Of a DNA stretch of 64,000 nucleotides, positions 1 through 64,000 are shown in pieces. Source of the DNA: Phorcus lineatus (taxonomy: Eukaryota; Mollusca; Gastropoda; Trochida; Trochidae); the NCBI GenBank assembly GCA_921293015.1, contig OV121089.1:46571220-46635219 (forward strand), in the 5' to 3' direction. Position 1 is the first letter of the stretch, and the number at the start of each line of letters is the position of its first letter. The notes beneath the pieces were generated by a model. The model worked only from the letters and a program-made list of their open reading frames with translations. It did no database searches and was not told the DNA's origin. Made by a program: the position numbers and the translations under genes.

Positions 1-1129
1 GATTTTGTTTGTGTTATGCAATCTTTATTACAATATCATTCACTATTCATACATGTCCTGTACATTTCCTTATAACAAAGATAGCCCAAATGTTTACCTT
101 AATAATGATTTAAACATTTTTAAAATTTATTATCGTTCCGAAAACAAAGAAATCTCACCTTGTATGACTTATTGTTTACATAGATGGAAAGCAGTCTCGA
201 AACCAAGGCTTTTGCTAGTGGATAGAATGGTCAATGGTTCCTTTATGGGTTTATGTATACCTGTATGTAGGTTTCTATGTAAAGTATTCAATGACTTTTG
301 TTGATGTGACCACATGCTAAATCCACTTAAAATGAAATAAGTAGGAAGTTTGCATTAAAACGTCGTCTTCAATGTTTGAGTCTTACACTTCTTTTAAGAA
401 TGATGTTTAAACCTATCGATGTACTATTAATCGACGTGTAATGATTATTTGTGTTTGCTTAATGAAGTTAACACTGCAAATTTTGATTTTAAGGTAATCT
501 TTCATTTAGAGGAGCGTTCCGCGTTCCTCAAAATATTTGATTTTTTTAACATGAATACTTTAAATGATACCTTTCATAGAAGTTGTAAGTGCATGAATTT
601 GAATCAAACACTGTCAAATCTTTACATATTTTTGCCAGCAATTTATCATCAGTTAAAACTAGAATTTAGTGCGTTATGAAAACATCTGAACATCTACTAG
701 AACCCCAGCATAACTTGATTTAAAAGGCCTGTTTTTCATAGGTCTACATTTAATGAGCATACTCTAGCTTTCTGTTGAATATCGCCCCTTACGCTACAGG
801 CAAGTATAGTTTGATGTCTATCATAGTTTGATGTCTTAAATAGCCTCAGATACAAGGCAGTGTCTAAAGACACGCTGTATGTTTCTTCTAGAATCTGTGT
901 TACTAGTAATAGATTATTGCACATACATGTATATAGCATGTTTATATCTACATTGGCGGGTAGATAAGGTTATGCTAAGGCACCAGGTGAAGCCTTTATT
1001 AGATTCACATTGCCGATAATCTTTCAAGATTTAAATTTAGTACATTGAGTGAAATAGCCCCAAACCATCACTTACATGCTCATCAGTTTTTTGTTATCCA
1101 GACGTCTAGTCTGTATAAACGACGTTTAA

Positions 1130-1457
1130 AGGGACACTATCACATATTTTAGATAAAGAATTGGATGTCACAAAAACGATAATAAATTTTCCAATTTTAA
1201 GACAATACTTTGTAATCAAAAGAAGTCGAATGTGCCTTGACCAGGTTAAGCTATGTAAAGCCCTACCTCAAATGGTTAAAAGGTCTTCATACCAAAATGG
1301 CCGCCAGTGGTTTTGACTTAACATTTGATTATGTTCTCTATGATTACGGATGATCTGGTTAACTTAGTAGCTTTTTTGACCCTCTGAAGATAATATAATT
1401 TGGCATAAACTAACGTTGATTGGGGAAAATCTTTTAAAAAAACGTGCTACTGCCCCT
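1130..1457. mobile_element. TTAA-flanked MITE, family 1, copy A
   Basis: The element begins AGGGACACTATCAC after a TTAA (1126-1129). It ends GTGCTACTGCCCCT before a TTAA (1458-1461), so both sides carry the same 4-bp flank. The ends are imperfect inverted repeats of about 15 bp. There is no coding capacity. Two further copies with the same ends lie at 3066-3304 and 10979-11327. A TTAA target duplication is typical of piggyBac-type elements, but the terminal bases do not prove that assignment. Confidence 0.6.
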
Positions 1458-2987
1458 TTAAAGACATAGTGGTCTTGCAGGACCTTAGGTGGTGAAATTG
1501 TGGTTTGAATATTGAATGGCAGAATACTTAACTTTTCATAAAAGTACAAATTATTCAAATGTATCAAGACAATATTCATTGCGTCTTTTACTCGGAGAAG
1601 GAAGACCAACGCGAAGAAGTACTTAGCAACTATTTTACTATTGTTACAATATGAACCTTCAATGTGGATATAACGAAGTTAGATATTTAACCTCGTTCAC
1701 CTCCCCAGGATAATGCCTGCAGGCCTCCCTGTAATCTAGCAACATCCCCTCCTGCTGAAGACTCTTGCTGGTATCTCGGGGCGATGTTGTTTATCTTGGA
1801 AACTGGTTATCCGTCGCTCCGTTTACTCTTGGTGAATCTTATCTGGCTTCTGATGCAATTTCGACATTCTGTTAAGTTGCAATTTTTTGTGAATATTATC
1901 ATTGTCTAATCGTTTCATTTGCATTTTGATATTTTTTACAAATTATCCCAACATCGTTTGAAGTAATGATCAGTTTGTATTTCGTTTCTTATTTTGAGAA
2001 ATCGTTATGGCTTTGTCAATTTTTATCCAACGTAGTTTCAATTCCGAAAACGTCACCCATTTATGATTATATATTCATTTTAAGCAAATGATTTGAATTT
2101 CAACAGGAGTCATGGTTAATAAGTGTTTCAACCTGATAGAACTTAGTTCTAAAAATGCTTCATTAAGATTATCGCTCTTCGGTATTTAACTTTTAGCAAA
2201 AGAATTTAACAAAATGACATACATTTGCAAAAGCAACATAGATAATTTAAGCCTATTTTATTTTCTCAATTATGCTCAAATCCTTTGAATTCTCTGATGA
2301 CCATAACTTCTTGTAATAAGGTTGTTCATGTAATTCTAGAAGTTCAGCTTATTCTAAGCTGCACAGAACAGCACTTTTTGACCTCAAACGCCTTTGGCAG
2401 TAAAGTGAGAAGTGTTCTTTTATTAGTCTTCTCTCTTGTGTTTATTCCGTCTCATAGGGGAGATAACTCTAAGTAAATATTCCACAAGCTATTGAGCATG
2501 TCACACCTACATGTTAATTAGTCTTCTGTTAGCATTATTTGGTCGAGCGGTGACCAGAATAAGACCAACCTTTGGGTTAAGTAGTGGTCAGTGTATTCCC
2601 ATACCACAGGACCACATAGTATCACACATGAATAGGGAAGGTTCTGTGTGGTCTGCTAAGCTTGGGACTCTCTTTGAAATTCGATATGCTCCTATCGATA
2701 TAGATTTATAGTATTCATGTGGTTTTAGCAGTCGCAGATAATGTATTGTCTACTATTATACCTTAGATGTGAAGCATAAGGTGCCTGCTAGAGAGCTATG
2801 ATATATGCGCCATTTAAATATGTACTCTTACCACCTTATTCATGTTTGGATGTTGTGATAAACATATAATAGTATAGACGATGGTGGATAAATTTAGTTG
2901 CAGCGCAAGTTCAAGCGATAATCCTATATTGCTTAGCGTCAAGCAAGGAAGAAACATTTCCCATCTTTTGACATCTTTGGTATGAAG

Positions 2988-3055
2988 TGATCGGGAATCG
3001 AACCACGGCCTCTCGGGTGATGACTGGACGCTCTACATCTGAGCTACATCCCCGG
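2988..3055 (-). repeat. tRNA-like sequence (SINE head or tRNA pseudogene)
   Basis: Read on the minus strand this has a D-arm/A-box-like TAGCTCAGATGTAGAGC (3030-3046) and a perfect B-box-like GGTTCGATTCC (2994-3004), spaced as in a tRNA. The region between them does not form a good anticodon stem, so this is more likely a tRNA-derived SINE head or a decayed tRNA than a working gene. It abuts the MITE at 3066. Confidence 0.5.
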
Positions 3056-3065
3056 TATTATTTAA

Positions 3066-3304
3066 AGGGGATACAGAACGTTTTGAATTGTTTTCTTTTC
3101 AAAATTTCCGAGATAAATATTTGTTTATTGCAAATGTTTAAACATCTCATGAATAAACCCGACTATCCGTAACCGTACAAAACGGAAACTGGCGGTCATT
3201 ATAGTCTGAACGGCCTTTAATCATTTAAGATTAGGAAAAAGATTCTCATTTAACGAACATGTTTGCGTTTTCCTTTTTACCTAAAAAATCATGGTACTGC
3301 CCCT
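3066..3304. mobile_element. TTAA-flanked MITE, family 1, copy B
   Basis: It starts AGGGG after TTAA (3062-3065) and ends TACTGCCCCT before TTAT (3305-3308), matching the right end of copy A. It is 239 bp, non-coding and internally diverged from copy A. Confidence 0.5.
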
Positions 3305-6300
3305 TTATGTCACAGTTCTAAATGTTTGTTTTATTTGCCCAAAGTGCACTTTGTTTTTTCCCTGCCATCTCCATTTCTTTTCTTTTTTTAAATGAAAGTT
3401 TAAATGTTCCGCTAACAAAAGACGGCAAAACCATGTTGGAACGTCTGTTTTCTTTTCAAGTACAAATGTCTGGTTATTTCATTTCAAGCAGGAAGCAAAG
3501 TTTAATTGTCTCCGATTTGATGAATGTTAAGAGGAAAAGGGAAATATCTGTTTTAAGGTATGAAACAATTTAAAAAGAAAAAACGTTTGGACGAATTAAC
3601 TGAAATAGTTGTTCAAATGTCGGGAGGTCCTTTTATTGGCAATCCTGGAAATATTTTGTGAGTTGACAATAATGTTTGCATCATATAAATTTGCCTTATT
3701 CTGAGCATTTTATAATTTACTTTATTTTTCAAACCGTCGCAACTATATGACAAACTGAGACAATAAGCGGACGTATCACTCAAGATTACAGCACAGTTCA
3801 TAACGTCTGTATATAAGTACTTTTGTCAGGTTATTTCAGCTTAATCATGATTATAATAGGTAAGGTGGTGTCGTTTGAATCTGATTATCCCACGACGTTT
3901 TTAATGTTTACATATTTTACTTATCAACCAAATCTGAAAAATATGTGATATCATCAATGACATTTTCATAATTATTTTGTATCATAGGTTAATGACCTTA
4001 AAATGGTTTGATATCGCTGAGAACCTAAATAACAATGCAATGATGGGGTATGTTGAAGTAACAGTGCTTTATTGCTCAAGGCTGATGACATTATAATGCC
4101 ACGGCCTCAATGCCCAAGAAGCATCATGGCGTTTTTATGAACTCATTTTATTACTGATTACTGTTGAAGAATGAGTTTTGATGATAAATGTCTAATGAGA
4201 AATTATAAATTGTCACCATTATGGCAACATATATCAATCTTATCAACACTCGTTGGTTTTAAGTAAAATTATCCTCAACAAACCTCATTATTTTGTATTG
4301 ATATAATTGATAGCACAAGATAGTTTGGTGGTACTCTAAATATACTCATTGAAACAGTTACTAACGAATAAAATCAATTAGAACGAGTTGGTAATAGTTA
4401 TCTTTTCCATTCTGAATGTTCTCAATGACACTTTAAAAAATCGCGTAATTGAACAGAAGCAAGAACAAAGTGCATCGCCTTGTCTATTGTAGAGAACTAC
4501 ACATTTGAATGCCAGACAAAAGCCAATTAGCTATTTAGAGCACGGAATTGTTAAAACTGTTTGTATTTTCAAGTACCAGGGTCAGGTTATTCCGGCCTAA
4601 TTTCGGTTCAAGTACGTACCATAGTATGGTTTATATCTGTCTTATAGCAGGTATAGAGCAACAGCCGCCATCTGACGTCTTACATCAAGAATTACGTTCC
4701 TAGATAAATACCAGACTCGCCACCTGTCCCTTGTACAGTGTTTATGCATCATGTCTGGCCTCTTATACCATCACCTCAATAAATGAACGTAAAGAATGCT
4801 TAAACGACTATTTTTATTTTATCAAAAAATGGTGCTACGAAGCGATTGTTTTGTTTCTCGTTGTCAAACAGAGGTCTTTTTTGCCGTTAAATACCCTCAT
4901 TGGCAGAGTTGGTGAAGGTGGGATGTGAATACACTGTGCCTGTGAATGTTAGTCTTTCCCCAAGGTTCCTTGCTGCATTTTATTTCAGTATCATTTTTTT
5001 GAAGGCAGAATGTAAATGTATATTCCTTTCTGACGCATCTTGAAATCAACTCGAGCGTCACAAATGAAGGTCCTGTGTATGTGAGTCCATTAACCTCAGA
5101 TGATACTTGATTTCATTAGGAAGTTCATTAAAGGTGTCCGTCTGTTGCACTTTGGCGTTATCGTGGGTACTAATTCTCTCATATAATCATACCTTCGTAC
5201 GATTAAATACCTCTATATTTCTTTAATGGATTCCATTGACTGTTCTTGCTGTTAGAGACTCTTATAAGCGAACTAGTTAAGGATATTGGTGAAATGGGTA
5301 AACATTTGTCAAAACACCAAGTGGTATCTCAGGGAACACAATGCATTACTACACCTAAAACCATAACCAGCTTGCATATTTTTATGTTTTATAAACTCAT
5401 AATTCAATAGTGGAAATAAGAACAATTTCTAATACAACACGGTTTCTTTTTACGATGATTATCTGAACCGATAGTCCCTGATAACAATGACAGGTGATCG
5501 AAATTATAATGTTTACACCTGTTATATGCCCTTGCTTTTCTATCTCACGATATGATACTTTACAAGATACCCGCAAGGTTATATATCCCCGTCAAGAGTT
5601 CAGTTCCTTCATAACTATGTCCTCACAGGCTTTCCGAGGTTTTTGTTATTGAATCAAGTACAGGTTTTAATGAGGATTTTTTAAATTTGATATAAGAATT
5701 TATGTAGCTCCAAGTGACTACTAGAAATAAATTTAATCAGCTTTGAAATACACATTAAGTTATTTAACTTACTTTGTACATTTAATATAGTGTCTAAAGA
5801 TAGTCTTTATTGTGTTGGAAAAAAACCTGGATAAATAGGCACTGGACAAATTTTTGTATATAATATATATAAGTGTAACAGATTGTACATTTATTATTTC
5901 AAATATCTCTGTGTATAAAACCAATAAAATTCTAAACACCTTCTTTAGGGTAAGGCTTGCACGTGAACCACATTGCTAATGAAACATACAGACAAGTTTT
6001 CAAAAGGTGGACACATTCGTTAATTTTCTGAGGTAAAACAAGCAACCATGCACGGGCACCTGTTTGTACTGCATCTCCTGATTTAAACCACAAACGTTCC
6101 GGCAACTAGACTGATGATCGTATTGGATAGTTCTTGGTATTTCGATGCAGGGTTCAGTTTAATCAACTAAGAGGCTCGTGTAAACTATGCCGTCACGGAG
6201 CTTGTTTGTTGTCACGAATCATGGTAGCAATTTAATTTCAGATCTAAGAGTTCAGGTACGGTAAGTCATTAGTTGATTACTGTCACGCTCAGAGAACATG

Positions 6301-8182
6301 AAGACACCGCCTTTCAGTATGGACTTTGGACTATTTAACTTCCGATGTGCTGATCGAGCTGGATTTTTATGTTTACTAAATAATGTTATGTAAAATAATA
6401 TTATCTTTAGGCAAAAGTTTTGGTGCTTGGGAAATGTTTTATCATTTTTGTGTGTTCTAAAAGCTTGAATGAAAGTCATATGGCACGTGTTGAAGCATAT
6501 CAGTTTCGCGCTTGAAGTTATGAATATTAAACATGTAATATTTGCATACGGGCCGAAGACCTAAAATACACACGTTTTATGTATTTTAGCGCACATGTGC
6601 TGAGATGAAATTTTATTTTTTAGAAATTATGAAATATCCGTGTTTGTTGAATCACTTTTTATCTCCTTGTTAACACTTTTATTTTTTTTTATCAGACGAA
6701 CCTACCAAAGAAAGGCATCGATCAGATCTTAAGCAGTTTTCAATGAAAACATATTTTATCATTGACAAAATGTCATAGTTAGGTCTTGGAAACGGTTTTG
6801 AATAAGCTGAAAAGTTTTTATTTATCACTAGCCACCGAATTGGTTATAAGTCTTCGACTTTGAGTCTCTAAATTATGAATTATCCAGAATTATGACATCA
6901 AAGCAACTTTGTGACGTCATAACAATGTCGTATTAGTGTTTTTAGCCTTGTAAAGCACTGCAGTGTGAGGTCACAACTTTTGATGAAAAAGCATTATTAC
7001 GATTTGATTGTTGCTATATCTATAATGTAGACATCACATACCGCCAAAAACTATCTGTACTTTGTTACTTTAACTTGAAAAAAGTGCAGGGTTATCGGAT
7101 TTATGATCATGATATATATTTACTCAATTATTTATAACATTACAAATACAAATTATTACTTTTCTTTCTTTGCATCGACATCCTGCCCATGACATAACTC
7201 GCCACATAAAGTGAACTTATATATATATTCATATATGCACTATCTAAAAGTCGTTGGAACTGAAGAAATATACCATAACATGACATAACATGACAATGCC
7301 GATATGATAGAATAAAGATTTCAAATGTAGGTTAAAGAACGCGATACAGATATGCAAGACAAGGACTGAAATCCACGATGTATGACTGTTCGAGTTGACA
7401 GTGTGAAGTTGCAGATCTGATGAGGTCCCGTGTCAGGTGTCGACTTACATTGTAATGGATTGCTTGGTCACCTGGGGAACTGACGCTGGCTTCTGATGTC
7501 AGACATATATGCACCACTGTACAGTGTTGTCTAACTTGTGTGTGGCATTTAGAAAACTATGCAAGATCGGTACATTCACATTCTACAACATATCAATGGT
7601 TTTGAAATATGGGGAATCGTTTGCTAAGATTTGACTTGAAAATACATTGCTGCAGAAAAAATGAGTCAAGATAGAAATATTGAAATAAGTTAAAACATTG
7701 TACAAAAAATATCTGATGTGTGATTCTCTTTACAGACTGATGTCATTATCACAGTAATTTCCCGAACTGGAAGAGTTCGTTGAATTATGACATCATACGA
7801 TTCTCACCGATATTGCAACCCGGCGGATAGTTTGAAGTACAAGTTGTTAACCAGATGGGAAAGTCATTTGGATATGTTTTACAAATGGAATTGGATATTT
7901 TAGATAAATTAAATTTTTTAATTTTTAAAGTAAACCTGTATAAACTATCATGACGTGTTGACTCTTGGCTTTTCCTGCTGGACATCCATATACATTGTGA
8001 ATTAGCTTAATGATGTGTCTAGTTTTCAACAATGGTTCCTTATGTCGGCAACAGTCATTTGATTTAACATTGTGGGGTTTTTATAGAATAAAAACATTCC
8101 AACCCAGCTCGTTATGTCTATCTGCGTAAAGCATATGTGACTAGATCCGACAATGGTCAGACGAGGTCTGAACCACTAACGA

Positions 8183-8808
8183 CACTACCGAGAATACGCG
8201 TTTTATTCTAGGTGATACCGAGAATACGCGTTTTATTCTAGGTGATACCGAGAATACGAGTTTTATTTTAGTTGATACGAGTTTTATTCTAGTGATACTG
8301 AGAATACGAGTTTTATTCTAGTGATACTGAGAATACGAGTTTTATTCTAGTGATACCGAGAATACGAGTTTTATTCTAGGTGATACCGAGAATACGAGTT
8401 TTATTCTAGGTGATACCGAGAATACGAGTTTTATTCTAGGTGATACCGAGAATACGAGTTTTATTCTAGGTGATACCGAGAATACGCGTTTTATTCTAGG
8501 TGACACGAGTTTTATTCTAGTGATACTGAGAATACGAGTTATATTCTAGGTGATACGAGTTTTATTCTAGGTGATACCGAGAATACGAGTTTTATTCTAG
8601 GTGATACCGAGAATACGAGTTTTATTCTAGGTGATACGAGTTTTATTCTAGTGATACTGAGAATACGAGTTTTATTCTAGTGATACTGAGAATACGAGTT
8701 TTATTCTAGTGATACTGAGAATACGAGTTTTATTCCAGGTGATACTGAGAATACGAGTTTTATTCTAGGTGATACTGAGAATACGAGTTTTATTCTAGGT
8801 GATACTGA
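8183..8808. repeat. 30-bp minisatellite array
   Basis: About twenty tandem copies of a 30-bp unit built around GAGAATACGAGTTTTATTCT and AGGTGATACC. Unit variants differ by ACGCG/ACGAG, ATACC/ATACT and loss of one G (29 bp). Several shortened units of about 20 bp lack the GAGAATAC part. Variants occur in blocks, which points to local duplication by slippage or unequal exchange. There is no long open frame across it. Confidence 0.9.
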
Positions 8809-9518
8809 GGACAATATCTAATCTGAAACACTGTCCTTACAGGTAAATATTTGGTATGATGATTTATTTTTCACGTATGTTAACACGCTATTGTGAGTAG
8901 TAACTTGCTTTATACAAATACAACAATGCTTGTGAAAAAAGGGAAAACGTACTGATAGGGCTTCTAACTTCTCATCGAAGGCATACTGGATAGTCTCAAT
9001 TGATTTCAGAAGGAATTTGCCACCATAACGTGGATCCCTACTTTTCTCTCTTAAAAGCAATATTTGCATGAGGAATCGTGACCATATCGAACGCTTCCCA
9101 TGTAAAACAAATATCAATTTGGAAGGACACATGTCAATATTTGAATTACAAGTCGTGACCATATCCAACCTCGTTGTACCTAAACAATTGTATTGTATCA
9201 GAAAATTTAGCCATGTCCGCGCTCCCAAACCATCTAAAAAAGGAATTAAAATACCAACGGTCTGAGTGTTTCAGAGACCTTGTTGGCCTAGTGCAGCTGT
9301 CTCGCACGTCCGTGTCAACAAGTGCGTGACCACGACACGGTCAATGATTTCACAACCAGCCTAATTGGATGAAGTGTTCTGATCGATATTGTACCGAGCC
9401 GTTTGTTGTATGAACACGATCATCAGATCAGGCGTAACAGTTTAAACTTAACCGTAGTCGATCTTGAACTGTTACCAGGTGGTCATGGCACAAATAGACC
9501 ACGAGTGCCATCCCTTAA

Positions 9519-9700
9519 AGGGGCACAATGTATGTTGTTGGAGTCAGATAAGTCAAACTTCAGAAATGGTGTGATTTCATCTAGAAGTAGTGGTTGTTTC
9601 AGAAAATCATAATCCTAATGCTTATCAGTTCACTATAGTTACAAACACGGGTTAGTGTCGTGAGTTGTGATCGAAAACTGGACAGTGACGTGCGCCAATG
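9519..9700. mobile_element. TTAA-flanked MITE, family 2, partial or diverged copy
   Basis: It starts after TTAA (9515-9518) and shares with the element at 35123-35466 the words TTGGAGTCA and CAAACTT near the left end. It also shares an identical TGATCGAAAACTGGACAGTG further in (from about 9669). The right end was not located, so the end given is only the limit of clear similarity. Confidence 0.45.
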
Positions 9701-10978
9701 ATTCAAACGAAATTTCGGAAACTTATTTACAGCAGACGCAAAGACAAACATAGGTTCATAGCACTAAGTAGGTCATTTAACTAATATAAACGTTAATTGG
9801 ACACATAATTTCGAATTCTTAGCATTTAGCGTTTTCAGATTATCATTGAAAACAAGAAAATATCTTAATTTTGGTATTTTAGAGATAAAGATGTAACTTT
9901 AGGGAGGCGATTTTAACTTAACTCAGGTCATATGGTATTTTGTCTCTTACTAAAGCCACTTTGAAAACCATGAAACCTACTCTTAGTCACTTTAAACATT
10001 GCACTAAGGCTACCTTAGTAGTTTAAGGTTACTGTAGTGTTTGTGCTACGTACGGGACTTGAACTGGTTGATACAAACTTGTTATGTAATAATCCTCTTC
10101 ACGATAGTATTTTAGGCAACAATAATTACTCTTGATGTTTAACAGTTTGCAGCTTATTAATGATACTCACGAGTAGAAGATACGATGCCGAAAACGTTGT
10201 TTATACATTGCAGCTGAAAATGACAAAAACCAAAAGCTGTTCGCACGTAAATCCAGTTGTACTTCGGGCAGCTATTAAAATAATAATTTAGATTTTCAAG
10301 GTGGATAATTATATGTTGGAAAAATTATATTTTGTATCTGGTGATGACTTATCAGCCTCTCCTAAGATGAATGTTATCGTTACACTGATGTAGCATCGTG
10401 ACTTACGGTCAGCTGTTTTGCTAGGAGACAGGCCGAAGTAAAGTTTGATTATTTCTAGCAGACATTTCACTTCAAGACAGATTATCAACGTTATCAACAA
10501 GTATTAACGTTCTTGAGAATTTTATAACAATTCAAGTGAATTATACTTAAAGTTCGAATTGCTTAGTCCGTGCCAAAGCATGTTGTAATATTTTTATGTT
10601 TAATTCAAGATGTCATTTGCGGAGTTGCACTACGCGTAATAAACTACCCACCGTTGATTATGACGCAAAGCCCTCAGATTGGATATATGTCACTTTTGTC
10701 TTCCACTTATCTCTACAATGTTAACATGGTTGTCAATCAAACAATCTAAAAGAATGTAAACATGAGTAATTCGTAGGTAATAAGTAATTTTCATCTCCGT
10801 CATCAAAATTAACTAGCTTTACCGTCAAATATTGGCGACAAATTGATTAGTTGAACTATGTTTTTCTCAAGGGATTTATATATATATATTTCGATAGTCA
10901 ATTTCTCTTCTAACCTACTCGGACTAAGCGATGTTATATGTTTCTCTTAATAACTTTTTTCTTTGTGAAGACATTTAA

Positions 10979-11154
10979 AGGGGCAGTAGCACGATTTATT
11001 TTAGATATAAATAGTGATCTAATGAAAACAATAAAATATATGGTACTAGAGAAGATTTTTAATCAAAAGAAGTAGGTCTAAAACAATAGTACTATGGTTA
11101 GTTAAGCTATGCAAATCCATTAACTTTTCTCAAATGATTAAAAGGTGTTTACAG

Positions 11155-11246
<92 letters not shown>

Positions 11247-11327
11247 TAGAGCCTATGAAGATGATACAATAATGCATAAACTAATGTTTATTAGGGACAT
11301 TTTAAGAACAGCGTGCTACGGTCTTAT
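10979..11327. mobile_element. TTAA-flanked MITE, family 1, copy C, carrying a (GA)n expansion
   Basis: The left end AGGGGCAGTAGCACG follows TTAA (10975-10978). A decayed right end containing CGTGCTAC lies at 11312-11319. The internal words AATCAAAAGAAGT and TTAAGCTATG are shared with copy A. A long (GA)n microsatellite lies in its middle. Confidence 0.5.
11161..11242. repeat. (AG)n microsatellite
   Basis: An uninterrupted AG run of about 41 units. It lies inside MITE copy C, so it probably expanded after that element inserted. Confidence 0.97.
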
Positions 11328-13433
11328 TTGAATCCCAGCCGTCACAAAATCTAAACGATGTACAGATCTAGTCATGAATATATAGATATATATAGCTCTG
11401 GTAACTTAGTTGCATCCTACTTCAATGTTTCAACTTGCCTTTCGCCAAGGGAATATCGTAAGCGTTATTGAGGAAACCAGCTTATGTGTCTGAAAATGCT
11501 TTCTTAAAAAGGTTATTCATTTCAGAGATATGTTTAAATTAGATCAGAGAAACTACAAGTTGTGATACAATTTGCTATCTTGTTTAAAAAGCACGTTCCT
11601 AGACGGGGAAGTGCAATGTTTAAACACCTTTTCCCTCTCTGGGATTAGAGAGCTGAAATTGTGATTAAAAGATAAACATTGCGATATGTTATCGGACGGA
11701 TCAGAGTTTTGATGTTAGATACAAATCCAATAACTCATTTTGATTCATCGTTTTTATCAAGAACATGGTGGGTAAAAACTGACTTTGTGAATTCTTATCC
11801 TACCATTTGTAATCCTTTCTCCAATGCATGTTTAAATCATGGTTTTTATGTACATTTTATGCAAACTTATTTGCGGTTTTCATAACTGCCAACGTACTTC
11901 CTTATCAATGTGGAAAATCTAATTTACATTGGCGTTTTTGGTTCTCTGTAGTTGAGTGGGTTGTGAAATTAGGAAAAGTAACTTGTCGTGTAATTTTATT
12001 CTTTTCCTACTAAGCTAATACCCATCCATGTCCCACATTAAGATGATGATGTGTTGGAACCCGTTTTAATCTAGATCCCATCCCCTTAGGGACGATACTT
12101 TGTTTCCGAGATGTGAAGAGGAAGAATTGATAAATAGTGGATACGTCGATGATGCCCCCACTGGGCTTCCGTACAATCTGCAGCTCTGGAATGTAATCAG
12201 TTGTGTGAACAAAGCCGATAAGGTATGCTCTGATTGACGGCATTATCAATGAGGAATATTGATGAAAATTAAGTAGCAATTTAATAATCCGACATTAAGC
12301 GCAAAAGTGCATGCACTGCAGTAACGGGAAGTCCATTTGCATCATTGTCTCATGGCAAGTTTAATCAATTTGCATCATTGTTTCATTCTGATAAAAGTCA
12401 GTGCTGCACGGGATAAATGGAGATTTCGAATTCATTGTTTGATTGATTACTGTGTCACTAGGGACAGTATTGGTTCCATGTCGTTAATATTGTTCCAGTG
12501 CTGTAAACTATTTGATTTAATAGTTCATAGAAATCGCTCTGGTTTAATTGAGCGTTGTCTCGCAGGTACAGGTAGTAACATTGGGTTTCTAAAATGATTT
12601 GCATAACTTTTTTATGGTTCGAATGTATTGTTGATGGTGAAAGTGGTGATGTGATGTAGACGACCTGCTAGTAGGAATTAGTATTATGAAGAGAAATTGT
12701 AAAATCGATTGTTATGTCCTTTTAGCGTTAAATAAGAATGAGTGTCTGATATTATATTTCATGGTGTGGATGAAAAGATGAGAGACGAAAAGTTTGTTCT
12801 GACCTGGCTTAATTGATTGCTTTTTCGCCAGGGAAATACAAGTAATTTTTCATGACAATTCTAATTGCAAGTGACGGATCAGTGTTTAGTAATGATATCG
12901 AATAGATTTGAACACACGAGCTCAAGATTTCACTTATACATAACATGTTGGTGGTGAATTACCTCCATGGAAATTCAATCAATATCAGAAATTAACATGC
13001 ACTTTCAATTCATGATGACGAATGGTCCTGATGAAACTTGTAAGGACAACCATTAATTTATCATTGTGCACGTGGACAAGTATAGTTTTATTGTAATTAT
13101 TGAATGAGCGTTAAGAATTTCACGTATTTTGACGTCACATCAATGTTGTGCCCAATGATAAAGTTCTAGCGTATAACTAGGTAATCGAGGGCCTTTTTGC
13201 CCTTCATCAAGTATCGAAACTAGTGTTTACGGGCTTTTAATCAGTCGTAAAACTCAATATATCATTTCATCAAAACTTAGCTTTTTATATAACCTGGTCC
13301 CATTAATAAATCAAAATGTATGTTTTAAAATACATTGACAACTATGTGACGTCTTACAATGCATTTAGGTAATAATTCAGTGCTGGTGAATTGCATTGAT
13401 ATCAAGCCTGAGGTTTGAAAACGATAAAAGAAA

Positions 13434-13469
<36 letters not shown>

Positions 13470-16029
13470 CATCGTCTCTCGTTTTATCAACAAGTAAGTG
13501 TTGTGTACGATTTTCTTGAGAAATGATTTGCGAAGCAGAACAGAATCTCCTCCCAATGTGGCTCCGATATGAAGCACATAAACACTCGTTGATATAAGCA
13601 AACATTCCTTTCGCAGACTAAAGGTATTTTCGCCTAACTTTTACTACCTGGTGTAAATATCATTGGATAGATAAGCATTGAAACAACTTCAAAATTATTT
13701 ATTTCAACTTGTCGATCGTGATATAGAATATAAAAGAACACAATATTACAAGGTCATTGTGCATATTTCCCCACGTTGGATTCACCACTGCTGTGGATAC
13801 GATTTACTTGTAATATATTTACCAAGAATGCCGCATGTCAACATTACAAGCTGAGAACTAAATAAATCTGTTCATTTATAAATGAAAGATCTTTTAAGTA
13901 ACTTTGTATGGTACATGCGTGTGATACAACGAGTCCCTGTAGGCAATATAGTAATAGTACTTACACGATAAAGTGTAGGAAATGGCATTGGTTTTAGTCT
14001 TCTTAGATATAACACGTATATGTTCATTGAAATGAGTTGTGTGAATGCTGGAGAGTGCATTTTAGCATGTTAATAATTTGCGCTGAAAGGGTACCTTTCA
14101 AAGATGAAGCATTTATCACACCAAGGTGGATGAGATATCTTACAATATCTTTTTGCTACTTGATGATAAGGGAACGGATAACCCGAACCGATACCTGGCA
14201 GCTGAGTGCCCTAGACTGACACTCAGTCACTCAACACTAGACTATTTCAGACGAAGCACTTAATTCAGGTCTAGGACAAACCCAGCCTGACAACAACGAC
14301 ATTGACAAAATCCATCGTGATAAAAGTAGCGTTGAAATAAACTACCAAGTACGAAGCCTAAGGATGAACCTGCTTATCCACTATAGTCAACGTTAAAACT
14401 CTACTTCAATTGCTTCGTTTCATGACTAAGTGCGACGTGTATGTTTAAGAAGATTCATATCATGCTTTGGTTACATATTAATGTCTGTTTTATAATTCAG
14501 TACATGTATTTTGCTCAAAGAAATGAACAAAAGCTATATGAAATAAATCGCTTTTGTGCTATCAAACAATACTCATGATCCCGTGTCTTGTTGCTGTTCT
14601 CGTCAAAAATGTTATATCGATTTGGTGATCGAAGTTATATAATTATTGTCAATCATTAAACGATAAAAATATTCTAAAGTTTTATGGGGAAATACTGATA
14701 GATAAAACAAGTTGATCGAATGGTCTCTTAGAATACATTTATTTCGAGAATTTGGAGCCAAACTACGCCTAAAAAGATCCTGTATTCACATTCTTGGCGG
14801 ACTACGATATTGAGATACAATACAATTGAGACGGCAACTCAATGAATTATTTCATGATTAAGCTATATCAAGCTATGATATTCCTTACAGAATCCACATA
14901 CTCTGCGGACCAAATGTATACGAAGTGCATGTGGATCCCAGTTGATATGTACACAGGAATGTTCAGATGAGAGTCCGACCCACATGGTACATATCGTCGA
15001 CTCAGCACGTGGGTAAATGTCAAATAGTCTTCAGGTTGGAGCTTGAAGCGCCGACAGACAGACAGACAGCCAGACAGTACTCGTCAGGGAAATAACATAA
15101 GGTGTTTATGCATAGCTTAATGTCTCTTCAGTAACAGAAATAGACTTCATGGTTGCCATTTGGTCCAAAAATGATTGAGCCTGCAGAATTTGCATCAGTA
15201 ATACTATTTCCGGCCATATCCTTGTTAGAATATTAACAAGTTAATAAAACAGAATGGAAAATGATTAATGCCACAGGATAGGCGGATGATTTAACCCTTT
15301 GATTAAGAGCCAGGATTGGTCAAAGGGTTAGTGAAGGTATCCGGAGATAAACGATTACAATATATGATCTGGCGATCCTTGTTATCCTGATTGTGATTGA
15401 CATTCAAGCCGTCTTTCTGTAGAGTGGCATGTCATAAGAGCCGAATGTCACACAGTCTTTGGCATGTTTATCCTTCCTTAAATCATCCAGATATCCCAGG
15501 AAGGTTCAGATGGTTGAAATGGTTTTAATGGAGTACACCCTGAAGAGAAGGTCAAGAGCAAATTAGATCGTTATCTAGAGTCATACTCAAATGTCTAATG
15601 ACAGCATATGCATCCATATGGCTTGATTTGACGACATTTTATGATATCATGATTCTATGTATCATACAAAATCTTACTTTTCATTCATTCAAGGAATAAC
15701 TGCATCAATATTACTGTCGGGAAACTAGCATTTCATTGAAGTAATTATTATCATGAACAAGCATGGAGATATCACCAGGGTTGAACATAGCATTGTTAAA
15801 TATGAACTTGATGACGTGTAATGTTCTGAAATTTATAATGCAGGTCATTGTGTCAATCTACTGTCAAAACGATACCTTGAGGGGATATCGTTTGATATCA
15901 AACAAGCGACATTTGATAATTATTTTCAAATCTACTTTCACGTTTAGCATCTTTGGACATTAAGTGTCTTGGCATCACAGACACAATAACAGCACTTCTA
16001 AATACTTCTATTAACTGATTTTTCTGATA

Positions 16030-16726
16030 CCTACGGAAGCACCCTAGTGCCACAGTCAAAAATTTTTTATCTCCTAATTAGGAGATACTATCACCTAATT
16101 AGGAGATATTAACGCCTAATTAGTAGATAAGTAACCCCTAATTAGGACTTAATTAACACCTAATTAGGAGATAACTAAGTCCTACTTAGGATATAGCTAT
16201 TTCCTAATTAGGATCTAATTATCGCCTAATTAGGAGATATATCACCTAATTAGTTGATACTATCACCTAATTAGGAGAAAGTAACTCCTAAATAGCAGAT
16301 AGTAACTCCTAATTAGGTGATAATTAAGTCCTAATTAGGACTTAGTTATCACCTAATTAGGAGATATATAAGTCCTACCTAGGACATAGCTATTTCCTAA
16401 TTAGTTGATACTTTCTCGTAATTAGGTGATAATTAAGTCCTAATTAGGAGATACTAACTCCTAATTAGGTGATAATTATCTCCCAATTAGATGATAACTT
16501 ACTCCTAATTAGGTGATAGTATGTCTTAATTAGGACTTAATATCTCCTAATTAGGAGTTAGTATGTCCTAATTAGGACTTAATATCTTCTAATTAGGAGA
16601 TAGTTTCACCTAATTAGGTGATAGTTATGTCCTAATTAGGCGATGATTAAGTCCTAATTAGGTTATGGTATATCCTAATTAGGAGATAAAAAATTTTTGA
16701 CTGTGGCACTAGGATGCTTCCGTAGA
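16030..16726. mobile_element. TIR element filled with CCTAATTAGG palindromes
   Basis: A 697-bp element. Its ends (16030-16082 and 16674-16726) are inverted repeats 53 bp long that match at 51 positions by my alignment. Flanking TA dinucleotides (16028-16029 and 16727-16728) fit a Tc1/mariner-type TA target duplication. Between and including the inner ends of the arms lie about 29 copies of a 10-bp palindrome, 19 of them exactly CCTAATTAGG, at a mean spacing near 21.5 bp. Linkers are mostly GATA, ACTTA or TAACT words. There is no coding capacity. It sits about 100 bp upstream of an FABP exon, inside an intron. The superfamily is inferred only from TSD and TIR. Confidence 0.8.
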
Positions 16727-16823
16727 TACCTAAAAGTACTTTGGGGCTCTCAATAATTTATCAAATACCATATATACTATTGGCAAAGAAGACCAAATCA
16801 AAACTTGCTTTTCCTGCTTTCAG

Positions 16824-17976
16824 GAGTTTCCGCCGAGAAGATTGACTTGGCTCAGAAAGCCCTCTCTGCTGGATCCAAGCTGATCCAAGACCTTTCCAAC
16901 AACGGATCTTCTTGGACCCTCAAGACCATCACAAACCAGGGTGAAAAGGAAGTGACCTTTAACCTTGGAGAGGAGTTTTCCACAGCCACGCTGGACGGTC
17001 GACCGGTCAAGGTCACGGTGACTGAAGACGGTGGCAATCTTGTTGAAATCCAGAAAGGCGATGGTTTCGAGACCAAGAATGTCAGAAGTGTGGCGGGGGA
17101 TGTTATGACGATGGTAAATATTTAAAAAAAAAAAAGTATTCCACTCGTTTTCTAAAATAATTCCACAAAAGAAAGAGGTTCACAATAATCTCTTTTTCAC
17201 AAACCGTGGAAGCAAGACATTTCAAGTTAATATGATAATGAATTATTGCAGTCTGGGTCGAAATCGTAGTCGAGTGAAAGGTCAGAATTAATGGCTTTTC
17301 GCAACTGTACCACCCAACTTCCACCAGAACTAGACGAATCGTTTAACTGCCACCGTAATGCCACGCCATTACCGTTAAATACATTTAACTGAGGATGAAT
17401 AAACTTCTGGTTAAAAAGAGATATTCAAACGAAGAGCCACAGGAACGGTGCTGTTGATATTGTAACGAATACCAGACCTCTCTCTCTCTGTGGTATTTTC
17501 ACGTAACTCAAAATAATAGATATTAAGAAGGTTTTAAATGGTAAAATGTATAACTGAGACATTCCAATTCAAATGTGCCTACCAGTCAGCTCAGAATGGA
17601 GAGAACGTATAATTTAAGATATGTTTTTCTTCGTGGTTCAAATTTAGCCAAATTGATATCTTACCAAAGTGATACCTCATAATCTGAGTCTTGTAACACG
17701 TAAAAATTGTGCCAAAATAACCATTAAAGAGTGGCCATTATATTTCATCGACAAATGCATAGAATATCTTAATAAATAAGCAATAACATGTTCTCAAAAT
17801 TTACAAGTACTAGTAGTAACAACGCTTAATGGGCACTATAAAAACATAAATCCATGTAGCTTATAACGGCAATCCTTGTTTTAAATTCACTACATTTCCT
17901 ATGGTATTAAATTCTTTATTTTCAGACGATGACCGGAAATGGTGTGACATGTACCCGGCAATACAAGAAGACATGA
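16824..17976 (+). CDS. fatty-acid-binding protein (FABP/iLBP family), last two exons
   Basis: Intracellular lipid-binding beta-barrel protein that carries fatty acids or retinoid-like ligands in the cytosol. Exon A spans 16824-17113, after acceptor TTTCAG and before donor GTAAAT. Exon B spans 17926-17976, after acceptor TTTTCAG and ending in TGA. Exon A opens with two bases of a split Gly codon followed by Val, the usual phase-1 first intron of this family. It contains FNLGEEFS, LDGRPVKV, TEDGGNLVEIQ and ETKNVRSV, close to FABP strands D-I. Exon B encodes TMTGNGVTCTRQYKKT, the typical C-terminal strand with the conserved Arg-x-Tyr ligand contact. The visible part is about 112 residues of an expected 132-140. 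The first exon of about 25 residues was not found. Vertebrate genes have an intron inside exon A that is absent here. Confidence 0.88.
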
Positions 17977-18780
17977 ATGCAGATCACGTGACATTCATTC
18001 ATCTTCATCATATTTGTTTCTTTCTTTCTGAATGGACCTCAATTGTTGTGTTATCGCCTTCGTTTTGTTCTGCGAATAAGTGATATTAAGTTTCGAAAAT
18101 AATCCAATTTTGATAGTGATGGCCATTATCATAACAGGGGTAGAGAAAATCAAACCATTTACATTTAAATTGTGAGATTAAAGACGTTACAGATTGGTAT
18201 ATCGATTCCATATCTTAAGGTTGTAAAACCCACAAGGCAATTTATTTAAAATCGATCATGGAAATTAAACATTTCGAAAGCGACTTTAATAATCTAATGT
18301 ATGAAAGTATCAAGAGGTCAGATGTAGCAGTCACGAAGGAAACCTGACCATTTAATGAATGAAATAAACATCATCAGCTCACAAATCAAGAAATGTTGGG
18401 GGTGCGTAGGCTAGTTGTCAATGTGTCGGGAGTTCTCTTACATTCAGCATACACTGTGTAGAGTTTGCTTCTGGATGTCTGTGCATTGTACCATATGACT
18501 ATAAGACGGTAGTTAAGGTTGAAAGCTGTTGATGTTGTGTAGAGAATAGTTCTCAAATAAGCTATCTTATCACTCAGTTGTCTTCGTATATTCTCTTATA
18601 AACTTGTGGTAAATTATGTTTAATTTATATCTGAATAAATCATTTGTTGGATGGAGTGTTCGATGTGATCTTTAATTAGGAAACTACTTAATGAAGGAGT
18701 CATTGCCTTTTTGCAAGTTTAACGGTGACGAGGGTCAACCCTATGTTCCTTGGTATATAAGACATTCGAGAGCGAAATAA

Positions 18781-19644
18781 CATAGATAAGGAAAAAAGTT
18801 AAGCACCCCCAAGTTTTTCACCAGTAAATATTGTCGGAGAATAAAGAGGACCGCATTGCAGTAAAAGTAATTGTATGATATGATAGAATCATAATCTTGC
18901 ATTTTAAGAACGTAATTTCATTAAGATATCATTTCGGATATTTTGGATAATTGCAGTTATACAAATTGGTAATTTTCAGATCTAAAGGTAAATATGTTTA
19001 AGGAGTCAATATTTTTTGTTTTAATGTGTATTATTCGATTATTCCTATTCCACTGGTCAAACTTTATTATGGATCTCTTAAGCAAAAGTCACTAATTACA
19101 GCAGTATGGACCTCCTAAATCTCATTTTTTGGAAAATGACCCATTCATAAAAAGGGACTAAATGGGGCAGTTTTAACCATAACAACGACTATAAAGCAAA
19201 AAGAAGTATAGGGTTACTGAATCAAAAGTTAAAAAAGACCACCTTTATTTCAAAATCGTCTGGTTATGGCCATTTTCATTAAATTATGGAAAATTATTAT
19301 CAAATTTCAAAACCAAATTATGTCGTTATTGTGAAGGATACATGATTTTTTAAAGTGTAAAATTGTACCTGTTAACAAAATTATTGTCCGTGACAACTAA
19401 GATCAGAATCCATCGCATACTTTTGACAAACGGACGATAGTTATTTTGGGTGAAAAATTAGTACCTTTACGTTTTTTGATCTTAAGTTCTCAAAATGTCT
19501 TCATTTATGATGATTTTTAAGACTAAGTCACGAAAACTTTAGTTTCTATGTCAAGGGGATCCATTAGTCATATTGACGTATTTTTCTCCACGGATCCATT
19601 TTGAAATTTTGAAAATAGGGGGGTGCTTAACATTGTTCTCTATG
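18781..19644. mobile_element. non-autonomous TIR element with TTAAGCACCCCC ends
   Basis: The left end CATAGATAAG followed by GTTAAGCACCCCC (18781-18810) is mirrored at the right by GGGGGTGCTTAAC and then CTCTATG (19617-19644). The arms are about 28 bp with small indels. The 864-bp interior has no open frame of note. No clear target duplication could be fixed. Confidence 0.5.
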
Positions 19645-19999
19645 TATATATTAGATAATGAGAATGAAAATTATTTCTTAACGGATATTGCGAGCGATGT
19701 GTGGACAATGTTTTGAAAATATTTTGTTTAATATCTTTGCACTTGAGGATCACTGCACATTTTACTGCATATGAAACTTCTATAAACACAAAAAATATGT
19801 ATAGCCTGTAAGGATGCGATGTTTAACAATGTTAGAATCATTTCAAAGTTGGAAATATCCCTGTACAACTACGCCCAACAAATTCCTCCCCCATTTCTGC
19901 AGTCCCTATGAAACAATCTACCGGAGAAAGAGCCTCAGGTCGACTCTTGAAGATCAGTCATGGTATGAACCTGACTGAATGAGAGTATTCAAAGGTGAG

Positions 20000-20335
20000 G
20001 TGAGGTGATTTTGGAGGTTAACGCCGCTTCAAAGGGTATTCCACATATGACGGCTGCTAGTATTATTGTATAGAGGAAGCCCCCAACACCACCATAATAC
20101 AGTGGTGCAATGCAGTGAAACCAGCTACAATCGGTTGGTTCTAGCGAACTATAGGTGGTACCTAGCGCTAAAATTCAGTGTAGCATTGCACCTAAACCTT
20201 ACTGCATGTTGAACAGTTCTCAACTGCAGACAAAGTTGCCGAGCCCCTGGCGGGATTCGAACCACGGACCTCTTGATACGAAGCCGAACGCGCTAACCAC
20301 TGCGCTCTGCTGCCCCCGAAGTTCTACAAAAATGC
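20000..20335 (-). mobile_element. tRNA-derived SINE
   Basis: On the minus strand an A-box-like TGGTTAGCGCGTT (20287-20299) and a B box GGTTCGAATCC (20253-20263) lie at tRNA spacing, preceded by GGGCAGCAGAGCGCAG. The tRNA-like head is followed by an unrelated body running down to about 20000, where an AACGCCGC word occurs. The limits of the body are approximate. No anticodon stem is convincing, so it is not called a tRNA gene. Confidence 0.6.
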
Positions 20336-20435
20336 TTCGAGTGACCAGCTTAAGTAAGTCACTCGGGGCCAAAAGATTTAGGAATGACATATACGAATTA
20401 GGTACTAGTACTACCTTAACAAAATTTTCCGTCTT

Positions 20436-20590
20436 GTTAAAGTGACACAGAGTATGTTTCATAATTTTTGTATGTGGCTTGAATAGAGTCAAAATACCAT
20501 TTGTCCTGAGGTAAGTTCAAATCGCCTTTCTAAAGTTTCATTTTTAACTCTAAACTGTCAAATTACGATATGTTCTTGTTATCAATGAAA
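20436..20590. repeat. dispersed repeat, copy 1 (copy 2 at 63238-63410)
   Basis: It starts TTAAAGTGACACAGAGTATG and also shares AAATCGCCTTTCTAAAGTTT and a TTCTTGTT-AT-rich tail with 63238-63410. Spacing between shared blocks is conserved. It is non-coding and directly abuts the SINE region. Confidence 0.7.
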
Positions 20591-23049
20591 ATAAAAAAAA
20601 GAATCATATAAAAGTTAAGAAGTCAAAATTCTGCTTCCCATTTACACGTTTATATGTTATATAACTTACTTAACCCTTTCAGCTCCTTTTGTCTTGATAT
20701 CTGCTGTAAATAAGATTCCAAAATAACGTTTCAATCAATGACGCACGCCATTGTCCGTTTTTCGAACATAAATTACAACTTTAACCTGTTTGTCACTATG
20801 GTGAACTCACAAGCGCTAAGATTCTTATTTTCAGAAACAGCCACTATTTCTCTATTGAATAACACCATTTATAAAGTTTGACATATTTGACTCCAACAAC
20901 AAGATAAAAAGGAAAATAGAACAATGGCACATTCCATACGGTTGGTAAATTACATCTCACTATCAAACGATCTTGGGTTCCGCAGCTCCTAAGTGATAAC
21001 TTGCTGGGACATCCCATGCGTAAACATGTACCTTTTACTTTTCACATGTACACGACCATGTTAACATTTCAACAAATAAATCTGTTGTGGTTGGTATCCC
21101 TGAACTTAAGGACCAGTCAGTGTAAGCCTCCTCTACATCCCTTGTGAGACACCAAGGTTCATCATGTCTTCCTCGTGATTTGGTGCTGATCTAGTCCAGC
21201 ATATAACTAGACGTCTATACGAATTTATCTAGATGAACTAGTGCAGACCACTCCTGCAGAAGCTCTTCAAATTGGTTTTACTCACAAGTTCATATTTAGT
21301 TAAGGATGTCATAAGCACAAAGAAACCACATTGGTGCCATCCAAGTTATGGAATGGGTAATCAGTGAATGGGACTGTGGATCAGAAGCCAGCCATGATAG
21401 GAGCAACGGTCAATGCAGGAGCAAGAATGTTTAATTATCAAACTATTTTTTGAAGAGAAAAGACGAACACAAATATGCACCGATCACAGTTTAATTTGAA
21501 ATCACAAGAAGCACACAGTGAAGCGGACTACACAAAGAGAATATAATGTATGATGAGCACTTTTGTGGGAGACATATTCTTCGTCTCGGATAGAAATCTC
21601 GTAAAAGGTTGCCATGTATAAAAACTGGACACATATTGGATATGGATGTAGTTTCACAAGAAGGGGTCCCTTGTCAAATATAAAAACATCAACTTTATGC
21701 TCATGCGTTGGATTTCAGGACTCGGCTTTGATTGACATTTGTTTTGGTTGATTATTACGAGAAATAGCAACATTGATTCAACCATTAAGGTTAGAACAAA
21801 ATAAATAGAAATGGTTACATCTGGGGTAAGTGACCTTTAAAGTCTTAAATGCCTGTCTGACAACTAAAACTAAAATAAATCCAAGCCAATCTTTAATTTA
21901 AGGCGAGAGTGGAGGCAACACGACCATACCAATTTTTCTTCATTAAGGAAGACTGTAAACTTACCACAGTGTCTGGACAGTCAGATAGTGTCAGTATGTG
22001 ATCAATGATATATTGTCCAGAAAAACTTAGGGACATCAGATTGCAAGACACCTTAACTCAACACATACAGGATATATACAGCTTAACGTTGTGCAGTCAG
22101 GTTGGTAGTCTTAATACCTGATAAATGAAAAGAATATAAATAATTAACTTTCTCATTATTATGTCAATAAAATATATCTGCCTGCAGATTTTAGCCTCTG
22201 AAATATTTTAATAAAATGTCAATGCTTCGTAGGACCTAAATAATTGAATGACATGTAAGGCTGCACAGGAGAAGCAAATTGTGTTTTCAAGATTATACGA
22301 TCTTTCAAATATTCAACATAGCAAGGTTATTTACTGTTGAGTATGTTGAGAAAACAATCAATGTTGAACACAACTTCAAGCTTATTTTCCACTTGTGGAA
22401 TGTTTTATATTATGATAAATTATAATAAATTAAGTGTTTTGGATAAAACTCTCTGCACTATACAAGCCTCAAAAACTACCTTCAAACCAAGAGATTAAGC
22501 CCAATATTGATAGGTATAAAGTTTCAGAGACAATCAGTGACTTACGTCTCAGTATATATCACACATAATCTACAGAAGGTTAAATTACATGAGGGAGAGA
22601 TGCAGTTAACACGTTTTCCAAGTCATTGATTTAGTGCTGTTCAGTTGATCCAACAATTGAGAAAAGTATGAAAACCTTTAAATTTTTTTACATTGCAAAC
22701 AAACACATATGCGGCAAACATTGCAAAACTGAATATACAGATAAACTTGATAGAGATATAAATCAAATGAATCATCTAATTAATCTCAATCAAAAAGCAT
22801 TTGATTTTCAAACTCATTGACATTATCACATTTTGATTATTCGTCATTTTAGATCAAATCTATTGGCATGGAATGAAACAAAGACAAACAGTTATACCAA
22901 TCATTGAATCTACAAAGACTATTTTATACTGTTGTAAATTCTTCAGATTCGGAACCCAATAACATGGACTTGAGAAAACAGAGTTTGTTACAAAGAAGGG
23001 ATTGTGTGAGCTGGTTCAGTCCCAGACCCTGGGTTTCAGTACCACCATA

Positions 23050-23490
23050 GGTAGCTCTTCTAAATGGTCAAAGTTCAGAAACCAGAGGAAAGATTTTACA
23101 TAGCTCTCATAGTCTGATAGTTGTAAGCCAATGGTAATCTATTGTACTAAGTGAGTGAGTGAGTTGTTGTTTAACGCCGCTTGGGCAATATTACAGCCAT
23201 TAGCGGCGATATTAGACTAAGGAGTATCTTTGTACAAAGAGAGCTTTGAAAATGGTCTAAAGTTCAGAAATCAGAGAATAGATTTTCGAAAGCTCCCTTA
23301 GTCTGATAGTACAATAGATTACCATCGGTTTACGACTAAGGACTATCTTAGTACTAAGAGAGCTTTGAAAATGGTCTAAAGTTCAGAAACCAGGGAATAG
23401 ATTTTGAAAGCTCTTAGTCTTACAAACATAAGCCTATGGAAATCTATTGTATTAAGGACTATCTTAGTAGTAAGAGAGCTTTGAAAATCT
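23050..23490. repeat. 118-bp tandem repeat, about 3.5 copies
   Basis: Copies share GAGAGCTTTGAAAATGGTCT, AAAGTTCAGAAA and CAATAGATT-type words, recurring at roughly 117-119 bp (for example 23242, 23361 and 23478). The first copy is split by a 64-bp insertion at 23152-23215. Confidence 0.75.
23152..23215. mobile_element. short SINE-like insertion with ACTAAG target duplication
   Basis: Sixty-four bases beginning TGAGTGAGTGAGT and containing AACGCCGC, CAATATT and TTAGCGGCG interrupt a 118-bp repeat copy. They are flanked by ACTAAG on both sides (23146-23151 and 23216-23221). I recall this repeat type as abundant in abalone-like gastropods. Here it is short and probably a fragment. Confidence 0.6.
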
Positions 23491-25171
23491 GGGTCTTGGG
23501 CTAACTTACTGAATATGAGACTACAGCTATTTTTACCAACGGCATGCACAAGTGACACCAAAATACAAAGGACTTTGGTTCCCAGAGATCATTCCACACT
23601 GCTGTTTTAGTAGCATTTGTAAACCAATGACAATTGTTTTCTGTTTTCAAACCAAATTGCCTGAGGCACTGTACTCAGGCACTGTATAGTCAATTATTTT
23701 CTGAATTTTCTCTCAAGATTTGTTATGCTTGATTTACGGAGGTAGACTTGCTTTAATACTGATGAACTTCTGTCAATATCAAGATATCAAGTCATAATCA
23801 TAACCATCTTGGCTTCCATAGTTTTTGTATTTGGCCAAAGCCATAAGTCACAAATATGAAAATATAATTTTTTATCGGTTACTTTTTCAAATATATATGC
23901 AAGAGCAGTAAGCATAATTTTTTTTTTTTCTGCAAGACAACAAATGTTACTTGTTACTAATGAACCATGGAAACAAAATACATATAGCAGGCATTCTGGA
24001 ATAATCAAAACACTGATATGCATGATGGGATATCCTTTCAAAATCTAATCTCAATACCAAAATGTAACATGCTTGAATAAATGTTCTTCCACATAAAGAT
24101 TCTTGGTGGAAATCTCATACAGTTCTCTGGAATATCAATTATGACAAAAATAAAGTGAGATTCAACAAAAATCTCAAATGAAACTAAGACTCAAGACATG
24201 AGCCTAAGTAACCTTAAACCCTGTATAACTTAATCTCATACTAGAGGTTAGACATGTATACGGAAGGACAGAATTCAGAAATATAGTATTTAAAATAACC
24301 ATATGCAGTGTGCAAAATTTATTTGTTTCCAGGGCTGGCGGCAAACACTTTCAGAAAAAAAAAACACCTCTGGGAAATGGTAATTCCTTACAGAAAGATC
24401 TTGATAGGAGTTTTCTCCTTATCTGTACTTCAAAATGTTCTTGAAATTTCCAATTCAAATTTGGCAATTGCCACAACTGTTATCTCTTGTCCCAGTACTC
24501 TGCATACTTCCTCAAAACCATATTACATAATTGAATGTAATGAACTTAAAATGAGTATTAGTTTTCCCAAATAAAGTCATTTTGATCAAAAAAAGTCCAC
24601 CTGTCACCATGCATTGCTAAAGATTTGACAGATGTTTAGGTTCAATCTGCAAATGGAAATGAACCTTCTTATTCTGTCAACCATTGCACTTTGTTACTAA
24701 CTTTTGAACTTAAGTTCTTTCTCAAACCATGCAATGATTGGCAGATACAAGGCAAAGGTTAAGTTCCTTTCGATATGCCTGATGTCATGTCATGGAAAGA
24801 TTTCTTAACCATATATATCTTGATATACTAACATCTTGAAATTGGTAAATCTTAAATTATTTGTTTGATTTTAAGAATTTACATGTTTTGACATTGTATA
24901 AAATAAGCTTGAAAAACAGCAAGCCAAAAATGTGTAGTATTGTCAATTCAATGAAAAACCTCAAAAAGTTACAAAGACAAAAACGTACAAAGTGACCGAC
25001 TGTTGGTTGGGCAGTATTCTACGTATTTTGCACACTGTATATGAGTACACCATTCAACTTACAACCAGAAATCAATATGAACTCATGACGATAAAAAATA
25101 CTTTTGGACACAGCGTTTGGACACAATATTGTCTGAAACTTGACTGGCAGTGGAGAATAAAAGACACTGAG

Positions 25172-28100
25172 TTATAAATCCAAACTTGGAACCTTTGCGG
25201 GTAGTTCAGTTGTCTCGAGACGAAGTTTACCCTTAGATTTGATGGCACCCTGCAAGAAGAAAGAACAGATGTACATGATGCCAATGTTACAATGTTGAAA
25301 GAAGTAATTTTGTTTGAAAGACGTATTAGAGTTTTGATTTACTTTTACTTGATAAGTAAATACTTTCCTTAGAACTTCAAATTCTATCTCACAAAAAATC
25401 TCACATTATAGCTCAAGTTAGTCAAAAGAAACAAAAGTTATTTTGTTTTAAAAGATGTATTAAAGTTATGATTTACTTTTACTTGATATTTAGAGACTTC
25501 CCTTACAACTTCAAATAATGTCCAACACAGATTATCAAACACAACTCTAGTCAGAAGAAGGAATTACAAAGACAGGCTCCCTATAAAAGTCTTCTGTTTT
25601 CAGGCATATGTTATATACTTAAATAATAATGCATGAAGTACCTTTCCAGAATTTTTTTGAAATGTTTATTCATACAATACGATTAATTTCATACTTTTGA
25701 ACAAATAATGATTACCATTCACAAACCTCAAAATTAAGGGATTAAAAATCTTTTCAAAGTTTGCAAGGAATGGGCATTGTGAATAAAGTGTTCATGACCT
25801 GATATCATAAACAAAATAGCTAGAGGTATTTGTAAATGTTGAGCATGAAACAATGTTCACTTCATTCACGGCTACAATGATAAATTGTCATTGTAAATAA
25901 TTCAGGTAACTCTTTTTATCCATGACATAAAATTTTGCTTAATCAGTTGTAAAATTGTGCCAAATTCAAGGGAGATAACTCTGACAAGGACTGACCCTCT
26001 GTGTGTGAAGTCTGGTCATTTCTTCCTTCAGCTTGTCAAGAATGGCGTTGTTCGGACGGTTCGCCTTCACTTGAGCCTGCAGCTCATTGATGTTCATGTC
26101 GTCTTTCTGTCAACACAGTTAATAATTCACATCATTTGACATAAAACTTTTAAGGGAAATAACATGCAATTATCTTATCTTAATGGAACCAGAATGAAAT
26201 GGAAGGGAATCTTTGTGTTTGTATTGTATATGCATGTCACAAACCACTAAAGTTGAAATAAATTATAAAATACAGACCGTCAATTAGTTATTAAGTTAAC
26301 CCCAAAATCTGTTAATATATGTATAATGTCTATCTAACTTAATGACATGCCATAGGTAAATTTGATCAAATTTAATTAATTTCTTACAAATCTAAAACTT
26401 ACTCTAACTTAAAATCTCAAATAACCCCTTTCAAAAAACAATCAAACACTCACCTTCTCTGCAAAATATTTCTCAGAGCACTTCCCATACAACCTCAGCA
26501 ACGAGCCCCAACTTGTCACGTGGGCATGTAGTTTCTGGATTCAAGATTTGCAAAACATTAAATATATGTGCCAAAACTAGTATGATTAATAGACCCTTAT
26601 CCCAATTTTATTCACATGACAACAGAAGTTTAAACAGTTTCAAAGCCAAAGAGCAATACTTTTCATCAGTTCAGAATGCACAACAGCTGTAAGAGGTAAA
26701 ATAAACCTTCAAAGCATTGTTAATAACCTGACCTCACAATGAAAAGTGAAATTTTGCCCTATGGCATCTTATGAAAAATATGAATTGCGAAATGACCCTC
26801 ATAGGTAATAAACCCAGAGATGTGATGAGACCGAAGTGTCTCAGTTGCCACCCACCTGTAGAATGGCTTGGGCTGCTCTTTGTTTTCCATCTCGCTTGTT
26901 TTTAGCTATCACCTGCAGTAAATAAAACACTGTCATCTTGGTTTTTATATTGACAATTGATATTCTTTTGTTCAGTATTTGTATGTACATTTACATATTA
27001 AAGAAAAGTAATCTGTCACAGTAGGCATTTAAAAACTCTATAATCAATATAAGTACATTGACTAATGACTTACTGTGGCGGTGTGTTTGCCCACTGTCAT
27101 TGTGAACTCGCTTTTCTGGTGCTTTAACTGCTTCATCTCCATCTCGCAGTGCGTCTCGCCCAGACCGTAGTTCCTGCAAAACAGAGTCTCGTTACATACA
27201 GGTTGAACCAACCACCAGTGAGCTGAGGTGATATGAGGTTTACGGCTGATTTTATTGAAAGGAGAAAGCCCTCAAAATCATTGTGGCTATGCATTGTGTT
27301 GAATTCTGCAAGCATCGGCTGAAAACAAACACCAGTAACTGTGCTGCTATGCAAAGGTCAAGACATGTCACATTTCACTCCAGTCAATCAGTGACATAGT
27401 TAGAAATCGACAGTACAAATGCAAATCAATACAGATTTGTGATTGGTTGTATTCTTATAAGTTCAAAGACCACAGAAAAAGTCAAGAGATATATATGACT
27501 TCTGAGGGACCAAAGAATGAAAACAAACTGAAAAAAGAGGGAGAACCCTCACCTCCTGAGGCATTCACACAGTATCTGATAGGGACTTGGTTGGCCTGCT
27601 TTGTTCCCCAGCTCGTAGATACGTGGATCCTCTATCTTAATCTCATCGAAGAACTGAAATAAAAACATTATTTGCTTGAGTAACAAACCTAACAAGTGAC
27701 TGATCCGGTAATACCAGTAATGTCATTATCAACTGGTTGTTTATTCTCAATTTTTACAAACTAAAGATTCAAATTTTGGTCATAATGATTACTTGCCAGA
27801 GGAAAGTTTCAATATAAATTTCACTTGCCCGAGCTTTTTGTACAACAGTAAATGCAAAATATATACTGATTCTCAGTACATTACACATTTTAATTCAATA
27901 GAGTTTTAATTTCACACCATTGATATCTTGTTACCATGGCAACTTACTGATAGATCCTCTCCTTCCCCCTTTTGGTCCTCTGTAACTTTGTTCATCTCTG
28001 GTATGAGAATATTCAGGGTAGCTTTGGCTGAATTAAAAACAACAAGTCATTGAATTACAGTACATGCAGATCTGAGACTGATCAACACCACTCCAATGGT

Positions 28101-31100
28101 CTGACACTAGTTACAGATGATTAACTAGCCACTTGATTTTACTGCAATTCACATGTCAACTACAAATGAATAAAAACCCTGCTGAATTATTTGACTACTT
28201 GGAAAGAGCTTTGGGAGATTTTTCAAGACATTCAATAGTCCAATATTTATCTTGAAGGTTCAACCCAAGGTCTTCATTTGAAAAGAAGAAAGGACAGATT
28301 TCATTGTTAAAGTGAAAGAGAAATTTTACATACCAGCTTCTAATTTGGCAGCCTTTTTACTAGAAGCAAATCCCACACCATACTCCACATCACTTATGAC
28401 TACAGTGGCACTGTACGGTGTTAAAGCACTCTCTGAAACATGTAAGACACATGTATTTGATAAAAATGAAGTAACCAAAATTGTTTAGTTTAGTCAATGA
28501 AACATTTCTATTACCAGTCACCAGCTGAAGGGAGAATGGAGAATCAATGAATCATCTCAACCCTTAGTCATCAAAGTGGCCAGTAGAGTGATTAATAGGA
28601 TTTATCTAGTGGAACAAACATCTCATTGTAAGTATGTCCTGTTATTCTTTTCCAACAGTTCAATTACATGAAAAAGAAATTAATTCACATATCATATATT
28701 CTTTTCTGTGTAACCACAAAAGGTGACAGAACAATTTTACTAGTAGTGGGTCAACGCTATCACATATATCTCACTATAGTATCAAGTAATGCTACTAATA
28801 CTTTAAAAAAATAAACTTTGTATCTCTTAGTTAGAATATTGTCAAATATTTTACCAACATCAGTCCCAAAAATGAAAGTAGCTTACCCATTTCTTTGAAT
28901 ATATACCTGGGCTGGACTCGCATGGTGTGTTGTACATACTCATGCAAAATACACACATACGATTTACCGGACGGGTTCAGTAAGAATTCTGAAAAAAAAA
29001 AAATGTTTTTCAAAAATCATAGAAATTGTAAGGAACATCATTGATACTTGTTAATATTGTCATTATAATGAAGGATACTTCAATTCAATATTTTTAACAT
29101 TTTTAATTCTTGTGTGTATTTTTCGTATTTTTTAAAAAATTGACAAAAAAAGGTCATCACGAGTTCATCAAAAAACTTTTTAATGTGATAACCAACTTGA
29201 TTGACAAAAGCATAAATCAAATATAATTGAAACACAAACCAACTCTTATTACAAATTCTAACCCAGATTTTATTGTCTATTTCTGAAACAGCCTAGTAAC
29301 GACCTAATCAATGCAATTATATCTTACCTTTCCTTTTGGCCGACTTAAAATCTCCTGGCTTGGTTTGGACATTCAAGGAACACGTTATGAGTTTGGTATT
29401 TGGTGGCTGAAAGATATAAATAATATTTTTATTAAACTCATGGTATGTGCAATGATCGTGTTGCCAATTCTTGTTCCTAAAGTTTTTAGACTAGATTGTA
29501 TAATTTGGAAACCAAATGAACTATAAGAGTCAAATAATTACCAATTCGGGACGGGACTGCTTTTTCATCTGCGTCATATGTCTTCTTCTATCTCGCCAAG
29601 TTCTGAATCAAGCAGCAACAGAATGTTTTCAAGAAAACCAAATGCAATGTAATATTCAAGGAAAGTTTACGATTAAGACTGGCAATTTTTGGTTTTATTC
29701 TTTTATTCTTTAATTATGAACATCAATTGATTCCCCAACATAGGAATATTGATTCATCAGGAACCCTTGTTAATGAGATATGATACATTTTATTGGATTC
29801 TTAAAATTTGGAAAGTCAAGAATACTTAGGCATTTGAAGAAATGGTGTCAACTTCCTTAAAAAGTAGGTACTAAAAGCTTGCTTAATACACATAGTGCAC
29901 AGAAGGTTCATCATAAGTAGTGACATATATTTCAAATGTGCACCTGTGTGCCACTTTTGCCTTACAACAATTGTATACAGCGAGTTTCACTATTATTTGA
30001 CATCTTTGTCTTCAGCAAATTTCTGGATATTTCCATGGGTTTATATTGGTAAAAAAATAAGCTTAAACTTGGAAGACTGTCATGTGATTTTATGAAACTT
30101 GCAAATTTGTGAATAACATTCACTCTCGTTTGAGTAATGATACACTTCCTGGGTAACGGTACACTTTCTTGGGTAATAATCTCTCTGTATGTAGTGAATG
30201 TTTCAAAGCCTTTGAAAACTCTCACTTGTATTTCCTAACTGTGATTGTCTTGAATTCAAAAAGCTTTGAGCAATAATCTCTAACTGCTGACGGATCTGAA
30301 AAAGAAAACAATTTGTTAATTCAGATCTTAGTATAATGACTTGTAGATATTGCTCTTACAAGAACCATAAATAGCATAATATTTCAAGTACAAGAGTTTT
30401 GTAAAGGGGTCATTATGGCAATAATCATTGTCTCTATTTGTGGGGCTTTTTGACATTCTAATTAATATCAACCACGCATGTTCTGAGGAATAATTTTCTC
30501 TACTGGAAGTAAAATTCAATAAATCTTTGAAAGGTTAGTTCTGTTCCGCAACAGCCTGTATTTCGGCACATTCAGATGCAATTATGGTTGGCCAATCACC
30601 AAACTTCAAGCAAAGCCCTCAGTAGATAGGAGCAAATAACTCCTGAGAACCATTTGTTCTACAAGACCGCCATCATCCTGCTTTTGAGTCACCAGATGTG
30701 ATAGGTCTGCTAATGAGTAAGTTTGGTCTGCAACACTTATACTCATTCATACAGGTAATAGAGCATACTCTCCAAGCCAATGTTGGGAGGACACCAACCA
30801 AACTAGTTCATATTCCAGGAGAGGCAATATTTTGAAACTTTAATTCCTCAAAACAAAGTCAATGTTAAATCAGACTGTGAGAATAAGAAACTGTCTAAAG
30901 CACTTACCAAGAGAAGCCTGTTTTCTCCGCTCTTCAGCACTTTCAACTTTCACTGGATGGACTTCTAGTCTGGCATCTCCCTGAGTTGTCTCCCTTGATA
31001 AGCAAGCACCTGACAAATTGAACATGAAACACTTATAATTGCTGCTACAACTTATCAAAAACATTTGGGCAAATGCCAAGTTTGCATAAATTGATTTGAC

Positions 31101-33340
31101 ATTACATTGAGCGAGATTAGCAATATATCTTTAACAAATTTTTACAAGATGTCATAGTTCATACGCATCTGGCCAAGTTTAAAAAACAATCAAACTGTCT
31201 AGTCAAATGCTTTCTTATGCATTTTGATGGGTCCACTTTCATAAAACTATTTCTATATTGTCAGTCAAATTATTACACACTGTAAATTATCAATACATTT
31301 TGATTTTGTTCACAAGACAAATAAACCCCCACCCAAATCCAAAAGTAACTTATTTTGCTCACTACTGTTTTCACCAATTCCATTTTCTTTTGCAGAGAAT
31401 ACTGTAGATGCAGCAACATTTCTGTCTGACTTCTCTGCATCTCCATTCTCCGACCTGTGTTTAGACTCTTCTACTGTGGAACACAGGTTTCCCTCTGCGC
31501 CGTCAGTTTCCAGATCCTCAGCATCGAAAAGAGCCTGTGACCTTGAATTGGAGCTGCTAGTGACAAGTTGACTCTTTCCATCCACTCCCACTGTCGGCTG
31601 AGATTCTTCTTTTGCACTCGTAACAAGAGCCGACGAGTCTGTCTCCATAACTTCTAGCTGGTGTCCATTGTCTTCCTGTTCACAGCTGTTCTGAGATTTT
31701 GTAATGTTACGAATGCGTCCGAATGCAAGTGCAGAGGAGGTTTCTTGTCCACTGGAGTTGGTTTCCATGGTTCCTGCCGTTCCATCTCCTCTGATTGGCT
31801 CTGATATTGGCTGTGAACATGGCAGAGTGTTTCCTGGCTCAGATGCTTTTTGATTTCCTTCAAGTTCATCGTTCTCTACAGCCTTACAGGCTTTTTCGGT
31901 TTCAGCGGGTGGATCTTCTTTGTCAAGTTCTCTCTTGTACTGTAGACATGGAATGGCACTCAGCGGAATGTCATGTTTCTGTGAAAGAAATAGAAATTAG
32001 ATGACTTTACTATTTCCAAAATCATAATGTTATGATCATACTCAAATGCATTCCAAAGTTGTCCTTACTTACTTGTTACCAGATATTTGATAAGCCTTTA
32101 AACAAAAACCATTTGAATCAGCTACTCCATGATGAATATAACTGAGTGGTGCCTTTTGTATAAAACCAAATGCACAAATAACAAAACTTGAGGAAAAAAA
32201 CAATAAAATTATGTAGAAATCAATGAAAAAGAAGAGTTACCTACCCTGACACTGCCAGGACCAAGGAAGTAGGGTCTAGCTAGTGTACACACTCGAGTCT
32301 CCTTGTGGAGATAGACAGGCATCCCACTGTTGTGTGTCACTACCACCCAACCCTCGGGCAGGATGTCAAATGGATCATGGCCTTTTTCTGCAAACATATG
32401 TTTTTCTACGGGGTACAAATTTCAGTATTTAACAGGAAAATTAAACTTAATTTCTGAAGATATCAAATTTAAATGGAGTGACAATTTACAAAGATCACAT
32501 TTGTGAATACTACTGATTAACATCACTTTAAATTTAATTTACATGAGCATAATACCATGACACCTTGACTGCTGAGATAAAACACATTCAATGGGGGCAC
32601 TTACAACAATACCACTTCTCATTAAAGTGCACTAAGAACAGTGTTTTTTTGTTTTTAGGGTAAGCTCAATATACTTGAACTTGAAGTGTGAGGCACCTAT
32701 TTTGGTGAACGAGCTTATGAGGTTTATTAAGGTACTTTAAGGTAGCTAAAGGATGTAAAGCTGTTAAACATCAAAAGAATGTACCATCAACAAAACAGAT
32801 TTATTTCGAATACATATATAGAATGAAAGCTGATAATAATGTGTGAAAGAAGGTATCGAAGAATAATGATCTAAAAAGAACAAGATATGAAGAAATATAA
32901 AGCCAAATAAATCATTTACCCTTTAAAACCACTTTCTCTCTTTCTATTGGAACCCCGTCATCTTTCTCGGCTAGAGTATTTCTATCCACACCCTCTTCAA
33001 GCCAGGCATATATTTCCTCATCCGAGAGATCATCATCATCACTTACATCTTCATTCCCATGTTCCTCATCGTCATTATCAACCTCGTCAATAATCTCAAA
33101 CTCTATATCACCATTCACCTCCTTATTTAACCCTCTCCTTGGCCGTTTCCGTGGTGGTTCGATGCCCTCCTGAATATTTCTGTCATCTTGGTTGCCATGC
33201 CACCCAGCATCATTTTCACAGTCCAACTCGTTATATTTTGAATTGGACATATGATGAGATGATGGAATGGAATCCCTGTCATCAGATTCAGCGTCAGAGA
33301 GATTCTTTCTGTCTGTATCTCCTACTGATGATTCGGCCAT
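25172..33340 (-). CDS. DGCR8: DGCR8/Pasha, Drosha partner of the Microprocessor
   Basis: Nuclear double-stranded-RNA-binding partner of Drosha that recognises primary microRNA hairpins. Sixteen exons join in frame to 776 aa (human protein about 773): 32920-33340, 32245-32387, 31333-31978, 30908-31009, 30226-30295, 29542-29602, 29328-29406, 28887-28988, 28334-28432, 27948-28027, 27553-27653, 27074-27173, 26856-26912, 26454-26534, 25996-26106, 25172-25249. All introns are GT-AG. Order: acidic N-terminus with [16 protein letters not shown]-like motif ILPEGW...RPYFLG (about 149-183); SAIPCLQY with Cys199 in the heme-region position; a variable Ser/Glu-rich exon 3; first dsRBD from [14 protein letters not shown] (about 512-585); second dsRBD from [12 protein letters not shown] through [12 protein letters not shown] (about 622-690); C-terminal helix INELQAQ..EEMTRL. 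The start is the first ATG of an uninterrupted acidic exon. Oddity: the second WW Trp is Leu176. Confidence 0.95.
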
Positions 33341-35919
33341 TATTGATCCAGGATAATCAGTCTTCCATCAATAAATAGTCTTTCAAAACTAAGCTTTCAG
33401 AAAGTCCAACATAAATAATAAAAGTCTTTGGAGATACTTAAACTTTAGTCAAACATAAATCAATTATTCTGAAATCTAACCAATTTTTCAAAATTTTGAT
33501 GCCCTAATTGGCTTAACAGTGTAACTCTATGTGTGTAAGCAAACACTTAGGATATTCAGGAACTAAGTTGTTCAAGATTCACTGGAATTGAATCTGTTAA
33601 ATGCTTGGTCCGTAGATGAAATGCATGTGCCCAGGAGATTTCACGCACTGCTTAAAATACTGGTAAAGCTGAAGCAAGTTGACAAATGGACCTCGGCTTT
33701 ACAAGTACAATTCACAATGCATCTAATACTGGATGAACCAGATTCACCACTGCAAAACATATAAGGAAATGTTATTACAAATAACTTATCTGGAGAGCAT
33801 AGACTAATCAAGATGAAAATTAAAATCTACAGTATGTAAAGCTTTCTCACTGAGCAATTACTTATGGAATTTGCTTGAAAGCTAAGGTAATGGACAAATG
33901 AAACATGCATTTAAAACTAGAGGTGATTATCAAAGCACAATCCACCCATCAACTCATGTCTAGGGTCAATCAGGTGTCCATTACATGTACCTTCCAAATG
34001 TGATAAACTGATCTCATATTTTGTTATTTCATCCCATACTGCAAATCTGAAATAAAGATACATTCTTAATTAATACGACATGAAAAGTAAACAATTAATC
34101 AATTTTTTTAAGCACAGCAAGTTTTTCTTTGGTTTGAAGTGAACGTTCGACAACCTAATGATGGCAGATAATGTCACAGTGTGAAGTATTGGTATTTTCA
34201 AACATTCTCATTTTACATTGCCATAAATTAAATTTCTAACTTTGCCAAACAGAGGTAGATAACTCTCAAAACTACAAATACAATCAAAAACAAATACTGC
34301 ATTTACATTGGTTATCAAAAACCGAAAATATTTCACACAGAATCTTTCACCAGGAAATATATTCTCGCTTTTCCAACATGGATGACATGTAAAGCGAGGC
34401 ATTTAAACGTGTTTCGTAAAATCATAAGCAGTATCATCCTAAAAATAGGAACTAATATACTAGTTTAAGTACACAGTTTAAAATAAATGTCGTCTTGTCA
34501 TTATTGTTTAAGGGACACTTGTCAGAATAAGATATTTCATTTTATTCCAAACTGTCAATATGAAAGGGAGATAACTCTAATCTTAAGTCGTAAACACGTG
34601 GAAATTTACCCCCAAAAAAACGCTAGACCTGGAAAATCGAGCTGTTATTGGTGAAAGGTAAGATTATTTCTTTTAGAAAATGTCATGAAATCGTGACCCG
34701 AATCATGAAATGACAATAATGATTGTCAACACCAGAATTCAAAGATTCAGAGTTTTACGTAAAAATTTACATCTAGGCCTAACAGTAACAGCAAAATAAG
34801 ACATGCCACACCCTTTTTTAAAGATCAACATTAGTAAGTTTTAATCGGTATTGTTCATTGACATTTTTATTAGTTTTAAATAGATAAAACAATGAGGAAA
34901 AATAACCCATTGCCATTTCCCGTTCTGAAATTATTTCATTTATTGTGAAACTGATCTAGTCCATGTAAACTTTTTCAAAACAATATTTTACTTATTCATA
35001 TAAGGCAAGGGACAGATTATTTGTATTTTTGTTACATGTTTAAAAGATTTATTAGGAAGAGCACTAAAAACAAAAACAGAGCTATCAGGGTAATCCAAAC
35101 TAAAGTTGATTAAACATGTTAAAGAGCCACTCTTGGAGTCATATATGCCAAACTTAATCAATGGTGTCATTTAATTGTGAAGTATTGACTGTTACCAAAA
35201 AGACACATTTTAAAGCTTTATGATCGAAAACTGGACAGTGGCGCGCATCAAATAGTCATAATTGCCATACTGGTTTTCCATGAAAATCTAAAAACAGCCT
35301 TATAGATGCACAGAGGTATAGATATCACGTCCAATATACATGGATACAATGTCTATTGGACATGAAAAGTTAAGATGTGTTGATTTTATATCATCACATA
35401 TTACATTTAGGTTCGTATCAATAATCAAAGGTAAATGATATGTTATGAAAATCACGGAGTGGCTCTTTAATGTAGATGACTGCACACCAAAAGTCTAGCA
35501 TGCTGGACTAGATGTAGTGAAATTTTATTGAGAATGGCAACGTAAAAAAATTGAGAGATGAACTCATAATTTGTCAAAAGTGTTCAACTATCAGAGTTGG
35601 TCAATAAATACTGGTTGAATATGATAATCATCAATTGTTTAACACATAAAAATCAAAAAGAAAAAAAGGCTTAGATTGTCAAGTACAAACTCAGAGGTTG
35701 GATTACAATGATGTCACTGGTTGTCTTTATGAGTAATGATGTCATAAAGCCATGATATTTTATTCTTCTCTTATGCGCCAGAATATTGGCTTAGCTTGAT
35801 TTTCTATTCAATAGTTTACTATCTGATGACTTGAATATCTAATTAGAATTGTTCACAGACTAATTTTGAAGACAAAAACTCATCATTCATTTATTTCTTT
35901 CAAATGGATATTTCAGATA
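33341..35919. promoter_or_regulatory. divergent intergenic region between DGCR8 and HGH1
   Basis: About 2.6 kb separates the two start codons, which face away from each other. An acceptor-like TTTCAG lies four bases before the HGH1 ATG, so HGH1 may have an upstream untranslated exon here, and DGCR8 may as well. No core promoter motif could be assigned. It contains an AAGGGAGATAACTCT word (34564-34578) and a MITE (35123-35466). Confidence 0.4.
35123..35466. mobile_element. TTAA-flanked MITE, family 2
   Basis: The perfect 10-bp terminal repeats AGAGCCACTC and GAGTGGCTCT are bounded on both sides by TTAA (35119-35122 and 35467-35470). It is 344 bp and non-coding. It is related to a diverged copy beginning at 9519. 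Confidence 0.7.
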
Positions 35920-38900
35920 ATGGCTGCACTAGATGAATCTACACTTAAAAAGCTCAAAGAAGAAATCATTCCCTTTCTGACCCCTTCTGCTCGACCTGAT
36001 GTTAAATACACAGCCTTGGGATTTTTCCTCGGACTCACAGGTCAACCTGAAGGAATCAAACTCATGCGAGAAAATTTAGATTTTCTTGAAGCAATTGTTT
36101 CCTTGACCACTGATGACATTCAGGACATTGCAAAAGACGCCTTTCGGTCGCTGCTTAACTTAACAACAGACGATGACATATCCTGGCAGTTGCTAAACTC
36201 TAAAAGATATCCAACGTTATGTTTAGATTTGATGAAGTACTTGTTGAACAAGGACAGCGAATATGCGGACTTGGTTGGGAACATGTTTTGCAACATGACG
36301 AGATCTCAGAGATGTGCTGTAAAGGTAGCAAACTGTGTGCTAGAAAATCCAGCCGACATTGGCATTGAACGAATTGTGACTGTTCTGTGTAATATTGACT
36401 ATAACAAGTTTGCAACGTTGGATTCGCTCTGTCTTCTACTTTCCAACCTGACACAGATTGCCGAAATTCGACATGCTCTCATGGACAAGAGGACGTGTTT
36501 GATTCAGAAACTTCTTCCGTTCACAGAGTATAAAGCTTCACATTTCCGGAGGGGAGGAATAGTGGGAGTACTGAAGAATTGCTGCTTTGAGACAGGTAAC
36601 TGAAATGCATGTCATTTAAGTTGTAGAACTGATTATTGCAAGGCCTTTTTTGTGTCCAGTTTAGAGTAACTGCTCATCAACAAAGGGTTAAACACCAGAT
36701 TGTAAACAGGTTGCAAAATGAGTTTCCTTGATCATGAATTTCTTTACTTTTTACCTCATCTTTCGATTTCTTCTCATGAACCACTGACTCTTGAGAGTTG
36801 AAATCTTGTATTCATGTATCTTTTTAGTGGGGATTATAAATTCTAGATAAAGTAACTCTGGCACCTACTAGGGGTTGCAACAGCCATGCACAAAAACCCA
36901 TTTCCATCTTCTTTCCCAGAAAAATAATACTTACGAGTTAGCCCTCGTAGAAAGCTGAAAGATTGTGAAAAGACTCCTAAGGCATTTGAATTCTTAATTA
37001 TAGATTTTTTTACCCAGTTTGGCCCTAAGGGCCATATGGACACACCCTTATAATCTATTTGAATCTGTTTCTCAAGAAACACAAGGCTTAGAAAGCTGAA
37101 ATCTTGTGTCTGCATTCCTAAGCTAATGAGGATTATGATACATGGATTTGGTGACCCAATGGCCCCTATAAAAACTTACTTTCGTATTCATTCTCAGAAG
37201 CAGAATGTCTAGAATGCTGAATATGGAGAGAATCACTGTTTCCTGCTAATGGGGCCCCAAATGAGGGTCACATGGACCACGTCCTTAAAACCTATTGCAT
37301 CTTTTCCTCTAAGAGCAAAAGGCCTAGAAGCCTGCAATTTCATGCAAAGACCCTGTGGCAAAATGGTCTTATGACTTATAGATATGTGACCCTTTGGCCT
37401 TTAATAAGGGTCACAGAAGCTACACCCTGAAAACCTGTTTTCATCTTCTTATCCAAAGGCAAACCGCAAAAAGGTGAAATGTTTTGTACAGATTCACTGG
37501 CTAATGGGAATATCAATTCATAAAATTAATGACCCTAAATGTATTTTTCCTTAGAAGGAACCTGGCATGGAAAGTTTAAATGTTTTGTCCAGACTCCTTG
37601 GCTACTGGGGATTATACATTATAAATTTTGTGCCTTTGTTGCCCCCCAGGGGTCATGCCTGGAAGGAAAAGAGCCCATACGGCTCTATTTTTAAAGATGT
37701 GTAATCAGTCATTGTAAGAACAGCGATTGAATAATGTAATAAATATTTTCATGTAACAAAGTAAGTGTAAGAAGATTCGTCACTTGCTCAACCTTCTTTG
37801 ACATTAAAATCTGAGGTAACATACAGCATGTTGCTGATCAAATTGAATAGATAGTTAAGATAATGTTTATCACAGTAAGTTGTAATTGCATATTTTGAAC
37901 TAGGGATGAGAAAGGATAGAGCCACAAAGACTGCCTTACAGATTTCTACTTTCAAACTATTCTCATACACCATTCATCAAGCCTATGTTAATAGAATACA
38001 GTTATTGGCTGACTGTTTGCCAGGTTCACATCTTACCTAGTCTATTTATACTTCTGGGTGTCATAGAGTGACTCCCAACATTTTTAATCCACTAACGTTA
38101 AGCACACCACTTTGTTGACAGAGTTCCATGATTGGTTGATGGGGGACCAGGTGGACCTTCTGCCCCGCCTCCTATTACCGCTGGCTGGCCCAGAAGAGTT
38201 TGAAGAGGATGACATGGAGAGACTCCCCGATGAGCTGCAGTATCTTCCCCCGGAGAAGGAGCGTGAACGTGACCCTGCCATCAGGACAATGCTCATCGAA
38301 GCCGTCACGCAGGTACAGCAATGATATGACTTCAGGTGTACCTCTGGCTTGCATTATCATGTGATGTACCTTCTTGACTATAAGGTTCAATCTAGTTCTT
38401 CAATGGAGATGAGCAACTGTCATGTTGTTCCTAGGTGGATGGTAATGAATATGAATATGAATATGTCCTTTTTAAGTGTTATACTTGTAGTGTATGAAAT
38501 TACCCTTAGTTGCCAGGATGTTAGTCTCATTTGTCAGTTTTAACTGCTGCTTGTTTTCATTAGATTTTTTCTTTGTTAACATCATTGTGCAGAAGTGAAT
38601 TAAAAGAGTGTAAAATTGGTGACATGAATCCAATGTCTGTACAACTCAGATTCCAAGTGGGTGCAATCTAATTAAAATCAACTGTCACCCAAGGAATAAA
38701 AGATAAAGAAAATAAGTCCACCTGGCTTCAAACTCGTTCTATCAGGGGCTTTCCTCTCCTTTCCCTTTCCTGGCATGTTGTGACATATTCTTAAATAGTC
38801 AATCAAAAAGACTCTGGCAAGTAACTCCCATGTATCATTCATTAAACTTGATGATGTGATTGGCTTGCTAAGACTAGGTTTGGTCTTCACTAAAATGCGT

Positions 38901-40083
38901 GCGAGTAATTGGGCTGCCCTCAGACTGTTATGGTGAGGAAAGTCCTGAGTAATATGAGTATTTTTTCAACTTTTATTCATCAGAAGACGGTCTATTTTAA
39001 TAAGACTGTTGTTTCTATAAACTTTGCACATTTTCGGCTTCTCAGCCAGAAATACTGCTAAGCAGCAACTTTGCACCTAACATTTCAAAATTTGTACAAG
39101 TGGTTTGACACCTCTCAAAAATTAATGTGGGAGCTAGTTTCGAAAACCTCTAAATAATTTCTCCTCCTGTCGTAGGAAGCTTAATTTTTCTGAATGACAT
39201 CTACTTTATCTGTAGACTGAAAGTTATTCATTAATACACAAGCTCCTTCAAGTCCGGTGAGACTATAGGATGCATATTTGATTTCTTTTATCCTGTTTGA
39301 GATCCATTAATCAGTGCGTCTGTCTGACTTAGATCGGACAGCTTTTCTCAAAACAGTTTAAGTTCGGATAACCAAAAATTGTATGGCTAAAAGTGAGTCA
39401 TTTATGTTATTCTTTATTATTTTTGCTCTGTTCGAAGGAATAGAGTTTCTCAGAAACTGTTCAAGTAGGACAACTACATTATGTGTGTGGCTTCAAGGTA
39501 TTAATAGCTTGATGGAGTTCAAAAATGAAAGGCATGTGATACATATTTTCTGGAGAAATTGCTTATGTTCTGGTTATTGTTTTGCTCTGCTATAGGACAC
39601 AAAATCACAGCTTGAACATAAAACCATGAGCTGTTAACCTCTTTTATCTAATGCAAAAGAAAACAAGAAACTTCATGATTTATGAATAAAACATAAAGAT
39701 GCATCTTTAGAAAGGCAATATGAACTTAGGTCATATGATACTTTTGCCCTTATGTAAGCCACATAAAAGAATTATGAAACATATTCTGTGTCACCTTATA
39801 GCTTTTACCCCTTATTTTTCAGCTGTGCTCTACAAAGAAATGGAGGCTCTACATCAAGGAAAAGAACACATATGTGATCATGCGAGAGCTGCACAAATGG
39901 GAGAAGGACCCTGCGAATAACGTAGCCATCATGAGTCTGATCGACATCCTGATAGGGGAGGAGCCGAAGGAAGGCATGGAGGACCTCCACCAGGTTGATG
40001 TTCCTCGGGATCTTCAGAAGGAGCTTGATCAGAATAGACAGGAGAGGCTGCAGGATGCCATGGAGGTGGTGGAGAAACAATAA
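35920..40083 (+). CDS. HGH1: HGH1 (FAM203/BRP16) armadillo-type protein
   Basis: Family members act as a cytosolic adaptor that brings the chaperonin TRiC/CCT to elongation factor 2. Three exons (35920-36595, 38122-38312, 39823-40083) splice in frame to 375 aa, close to the human length of about 390. The ATG at 35920 (MAALDEST) is preferred over an upstream in-frame ATG at 35866 because TTTCAG just before it looks like a splice acceptor for a 5' untranslated exon. Family signatures seen: FLTPSARPDVKYTALGFFLG (residues about 16-35), LLSNLTQ, RRGGIVGVLKNCCFE (about 210-224), LLLPLAGPEEFEEDDMERLP with LQYLPPEKERE in exon 2, and MRELHKWEKDP with IGEEPKEGMEDL in exon 3. No frameshift or missing block was seen. 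Confidence 0.95.
36740..37680 (+). repeat. diverged tandem repeat in HGH1 intron 1
   Basis: Several decayed units of roughly 150-200 bp recur, each with a GGCC-containing pyrimidine/purine block (GGCCCTAAGGGCC-like), CACACCCT, an AAACCTATTT-like word and TAGAAAGCTGAAAT-like words. It is non-coding. Confidence 0.55.
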
Positions 40084-41746
40084 AGATCATGGGAATTTTA
40101 TTTATCTTTTGTAATTTTTTCGATCACTCTGTCTAGCCTACAATAGTAAAATTCTTGTACTATTTTCATGTTCCTTGTGGGATTTGAACTAAAACTTTCA
40201 TCACTCACCATACCAAGAACTTACCATCATTTTTTGTCAGCTTGAGATGGTGACTATAATTACATTGTCTATGACATATTTTTCTAGTCATGGATGATCT
40301 TCATCAAGGTTGTTTTTGTAAATGGCTAAACAGTAGCGAGGTGAGTGCTGGAAAATTCAGTGACGGTTGGTTAAATTTATAAAAATGATATTCAGCAATT
40401 TCAGGGTCTATTTTTCAAAGCTTGCTCGGGTCTCTCTATTAATCACTGAAAATATTTGTATTAATTGTTTCTGATCACAATCTGGTAAAAATTTTTACAC
40501 TTATATTTGCATTTAATGCTCTTTACCTTATTTCAAGTAAATGTTTTAAAAATCATCCCCATCATTGTTGTTCCATACAAGACAGATATTAATTCTTAGC
40601 AATATTTATAAGGTAGTCACGATGTTATTTGTTTACATGCTTAGACTGGAATTGTTGACAAGAGAAACATTCAACACTAATGAAAAACAACTTAACTCCC
40701 TACATCACCGTTCTTTGAAGTAAAATCTAAAGAGATGTCAAAAAGAGTTTTTTAAACTTGAAATAATGTGAAGCTGTTATTTTGTCATAACAAAGATGGA
40801 CCGGTGGACTCCTGATCTTTAAATATTCAATTTTAAAGATATTTAGTTTATCATTCATAATCAACAATATAAGAATAAGATTGTAAGATACCATTGATTA
40901 GCGGTACGTAAAGGCTATTGTTAGTGAAAGAATCCATTGAACTTCATAGGATTACGTTTCACTACCTTGTCATGTCATGTCTCGTCTAGTGTACATGCAG
41001 AATGCTTTGTAATCATAGATTGATGTAAAAACTGCCAGCGTCTTCTGGCTTACAGGAATGTCAGAAATGCTTTCTAATTATAGTTGAAGAAACATGTCAT
41101 CATAAAAATATTATCACATACAAAATTGATAATCAGCGCACAAGAAATGTGTAAGATACACTATGCACTGTTTTCTGGTTTATCATCATTATGAAACGTG
41201 ATCTTTCTGAGTTATGTCTTACTTTTTCAGTTTGAAAATTGTTTGCAAGTTCAACATTGTGTAATGTTGTTGTATTGTTGAATCACACTCTTTCTTGTTT
41301 TGATTGTGTAGCCTAACTAATTCTGTTATGTTCTATGTATTCATTGAATATCTCAGAGAGACTTAACGGCTTTGAATCCTGTCTTGAAGTTTCTGGAATA
41401 CGACAACACTATGGGAAGGCTGACTGTGGAAAACTAAAAAATGTACGTTCAGGTTTCTTCTTTCTTTGAGATGATTCTGCTGCACCGCCTTTCTTTTTGG
41501 ATACAAATTCACAAGGCGGATACGAGTAGGAATTACTTATCGATAACGTTGATGCACTTTCAGAATGTTATTTTCATACTTAAGCTGTCAATTTTGAATT
41601 GTATGAGTAGACAGATTGCAAGAAAGGCTGTCCAGCAAATCTTTTCAAAATTTGTGCGTCTTCTACTGTACTAGGAAATAAGAAACTTGTTGTACAAGCT
41701 GTTTCACTTTGAATTGTGTTTGTATTGTTTAAATCATTTTCCGCTC
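40084..41746. other. HGH1 downstream region, no gene seen
   Basis: AT-rich DNA without supported exons. An AATAAA hexamer (40079-40084) overlaps the HGH1 stop codon; whether it is used cannot be judged here. Confidence 0.5.
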
Positions 41747-41834
41747 TCTACTACTACTACCACTACTACTACTACTACTACCACCACCACCACCACCACC
41801 ACCACCACCACTACTACTCCTACCACTACTACTC

Positions 41835-41884
<50 letters not shown>

Positions 41885-42269
41885 GCTACCACTACTACTA
41901 CTGCTACTACTACTCCTACCACTACTACTCCTACCACTACTACTACTACTACTACTACTGCTACTCCTACCACTACTACAACAACTTCTACTACTACTAC
42001 TCCTACCACTACTACTACTACTCCTACCACTACTACTCCTACCACTACTACTACTACTACTACTACTCCTACCACTACTACTACTACTCCTACCACTACT
42101 ACTCCTACCACTACTACTACTGCTACTCCTACTCCTACCACTACTACTACTACTCCTACCACTACTACTCCTACCACTACTACTACTACTACTGCTACTC
42201 CTACAACTACTACAACAACTTCTACTACTACTACTCCTACCACTACTACTACTCCTACCACTACTACTC

Positions 42270-42313
<44 letters not shown>

Positions 42314-42392
42314 GCTACTCCTACCACTACTACAACAACTTCTACTACTACTACTCCTACCACTACTACTACTACTCCTACCACTACTACTC

Positions 42393-42424
<32 letters not shown>

Positions 42425-42497
42425 CCTACCACTACTACAACAACTTCTACTACTACTACTCCTACCACTACTACTACTACTCCTACCACTACTACTC

Positions 42498-42548
<51 letters not shown>

Positions 42549-42941
42549 CTACCACTACTACTACTACTACTACTGCTACTGCTACAACTACTACAACAAC
42601 TTCTACTACTACTACTCCTACCACTACTACTACTACTACTCCTACCACTACTACTACTACTACTACTCCTACCACTACTACTCCTACCACTACTACTACT
42701 ACCACTACTACTCCTACCACTACTACTACTACTACTACTCCTACCACTACTACTCCTACCACTACTACTACTACTCCTACCACTACTACTGCTACTCCTA
42801 CCACTACTACAACAACTTCTACTACTACTACTACTCCTACCACTACTACAACAACTACTACTCCTACCACTACTCCTACTACTACTACTACTACTACTAC
42901 TACCACTACCACTACTCCTACCACTACTACTACTGCTACTC

Positions 42942-42980
<39 letters not shown>

Positions 42981-43081
42981 CTACCACTACTACAACAACT
43001 ACTACTCCTACCACTACTCCTACTACCACTACTACTGCTGCTACTATTACTACTGCTGCTGCTACTACTACTATTACTGCT
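41747..43081. repeat. compound (ACT/ACC/CCT)n trinucleotide array
   Basis: About 1.3 kb made almost only of ACT, ACC, CCT and ACA triplets. The common phrase is ACTCCTACCACTACT, and a higher-order marker ACAACAACTTCTACT recurs irregularly. Because few stop codons can arise, three frames stay open for 470-540 codons (Thr/Pro-rich, Tyr/His-rich and, on minus, Val/Gly-rich). None has non-repeat coding sequence that looks like a protein, so no gene is called. Confidence 0.95.
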
Positions 43082-43111
43082 GCTACAACTATTTCACTTT
43101 GAATTGTGTCT

Positions 43112-43180
43112 GTACTCCTACAACTACTACTTCTACTACTACTTCTACAACAACTACTACTACTACTGCTGCTACTACTA

Positions 43181-43242
<62 letters not shown>

Positions 43243-43243
43243 A
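43112..43243. repeat. second trinucleotide tract ending in (GCT)15
   Basis: ACT/TTC-type triplets followed by about fifteen uninterrupted GCT units (43198-43242). It is separated from the main array by a near-copy of the sequence that flanks the array on its left (41701-41724). Confidence 0.9.
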
Positions 43244-43381
43244 TCACTGCTATGTCCAATGGCTTTAACAAGTTGATCTATCATTTGGCACAGCTGGGGC
43301 AGTCGGCATTGAAAGATGATTGAATACATAGCTGTCCTTTGAAACATGGCAAAATATTAAACAAATATTGACTTTAAGTGA

Positions 43382-43450
43382 GGTTGATCCAATGATTTAT
43401 CGACCTTGGACATGTGATATTCACAGAGGCGATAAATCATTGGATCAACC
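43382..43450. repeat. perfect 21-bp inverted repeat (hairpin)
   Basis: The arms at 43382-43402 and 43430-43450 are perfect reverse complements (GGTTGATCCAATGATTTATC plus G), with a 27-bp loop. It lies just outside a small element that starts at 43501. Confidence 0.85.
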
Positions 43451-43500
43451 AGGGATCGTATAGACTAGTATAGACTCGTATAGTCTGAAGTCTATAATTG

Positions 43501-43712
43501 TTTTATTATATGAAATAGGTCTTAAATTACAATTCTTCTGTTATTTCCGGTAAACCGGGATTTCCTAGAGCTATTTTTATCCATCGGAGGTGTTTGGATT
43601 GTTATATCAACCTCTCGCGATTCACACAGGTTGACATCACTTGTCGTCAATGCTGTCATGTGACCAAGTAGGCCAATCAGAAAGACGGAAATAATACATT
43701 CATATAATAAAA
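43501..43712. mobile_element. small TIR element with TTTTATTATATGA ends, copy 1
   Basis: The ends TTTTATTATATGAA and TTCATATAATAAAA are inverted. The interior shares GGCCAATCAGAAA (reverse orientation) with the copy at 48495-48807. It is 212 bp, with no coding potential. Confidence 0.6.
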
Positions 43713-46419
43713 TACAATATGTTTTCAACAGCAATACAAATTTTATTTGTAAACAATAATCTTTTCCAGCAAACTCTCCAAAAGAAAATTTTATATATGA
43801 ATTTAGAGACCTGTCCTGACAAAATATATTATACATTAGACACCAAACAGCATTTTCTTCTTTGAAATATGAGAAAATGTATTCATACAATAGATGCAAA
43901 AGCAGAAGGTATATTTCAAAAGTAAACCAAATCTTCTTCAGGGAACTTACGAAATGTATACACATACATTTCTCTCATGCAAACAAAATGTATTTAGATT
44001 ATGGATACAAAATAAAGTCTCAGTGAAATTGTTCAAAGAAGGATTGAAAATGTGCGAGTAAACATCGGATGGTTTTGACTTCTTGACTTCTTGATCAATC
44101 TTCTTTAATACGATGAATTCATTTCGACCAGTGTATTGGTCTTTTCATCTATGGTTAACAACTCGAAGCATACACATATTTATATAGGAACAGTACAATA
44201 AATGGATATTATCAACATTGTAACATGTGAATGGACAATTATTAAATCAGTCTTCTGTTGCCAGTCACGTTATGATTGCCTCAAGCACCCATAATCAGGT
44301 GTGACTTAAAACCATTAAGGTAATTGAGGTATGGTGGATTCCTGCGTAAATATGGAATAAATTCAAAATAATGGAAAACATGTCTTGCTCCTAAAGAAAT
44401 TTAATATATATGTTATGAAGTGAGCTGGCTGTGGAGAAGACCAAACAGGAGGTACTTGCAGCAAGAGAGGGTACATAATCCTGTAAACATGTATCCCCGT
44501 TAATGCACACATAGATTAATGCGAAGCTAACTGCATTCCCACGTTTACAATCTGTTCATTTTATAAAATGTGCACTGAGAATGAAACGGCGGTGAAAATC
44601 AAAGAACAATCTCTTACTAAAGGATATAAACCCCAACTGAAAATTAATCGACGTTGCATTTGACGTCCATTGGTAAACCTACATGCATAGCAAAAACATT
44701 TGTCTAAAACCGGTTTCTTTTACAAAGATGGACTCGAACCAAACATATTTCAACAGGTTGATTTAAAAATGAAATGAATTTTGTGTGTTCACATACTCTA
44801 TCTATAAAATGAATGAAAATTTTTAAAAATATTTCAATCGAAATAAATATTGGATATTTGACATTTCTCTTGGAATATCATGGATTTCTTACCGAATGAA
44901 GTAGATGTTTATATTTTCACAAGTGACGCAGCAAGAAAGATTTAATATACATGTATACCCTTCGTTTGAAATGTGACAAACTCGTAGTGCTAAATAACAA
45001 ACAATAATCAGTTTAAGGGAGATTGTTCACAGAAGGATTCACTTGACTCTACTTTGAAACATGACAAAATGGATGCAAAAACATAGAGGAATCCTTATCA
45101 GGGAATATATTTTCAAAGAAGAGTGGAATATTTACATTTGCCTACCTCTTCTTTCAAACATAACAAACATAAAACAATGCATTTATAAAATGGATTCAAA
45201 ATAAATACATATATTTTAAAAGTAAACAGCAATCTTTTTAATTGTTCAATTATATAATATAAAATATCAAATTTACTAATATGACGTTTTAAACGAATCC
45301 AAAGACTCATTTCAAAATGGGTGGAAAATAAACGATATACTTCAACAATGTTTTTAAGGAAATTTGTCAAAGAGAGTTGAATATTTACATTAACATATAA
45401 CAACTGTAAAATATGGCAAAATGAATATAGATATTTCAACAGTAATCTTCATGAGGGAAATTGTTCAAAAAAAGGATTGAGCAAGAAGCATTACATTCCT
45501 CTCCTAACAAGACAAACTGTAAATGGATTCAAAATTAATATATGTAAGTCAGTGTAGAACAGATTCTTGGTTATATTGTCAAAATAATGACTTATCATAT
45601 TCACTAACATGCCTTTTTAGAAAGATAATCAAAACATAACAAAATATATTTACAATTTAGTTGCAAAATGAAGATCCAAGTCAGTGTTAAAAGACTTAGT
45701 TATATAGACAAAGGAGAGAGTTATCAAATTCACTTAAATGCCATTTAAAAAGATAATAACATTACTATGCAAAATGGTTGAAAAATAAATACATATACTA
45801 AAACAAATATTTTTTAGGGAAATTGTTCAAAGTAGGATTCAATATATACATTTACATATCTCTACTGTGAAACATGACAAAGTGTATTTACGCAATGGAT
45901 GAAAAAATAAATATGTCAGTGCACAAAAAACTCATTGTCAAAAACAGAGCTTTATCATATGCACTAAAATTTCTTTTTTAGAACTGAACTTATATATTTG
46001 CAAATAAGTACAAAATAGATACAAAGTAGCATCGAATATATATACTTAGACATCTCTTCCTTGAAACATCAAACAATGCATTTACAAAATGGATGCAAAT
46101 TAAACATGTACATTTCATAAGTAACAAGCAATTTTTTCAGAAAAAAATTTCAAAGAAGTATTTATTATTTGCACTCATACGTACCTCTTCTTTGATACAT
46201 CACACAATTTATTTACAAAATAGATGCAAAAAAGAAAAAAGACTCAGAGTTATATTGACAGAACAGAGATTTATCATATTCACTAAAATGGCTTTTTTAA
46301 GATGATCAAATCTCTGTGCAAAATGGGTACAACATAAATGCATATATTTTGATAAAAAAAATTCAGTTCAATATTTACTTTTATATCCAAAACTGAGATA
46401 TCTCTTGTGGAAGATCAAG

Positions 46420-46441
46420 CGATATCTCCTAGGAGATATCG
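46420..46441. repeat. perfect 22-bp palindrome centred on CCTAGG
   Basis: It reads CGATATCTCCT followed by its exact complement. A second half-copy, CTAGGAGATATCGTTTT, follows immediately. No function can be assigned. Confidence 0.85.
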
Positions 46442-46683
46442 TTTCTAGGAGATATCGTTTTGACAGTAGATTTTAAACAATGCCCTATTACAGTCAAGTT
46501 CTTGACATCACAATTGTTTTACATCATCAAGTAATGACATCACAATGCTATGATGTCATAAACATGATGACATCACAATGCTGTGACATCACTCCACTGA
46601 GAGTCTAAGAGTAGTGCAGTGTTCAGATAATCACATTTTTCACGGAATCGAAATGAAAAATGATTTTGGATGATAAATAGAAT

Positions 46684-46807
46684 CTCACCCTCGTGTCTTC
46701 TGATATCAAATATAACAACACTCGTTGATAAAAGTAAAATATTGTAAAATTTTGTAACTTTTATCAACTCGTGTTGATATATTTGATATCAGAAGACACT
46801 TGGGTGA
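46684..46807. repeat. long imperfect palindrome (about 50-bp arms)
   Basis: The left arm starts TCACCC and carries TGTCTTCTGATATCAAATAT and GTTGATAAAAGT. The right arm repeats all of these as the reverse complement and ends GGGTGA. The loop is about 20 bp of AT-rich DNA. It is probably a foldback element. Confidence 0.75.
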
Positions 46808-47999
46808 TATTCTCTATATATAACTACTGTGAAACATGACAAAGTGTATTTACACAATGTATATACATGTATACATTTATATCAGTGTACAAAAAGACTC
46901 ATAGTAAAATTGTCAAAAAGTTAGCCTTATCATAAGGATTTTTAAAAAATTCAGAATGAGCAAATATCTTTGCAAAATGGGTACAAAATAAATAAATAAA
47001 TGTTATATTCTTCTTCATGGTATTGTTAAAAAACGGATTGATAATATACATATTTCTACTTTGAAACATGAACAAATATATTTACACAAGGGATAAAAAA
47101 ATATATGCATATATATCAACAGTTCTCTTTTTGAGGGAAATTGTTCAAAGAAGGTTGAACATTCAAACTGACATGTTTCTACTTTGCAACATTACAAAAT
47201 CTATTTTAACAATGATTGCTAAACATATATTTCAACTGTAAGAGTAAGATTTTTTAAGGGAAATTGTTCAAGAAAGGATATAATTTTTAACCAAACATAT
47301 CTCTTCTTTAAAACATGACAAGATCACTTACAAAGTGGATGCAACAAAAAGTCATATATTGAAAAGTAAACAGCAATCATTTAAGTGTAATTATTCAAAG
47401 AAAGGTTGAATAAATAAGCATATATATCTTTTCTGAAATATGCCAAAAGGTGTTTTAAAATAGATGCAAAATGAATATAAAGTCAATGTAAAAAGGACTC
47501 TAGTTGTATTGACAGTAGAGATATTAATCATATTCACCAACATGCCTTTGTTAAAGATGATCACATCTCTTTGCAAATTTGTTAAAAATAAATGTATATA
47601 TTTCAGCAATCATTACAGGGAATTATTCAAAGGATTGATTATTTACATTAACATATCTCTACTTGGAAACATACAACATCAGCGTCAAATAATATTATTA
47701 TCTATATTGTCAAATTGAGTAAATTATACATGTTACAAAATCTCTTTACAACATAAATACATATAAAAACATGTTTCATTAATTACCAATTATCGGTTGA
47801 TTGAGTAAGCACATCTAAATATTTATACTTTGAAAAATAACAAAATGTATTTACACATTTATACAAAACAACAAGGAAAAGACCATCGCTTCAAACATAA
47901 CGGAATGACTGTGTGTTGTCGTCACACATGTACATTCATATTTTCTTATGAACATTAAAACGAAAGCTATCCCTGTAGTGAGTCCAAATTCAACTCATT

Positions 48000-48370
48000 T
48001 CCATAGAAACGAAAACAATCCAGAAATATACTTATATCAAAAGGCATCACTTACGTTGGTATATTTTCAGAAAGATATGATGAGAAATATGGATACCCTG
48101 CTTCGAAAAATTAGCTATCCGTGTACCAAGTTAAAAATCATCTACTTTCACGAAAGTGACAACGAAAATAAGGCTTTTCCTTAAATATGAAAAGGCATCT
48201 TTTCAGTAGATAGTGAGTACTCATGCAAAGTTTCAGAAAAAAATGATGAAAACAAGTATATATAGCAATTTTACAGTTGTTTTGGAGTTATGCTCTGGAG
48301 ACGAAATGATTACTGACGGACGACAATGATACGGTCATACGGTCCCACGGACATACAGACTAATGACTTT
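48000..48370. repeat. decayed dispersed repeat
   Basis: It includes a TTTTGGAGTTATGCTCTGGAG stretch followed by ACGGACG and ACGGTCATACGGTCCCACGG-type words. I recall this pattern of a receptor-like remnant ending in a CGGAC-rich tail as common in mollusc dispersed repeats. No intact frame is present. Confidence 0.4.
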
Positions 48371-48494
48371 TTCCCTCTATATTTCATATCGTCGGTATAA
48401 CAATCACACATGTAGTCTTCTACAAAATGTCCACCGTTATCGAGCCTGTTTCCCAACATCAATGATTTAACCTTCAACCGTTTCACCTAACATC

Positions 48495-48807
48495 TTTTAT
48501 TATATGATAGACGGGTGTTCTGTTTTCTGATTGGCCGAAGCAGTTGGTCATCGACAACGGTGAAGCCTTATGTTGACCGCGGGAATCGTCACACGAGGTT
48601 AACATAACAATCCTATGACCTGGAGCTAAAAATAGATCACCACTGCCAAACTCCTTACAGTGCTTACAGGAGTTTTGCGAGGAGCGCTGTTTGAAGTCGC
48701 TTCCCTTTGCAGTCATGGCAGACGATGCTAAGAAACGCTTTGCTGATGCCGACGAGGAAGAAATTCAAAGGTTGATAAAAGAAACCTTCTTTTATCATAT
48801 AATAAAA
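48495..48807 (+). mobile_element. small TIR element with TTTTATTATATGA ends, copy 2
   Basis: The ends TTTTATTATATGATA (48495-48509) and TATCATATAATAAAA (48793-48807) are perfect 15-bp inverted repeats. Inside, an ATG at 48715 opens a short frame beginning MADDAKKRFADADEEEIQRL that runs into the terminal repeat and ends soon after. The KRF plus acidic EEI pattern loosely recalls the N-terminus of Crypton-type tyrosine-recombinase proteins, but this is only a resemblance. The rest of such a protein is absent. Confidence 0.5.
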
Positions 48808-48893
48808 CAGTTATTGACTTCAGTTATCGGTGAATCAAATGGTTTATTGGCCTGTTCCGATTGATTCACCTCTATACCTGAAGTCAATAATTG
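48808..48893. repeat. imperfect inverted repeat next to the copy-2 element
   Basis: The arms are 48808-48837 (TTATTGACTTCAG then GGTGAATCA) and 48862-48893 (TGATTCACC then CTGAAGTCAATAA). It occupies the same relative place as the hairpin beside copy 1. Confidence 0.6.
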
Positions 48894-49533
48894 TATAAGA
48901 TCGTTGTCTATATCAATCCTAATACATGAAACATATTATTCTACAAAAACAGGATCAGATAATAATGCATTCATTTGTAGTTGAAATTTCTAATGTTCAT
49001 TCTCTAGTGCACAACGTAATTTCATATTAATGATTTACTAAATCAAAATTCTTAAATAAACAATTTACAATAAACAAACAAAATATGTTACATTCGCAGA
49101 CGAAGATTAATAATCATGCCCAGGTACAATTAACCTATCGCCACCTGTGAATCAAATATATTTTCCGACCAATCACAGAGCGTCGTTTATTCTACCCGCT
49201 AAGCGCATCACTGCAGACGCCATTTTGTCCGACAAACAACAAAACGTGATTTACTTCCTTGTTTGATTTCCGCTGCATACGCAGTTACAATATGTAATTC
49301 AAACACAAAAAGTGTTCGAGACTTTTATTCAATACTGTCTACATACCACGGTTAACATTCTAAGGCTGGAATTACACAACGACCGTTTTTTTACGCATGC
49401 GTTGCCAGGTGCGTTTTTTGCAATACACAAGGTGCGTTTCATCTGCGATTGACGTTATGCGTTTAAGTTTACTCTTACACTTCCCTATACATCACATAAT
49501 TCTTCTGTTCACAAGGTGTTATATTTTCAGTGT

Positions 49534-51480
49534 ATGATGGATTCAGCTCTTATGCTTAACTTAGTAGAAGAGGAGGAAGAAGAGGAGATGGAGGAAGAGC
49601 TTCTAATCTCTTTGGTAATTTCAGTACATGAAGAAGAGAATAAAGGACGGAGGTGGTGGGTTCATCCACTTCACCAACAAAGATTACTTGAAGGACGCTG
49701 TAATCGACTGAAACAAGAGTTAGAAGAAGATGATGAAAAGTTCCAAAATTATTTTAGGCTATCTCAAGAGCAATTCTATGAATTGCTGTCTAAACTTGAA
49801 CACACATTGTCGAAACAGCAAACAAGGATGCGACCACCTATTTCTGCAAGGGAGAGATTTGCTGTAACATAAAGGTAAATAAACAAGATAACAAGATTAA
49901 GCATGTTAATGAACTCTTTAATTTCAAGACTGATACATTAAATGTATTCATTGAAGCGAAACCCATCTTTAAGGTTTAGGGTTTTAGAACCCTTTGATAT
50001 CAGATTTACAAATAAAACGTAATAAAATAAGGAAATATTCATCTTCCATGTACTAAGGAGACACTTTTGAAAATATCGAGAAAATACAAACATAATCGTT
50101 CTCTTAATTACTTTACATATCCCACATACAAGCGGAACTGAAGTGACTCCCCTGGGGAATGTACTCCTGGGGTTGTTGACGGGTATCAAATTGAGTTTCG
50201 TGAAATAGCTGAGCAATTTTGATTTTCACCAAACTTTTTGAAGCATCCGGAAGCAACTTCAAATCTTTTGAATATGACATCATGAACATCTCATCACTGT
50301 GACGCTCCTTGTTTAGTGAGGTCAAAGACTCCTGATGACTTTGTCTCTGACTTCCTGTCGTGCACGGTTCCTCTCCCTCGTCTCTTCAAGAACGCCAAGA
50401 AGTCCAGAGCTATTAACTTCGGACTTCCGTGGCCTCTTCTTTGGTGGTACGGAGGCGGGGGAAATAGATCGTGACGTCGAAGGTGTAGGGCTTACTTGGC
50501 GTGAGGTTTCCCTGAACAAAAGGAAAACATAATGAGATTCACAAATAAACATATCCAAACGACTGTTTTCATTTTCAGATTTCTAGCTACAGGAGAGACT
50601 TTTGCATCTCTGGCCTACAGCTACAGAATAGCCGCCTGTACCATTGGAGGGATTGTCAAAGAGGTGTGCTGTGTGATTGGGGAATATCTACAACCAGAAG
50701 TAATGAAGGTTCCTGAAACACCCGATGATTGAAAACATATTGCAGGGGATTTTGAAGACACCTGGCAATTTCCTAACTGCTGTGGAGCAATTGATGGAAA
50801 ACACATTGTGATGAGAGCACCAGCTAAGTCAGGATCTGTTTACTTTAATTACAAAGGGATTTTTTTCTGTCGTGCTCATGGCTGTAGTCGATGCTGGCTA
50901 CAAGTTTGTGATGATTGATGTGGGGTCATGTGGGATGAATAATGATTCAGGGGTGTCTAGGAACTCAAGGTTTGGTCAAGCTTTGAGAACAGGTGAATTG
51001 TCCCTTCCGCCTGACAGAATTTTGCCAAGAGCAGAGGAGAATGGCCCTCTACCGTATGTCTTCATCGTTGATGAAGGTTTGCCGCTTTGAAGAATCTCCT
51101 CAGACCCTATGGAGGACGTGGGCGAAATGAAGATGAGAAAATATTCAACTATCGGCTAAGCAGGGCAAGAAGAATAGTCGAGAGCAGCTTTGGCATTCTC
51201 GCAGCAAGATGGAGAGTGTTTCATACAAAGATAGCAGTGGAACCCCAGACGGCCAAACGCATTGTAAAAGCAGCGTGCGTACTACAAATTTCCTGCAGGC
51301 CTGTACAAGACCCAGTGCCGCACAGCAGAGGCGTTCTGATGGTCCAGCCTCCCTAGGCACAGGAGGCGAGTGAGCAAGGAGGCAGAGAATGTGAGAGATG
51401 CATTTAAACAGTACTTTAACAATCAGGGTCAAGTTCCATGGCAAACTGACCTTGTAAGGAGAGGACTGTTTTCAGAGTAA
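49534..51480 (+). pseudogene. Harbinger DDE transposase (HARBI1/DDE_Tnp_4 type), inactivated
   Basis: Cut-and-paste transposase gene of the surrounding element. Exon 1 is 49534-49874 (acidic run, then YFRLSQEQFYELLSKL and RPPISARERFAVT). Exon 2 is 50579-51480, after acceptor TTTTCAG, beginning RFLATGETFASLAYSYRI. Catalytic motifs are visible: first Asp in [10 protein letters not shown], second Asp in the VFIVDEG block, and Glu in RARRIVESSFGILAARWRVF. It ends GQVPWQTDLVRRGLFSE. Damage: a TAA at the end of exon 1 where the family has Leu, a TGA in place of Trp (about 50730), and frameshifts near 50860 (T run), 51080 and 51280-51360. The intron contains the last exon of the antisense gene. Confidence 0.85.
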
Positions 51481-52253
51481 GATAAGATCTTACCTGGTGC
51501 TTCCACCAGAACGGTAGTCAGTGGATTCGACAGTGGACTCCTCAAGGGCCTCGTCATTATCCAGATCGTTGTCACTTGGCATGTTACTTTCTGTGCTGCA
51601 AAAAAATAAGAATTATTTCTTTCCCACATTTTCAATTGAATGATAATGTTCACTGTTCCAAACATTATTGAAAATTATGTTTGCTTTAAGCATTAAAAAA
51701 CATGTTTCTCCAGAATTTGACTTTATATTGTCTATGGTAAAATGAAACATTCCATCGTATCATTAATGACACACTAACATCAAGTATCTAGACTTCGTAT
51801 ATAATCTTACAAGTCATCATCCATGTAGTCGTCACGGAAGCCCAACAATTTGTACCATGCCCATTTGGGCTCCTTCACATCATCCCTCACCGAACCACTC
51901 TTTCTGCTGCTTTCTCATAGTTCCCGTCGTTTTCTGATATATGTATCCTTGATACTCCGACGGCGAGTCCTGGCTGCAATGTGTGATTGTATATATAGAT
52001 TACTAATGGAACAAAGATTTATAATTGAACAAAATAATGAGGAATTTCCATTCAGGAAGTGCCATTGATATACAACTTTACCTTCTGAGACACTGACGCC
52101 AAGTGTCTTTGCTATTGATGTCCAAATATTGTTCACAACATCTACATCTCTATAATCCTTTGATCTTTTGTCGAATAAAGTGCTGTTTCCCTCGACAAGT
52201 GAAATCAATCTTTCGGTATCGAGTATTGTACGCTGGCTTCTCTTTCCTGTCAT
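50113..52253 (-). pseudogene. Harbinger MADF/BESS (Myb/SANT-like) DNA-binding protein, inactivated
   Basis: Second protein of PIF/Harbinger elements, thought to help the transposase reach the nucleus and bind the ends. Exons: 52082-52253 (MADF part with LISLVEGNSTLFDKRSKDY and VNNIWTSIAKTLGV), 51811-51973 (RKSGSVRDDVKEPKWAWYKLLGF), 51494-51595 (acidic EES/TVES linker) and 50113-50511 (PPKKRPRK basic stretch, then a BESS-like DEMFMMSYSKDLKLLP with a C-terminal tail). All splice sites are GT-AG and the phases agree. Damage: one in-frame TGA near 51915 in exon 2 and a one-base frameshift near 50325 in exon 4. The 3' exon lies wholly inside the transposase intron. Confidence 0.8.
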
Positions 52254-52660
52254 GATTCTTTTAATGAAACTGAAATTAATCACATATATGCCGTAACATA
52301 GTGTTTAATATGAAAAAGTAGATGCAGACACACACCAAATTGATATCTCAACATACATATAATCAATTCTACATGTGTAATCAAGTATTTTTTAGAACTA
52401 TTATAGAAGACATCCTTACCTGACGGTCCACGTGGTTGGGATATACCTCATTTGAGTGATGTCACCAGGGGATTCCTCATGCGAATTCATTTGCGTTGCG
52501 TAAAAAATAGCAGGCCTTCCTATCTCATTCGCATCGGATCGCAACGCATGCTGAATTCGCATGTAGTGTATTGCACACATTGAAAATGTACTGCTCGCGT
52601 TTTTTTTGACGCAATGCAAGACGCAACGCATAGAAAGTCGGTCGTAGTGTAAATTCAGCC

Positions 52661-55261
52661 AAACGTGTGTCTTCTGACGATAGGACTGTGTCAAAAGGAC
52701 GTTAAAACGGGAAAATTCGAAGCGATGACAGTCAAGGATAGATTTTCTTAATTTCTCCCCGATTTATTTGTGAATTAAAAAGAACAAAACCTATGGTAGG
52801 TTACTAAAACTGTTTCAGATATTTACTTTTTTCGCATTCATAAATATATATTTCACTTATTATGTCGTGATTAGAATGAAACAAAGGCGTAAGCATATTA
52901 TCATTAACTTCTGCAGTTTAAAATCCTTCAACCTAGCTACCAATTTCAAACCATACACGTTTTCTTTATATTACGAATTTACCGTTTGAGTATTTTCTGA
53001 ATAAAATCAATAAACAATTTTGGATTATGAATCGGTATTTTATATTATTAAACACAAAGCAGATAATTAGAGTTGATATACACACGGTCTGTGTTTACTT
53101 AAAGGGGAAACTAGGATGTTGTAGGAAATGAATTATGTTGACTGGAAACTTGATTAATTTTTTAAAAATGTCAGCAGATACTATAAACTATTAAACAAAA
53201 ATAAATACGCAAAATGAGCTATCATCTAAAACGATTATTAAACATAACTATGCCTATGTTCATCATACAATTTCAAAAGTATTGAATATATATCATAGAT
53301 TTTAAAATACTATTTCTTTGGAAATATTGCGTGACTGACCACTTTTGGATCTAATCCTACAGTTAAAATCGCTGGTTTTATTTTCAGGTTTCTAGGGATA
53401 CTGACCAATGATACTTATTACAAATAAGTCAGTTTGCATTCTATAGTAACATATATTTTAATTGAAATGTTTCTTGCTACATTATGAAACAAATAATTGA
53501 TCCAATGAAGTGTTTTAAATTTGATATTCTTATTTAAAATTAAAACATTTTTATCCATGAATTCTAAAATCCCTTTCTATTTGTTTTACCATTAAATGGC
53601 GAATTCTGTACTATCTAAAAAAACCAGATTGTTCGTAACTCTTTGCTTGTTAATTGACATAGATCAAAACTGTCACATTTATCAAATTTATTTCTCATTT
53701 TAAAAAACTTCAAAAATTCAAAAAATAGATAATTAGTTTATTTAGCCCAAGCCATGTATGTTTTCCTCTCAATTCAAATAATTATAAGAAATGCTTTTGA
53801 AATAAAGGATATCTATATATGTCCACAGCAACTTTAAATGATATTGGATTTGACAGAATTTAAAAAAATTTTTAAATGTGCATTTTGTTGCGTGGCCATG
53901 AATTGATTTAGCTGTAAGATCCAGGTGTAAGATCCAGCGTTGAATATTGCTATCTGATCCATTCAGAATATTGGCAGATAAATGACAATGGTTATCAAGA
54001 CTTTCTTAAAAATTCTGTTATTTACCACAAAATAATACAATATTTCAAAGAATAAGAAATTTTGCTTGTTCAGGACATTATGTTTAACTATTGTTAATTC
54101 AGTTCTGAAATGAAAATAAAGTCATTACACTAAATTGGAAACTATAAAACAATAAATGTTATTGAGTTATTTTAATTCATAATATTAATTCCGACAACAA
54201 AAGGAAAGTCTTTTTTAATGCTCATATTTAGTTTTTTTAAGGTTTTTTTGAAGCCATTTTTATTGTTGTTAGGTACTTTTTGTGGGGCAACGGATTTATA
54301 TATTCCTTAGTTAGAATTATGCAAGATTCAAGTAATGGCAACATTTTAACAATATAGATGTAGGAAAAGTCGAAGATGTGAACAAAACACCATATTTGCC
54401 TAAAAATAGTTACGATCCAGTATGTCCGTCATTACTCATTTACGGTACTTCCGCATTCGTTTTTCTGTGCAAAAATAATCATCCTTCGCCAAATTTCTTT
54501 GAAATGTATTTGAACAATCATAAAAAAACCCCTATACTTTGACTTTCAATTGGTGTTTTTGTTTGGTTTTTAATCAATAAGCGGTTATATCACTCTGAAT
54601 GTCAGTGTCAATAGCATTGGCGTCATTGACAACGTGCTTTTGTTTGTCGGATATAACAAGAGTTAACTCCCTTGATTTCAAGTGGCGTGGTTAACTCTCG
54701 TCTGGCGATAGGTTAATTATATGAAAATAGCAGGTTTTATTGAAACGAAATAAAGATGATTAGTTATCACATTGACTTGAACTATAAATACGTGAAAATG
54801 TTCCATTACTAACAACAATTTTTCAAAACAACATTTAGATTTTGAGATAAAATTCTCTTCTTGGCTTTATGAGACAAATAATATTTTCTTCCAACAAACT
54901 GCAATGAAAGTTATTTCTGAATTAAATTTATAATTAGCTGTATGGCTACCGAACATTATATTTAAAAAACAAACGAAAACCACCTTTATCAACGCAGACC
55001 CTGACAGGAACTGATATCATGAGGAATTAACAATTTTATGAATATGTTGTCGTATGTCGTTATGTGTTACTCTGCCTCAAAACCAAACTCAGCAGCAATG
55101 ATCAACCCTAAAACCTTGTTTTTAGCATCAAAATGGAAGCCCTTTTCGAGAACAATTAATTGAAACGTAATATCTAACTTCATACTAGACTAGATTAAAA
55201 TAGTGTCATAGACATAATGAAGTACTGAAAAGGTCATCACCTTCATCACTTTTCTGCACTT
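52661..55261. other. AT-rich non-coding region
   Basis: No exon, repeat array or RNA gene is supported, apart from the right arm of the possible larger element (about 54630-54718). Confidence 0.5.
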
Positions 55262-56014
55262 TCAGTGGAGTCATACCATATTTGTTTTTGACAAACGTAG
55301 CAATGTCTCCACAACAAGCTCATTGTAAAACAGTGTCAATGTCATGAAAAAGATTTGACATGTTTTGACAATGTTACAATCATGATTAATTACAACAATA
55401 TCTGCACCTTGTCCAAGGAGAAGATCAAAAACCTCCCTGCAACCAAACAAAGCTGCAAACATCAACGGAGTTATACCATATTTGTTTCTTGCATCAATGT
55501 TACATTCCTTTTCACGAACAAGATATTGCACAAACTCAGAATTTTCCTTATAACAGGCTCGATGTAAAACAGTGACATTGCCATTAATATCTTGTACCGA
55601 AATATCTGCACTTTGAACACGGAGAATCAAAACCCTTTTTGCAGCGAAACAAAGCTAAAATCATCAAAGGATTTCTACGATATTTGTTTCTAGCATCAAT
55701 GTTACATCCGGACGGACAAGATATTGAACAAACTCAGCATTGTCTTTACCACAAGCTCGATGTAAAACAGTTTCCTTGTCATTATCTAGTACCAAAATCA
55801 CCACAAGAAAACATGGGGTTTTCCTCAGGCAGTATACAGCATTAAACCCTAAGAGTTTAATGTAATTTCATGTGGAGGAAACCCTAGGCGTTTATTGACA
55901 TTTCACCAACAGTAAACAGGGAATATCCTCAGCAGAGGAAATGCCATGTTACTTAATTAAACTCGAGGAACTCCAGGAAAATTTTGTGTTTGTGTTTTCA
56001 CAACAGGCTCAGGG
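55262..56014 (-). pseudogene. decayed ankyrin-repeat tail of the NTPase-ankyrin gene
   Basis: Ankyrin repeat units continue on the minus strand beyond the stop of the main gene but are broken. A readable stretch at about 55420-55630 (VLHRACYKENSEFVQYLVRE, GITPLMFAALFGCREVFDLL) is joined by frameshifts to weaker pieces on both sides. At about 55801-56010 the array is interrupted by unrelated DNA containing small inverted repeats around AGGAAA/TTTCCT words. It could be non-coding relic or, less likely, a 3' exon restored by splicing. Confidence 0.6.
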
Positions 56015-59000
56015 TCAAACAGTGTCATTGTCATTATCTAGTACTGAAATATCTGCACCTTGTCCAATGAGAACATCAAAAACCTCCCTGAAGCCAAACA
56101 AAGCTGAATTCATCAACGGAGTTCTACCATATTTATTTCTAGCATCAATGTCACATTTAGTATTATGAACAAGATGTTCAACAAACTCAGCATTGTCTTT
56201 ACAACAGGCTAGATGGAAAACAGTGTGACTGTCATGATCAAGTACTGAAATATCTGCACCTTGTCCAAGGAGAACATCAAAAACCTTCCTGCAGCCAAAC
56301 AAAGCTGAATTCATCAACGGAGTTCTACCATATTTGTTTCTAGCATCAATGTTACATTCCTTTTCACGAACAAGATACTGCACAAATTCGGAATTTTCCT
56401 TATAACAGGCTAGATGTAAAACAGTGTCATTGTCATGATCAAGTGCTGAAATATCTGCACCTTGACCAAGGAGAAGATCAAAAACCTTCCTGCAGCAAAA
56501 CTGAGCTGCAACCATCAATGGTGTTCTTCCACTTTTGTTACTAACATCAATAAGAAATCCCTTTTCAAGAAGATATTGAACAAACTCAGCACTGTCTTTA
56601 CCACAGGCTTGATGTAAAACAGTGTCACTATTATGATCAAGTACTGAAATATCTGCACCTTGTCCAAGGAGAAGATCAAAAACCTTCCTGCAACCAAACT
56701 GAGCAGAAATCATCGACGGAGTTCTACCATATTTGTCTCTAGCATCAATGTTACATCCTTTTTCACGAACAAGATATTGAACAAACTCAGCATTGTCTTT
56801 GTGACAGGCTCCATTTAAAACACTTTCATTATCATGATCAAGTGCTGAAATATCTGCACCTTGACCAAGGAGAAGATCAAAAACCTTCCTGCAACCAAAC
56901 TGAGCAGAAATCATCAACGGAGTTCTACCATATTTGTCTCCAGCATCAATGTTACATCCTTTTTCACGAACAAGATATTGAACAAACTCAGCATTGTCTT
57001 TGTGACAGGCTCCATGTAAAACACTTTCATTATCATGATCAAGTGCTGAAATATCTGCACCTTGACCAAGGAGAAGATCAAAAACCTTCCTGCAACCAAA
57101 CTTAGCAGAAATCATCAACGGAGTTCTACCATATTTGTCTCTAGCATCAATGTTACATCCTTTTTCACGAACAAGATATTGAACAAACTCAGCATTGTCT
57201 TTGTGACAGACTCCATGTAAAACACTTTCATTATCATAATCAAGTGCTGAAATATCTGCACCTTGACCAAGGAGAAGATCAAAAACCTTCCTGCAGCCAA
57301 ACTGAGCTGCAACCATCAATGGTGTTCTTCCACTTTTGTTACTAACATCAATAAGAAATCCCTTTTCAAGAAGATATTGAACAAACTCAGCACTGTCTTT
57401 ACCACAGGCTTGATGTAAAACAGTGTCACTATTATGATCAAGTACTGAAATATCTGAACCTTGTCCAAGGAGAAGATCAAAAACCTTCCTGCAACCAAAC
57501 TGAGCAGAAATCATCGACGGAGTTCTACCATATTTGTCTCTAGCATCAATGTTACATCCTTTTTCACGAACAAGATATTGAACAAACTCAGCATTGTCTT
57601 TGTGACAGGCTCCATTTAAAACACTTTCATTATCATGATCAAGTGCTGAAATATCTGCACCTTGACCAAGGAGAAGATCAAAAACCTTCCTGCAACCAAA
57701 CTGAGCAGAAATCATCAACGGAGTTCTACCATATTTGTCTCCAGCATCAATGTTACATCCTTTTTCACGAACAAGATATTGAACAAACTCAGCATTGTCT
57801 TTGTGACAGGCTCCATGTAAAACACTTTCATTATCATGATCAAGTGCTGAAATATCTGCACCTTGACCAAGGAGAAGATCAAAAACCTTCCTGCAACCAA
57901 ACTTAGCTGCAACCATCAATGGTGTTCTTCCACTTTTGTTACTAACATCAATAAGAAATCCCTTTTCAAGAAGATATTGAACAAACTCAGCACTGTCTTT
58001 ACCACAGGCTTGATGTAAAACAGTGTCACTATTATGATCAAGTACTGAAATATCTGCACCTTGTCCAAGGAGAAGATCAAAAACCTTCCTGCAACCAAAC
58101 TGAGCAGAAATCATCGACGGAGTTCTACCATATTTGTCTCTAGCATCAATGTTACATCCTTTTTCACGAACAAGATATTGAACAAACTCAGCATTGTCTT
58201 TGTGACAGGCTCCATTTAAAACACTTTCATTATCATGATCAAGTGCTGAAATATCTGCACCTTGACCAAGGAGAAGATCAAAAACCTTCCTGCAACCAAA
58301 CTGAGCAGAAATCATCAACGGAGTTCTACCATATTTGTCTCCAGCATCAATGTTACATCCTTTTTCACGAACAAGATATTGAACAAACTCAGCATTGTCT
58401 TTGTGACAGGCTCCATGTAAAACACTTTCATTATCATGATCAAGTGCTGAAATATCTGCACCTTGACCAAGGAGAAGATCAAAAACCTTCCTGCAACCAA
58501 ACTTAGCAGAAATCATCAACGGAGTTCTACCATATTTGTCTCTAGCATCAATGTTACATCCTTTTTCACGAACAAGATATTGAACAAACTCAGCATTGTC
58601 TTTGTGACATGCTCCATGTAAAACACTTTCATTATCATAATCAAGTGCTGAAATATCTGCACCTTGACCAAGGAGAAGATCAAAAACCTTCCTGCAGCCA
58701 AACTGAGCTGCAACCATCAATGGTGTTCTTCCACTTTTGTTACTAGCATCAATAAGAAATACCTTTTCAAGAAGATATTGAACAAACTCAGCATTGTCTT
58801 TACCACAGGCTTGATGTAAAACAGTGTCACTATTATGATCAAGTACTGAAATATCTGAACCTTGTCCAAGGAGAAGATCAAAAACCTTCCTGCAACCAAA
58901 CTGAGCAGAAATCATCAACGGAGTTCTACCATATTTGTCTCTAGCATCAATGTTACATCCTTTTTCACAAACAAGATATTGAACAAACTCAGCATTGTCT

Positions 59001-59760
59001 TTGTGACAGGCTCCATGTAAAACACTTTCATTATCATGATCAAGTGCTGAAATATCTGAACCTTGTCCAAGCAAAAGATCAAAAACCTTCCTGCAACCAA
59101 ATCCAGCTGCAGTCATCAATGGAGTTCTACCATATTTGTCCGTGGCATCAATATTACATTCCTTGTCACAAACAAGAAATTGAACAAACTCAGCATTGTC
59201 TTTGTAACAGGCTCGATGTAAAACACTTTTATTATCATGATCAATTACTGAAATATCTGAACCTTGTCCAAGGAGAAGATCAAAAACCTTCCTGCAACCA
59301 AACACAGCTGAAATCATCAGTGGAGTTCTACCATATTTGTCTCTAGCATCAATGTTACATCCCTTTTCACGAACAAGATATTGAACAAACTCAGCATTGT
59401 CTTTACAACAGGCCTGATGTAAAACACTTTCATTATCATGATCAAGTGCTGAAATATCTGAACCTTGTCCAAGCAGAAGATCAAAAACCTTCCTGCAACC
59501 AAATCCAGCTGCAGTCATCAATGGAGTTCTTCCATATTTGTCCGTGGCATCAATATTACATTCCTTTTCACAAACAATATAATGAACAAATTCAGCATTG
59601 TCTTTATAACAGGCTCGATGTAAAACAGTTTCATTGTCATTATCAATTACTGTTATATCTGCACCTTGACCTATGAGGAAATCGAAAACATTTCTGCAAC
59701 CATATGTAGATACGTTCATAAGTGGAGTTCTTCCATTTGCGTCTTTGGTGTGAATTTCGA
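56015..59760 (-). repeat. ankyrin higher-order repeat array (about 201-bp units)
   Basis: About 18.5 units of 66-67 residues, each made of two ankyrin repeats (GRTPLM..A.FGCRKVFDLLLGQGAD and ..D.DNESVLH.AC.KDNAEFVQYL). Between 56515 and 58716 the units form three higher-order blocks of 801, 600 and 801 bp. Each block ends with a 198-bp unit encoding LLEKGFLIDVSNKS in place of VREKGCNIDARDKY. Copies within this part are almost identical. Confidence 0.9.
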
Positions 59761-62700
59761 GTTCGATCGACTGAGGAAGATATTTTACAAATTCAACATA
59801 GTTGATCCTACAGGCATGATGAATTGATGATAAATCTGTCTTTTGACTCATGAAGGAATCAAACACATTTCTGCAACCTATCTCAGCAGTATTGCGTAGA
59901 TATGTAGATATTTTGCCGCTTTTCTTCCACGCTAAATTAATAGGAGTATAACCTTCAACATCAATTTTATGAAATTGTGCCTCTGGAAGGCTACTCTCAA
60001 AGAACTTGTAGAGTTCAAGATGGTCATAAATTGCAACAACATGGAGACAACTTCGTTCATTGATGTCAGTAGCCTTTGGGTCTGCACCTAACTCAAGAAG
60101 ATCTTCTGCTAAGCAAACTGAACCATTCGCTGATGCATTCATCAAAGGTGTATAACCGCGATAGTCTCTAAAATTGACAAACCCTTCATGTCTGTCTGCA
60201 GGTATGAATTTAGTAAGCAGCTTTCGTAAAAGATCAAACGATTTTGTTTCAATGCAAGAGCTGATTGCTGATGTAATAGTTGATGTGTCCTCTACATTTA
60301 TGACTCTTTTAAGTAAAAGGTCATTTTCAGATTTGAGGCACCAAAACAGAAAGTTTCCTCCATGTTCACTATCGGAACCCTTCAGAAGGGATGAACAATG
60401 AAGGTTAATCTTTTTATGTAGATGATCCAAAATATCTTTGTCCTTTAACATTTTATTTGTCAAAACATCCTTGAAATGTTTGTGTTGAAGTTGATGTACA
60501 AATTCATCTACTAAAATTGTGATGTTTGATTTGGTGAGAACAATGCTGTTTTTACTAGAGGTGTCCATCTGATCTGTTTGAATACAGTATAGTCGACATT
60601 CCTTCCACAGATCTCCAGGGTAAAGTCTGTCGATGGCTACAACGCAAGCATCATACATTACTTGATATCTGAATGTAATGTTTCCTGCTTCTGTAGCTTT
60701 GAAGAATGTTCCAGTGAGGTGATGCATTTCGTTTTCAATGTCATCACAAGATACCGTTTCATGAACAAAATATTTGCGAATAAGTTCAATACATTTCTTA
60801 AATCTCTCATACTTAATGTTTCTGAGGTCTACTTCCCCGCCACACACAAGGAGCATTATGAATGTAGCTCTTTTCTTTGGGTCAGTTTTACACATTTTAA
60901 TCATCAGATCTTTATAAAAACTATGTGGGTACCAAAAGAAAGTGATATCTTTTGGAAAGTTCTTTCTGTTGTTATAATAGAAGCATATCCCGGGGAGTCC
61001 AAAAAGATATTCCTCATTAGTTATCTGATGTTTTTGCGAAGAGGAAAGATCAGGAACATTTTGAAGAACCGGTTCTAGATCAGACCCTGTGCACTGAGAG
61101 GAGTTTGTGTCAGAAATATTGACAACATGATCATCATCAAGCAGGTCAAATTGCATTTGCTGTCTTGCGCTTTTCAAATCGTAAAGTTGACAGACTATAA
61201 TATATAAATTGGACGAGTCTTTGGATGATAGATCATTTTGAATAAAACATAATATGTATTGACTTTCTTCATCCTCCATTAGCATTTCATCAAAAACTGT
61301 TATTGATCTGAGGTTTTTCTCTGGTGTTTTGTAGTGAGTTACACTTGACGGATTTTGATAGTAGAAACCATCAAACAGTTCTCGTCGCACAAACAGATCG
61401 GCAGCATTTGCGGCAAGAGTTGTCTTTCCGTCTTTCGGAAACCCAGTGATGATCACAAATCGGTTATTACTTAGTCTTTTCTTGACTTGTTCCAAATTTT
61501 TTGGAATTTGACATCTAAAAAATATCTTATGTTTCTTGGAAACTTTCTGTAAAATAAAATGTATTGGTTAGTGTGATATTAGAACAAAGAATATGATTTC
61601 TTTTGAAGTCGGTTTAATATAGAAAAATATGCAGATATGAAGGGACATAAACGTTAAGGCAAATCTTATATAATAATTGCTGATCATTCATCTAAAAACG
61701 TTATTTTACATCCTGTTGATATCTAGATTGTTTATTTTTTTACCAAATCCCATTCCTTGTTTCCTTATTACGATCTTATGTTATGGAATTTTATTTTAAA
61801 TGTATTAAGTGTATTGAACTAACCGATAGTTTCTTCCACCACTCCTGAAAAAAATAAACTTAAAATAAAAATTAATACATAAAACATTTATTTATTGATA
61901 TTTGCAATGAATCCAATATATCTATTTGCAGCTCGCTCCTTAAAGTTTGTTTTAAAATCAAGGAATTTATATGAATGTTATTTACAGTATTCTGCAATGG
62001 CAATTGATATTGATATTTATGATGATGTATACAATAATAATCCTTAAACTTGTAATTGTCAAAATCAGTAGTGCAGATTAAAGAAGAGGTAAATATATCC
62101 ATATGCAATTCTTTTCCATATCAAAATATTGATAACCCTTGTTTCAGAGAAAATATAAAAGAACATGTAGGGCTCATGTCTGGCACCATTGATACCGCCT
62201 TAGATTTCACAACAAAAACGTTTGGACCTTTGGATTAATGTAGGTCACTACAACATTTACAAATAAGTATGAATAAGGGAGGACGAATTAACATTAGGTA
62301 TCTTAACCGTCACTTTTCACGTGATAACACAAATTAAACTTTTGATTTTCGTTATGTTATGATGTTTCAAAGACATGACACATATAATATCTATACTAAC
62401 ATGTGTGAGTTAATGTATGTGGACATTGCTTGAGATGCAACTATCTAAACTGCTTCAATAGCAACGTTTTACCTTCTCTTTTGTCTTCTTTCGATCGATT
62501 ATATACTGTAAAGAAAAACGATTATCAAAGTTAATTTGATTGAAGATTGAAAATCAGTCACAATCTTTCTCATGATGTTTTGTTCATCATATGTTTATGA
62601 CCTTTCAGCAGGTTTTTAAGCCTAGTTGATGTCTTGCAAATAGTTGAAATATAACCACTCACAGATAATAACATACCAAATAACTTTCATTATTTGCTTT

Positions 62701-62906
62701 GGAAGTTCCATTAAAGTCATATCCTAACTTTTGTAACAAATTATTCTCTCTGAGCAAAAAATATAACAACTTACATAAATCTTTCCTGTCGCTTTTGCAA
62801 TAATTTTCATTTCAATGTCAGTCCTACAGTTAATTAAGCCGAAGGTTCTTCTCAGCGCCTGCCGATTCAGTTCCCGCAAGTCAAGTGCACCCCGATGGAG
62901 TCGCAT
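56015..62906 (-). CDS. STAND-type P-loop NTPase with C-terminal ankyrin repeats
   Basis: Probable nSTAND-like NTPase-ankyrin receptor, an architecture expanded in molluscs and other invertebrates and often tied to innate sensing; its ligand and role are unknown. Proposed exons: 62775-62906 (MRLHRGALDLRELNRQ), 62473-62505 (33 bp), 61824-61844 (21 bp, EWWKKLS) and 56015-61546 (one 5.5-kb exon), all phase 0 with GT-AG borders, giving about 1905 aa. The large exon opens with FFRCQIPKNLEQVKKRL, then a Walker A GFPKDGKTT (about 97-105) and a Walker B-like ITVFDE (about 144-149). A helical NTPase-associated region runs to about residue 500, followed by nearly 40 ankyrin repeats. The stop lies mid-repeat (DNDNDTV then TGA) and more, broken repeats follow it, so the C-terminus may have been shortened. 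The three small exons are less certain than the main one. Confidence 0.75.
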
Positions 62907-64000
62907 CGCGAGTGCGCTATACCGAGAATCGCCGACACGACAGACGCATTTCTCATTGAGTGTATCGCCAATTCATGTTCGTTCTATATTTGAAGACGGA
63001 GGCATGCGTTACCTTCTTTGCAATTACCGCTTGAAAATTTGATTCGTTCTTTTTGGAAAAATGACGTGTTATGTCTTGTCGTATGACATCGGGTAGGGTT
63101 TTTTGAATTTCAATAGTGAGGGTTATAATACACGTCGAGTTCTGACATTGATGCAAACGTGAGGGGAAATATTGATTTGCATGATGACCTATTTGCCTGG
63201 CGTGCATTAAAATTTGCAATTTAAAAGTGGACATATGACTTTAAAGTGACACAGAGTATGTTTCATAAAGGTGGAATCTGGCTTGAAAAAGAGGGAAAAA
63301 ATACCGTGTATCCTGGTTGAAGATCAAATCGCCTTTCTAAAGTTTAATCTTGATTTCTAAAAGCCGAAATTATGATACTTTCTTGTTTTCAACTGTTATC
63401 GAATAAAAGCCACGAACAGTAAAAGTTTACATAACCACAAATATATTTCACTATTTTCTTTGGAATATATGAATGTCTGATTACAAAATTGTATCATGCG
63501 TCAAAGGTCGATACTCAAATATGTTCAGTTTGGTAATTAAAGCCGTTTTTGAATGCCATTTTTAATGGGCCGCTTAGATCTATCTGGCCACTAACCAGTG
63601 AATGCATGACTGGTCACACGCCCTTTTTGTGGCGTCATAAACAGAATCATTGCCTCGTGATCTATACATCTATCGTAACAATATCACAGAAAAAACCCAA
63701 TAATTAACGATTTTTAGAGAATGTTTTCCACTCAGTTAGATAAATCATTTGACGATGTAACACTATTAAGCGTTTGGTGTAAAAAAAGATATCCACATCA
63801 ATGGTAATTAAACAATTATTTTTGGCGGTATTTCAGTTGAAATAATGATGCGCCACTCTGTACAGTCTGTTTATTACGTCACACCCGAGCGAATTTTATG
63901 GCCCCTAGCCCAGGTGGGGTTTTCACAGCCGATAATTACGCTGTCTTAATGAAAGGCTACTTAAAGGTGTTATTGGACAAATTAACAAAAATCAAGCCCA
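62907..64000. other. upstream region of the NTPase-ankyrin gene
   Basis: No supported exon. It contains copy 2 of a dispersed repeat at 63238-63410. The gene's promoter would lie here, but no core element can be assigned. Confidence 0.45.
63238..63410. repeat. dispersed repeat, copy 2 (copy 1 at 20436-20590)
   Basis: It shares TTAAAGTGACACAGAGTATG at its start, AAATCGCCTTTCTAAAGTTT in the middle and a TTCTTGTT-containing tail with copy 1, in the same order and orientation. It is non-coding. Confidence 0.7.

Follow-up and report, generated by a model that had tools for sequence, protein, structure and literature searches.

A 693-bp element in the genome of the gastropod Phorcus lineatus, with ends at positions 16032 and 16724 of the 64,000-nucleotide stretch analysed here (the window), consists of two nearly identical inverted arms with TA tips and a continuous array of 29 short palindromes between them, and is flanked on both sides by the same six bases (Table 1). 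No second copy of the arms lies in the window. The most likely interpretation is a hairpin transposon that is non-autonomous, has ends resembling those of IS3EU and carries an array derived from the apex. From these features we infer its mobility, the type of its transposase and the origin of its array. Our preferred reading, held with moderate confidence, is a non-autonomous cut-and-paste foldback MITE that has TA..TA tips, duplicates 6 bp of target and is probably mobilised in the IS3EU/GingerRoot manner, its array being derived from the hairpin apex.

Table 1. Features of the palindromic-array element and the adjacent exon (positions in the window)
Feature	Position	Strand	Remarks
Putative left target-site duplication GATACC	16026..16031	.	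Perfect direct repeat abutting the element end
Left terminal inverted repeat, 41 bp, tip TACGGAAGC	16032..16072	+	1 mismatch/41 vs right arm
Array of 29 palindromic units, consensus TATCTCCTAATTAGGAGATA, mean period 21.46 bp	16068..16688	.	
Right terminal inverted repeat, 41 bp, ending CTTCCGTA	16684..16724	-	1 mismatch/41 vs left arm
Putative right target-site duplication GATACC	16725..16730	.	Perfect direct repeat
Fatty-acid-binding-protein-like exon stretch	16826..17104	+	Pfam PF00061, E 1.6e-4

Alignment of the inverted arms gives one mismatch over 41 bp, one over 52 bp and two over 53 bp. This reproduces the 53-bp arms with two mismatches of the initial annotation, a length that counts the outermost array unit as part of the arm; on the right, the arm and the last unit share a 5-bp overlap (AGATA). 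In an ungapped search of the whole window for inverted pairs (12-base exact seed, starts less than 2 kb apart, at most one mismatch), the longest pair is that of this element (46 bp), and the next elsewhere measures 29 bp. The single mismatch in 41 bp would be consistent with a recent insertion, and arm conversion may be another source of the similarity. The element is short, carries terminal inverted repeats and overlaps none of the 13 open reading frames of at least 110 aa in the window, as is typical of MITEs.

The element ends are better set at 16032 and 16724 than elsewhere because a perfect 6-bp direct repeat, GATACC, then adjoins both sides, occupying the six bases directly before and directly after the element. 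The tips so defined, TACGGAAG and CTTCCGTA, both carry TA, and if the GATACC repeat is taken as the duplication, the TA is the element's own tip. The transposon-like character proposed initially is thus backed by the near-identical arms and the flanking direct repeat, and the TA duplication proposed at the flanks is probably wrong, the 6-bp repeat giving the better fit. At the fixed spacing of the element a 6-bp match was found in 168 of 63,180 control placements in the window, and a match of 6-12 bp, with five symmetric boundary choices allowed, in 522 of 63,180. The element might instead be a Tc1/mariner-type MITE with a TA duplication, its array being an internal minisatellite, as a TA adjoins both CGGAAG tips. 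TA-duplicating MITEs are common, and this weighs against the preferred reading, as does the fact that a single 6-bp repeat at a single insertion is one observation. Under the Tc1/mariner reading, however, chance would have to supply the GATACC repeat outside the TA, with a probability of about 0.3 to 0.8%, and a genuine 6-bp repeat would explain the TA at both ends as tips; we consider this reading quite unlikely. The presence of just one copy in the window could also suggest an immobile palindromic minisatellite that arose locally and lies by chance between an inverted repeat. This is highly improbable, given that the arms are longer and better matched than the other short-span pairs in the window at no more than one mismatch, and that a direct repeat abuts the element.

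The array comprises 29 palindromic cores from 16073 to 16683 (19 exact copies of CCTAATTAGG, seven with one mismatch and three with two), spaced at 20 bp (n = 1), 21 bp (n = 13) or 22 bp (n = 14), with a mean of 21.46 bp. The core count thus bears out the approximately 29 sites, 19 of them exact, and the spacing of about 21.5 bp given in the initial annotation. When up to one mismatch is allowed, CCTAATTAGG has 26 matches in the window, all 26 within the array, against 1.37 expected by chance, and none of 100 shuffles reached this number. The correspondence with two helical turns, also suggested in the initial annotation, holds between neighbouring cores (the mean step is 16 degrees off two turns at 10.5 bp per turn) but the phase is lost along the array, with a resultant of 0.28 at 10.5 bp per turn; a resultant of 0.90 requires a pitch of 10.73, a value that is simply half the fitted spacing.

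The consensus derived from the 29 units (TATCTCCTAATTAGGAGATA, 20 bases) is a perfect palindrome. The inner arm ends are TATCT and AGATA, and joining arm, one core and arm gives a perfect palindrome of 92 bp, the centre of which is exactly the unit consensus. Since the consensus equals the inner arm ends joined around a core, the array has plausibly grown from the apex. The idea that arms and array grew together is retained to this extent; the arm itself is not built of units. Similarly, the palindromes at the arm ends are those of units 1 and 29, which directly adjoin the arms; the 41-bp arm itself is without CCTAATTAGG. As single-stranded DNA the element folds end to end, with a free energy of -213.7 kcal/mol compared with a shuffle mean of -61.7 kcal/mol, and RNA folding gives -377.7 compared with -159.2, none of 20 shuffles equalling the element in either case. 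If transcribed through, the element RNA would form a long hairpin.

In the proposed mechanism, the ancestor would have been a perfect hairpin of about 92 bp, consisting of an arm, a single CCTAATTAGG apex and an arm. Tandem units would then have arisen at the palindromic apex by replication slippage or template switching, possibly followed, with less certainty, by the duplication of blocks of about nine units. The 41-bp arms would probably be recognised by a DDE transposase of the IS3EU/GingerRoot type that mobilises the element in trans, and the array would travel with the arms as passive cargo. The units are nearly without orientation (mean match of 15.91/20 direct and 15.83/20 inverted), as expected if the founding unit was the apex. 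Unit 1 matches the consensus at 20/20 and unit 29 at 19/20; the end units are not uniquely consensus-like, however, as five others (units 2, 8, 14, 23 and 25) also reach 19/20, and this counts against the preferred reading. On the same side, the mirror-equivalent phase at both arm-array junctions is, by our estimate, no rarer a coincidence than about 1 in 21. The strongest of lags 1-20 between units is nine (permutation p 0.024), and base by base the best lag is 301, with 193 (nine units) third; block duplication of nine units is weakly supported.

The order of the units bears on whether the tandem repeats were once present in both of two long inverted arms, as in foldback elements of the Tetris kind, with the middle domain since lost. 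In favour of such an origin, the element resembles an inverted repeat throughout and folds along its full length, and FB and TU elements are parallels. Unit k is nevertheless no more similar to inverted unit 30-k than in shuffled orders (centred on the middle unit, p 0.18 for all 14 pairs and 0.42 when the outermost pair is left out), and other centres do no better than chance, the best being unit 14 (p 0.28). Without mirror order, the tandem repeats do not form the two inverted arms around a middle domain that characterise foldback elements of the Tetris kind. This speaks against two inverted arms having each received a copy of an older array, and such an origin is very unlikely.

Variation is distributed unevenly within the units. 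The core departs from the consensus at 13 of 290 positions, the outer TA at 6 of 116, and the triplets next to the core on each side at 56 of 174. Between unit pairs nine apart the core differs at 18 of 200 positions, the flank at 37 of 120 and the TA at 6 of 80 (core vs flank, Fisher p 1e-6, the units being non-independent). A core far less variable than the adjacent bases is not simply predicted for passive cargo and weighs against the preferred reading; it may reflect selective constraint on a symmetric binding site, or else the spread of founder variants through duplication. In the former case the palindromes would be kept as putative sites for a two-fold symmetric protein (transposase or host factor), and the array would be a platform and not cargo. 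The low variation of the core relative to the three bases beside it agrees with such a role, as does the persistence of the core/flank gap between units nine apart. In addition, the core fits CC(A/T)6GG, which we take to be the CArG box of serum response factor, and this motif occurs 19 times in the array and once in the rest of the window. On the other hand, duplication may have spread flank differences that date back to the founders, in which case the counts compared do not represent independent events, and helical phase is lost across the array. Nor are flank changes mirrored across the core beyond chance, as would be expected from quasi-palindrome correction (not supported, p 0.145), and the likeness of flanks across the spacer is, if anything, below chance (lower-tail p 0.054). 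A binding platform is rather unlikely overall. Its more specific form, in which about 29 putative symmetric sites are under selection while the spacers drift, and a dimeric CArG- or homeodomain-type ligand or a transposase aids mobility or alters the expression of the neighbouring gene, is quite unlikely. If the cores were under selection, the element would represent a mobile array of symmetric binding sites beside a gene. The changes also differ in kind: A-T or C-G swaps make up 45 of the 56 flank changes, compared with 3 of the 13 core changes and 4 of the 6 outer-TA changes (flank vs core, Fisher p 1.7e-4, for units of common ancestry).

The features of the preferred reading, a hairpin MITE with an apex-derived array, can be compared with those of named families. 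TA..TA tips and usually 6-bp target-site duplications are given as features of IS3EU and GingerRoot in the available text of PMC10045372. The present element shares the TA..TA termini (TACGGAAG...CTTCCGTA, 16032-16724) and the 6-bp duplication (GATACC, at one insertion only). It differs in its palindromic array, which does not figure in the accessible part of those descriptions, and in being without a visible transposase (PMC10045372). The likeness to IS3EU and GingerRoot appears good, falling short of membership since neither a transposase nor a second copy was seen, and it covers tips and duplication length. Among molluscan repeats, the available part of PMC8268682 tabulates CgiSat35 and CgiSat47, two satellite DNAs of Crassostrea gigas, with DNA/IS3EU.

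Tandem repeats within small mobile elements have been described previously. The pearl-family MITEs of bivalves are likewise small, non-autonomous and molluscan, with internal tandem repeats, and one of them, DTC84 of Donax trunculus, has a conserved palindrome near the repeat junction; the available account of this family gives up to six satellite-like monomers, whereas the present array has 29 units of about 21 bp, each based on a palindrome (PMC5139131). The Xmix MITE of Xenopus, with its Xstir repeats, also carries tandem repeats within a MITE and has a published stem-loop growth model; the Xstir repeat is listed, in the excerpt available, as TIR-derived, whereas the present unit takes only the innermost arm bases around one core. 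Stem-loop models for tandem growth within MITEs had thus already been proposed, according to the summary in PMC8268682. The Drosophila foldback elements Tetris and Galileo similarly combine inverted arms and tandem repeats in one element. As far as the accessible descriptions go, they differ in having repeats of about 220 bp and 140 bp in both arms, where the present element has one continuous, unmirrored array, and in duplications of 8-10 bp (Tetris) and 7 bp (Galileo), compared with the 6-bp GATACC. For Galileo, additional binding sites for the transposase reportedly lie within the internal repeats, according to a citation in the Tetris paper, as available, which is in line with the binding-platform reading.

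The statement in the initial annotation that ordinary MITEs do not look like this needs to be narrowed accordingly: MITEs and foldback elements with internal repeats are published, but arrays of short palindromes are not described in the accessible parts of those accounts. No element with a whole body of short palindromes was found in a literature search with thin coverage of subscription journals. Judged by titles and the starts of abstracts, the CCTAATTAGG string returned no transposon context, and the only match to descriptions of palindromic arrays was unrelated. What appears new, relative to the literature covered, is the array of short palindromes fitting a hairpin tip; tandem-repeat MITEs being already known, we regard the element as an unusual variant. 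If the apex model is true, the element would provide a clean example of the tip of a hairpin transposon becoming a tandem array, which has been proposed as the initial step by which a MITE gives rise to satellite DNA. The model predicts that array length varies between copies and is therefore directly testable.

Searches for such copies covered the window and collections of viral and prokaryote contigs. No second copy of the arm is present in the window, where the other matches are 15 bp or shorter, and a 92-bp hairpin probe reached a best score of 26 in the rest of the window, compared with a mean top score of 27.2 on 30 random windows; this lack of a significant relative weighs against the preferred reading. 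Exact scans for a 25-base arm pattern in viral contigs, and for a two-unit array pattern in viral and prokaryote genome contigs, gave no match, results with little bearing on an animal genome. A 19-base arm pattern gave one match in an exact scan of prokaryote genome contigs, in an Akkermansia MAG; it was rejected, as identity stops at 19 bases and about 1.9 chance matches are expected. At 46420-46441 the window contains a 22-bp perfect palindrome (CGATATCTCCTAGGAGATATCG) resembling an array unit without AATT. Next to the apex of this palindrome is an exact tandem duplication of 16 bp (region 46420-46470). The flanking sequence CTACTGTCAAAACGATATC is found again, with one mismatch, about 155 bp from the element at 15858-15876. 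As a relative from an early stage of amplification this palindrome was discounted, since it falls outside the four best stretches found with the hairpin probe and the homology is not significant. At 8186-8809 a 30-bp unit is repeated in tandem about 22 times; this array was considered as an element of the same kind and likewise rejected, no inverted pair of at least 14 bp being present in 7900-9100.

The element lies about 100 bp upstream of the fatty-acid-binding-protein-like exon, and from the position of this exon start it is probably intronic. The PF00061 match scores 22.3 bits, just under the 23-bit cut-off, and the exon has a CTTTCAG acceptor, judged by eye; an upstream exon was not found. 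Other repeats in the window include a dispersed repeat of about 465 bp at 9533-9995 and 20437-20901 (opposite orientations, 76% identical), a CTA-rich triplet array of about 1.45 kb at 41748-43197, and about 18.5 copies of a 201-bp repeat at 56003-59702, overlapped by a minus-strand open frame of 1826 aa that looks ankyrin-like by eye. A separate hairpin at 46673-46819, recovered when more mismatches are tolerated between the arms, has 63-nt arms that are 87% complementary, with 21 nt between them, and is perhaps a small foldback element. Finally, the region 49516-52283 contains a frame resembling a Harbinger transposase by eye, with no Pfam family matched, together with a minus-strand MADF domain (PF10545, E 1.8e-8), possibly representing a Harbinger-type element.
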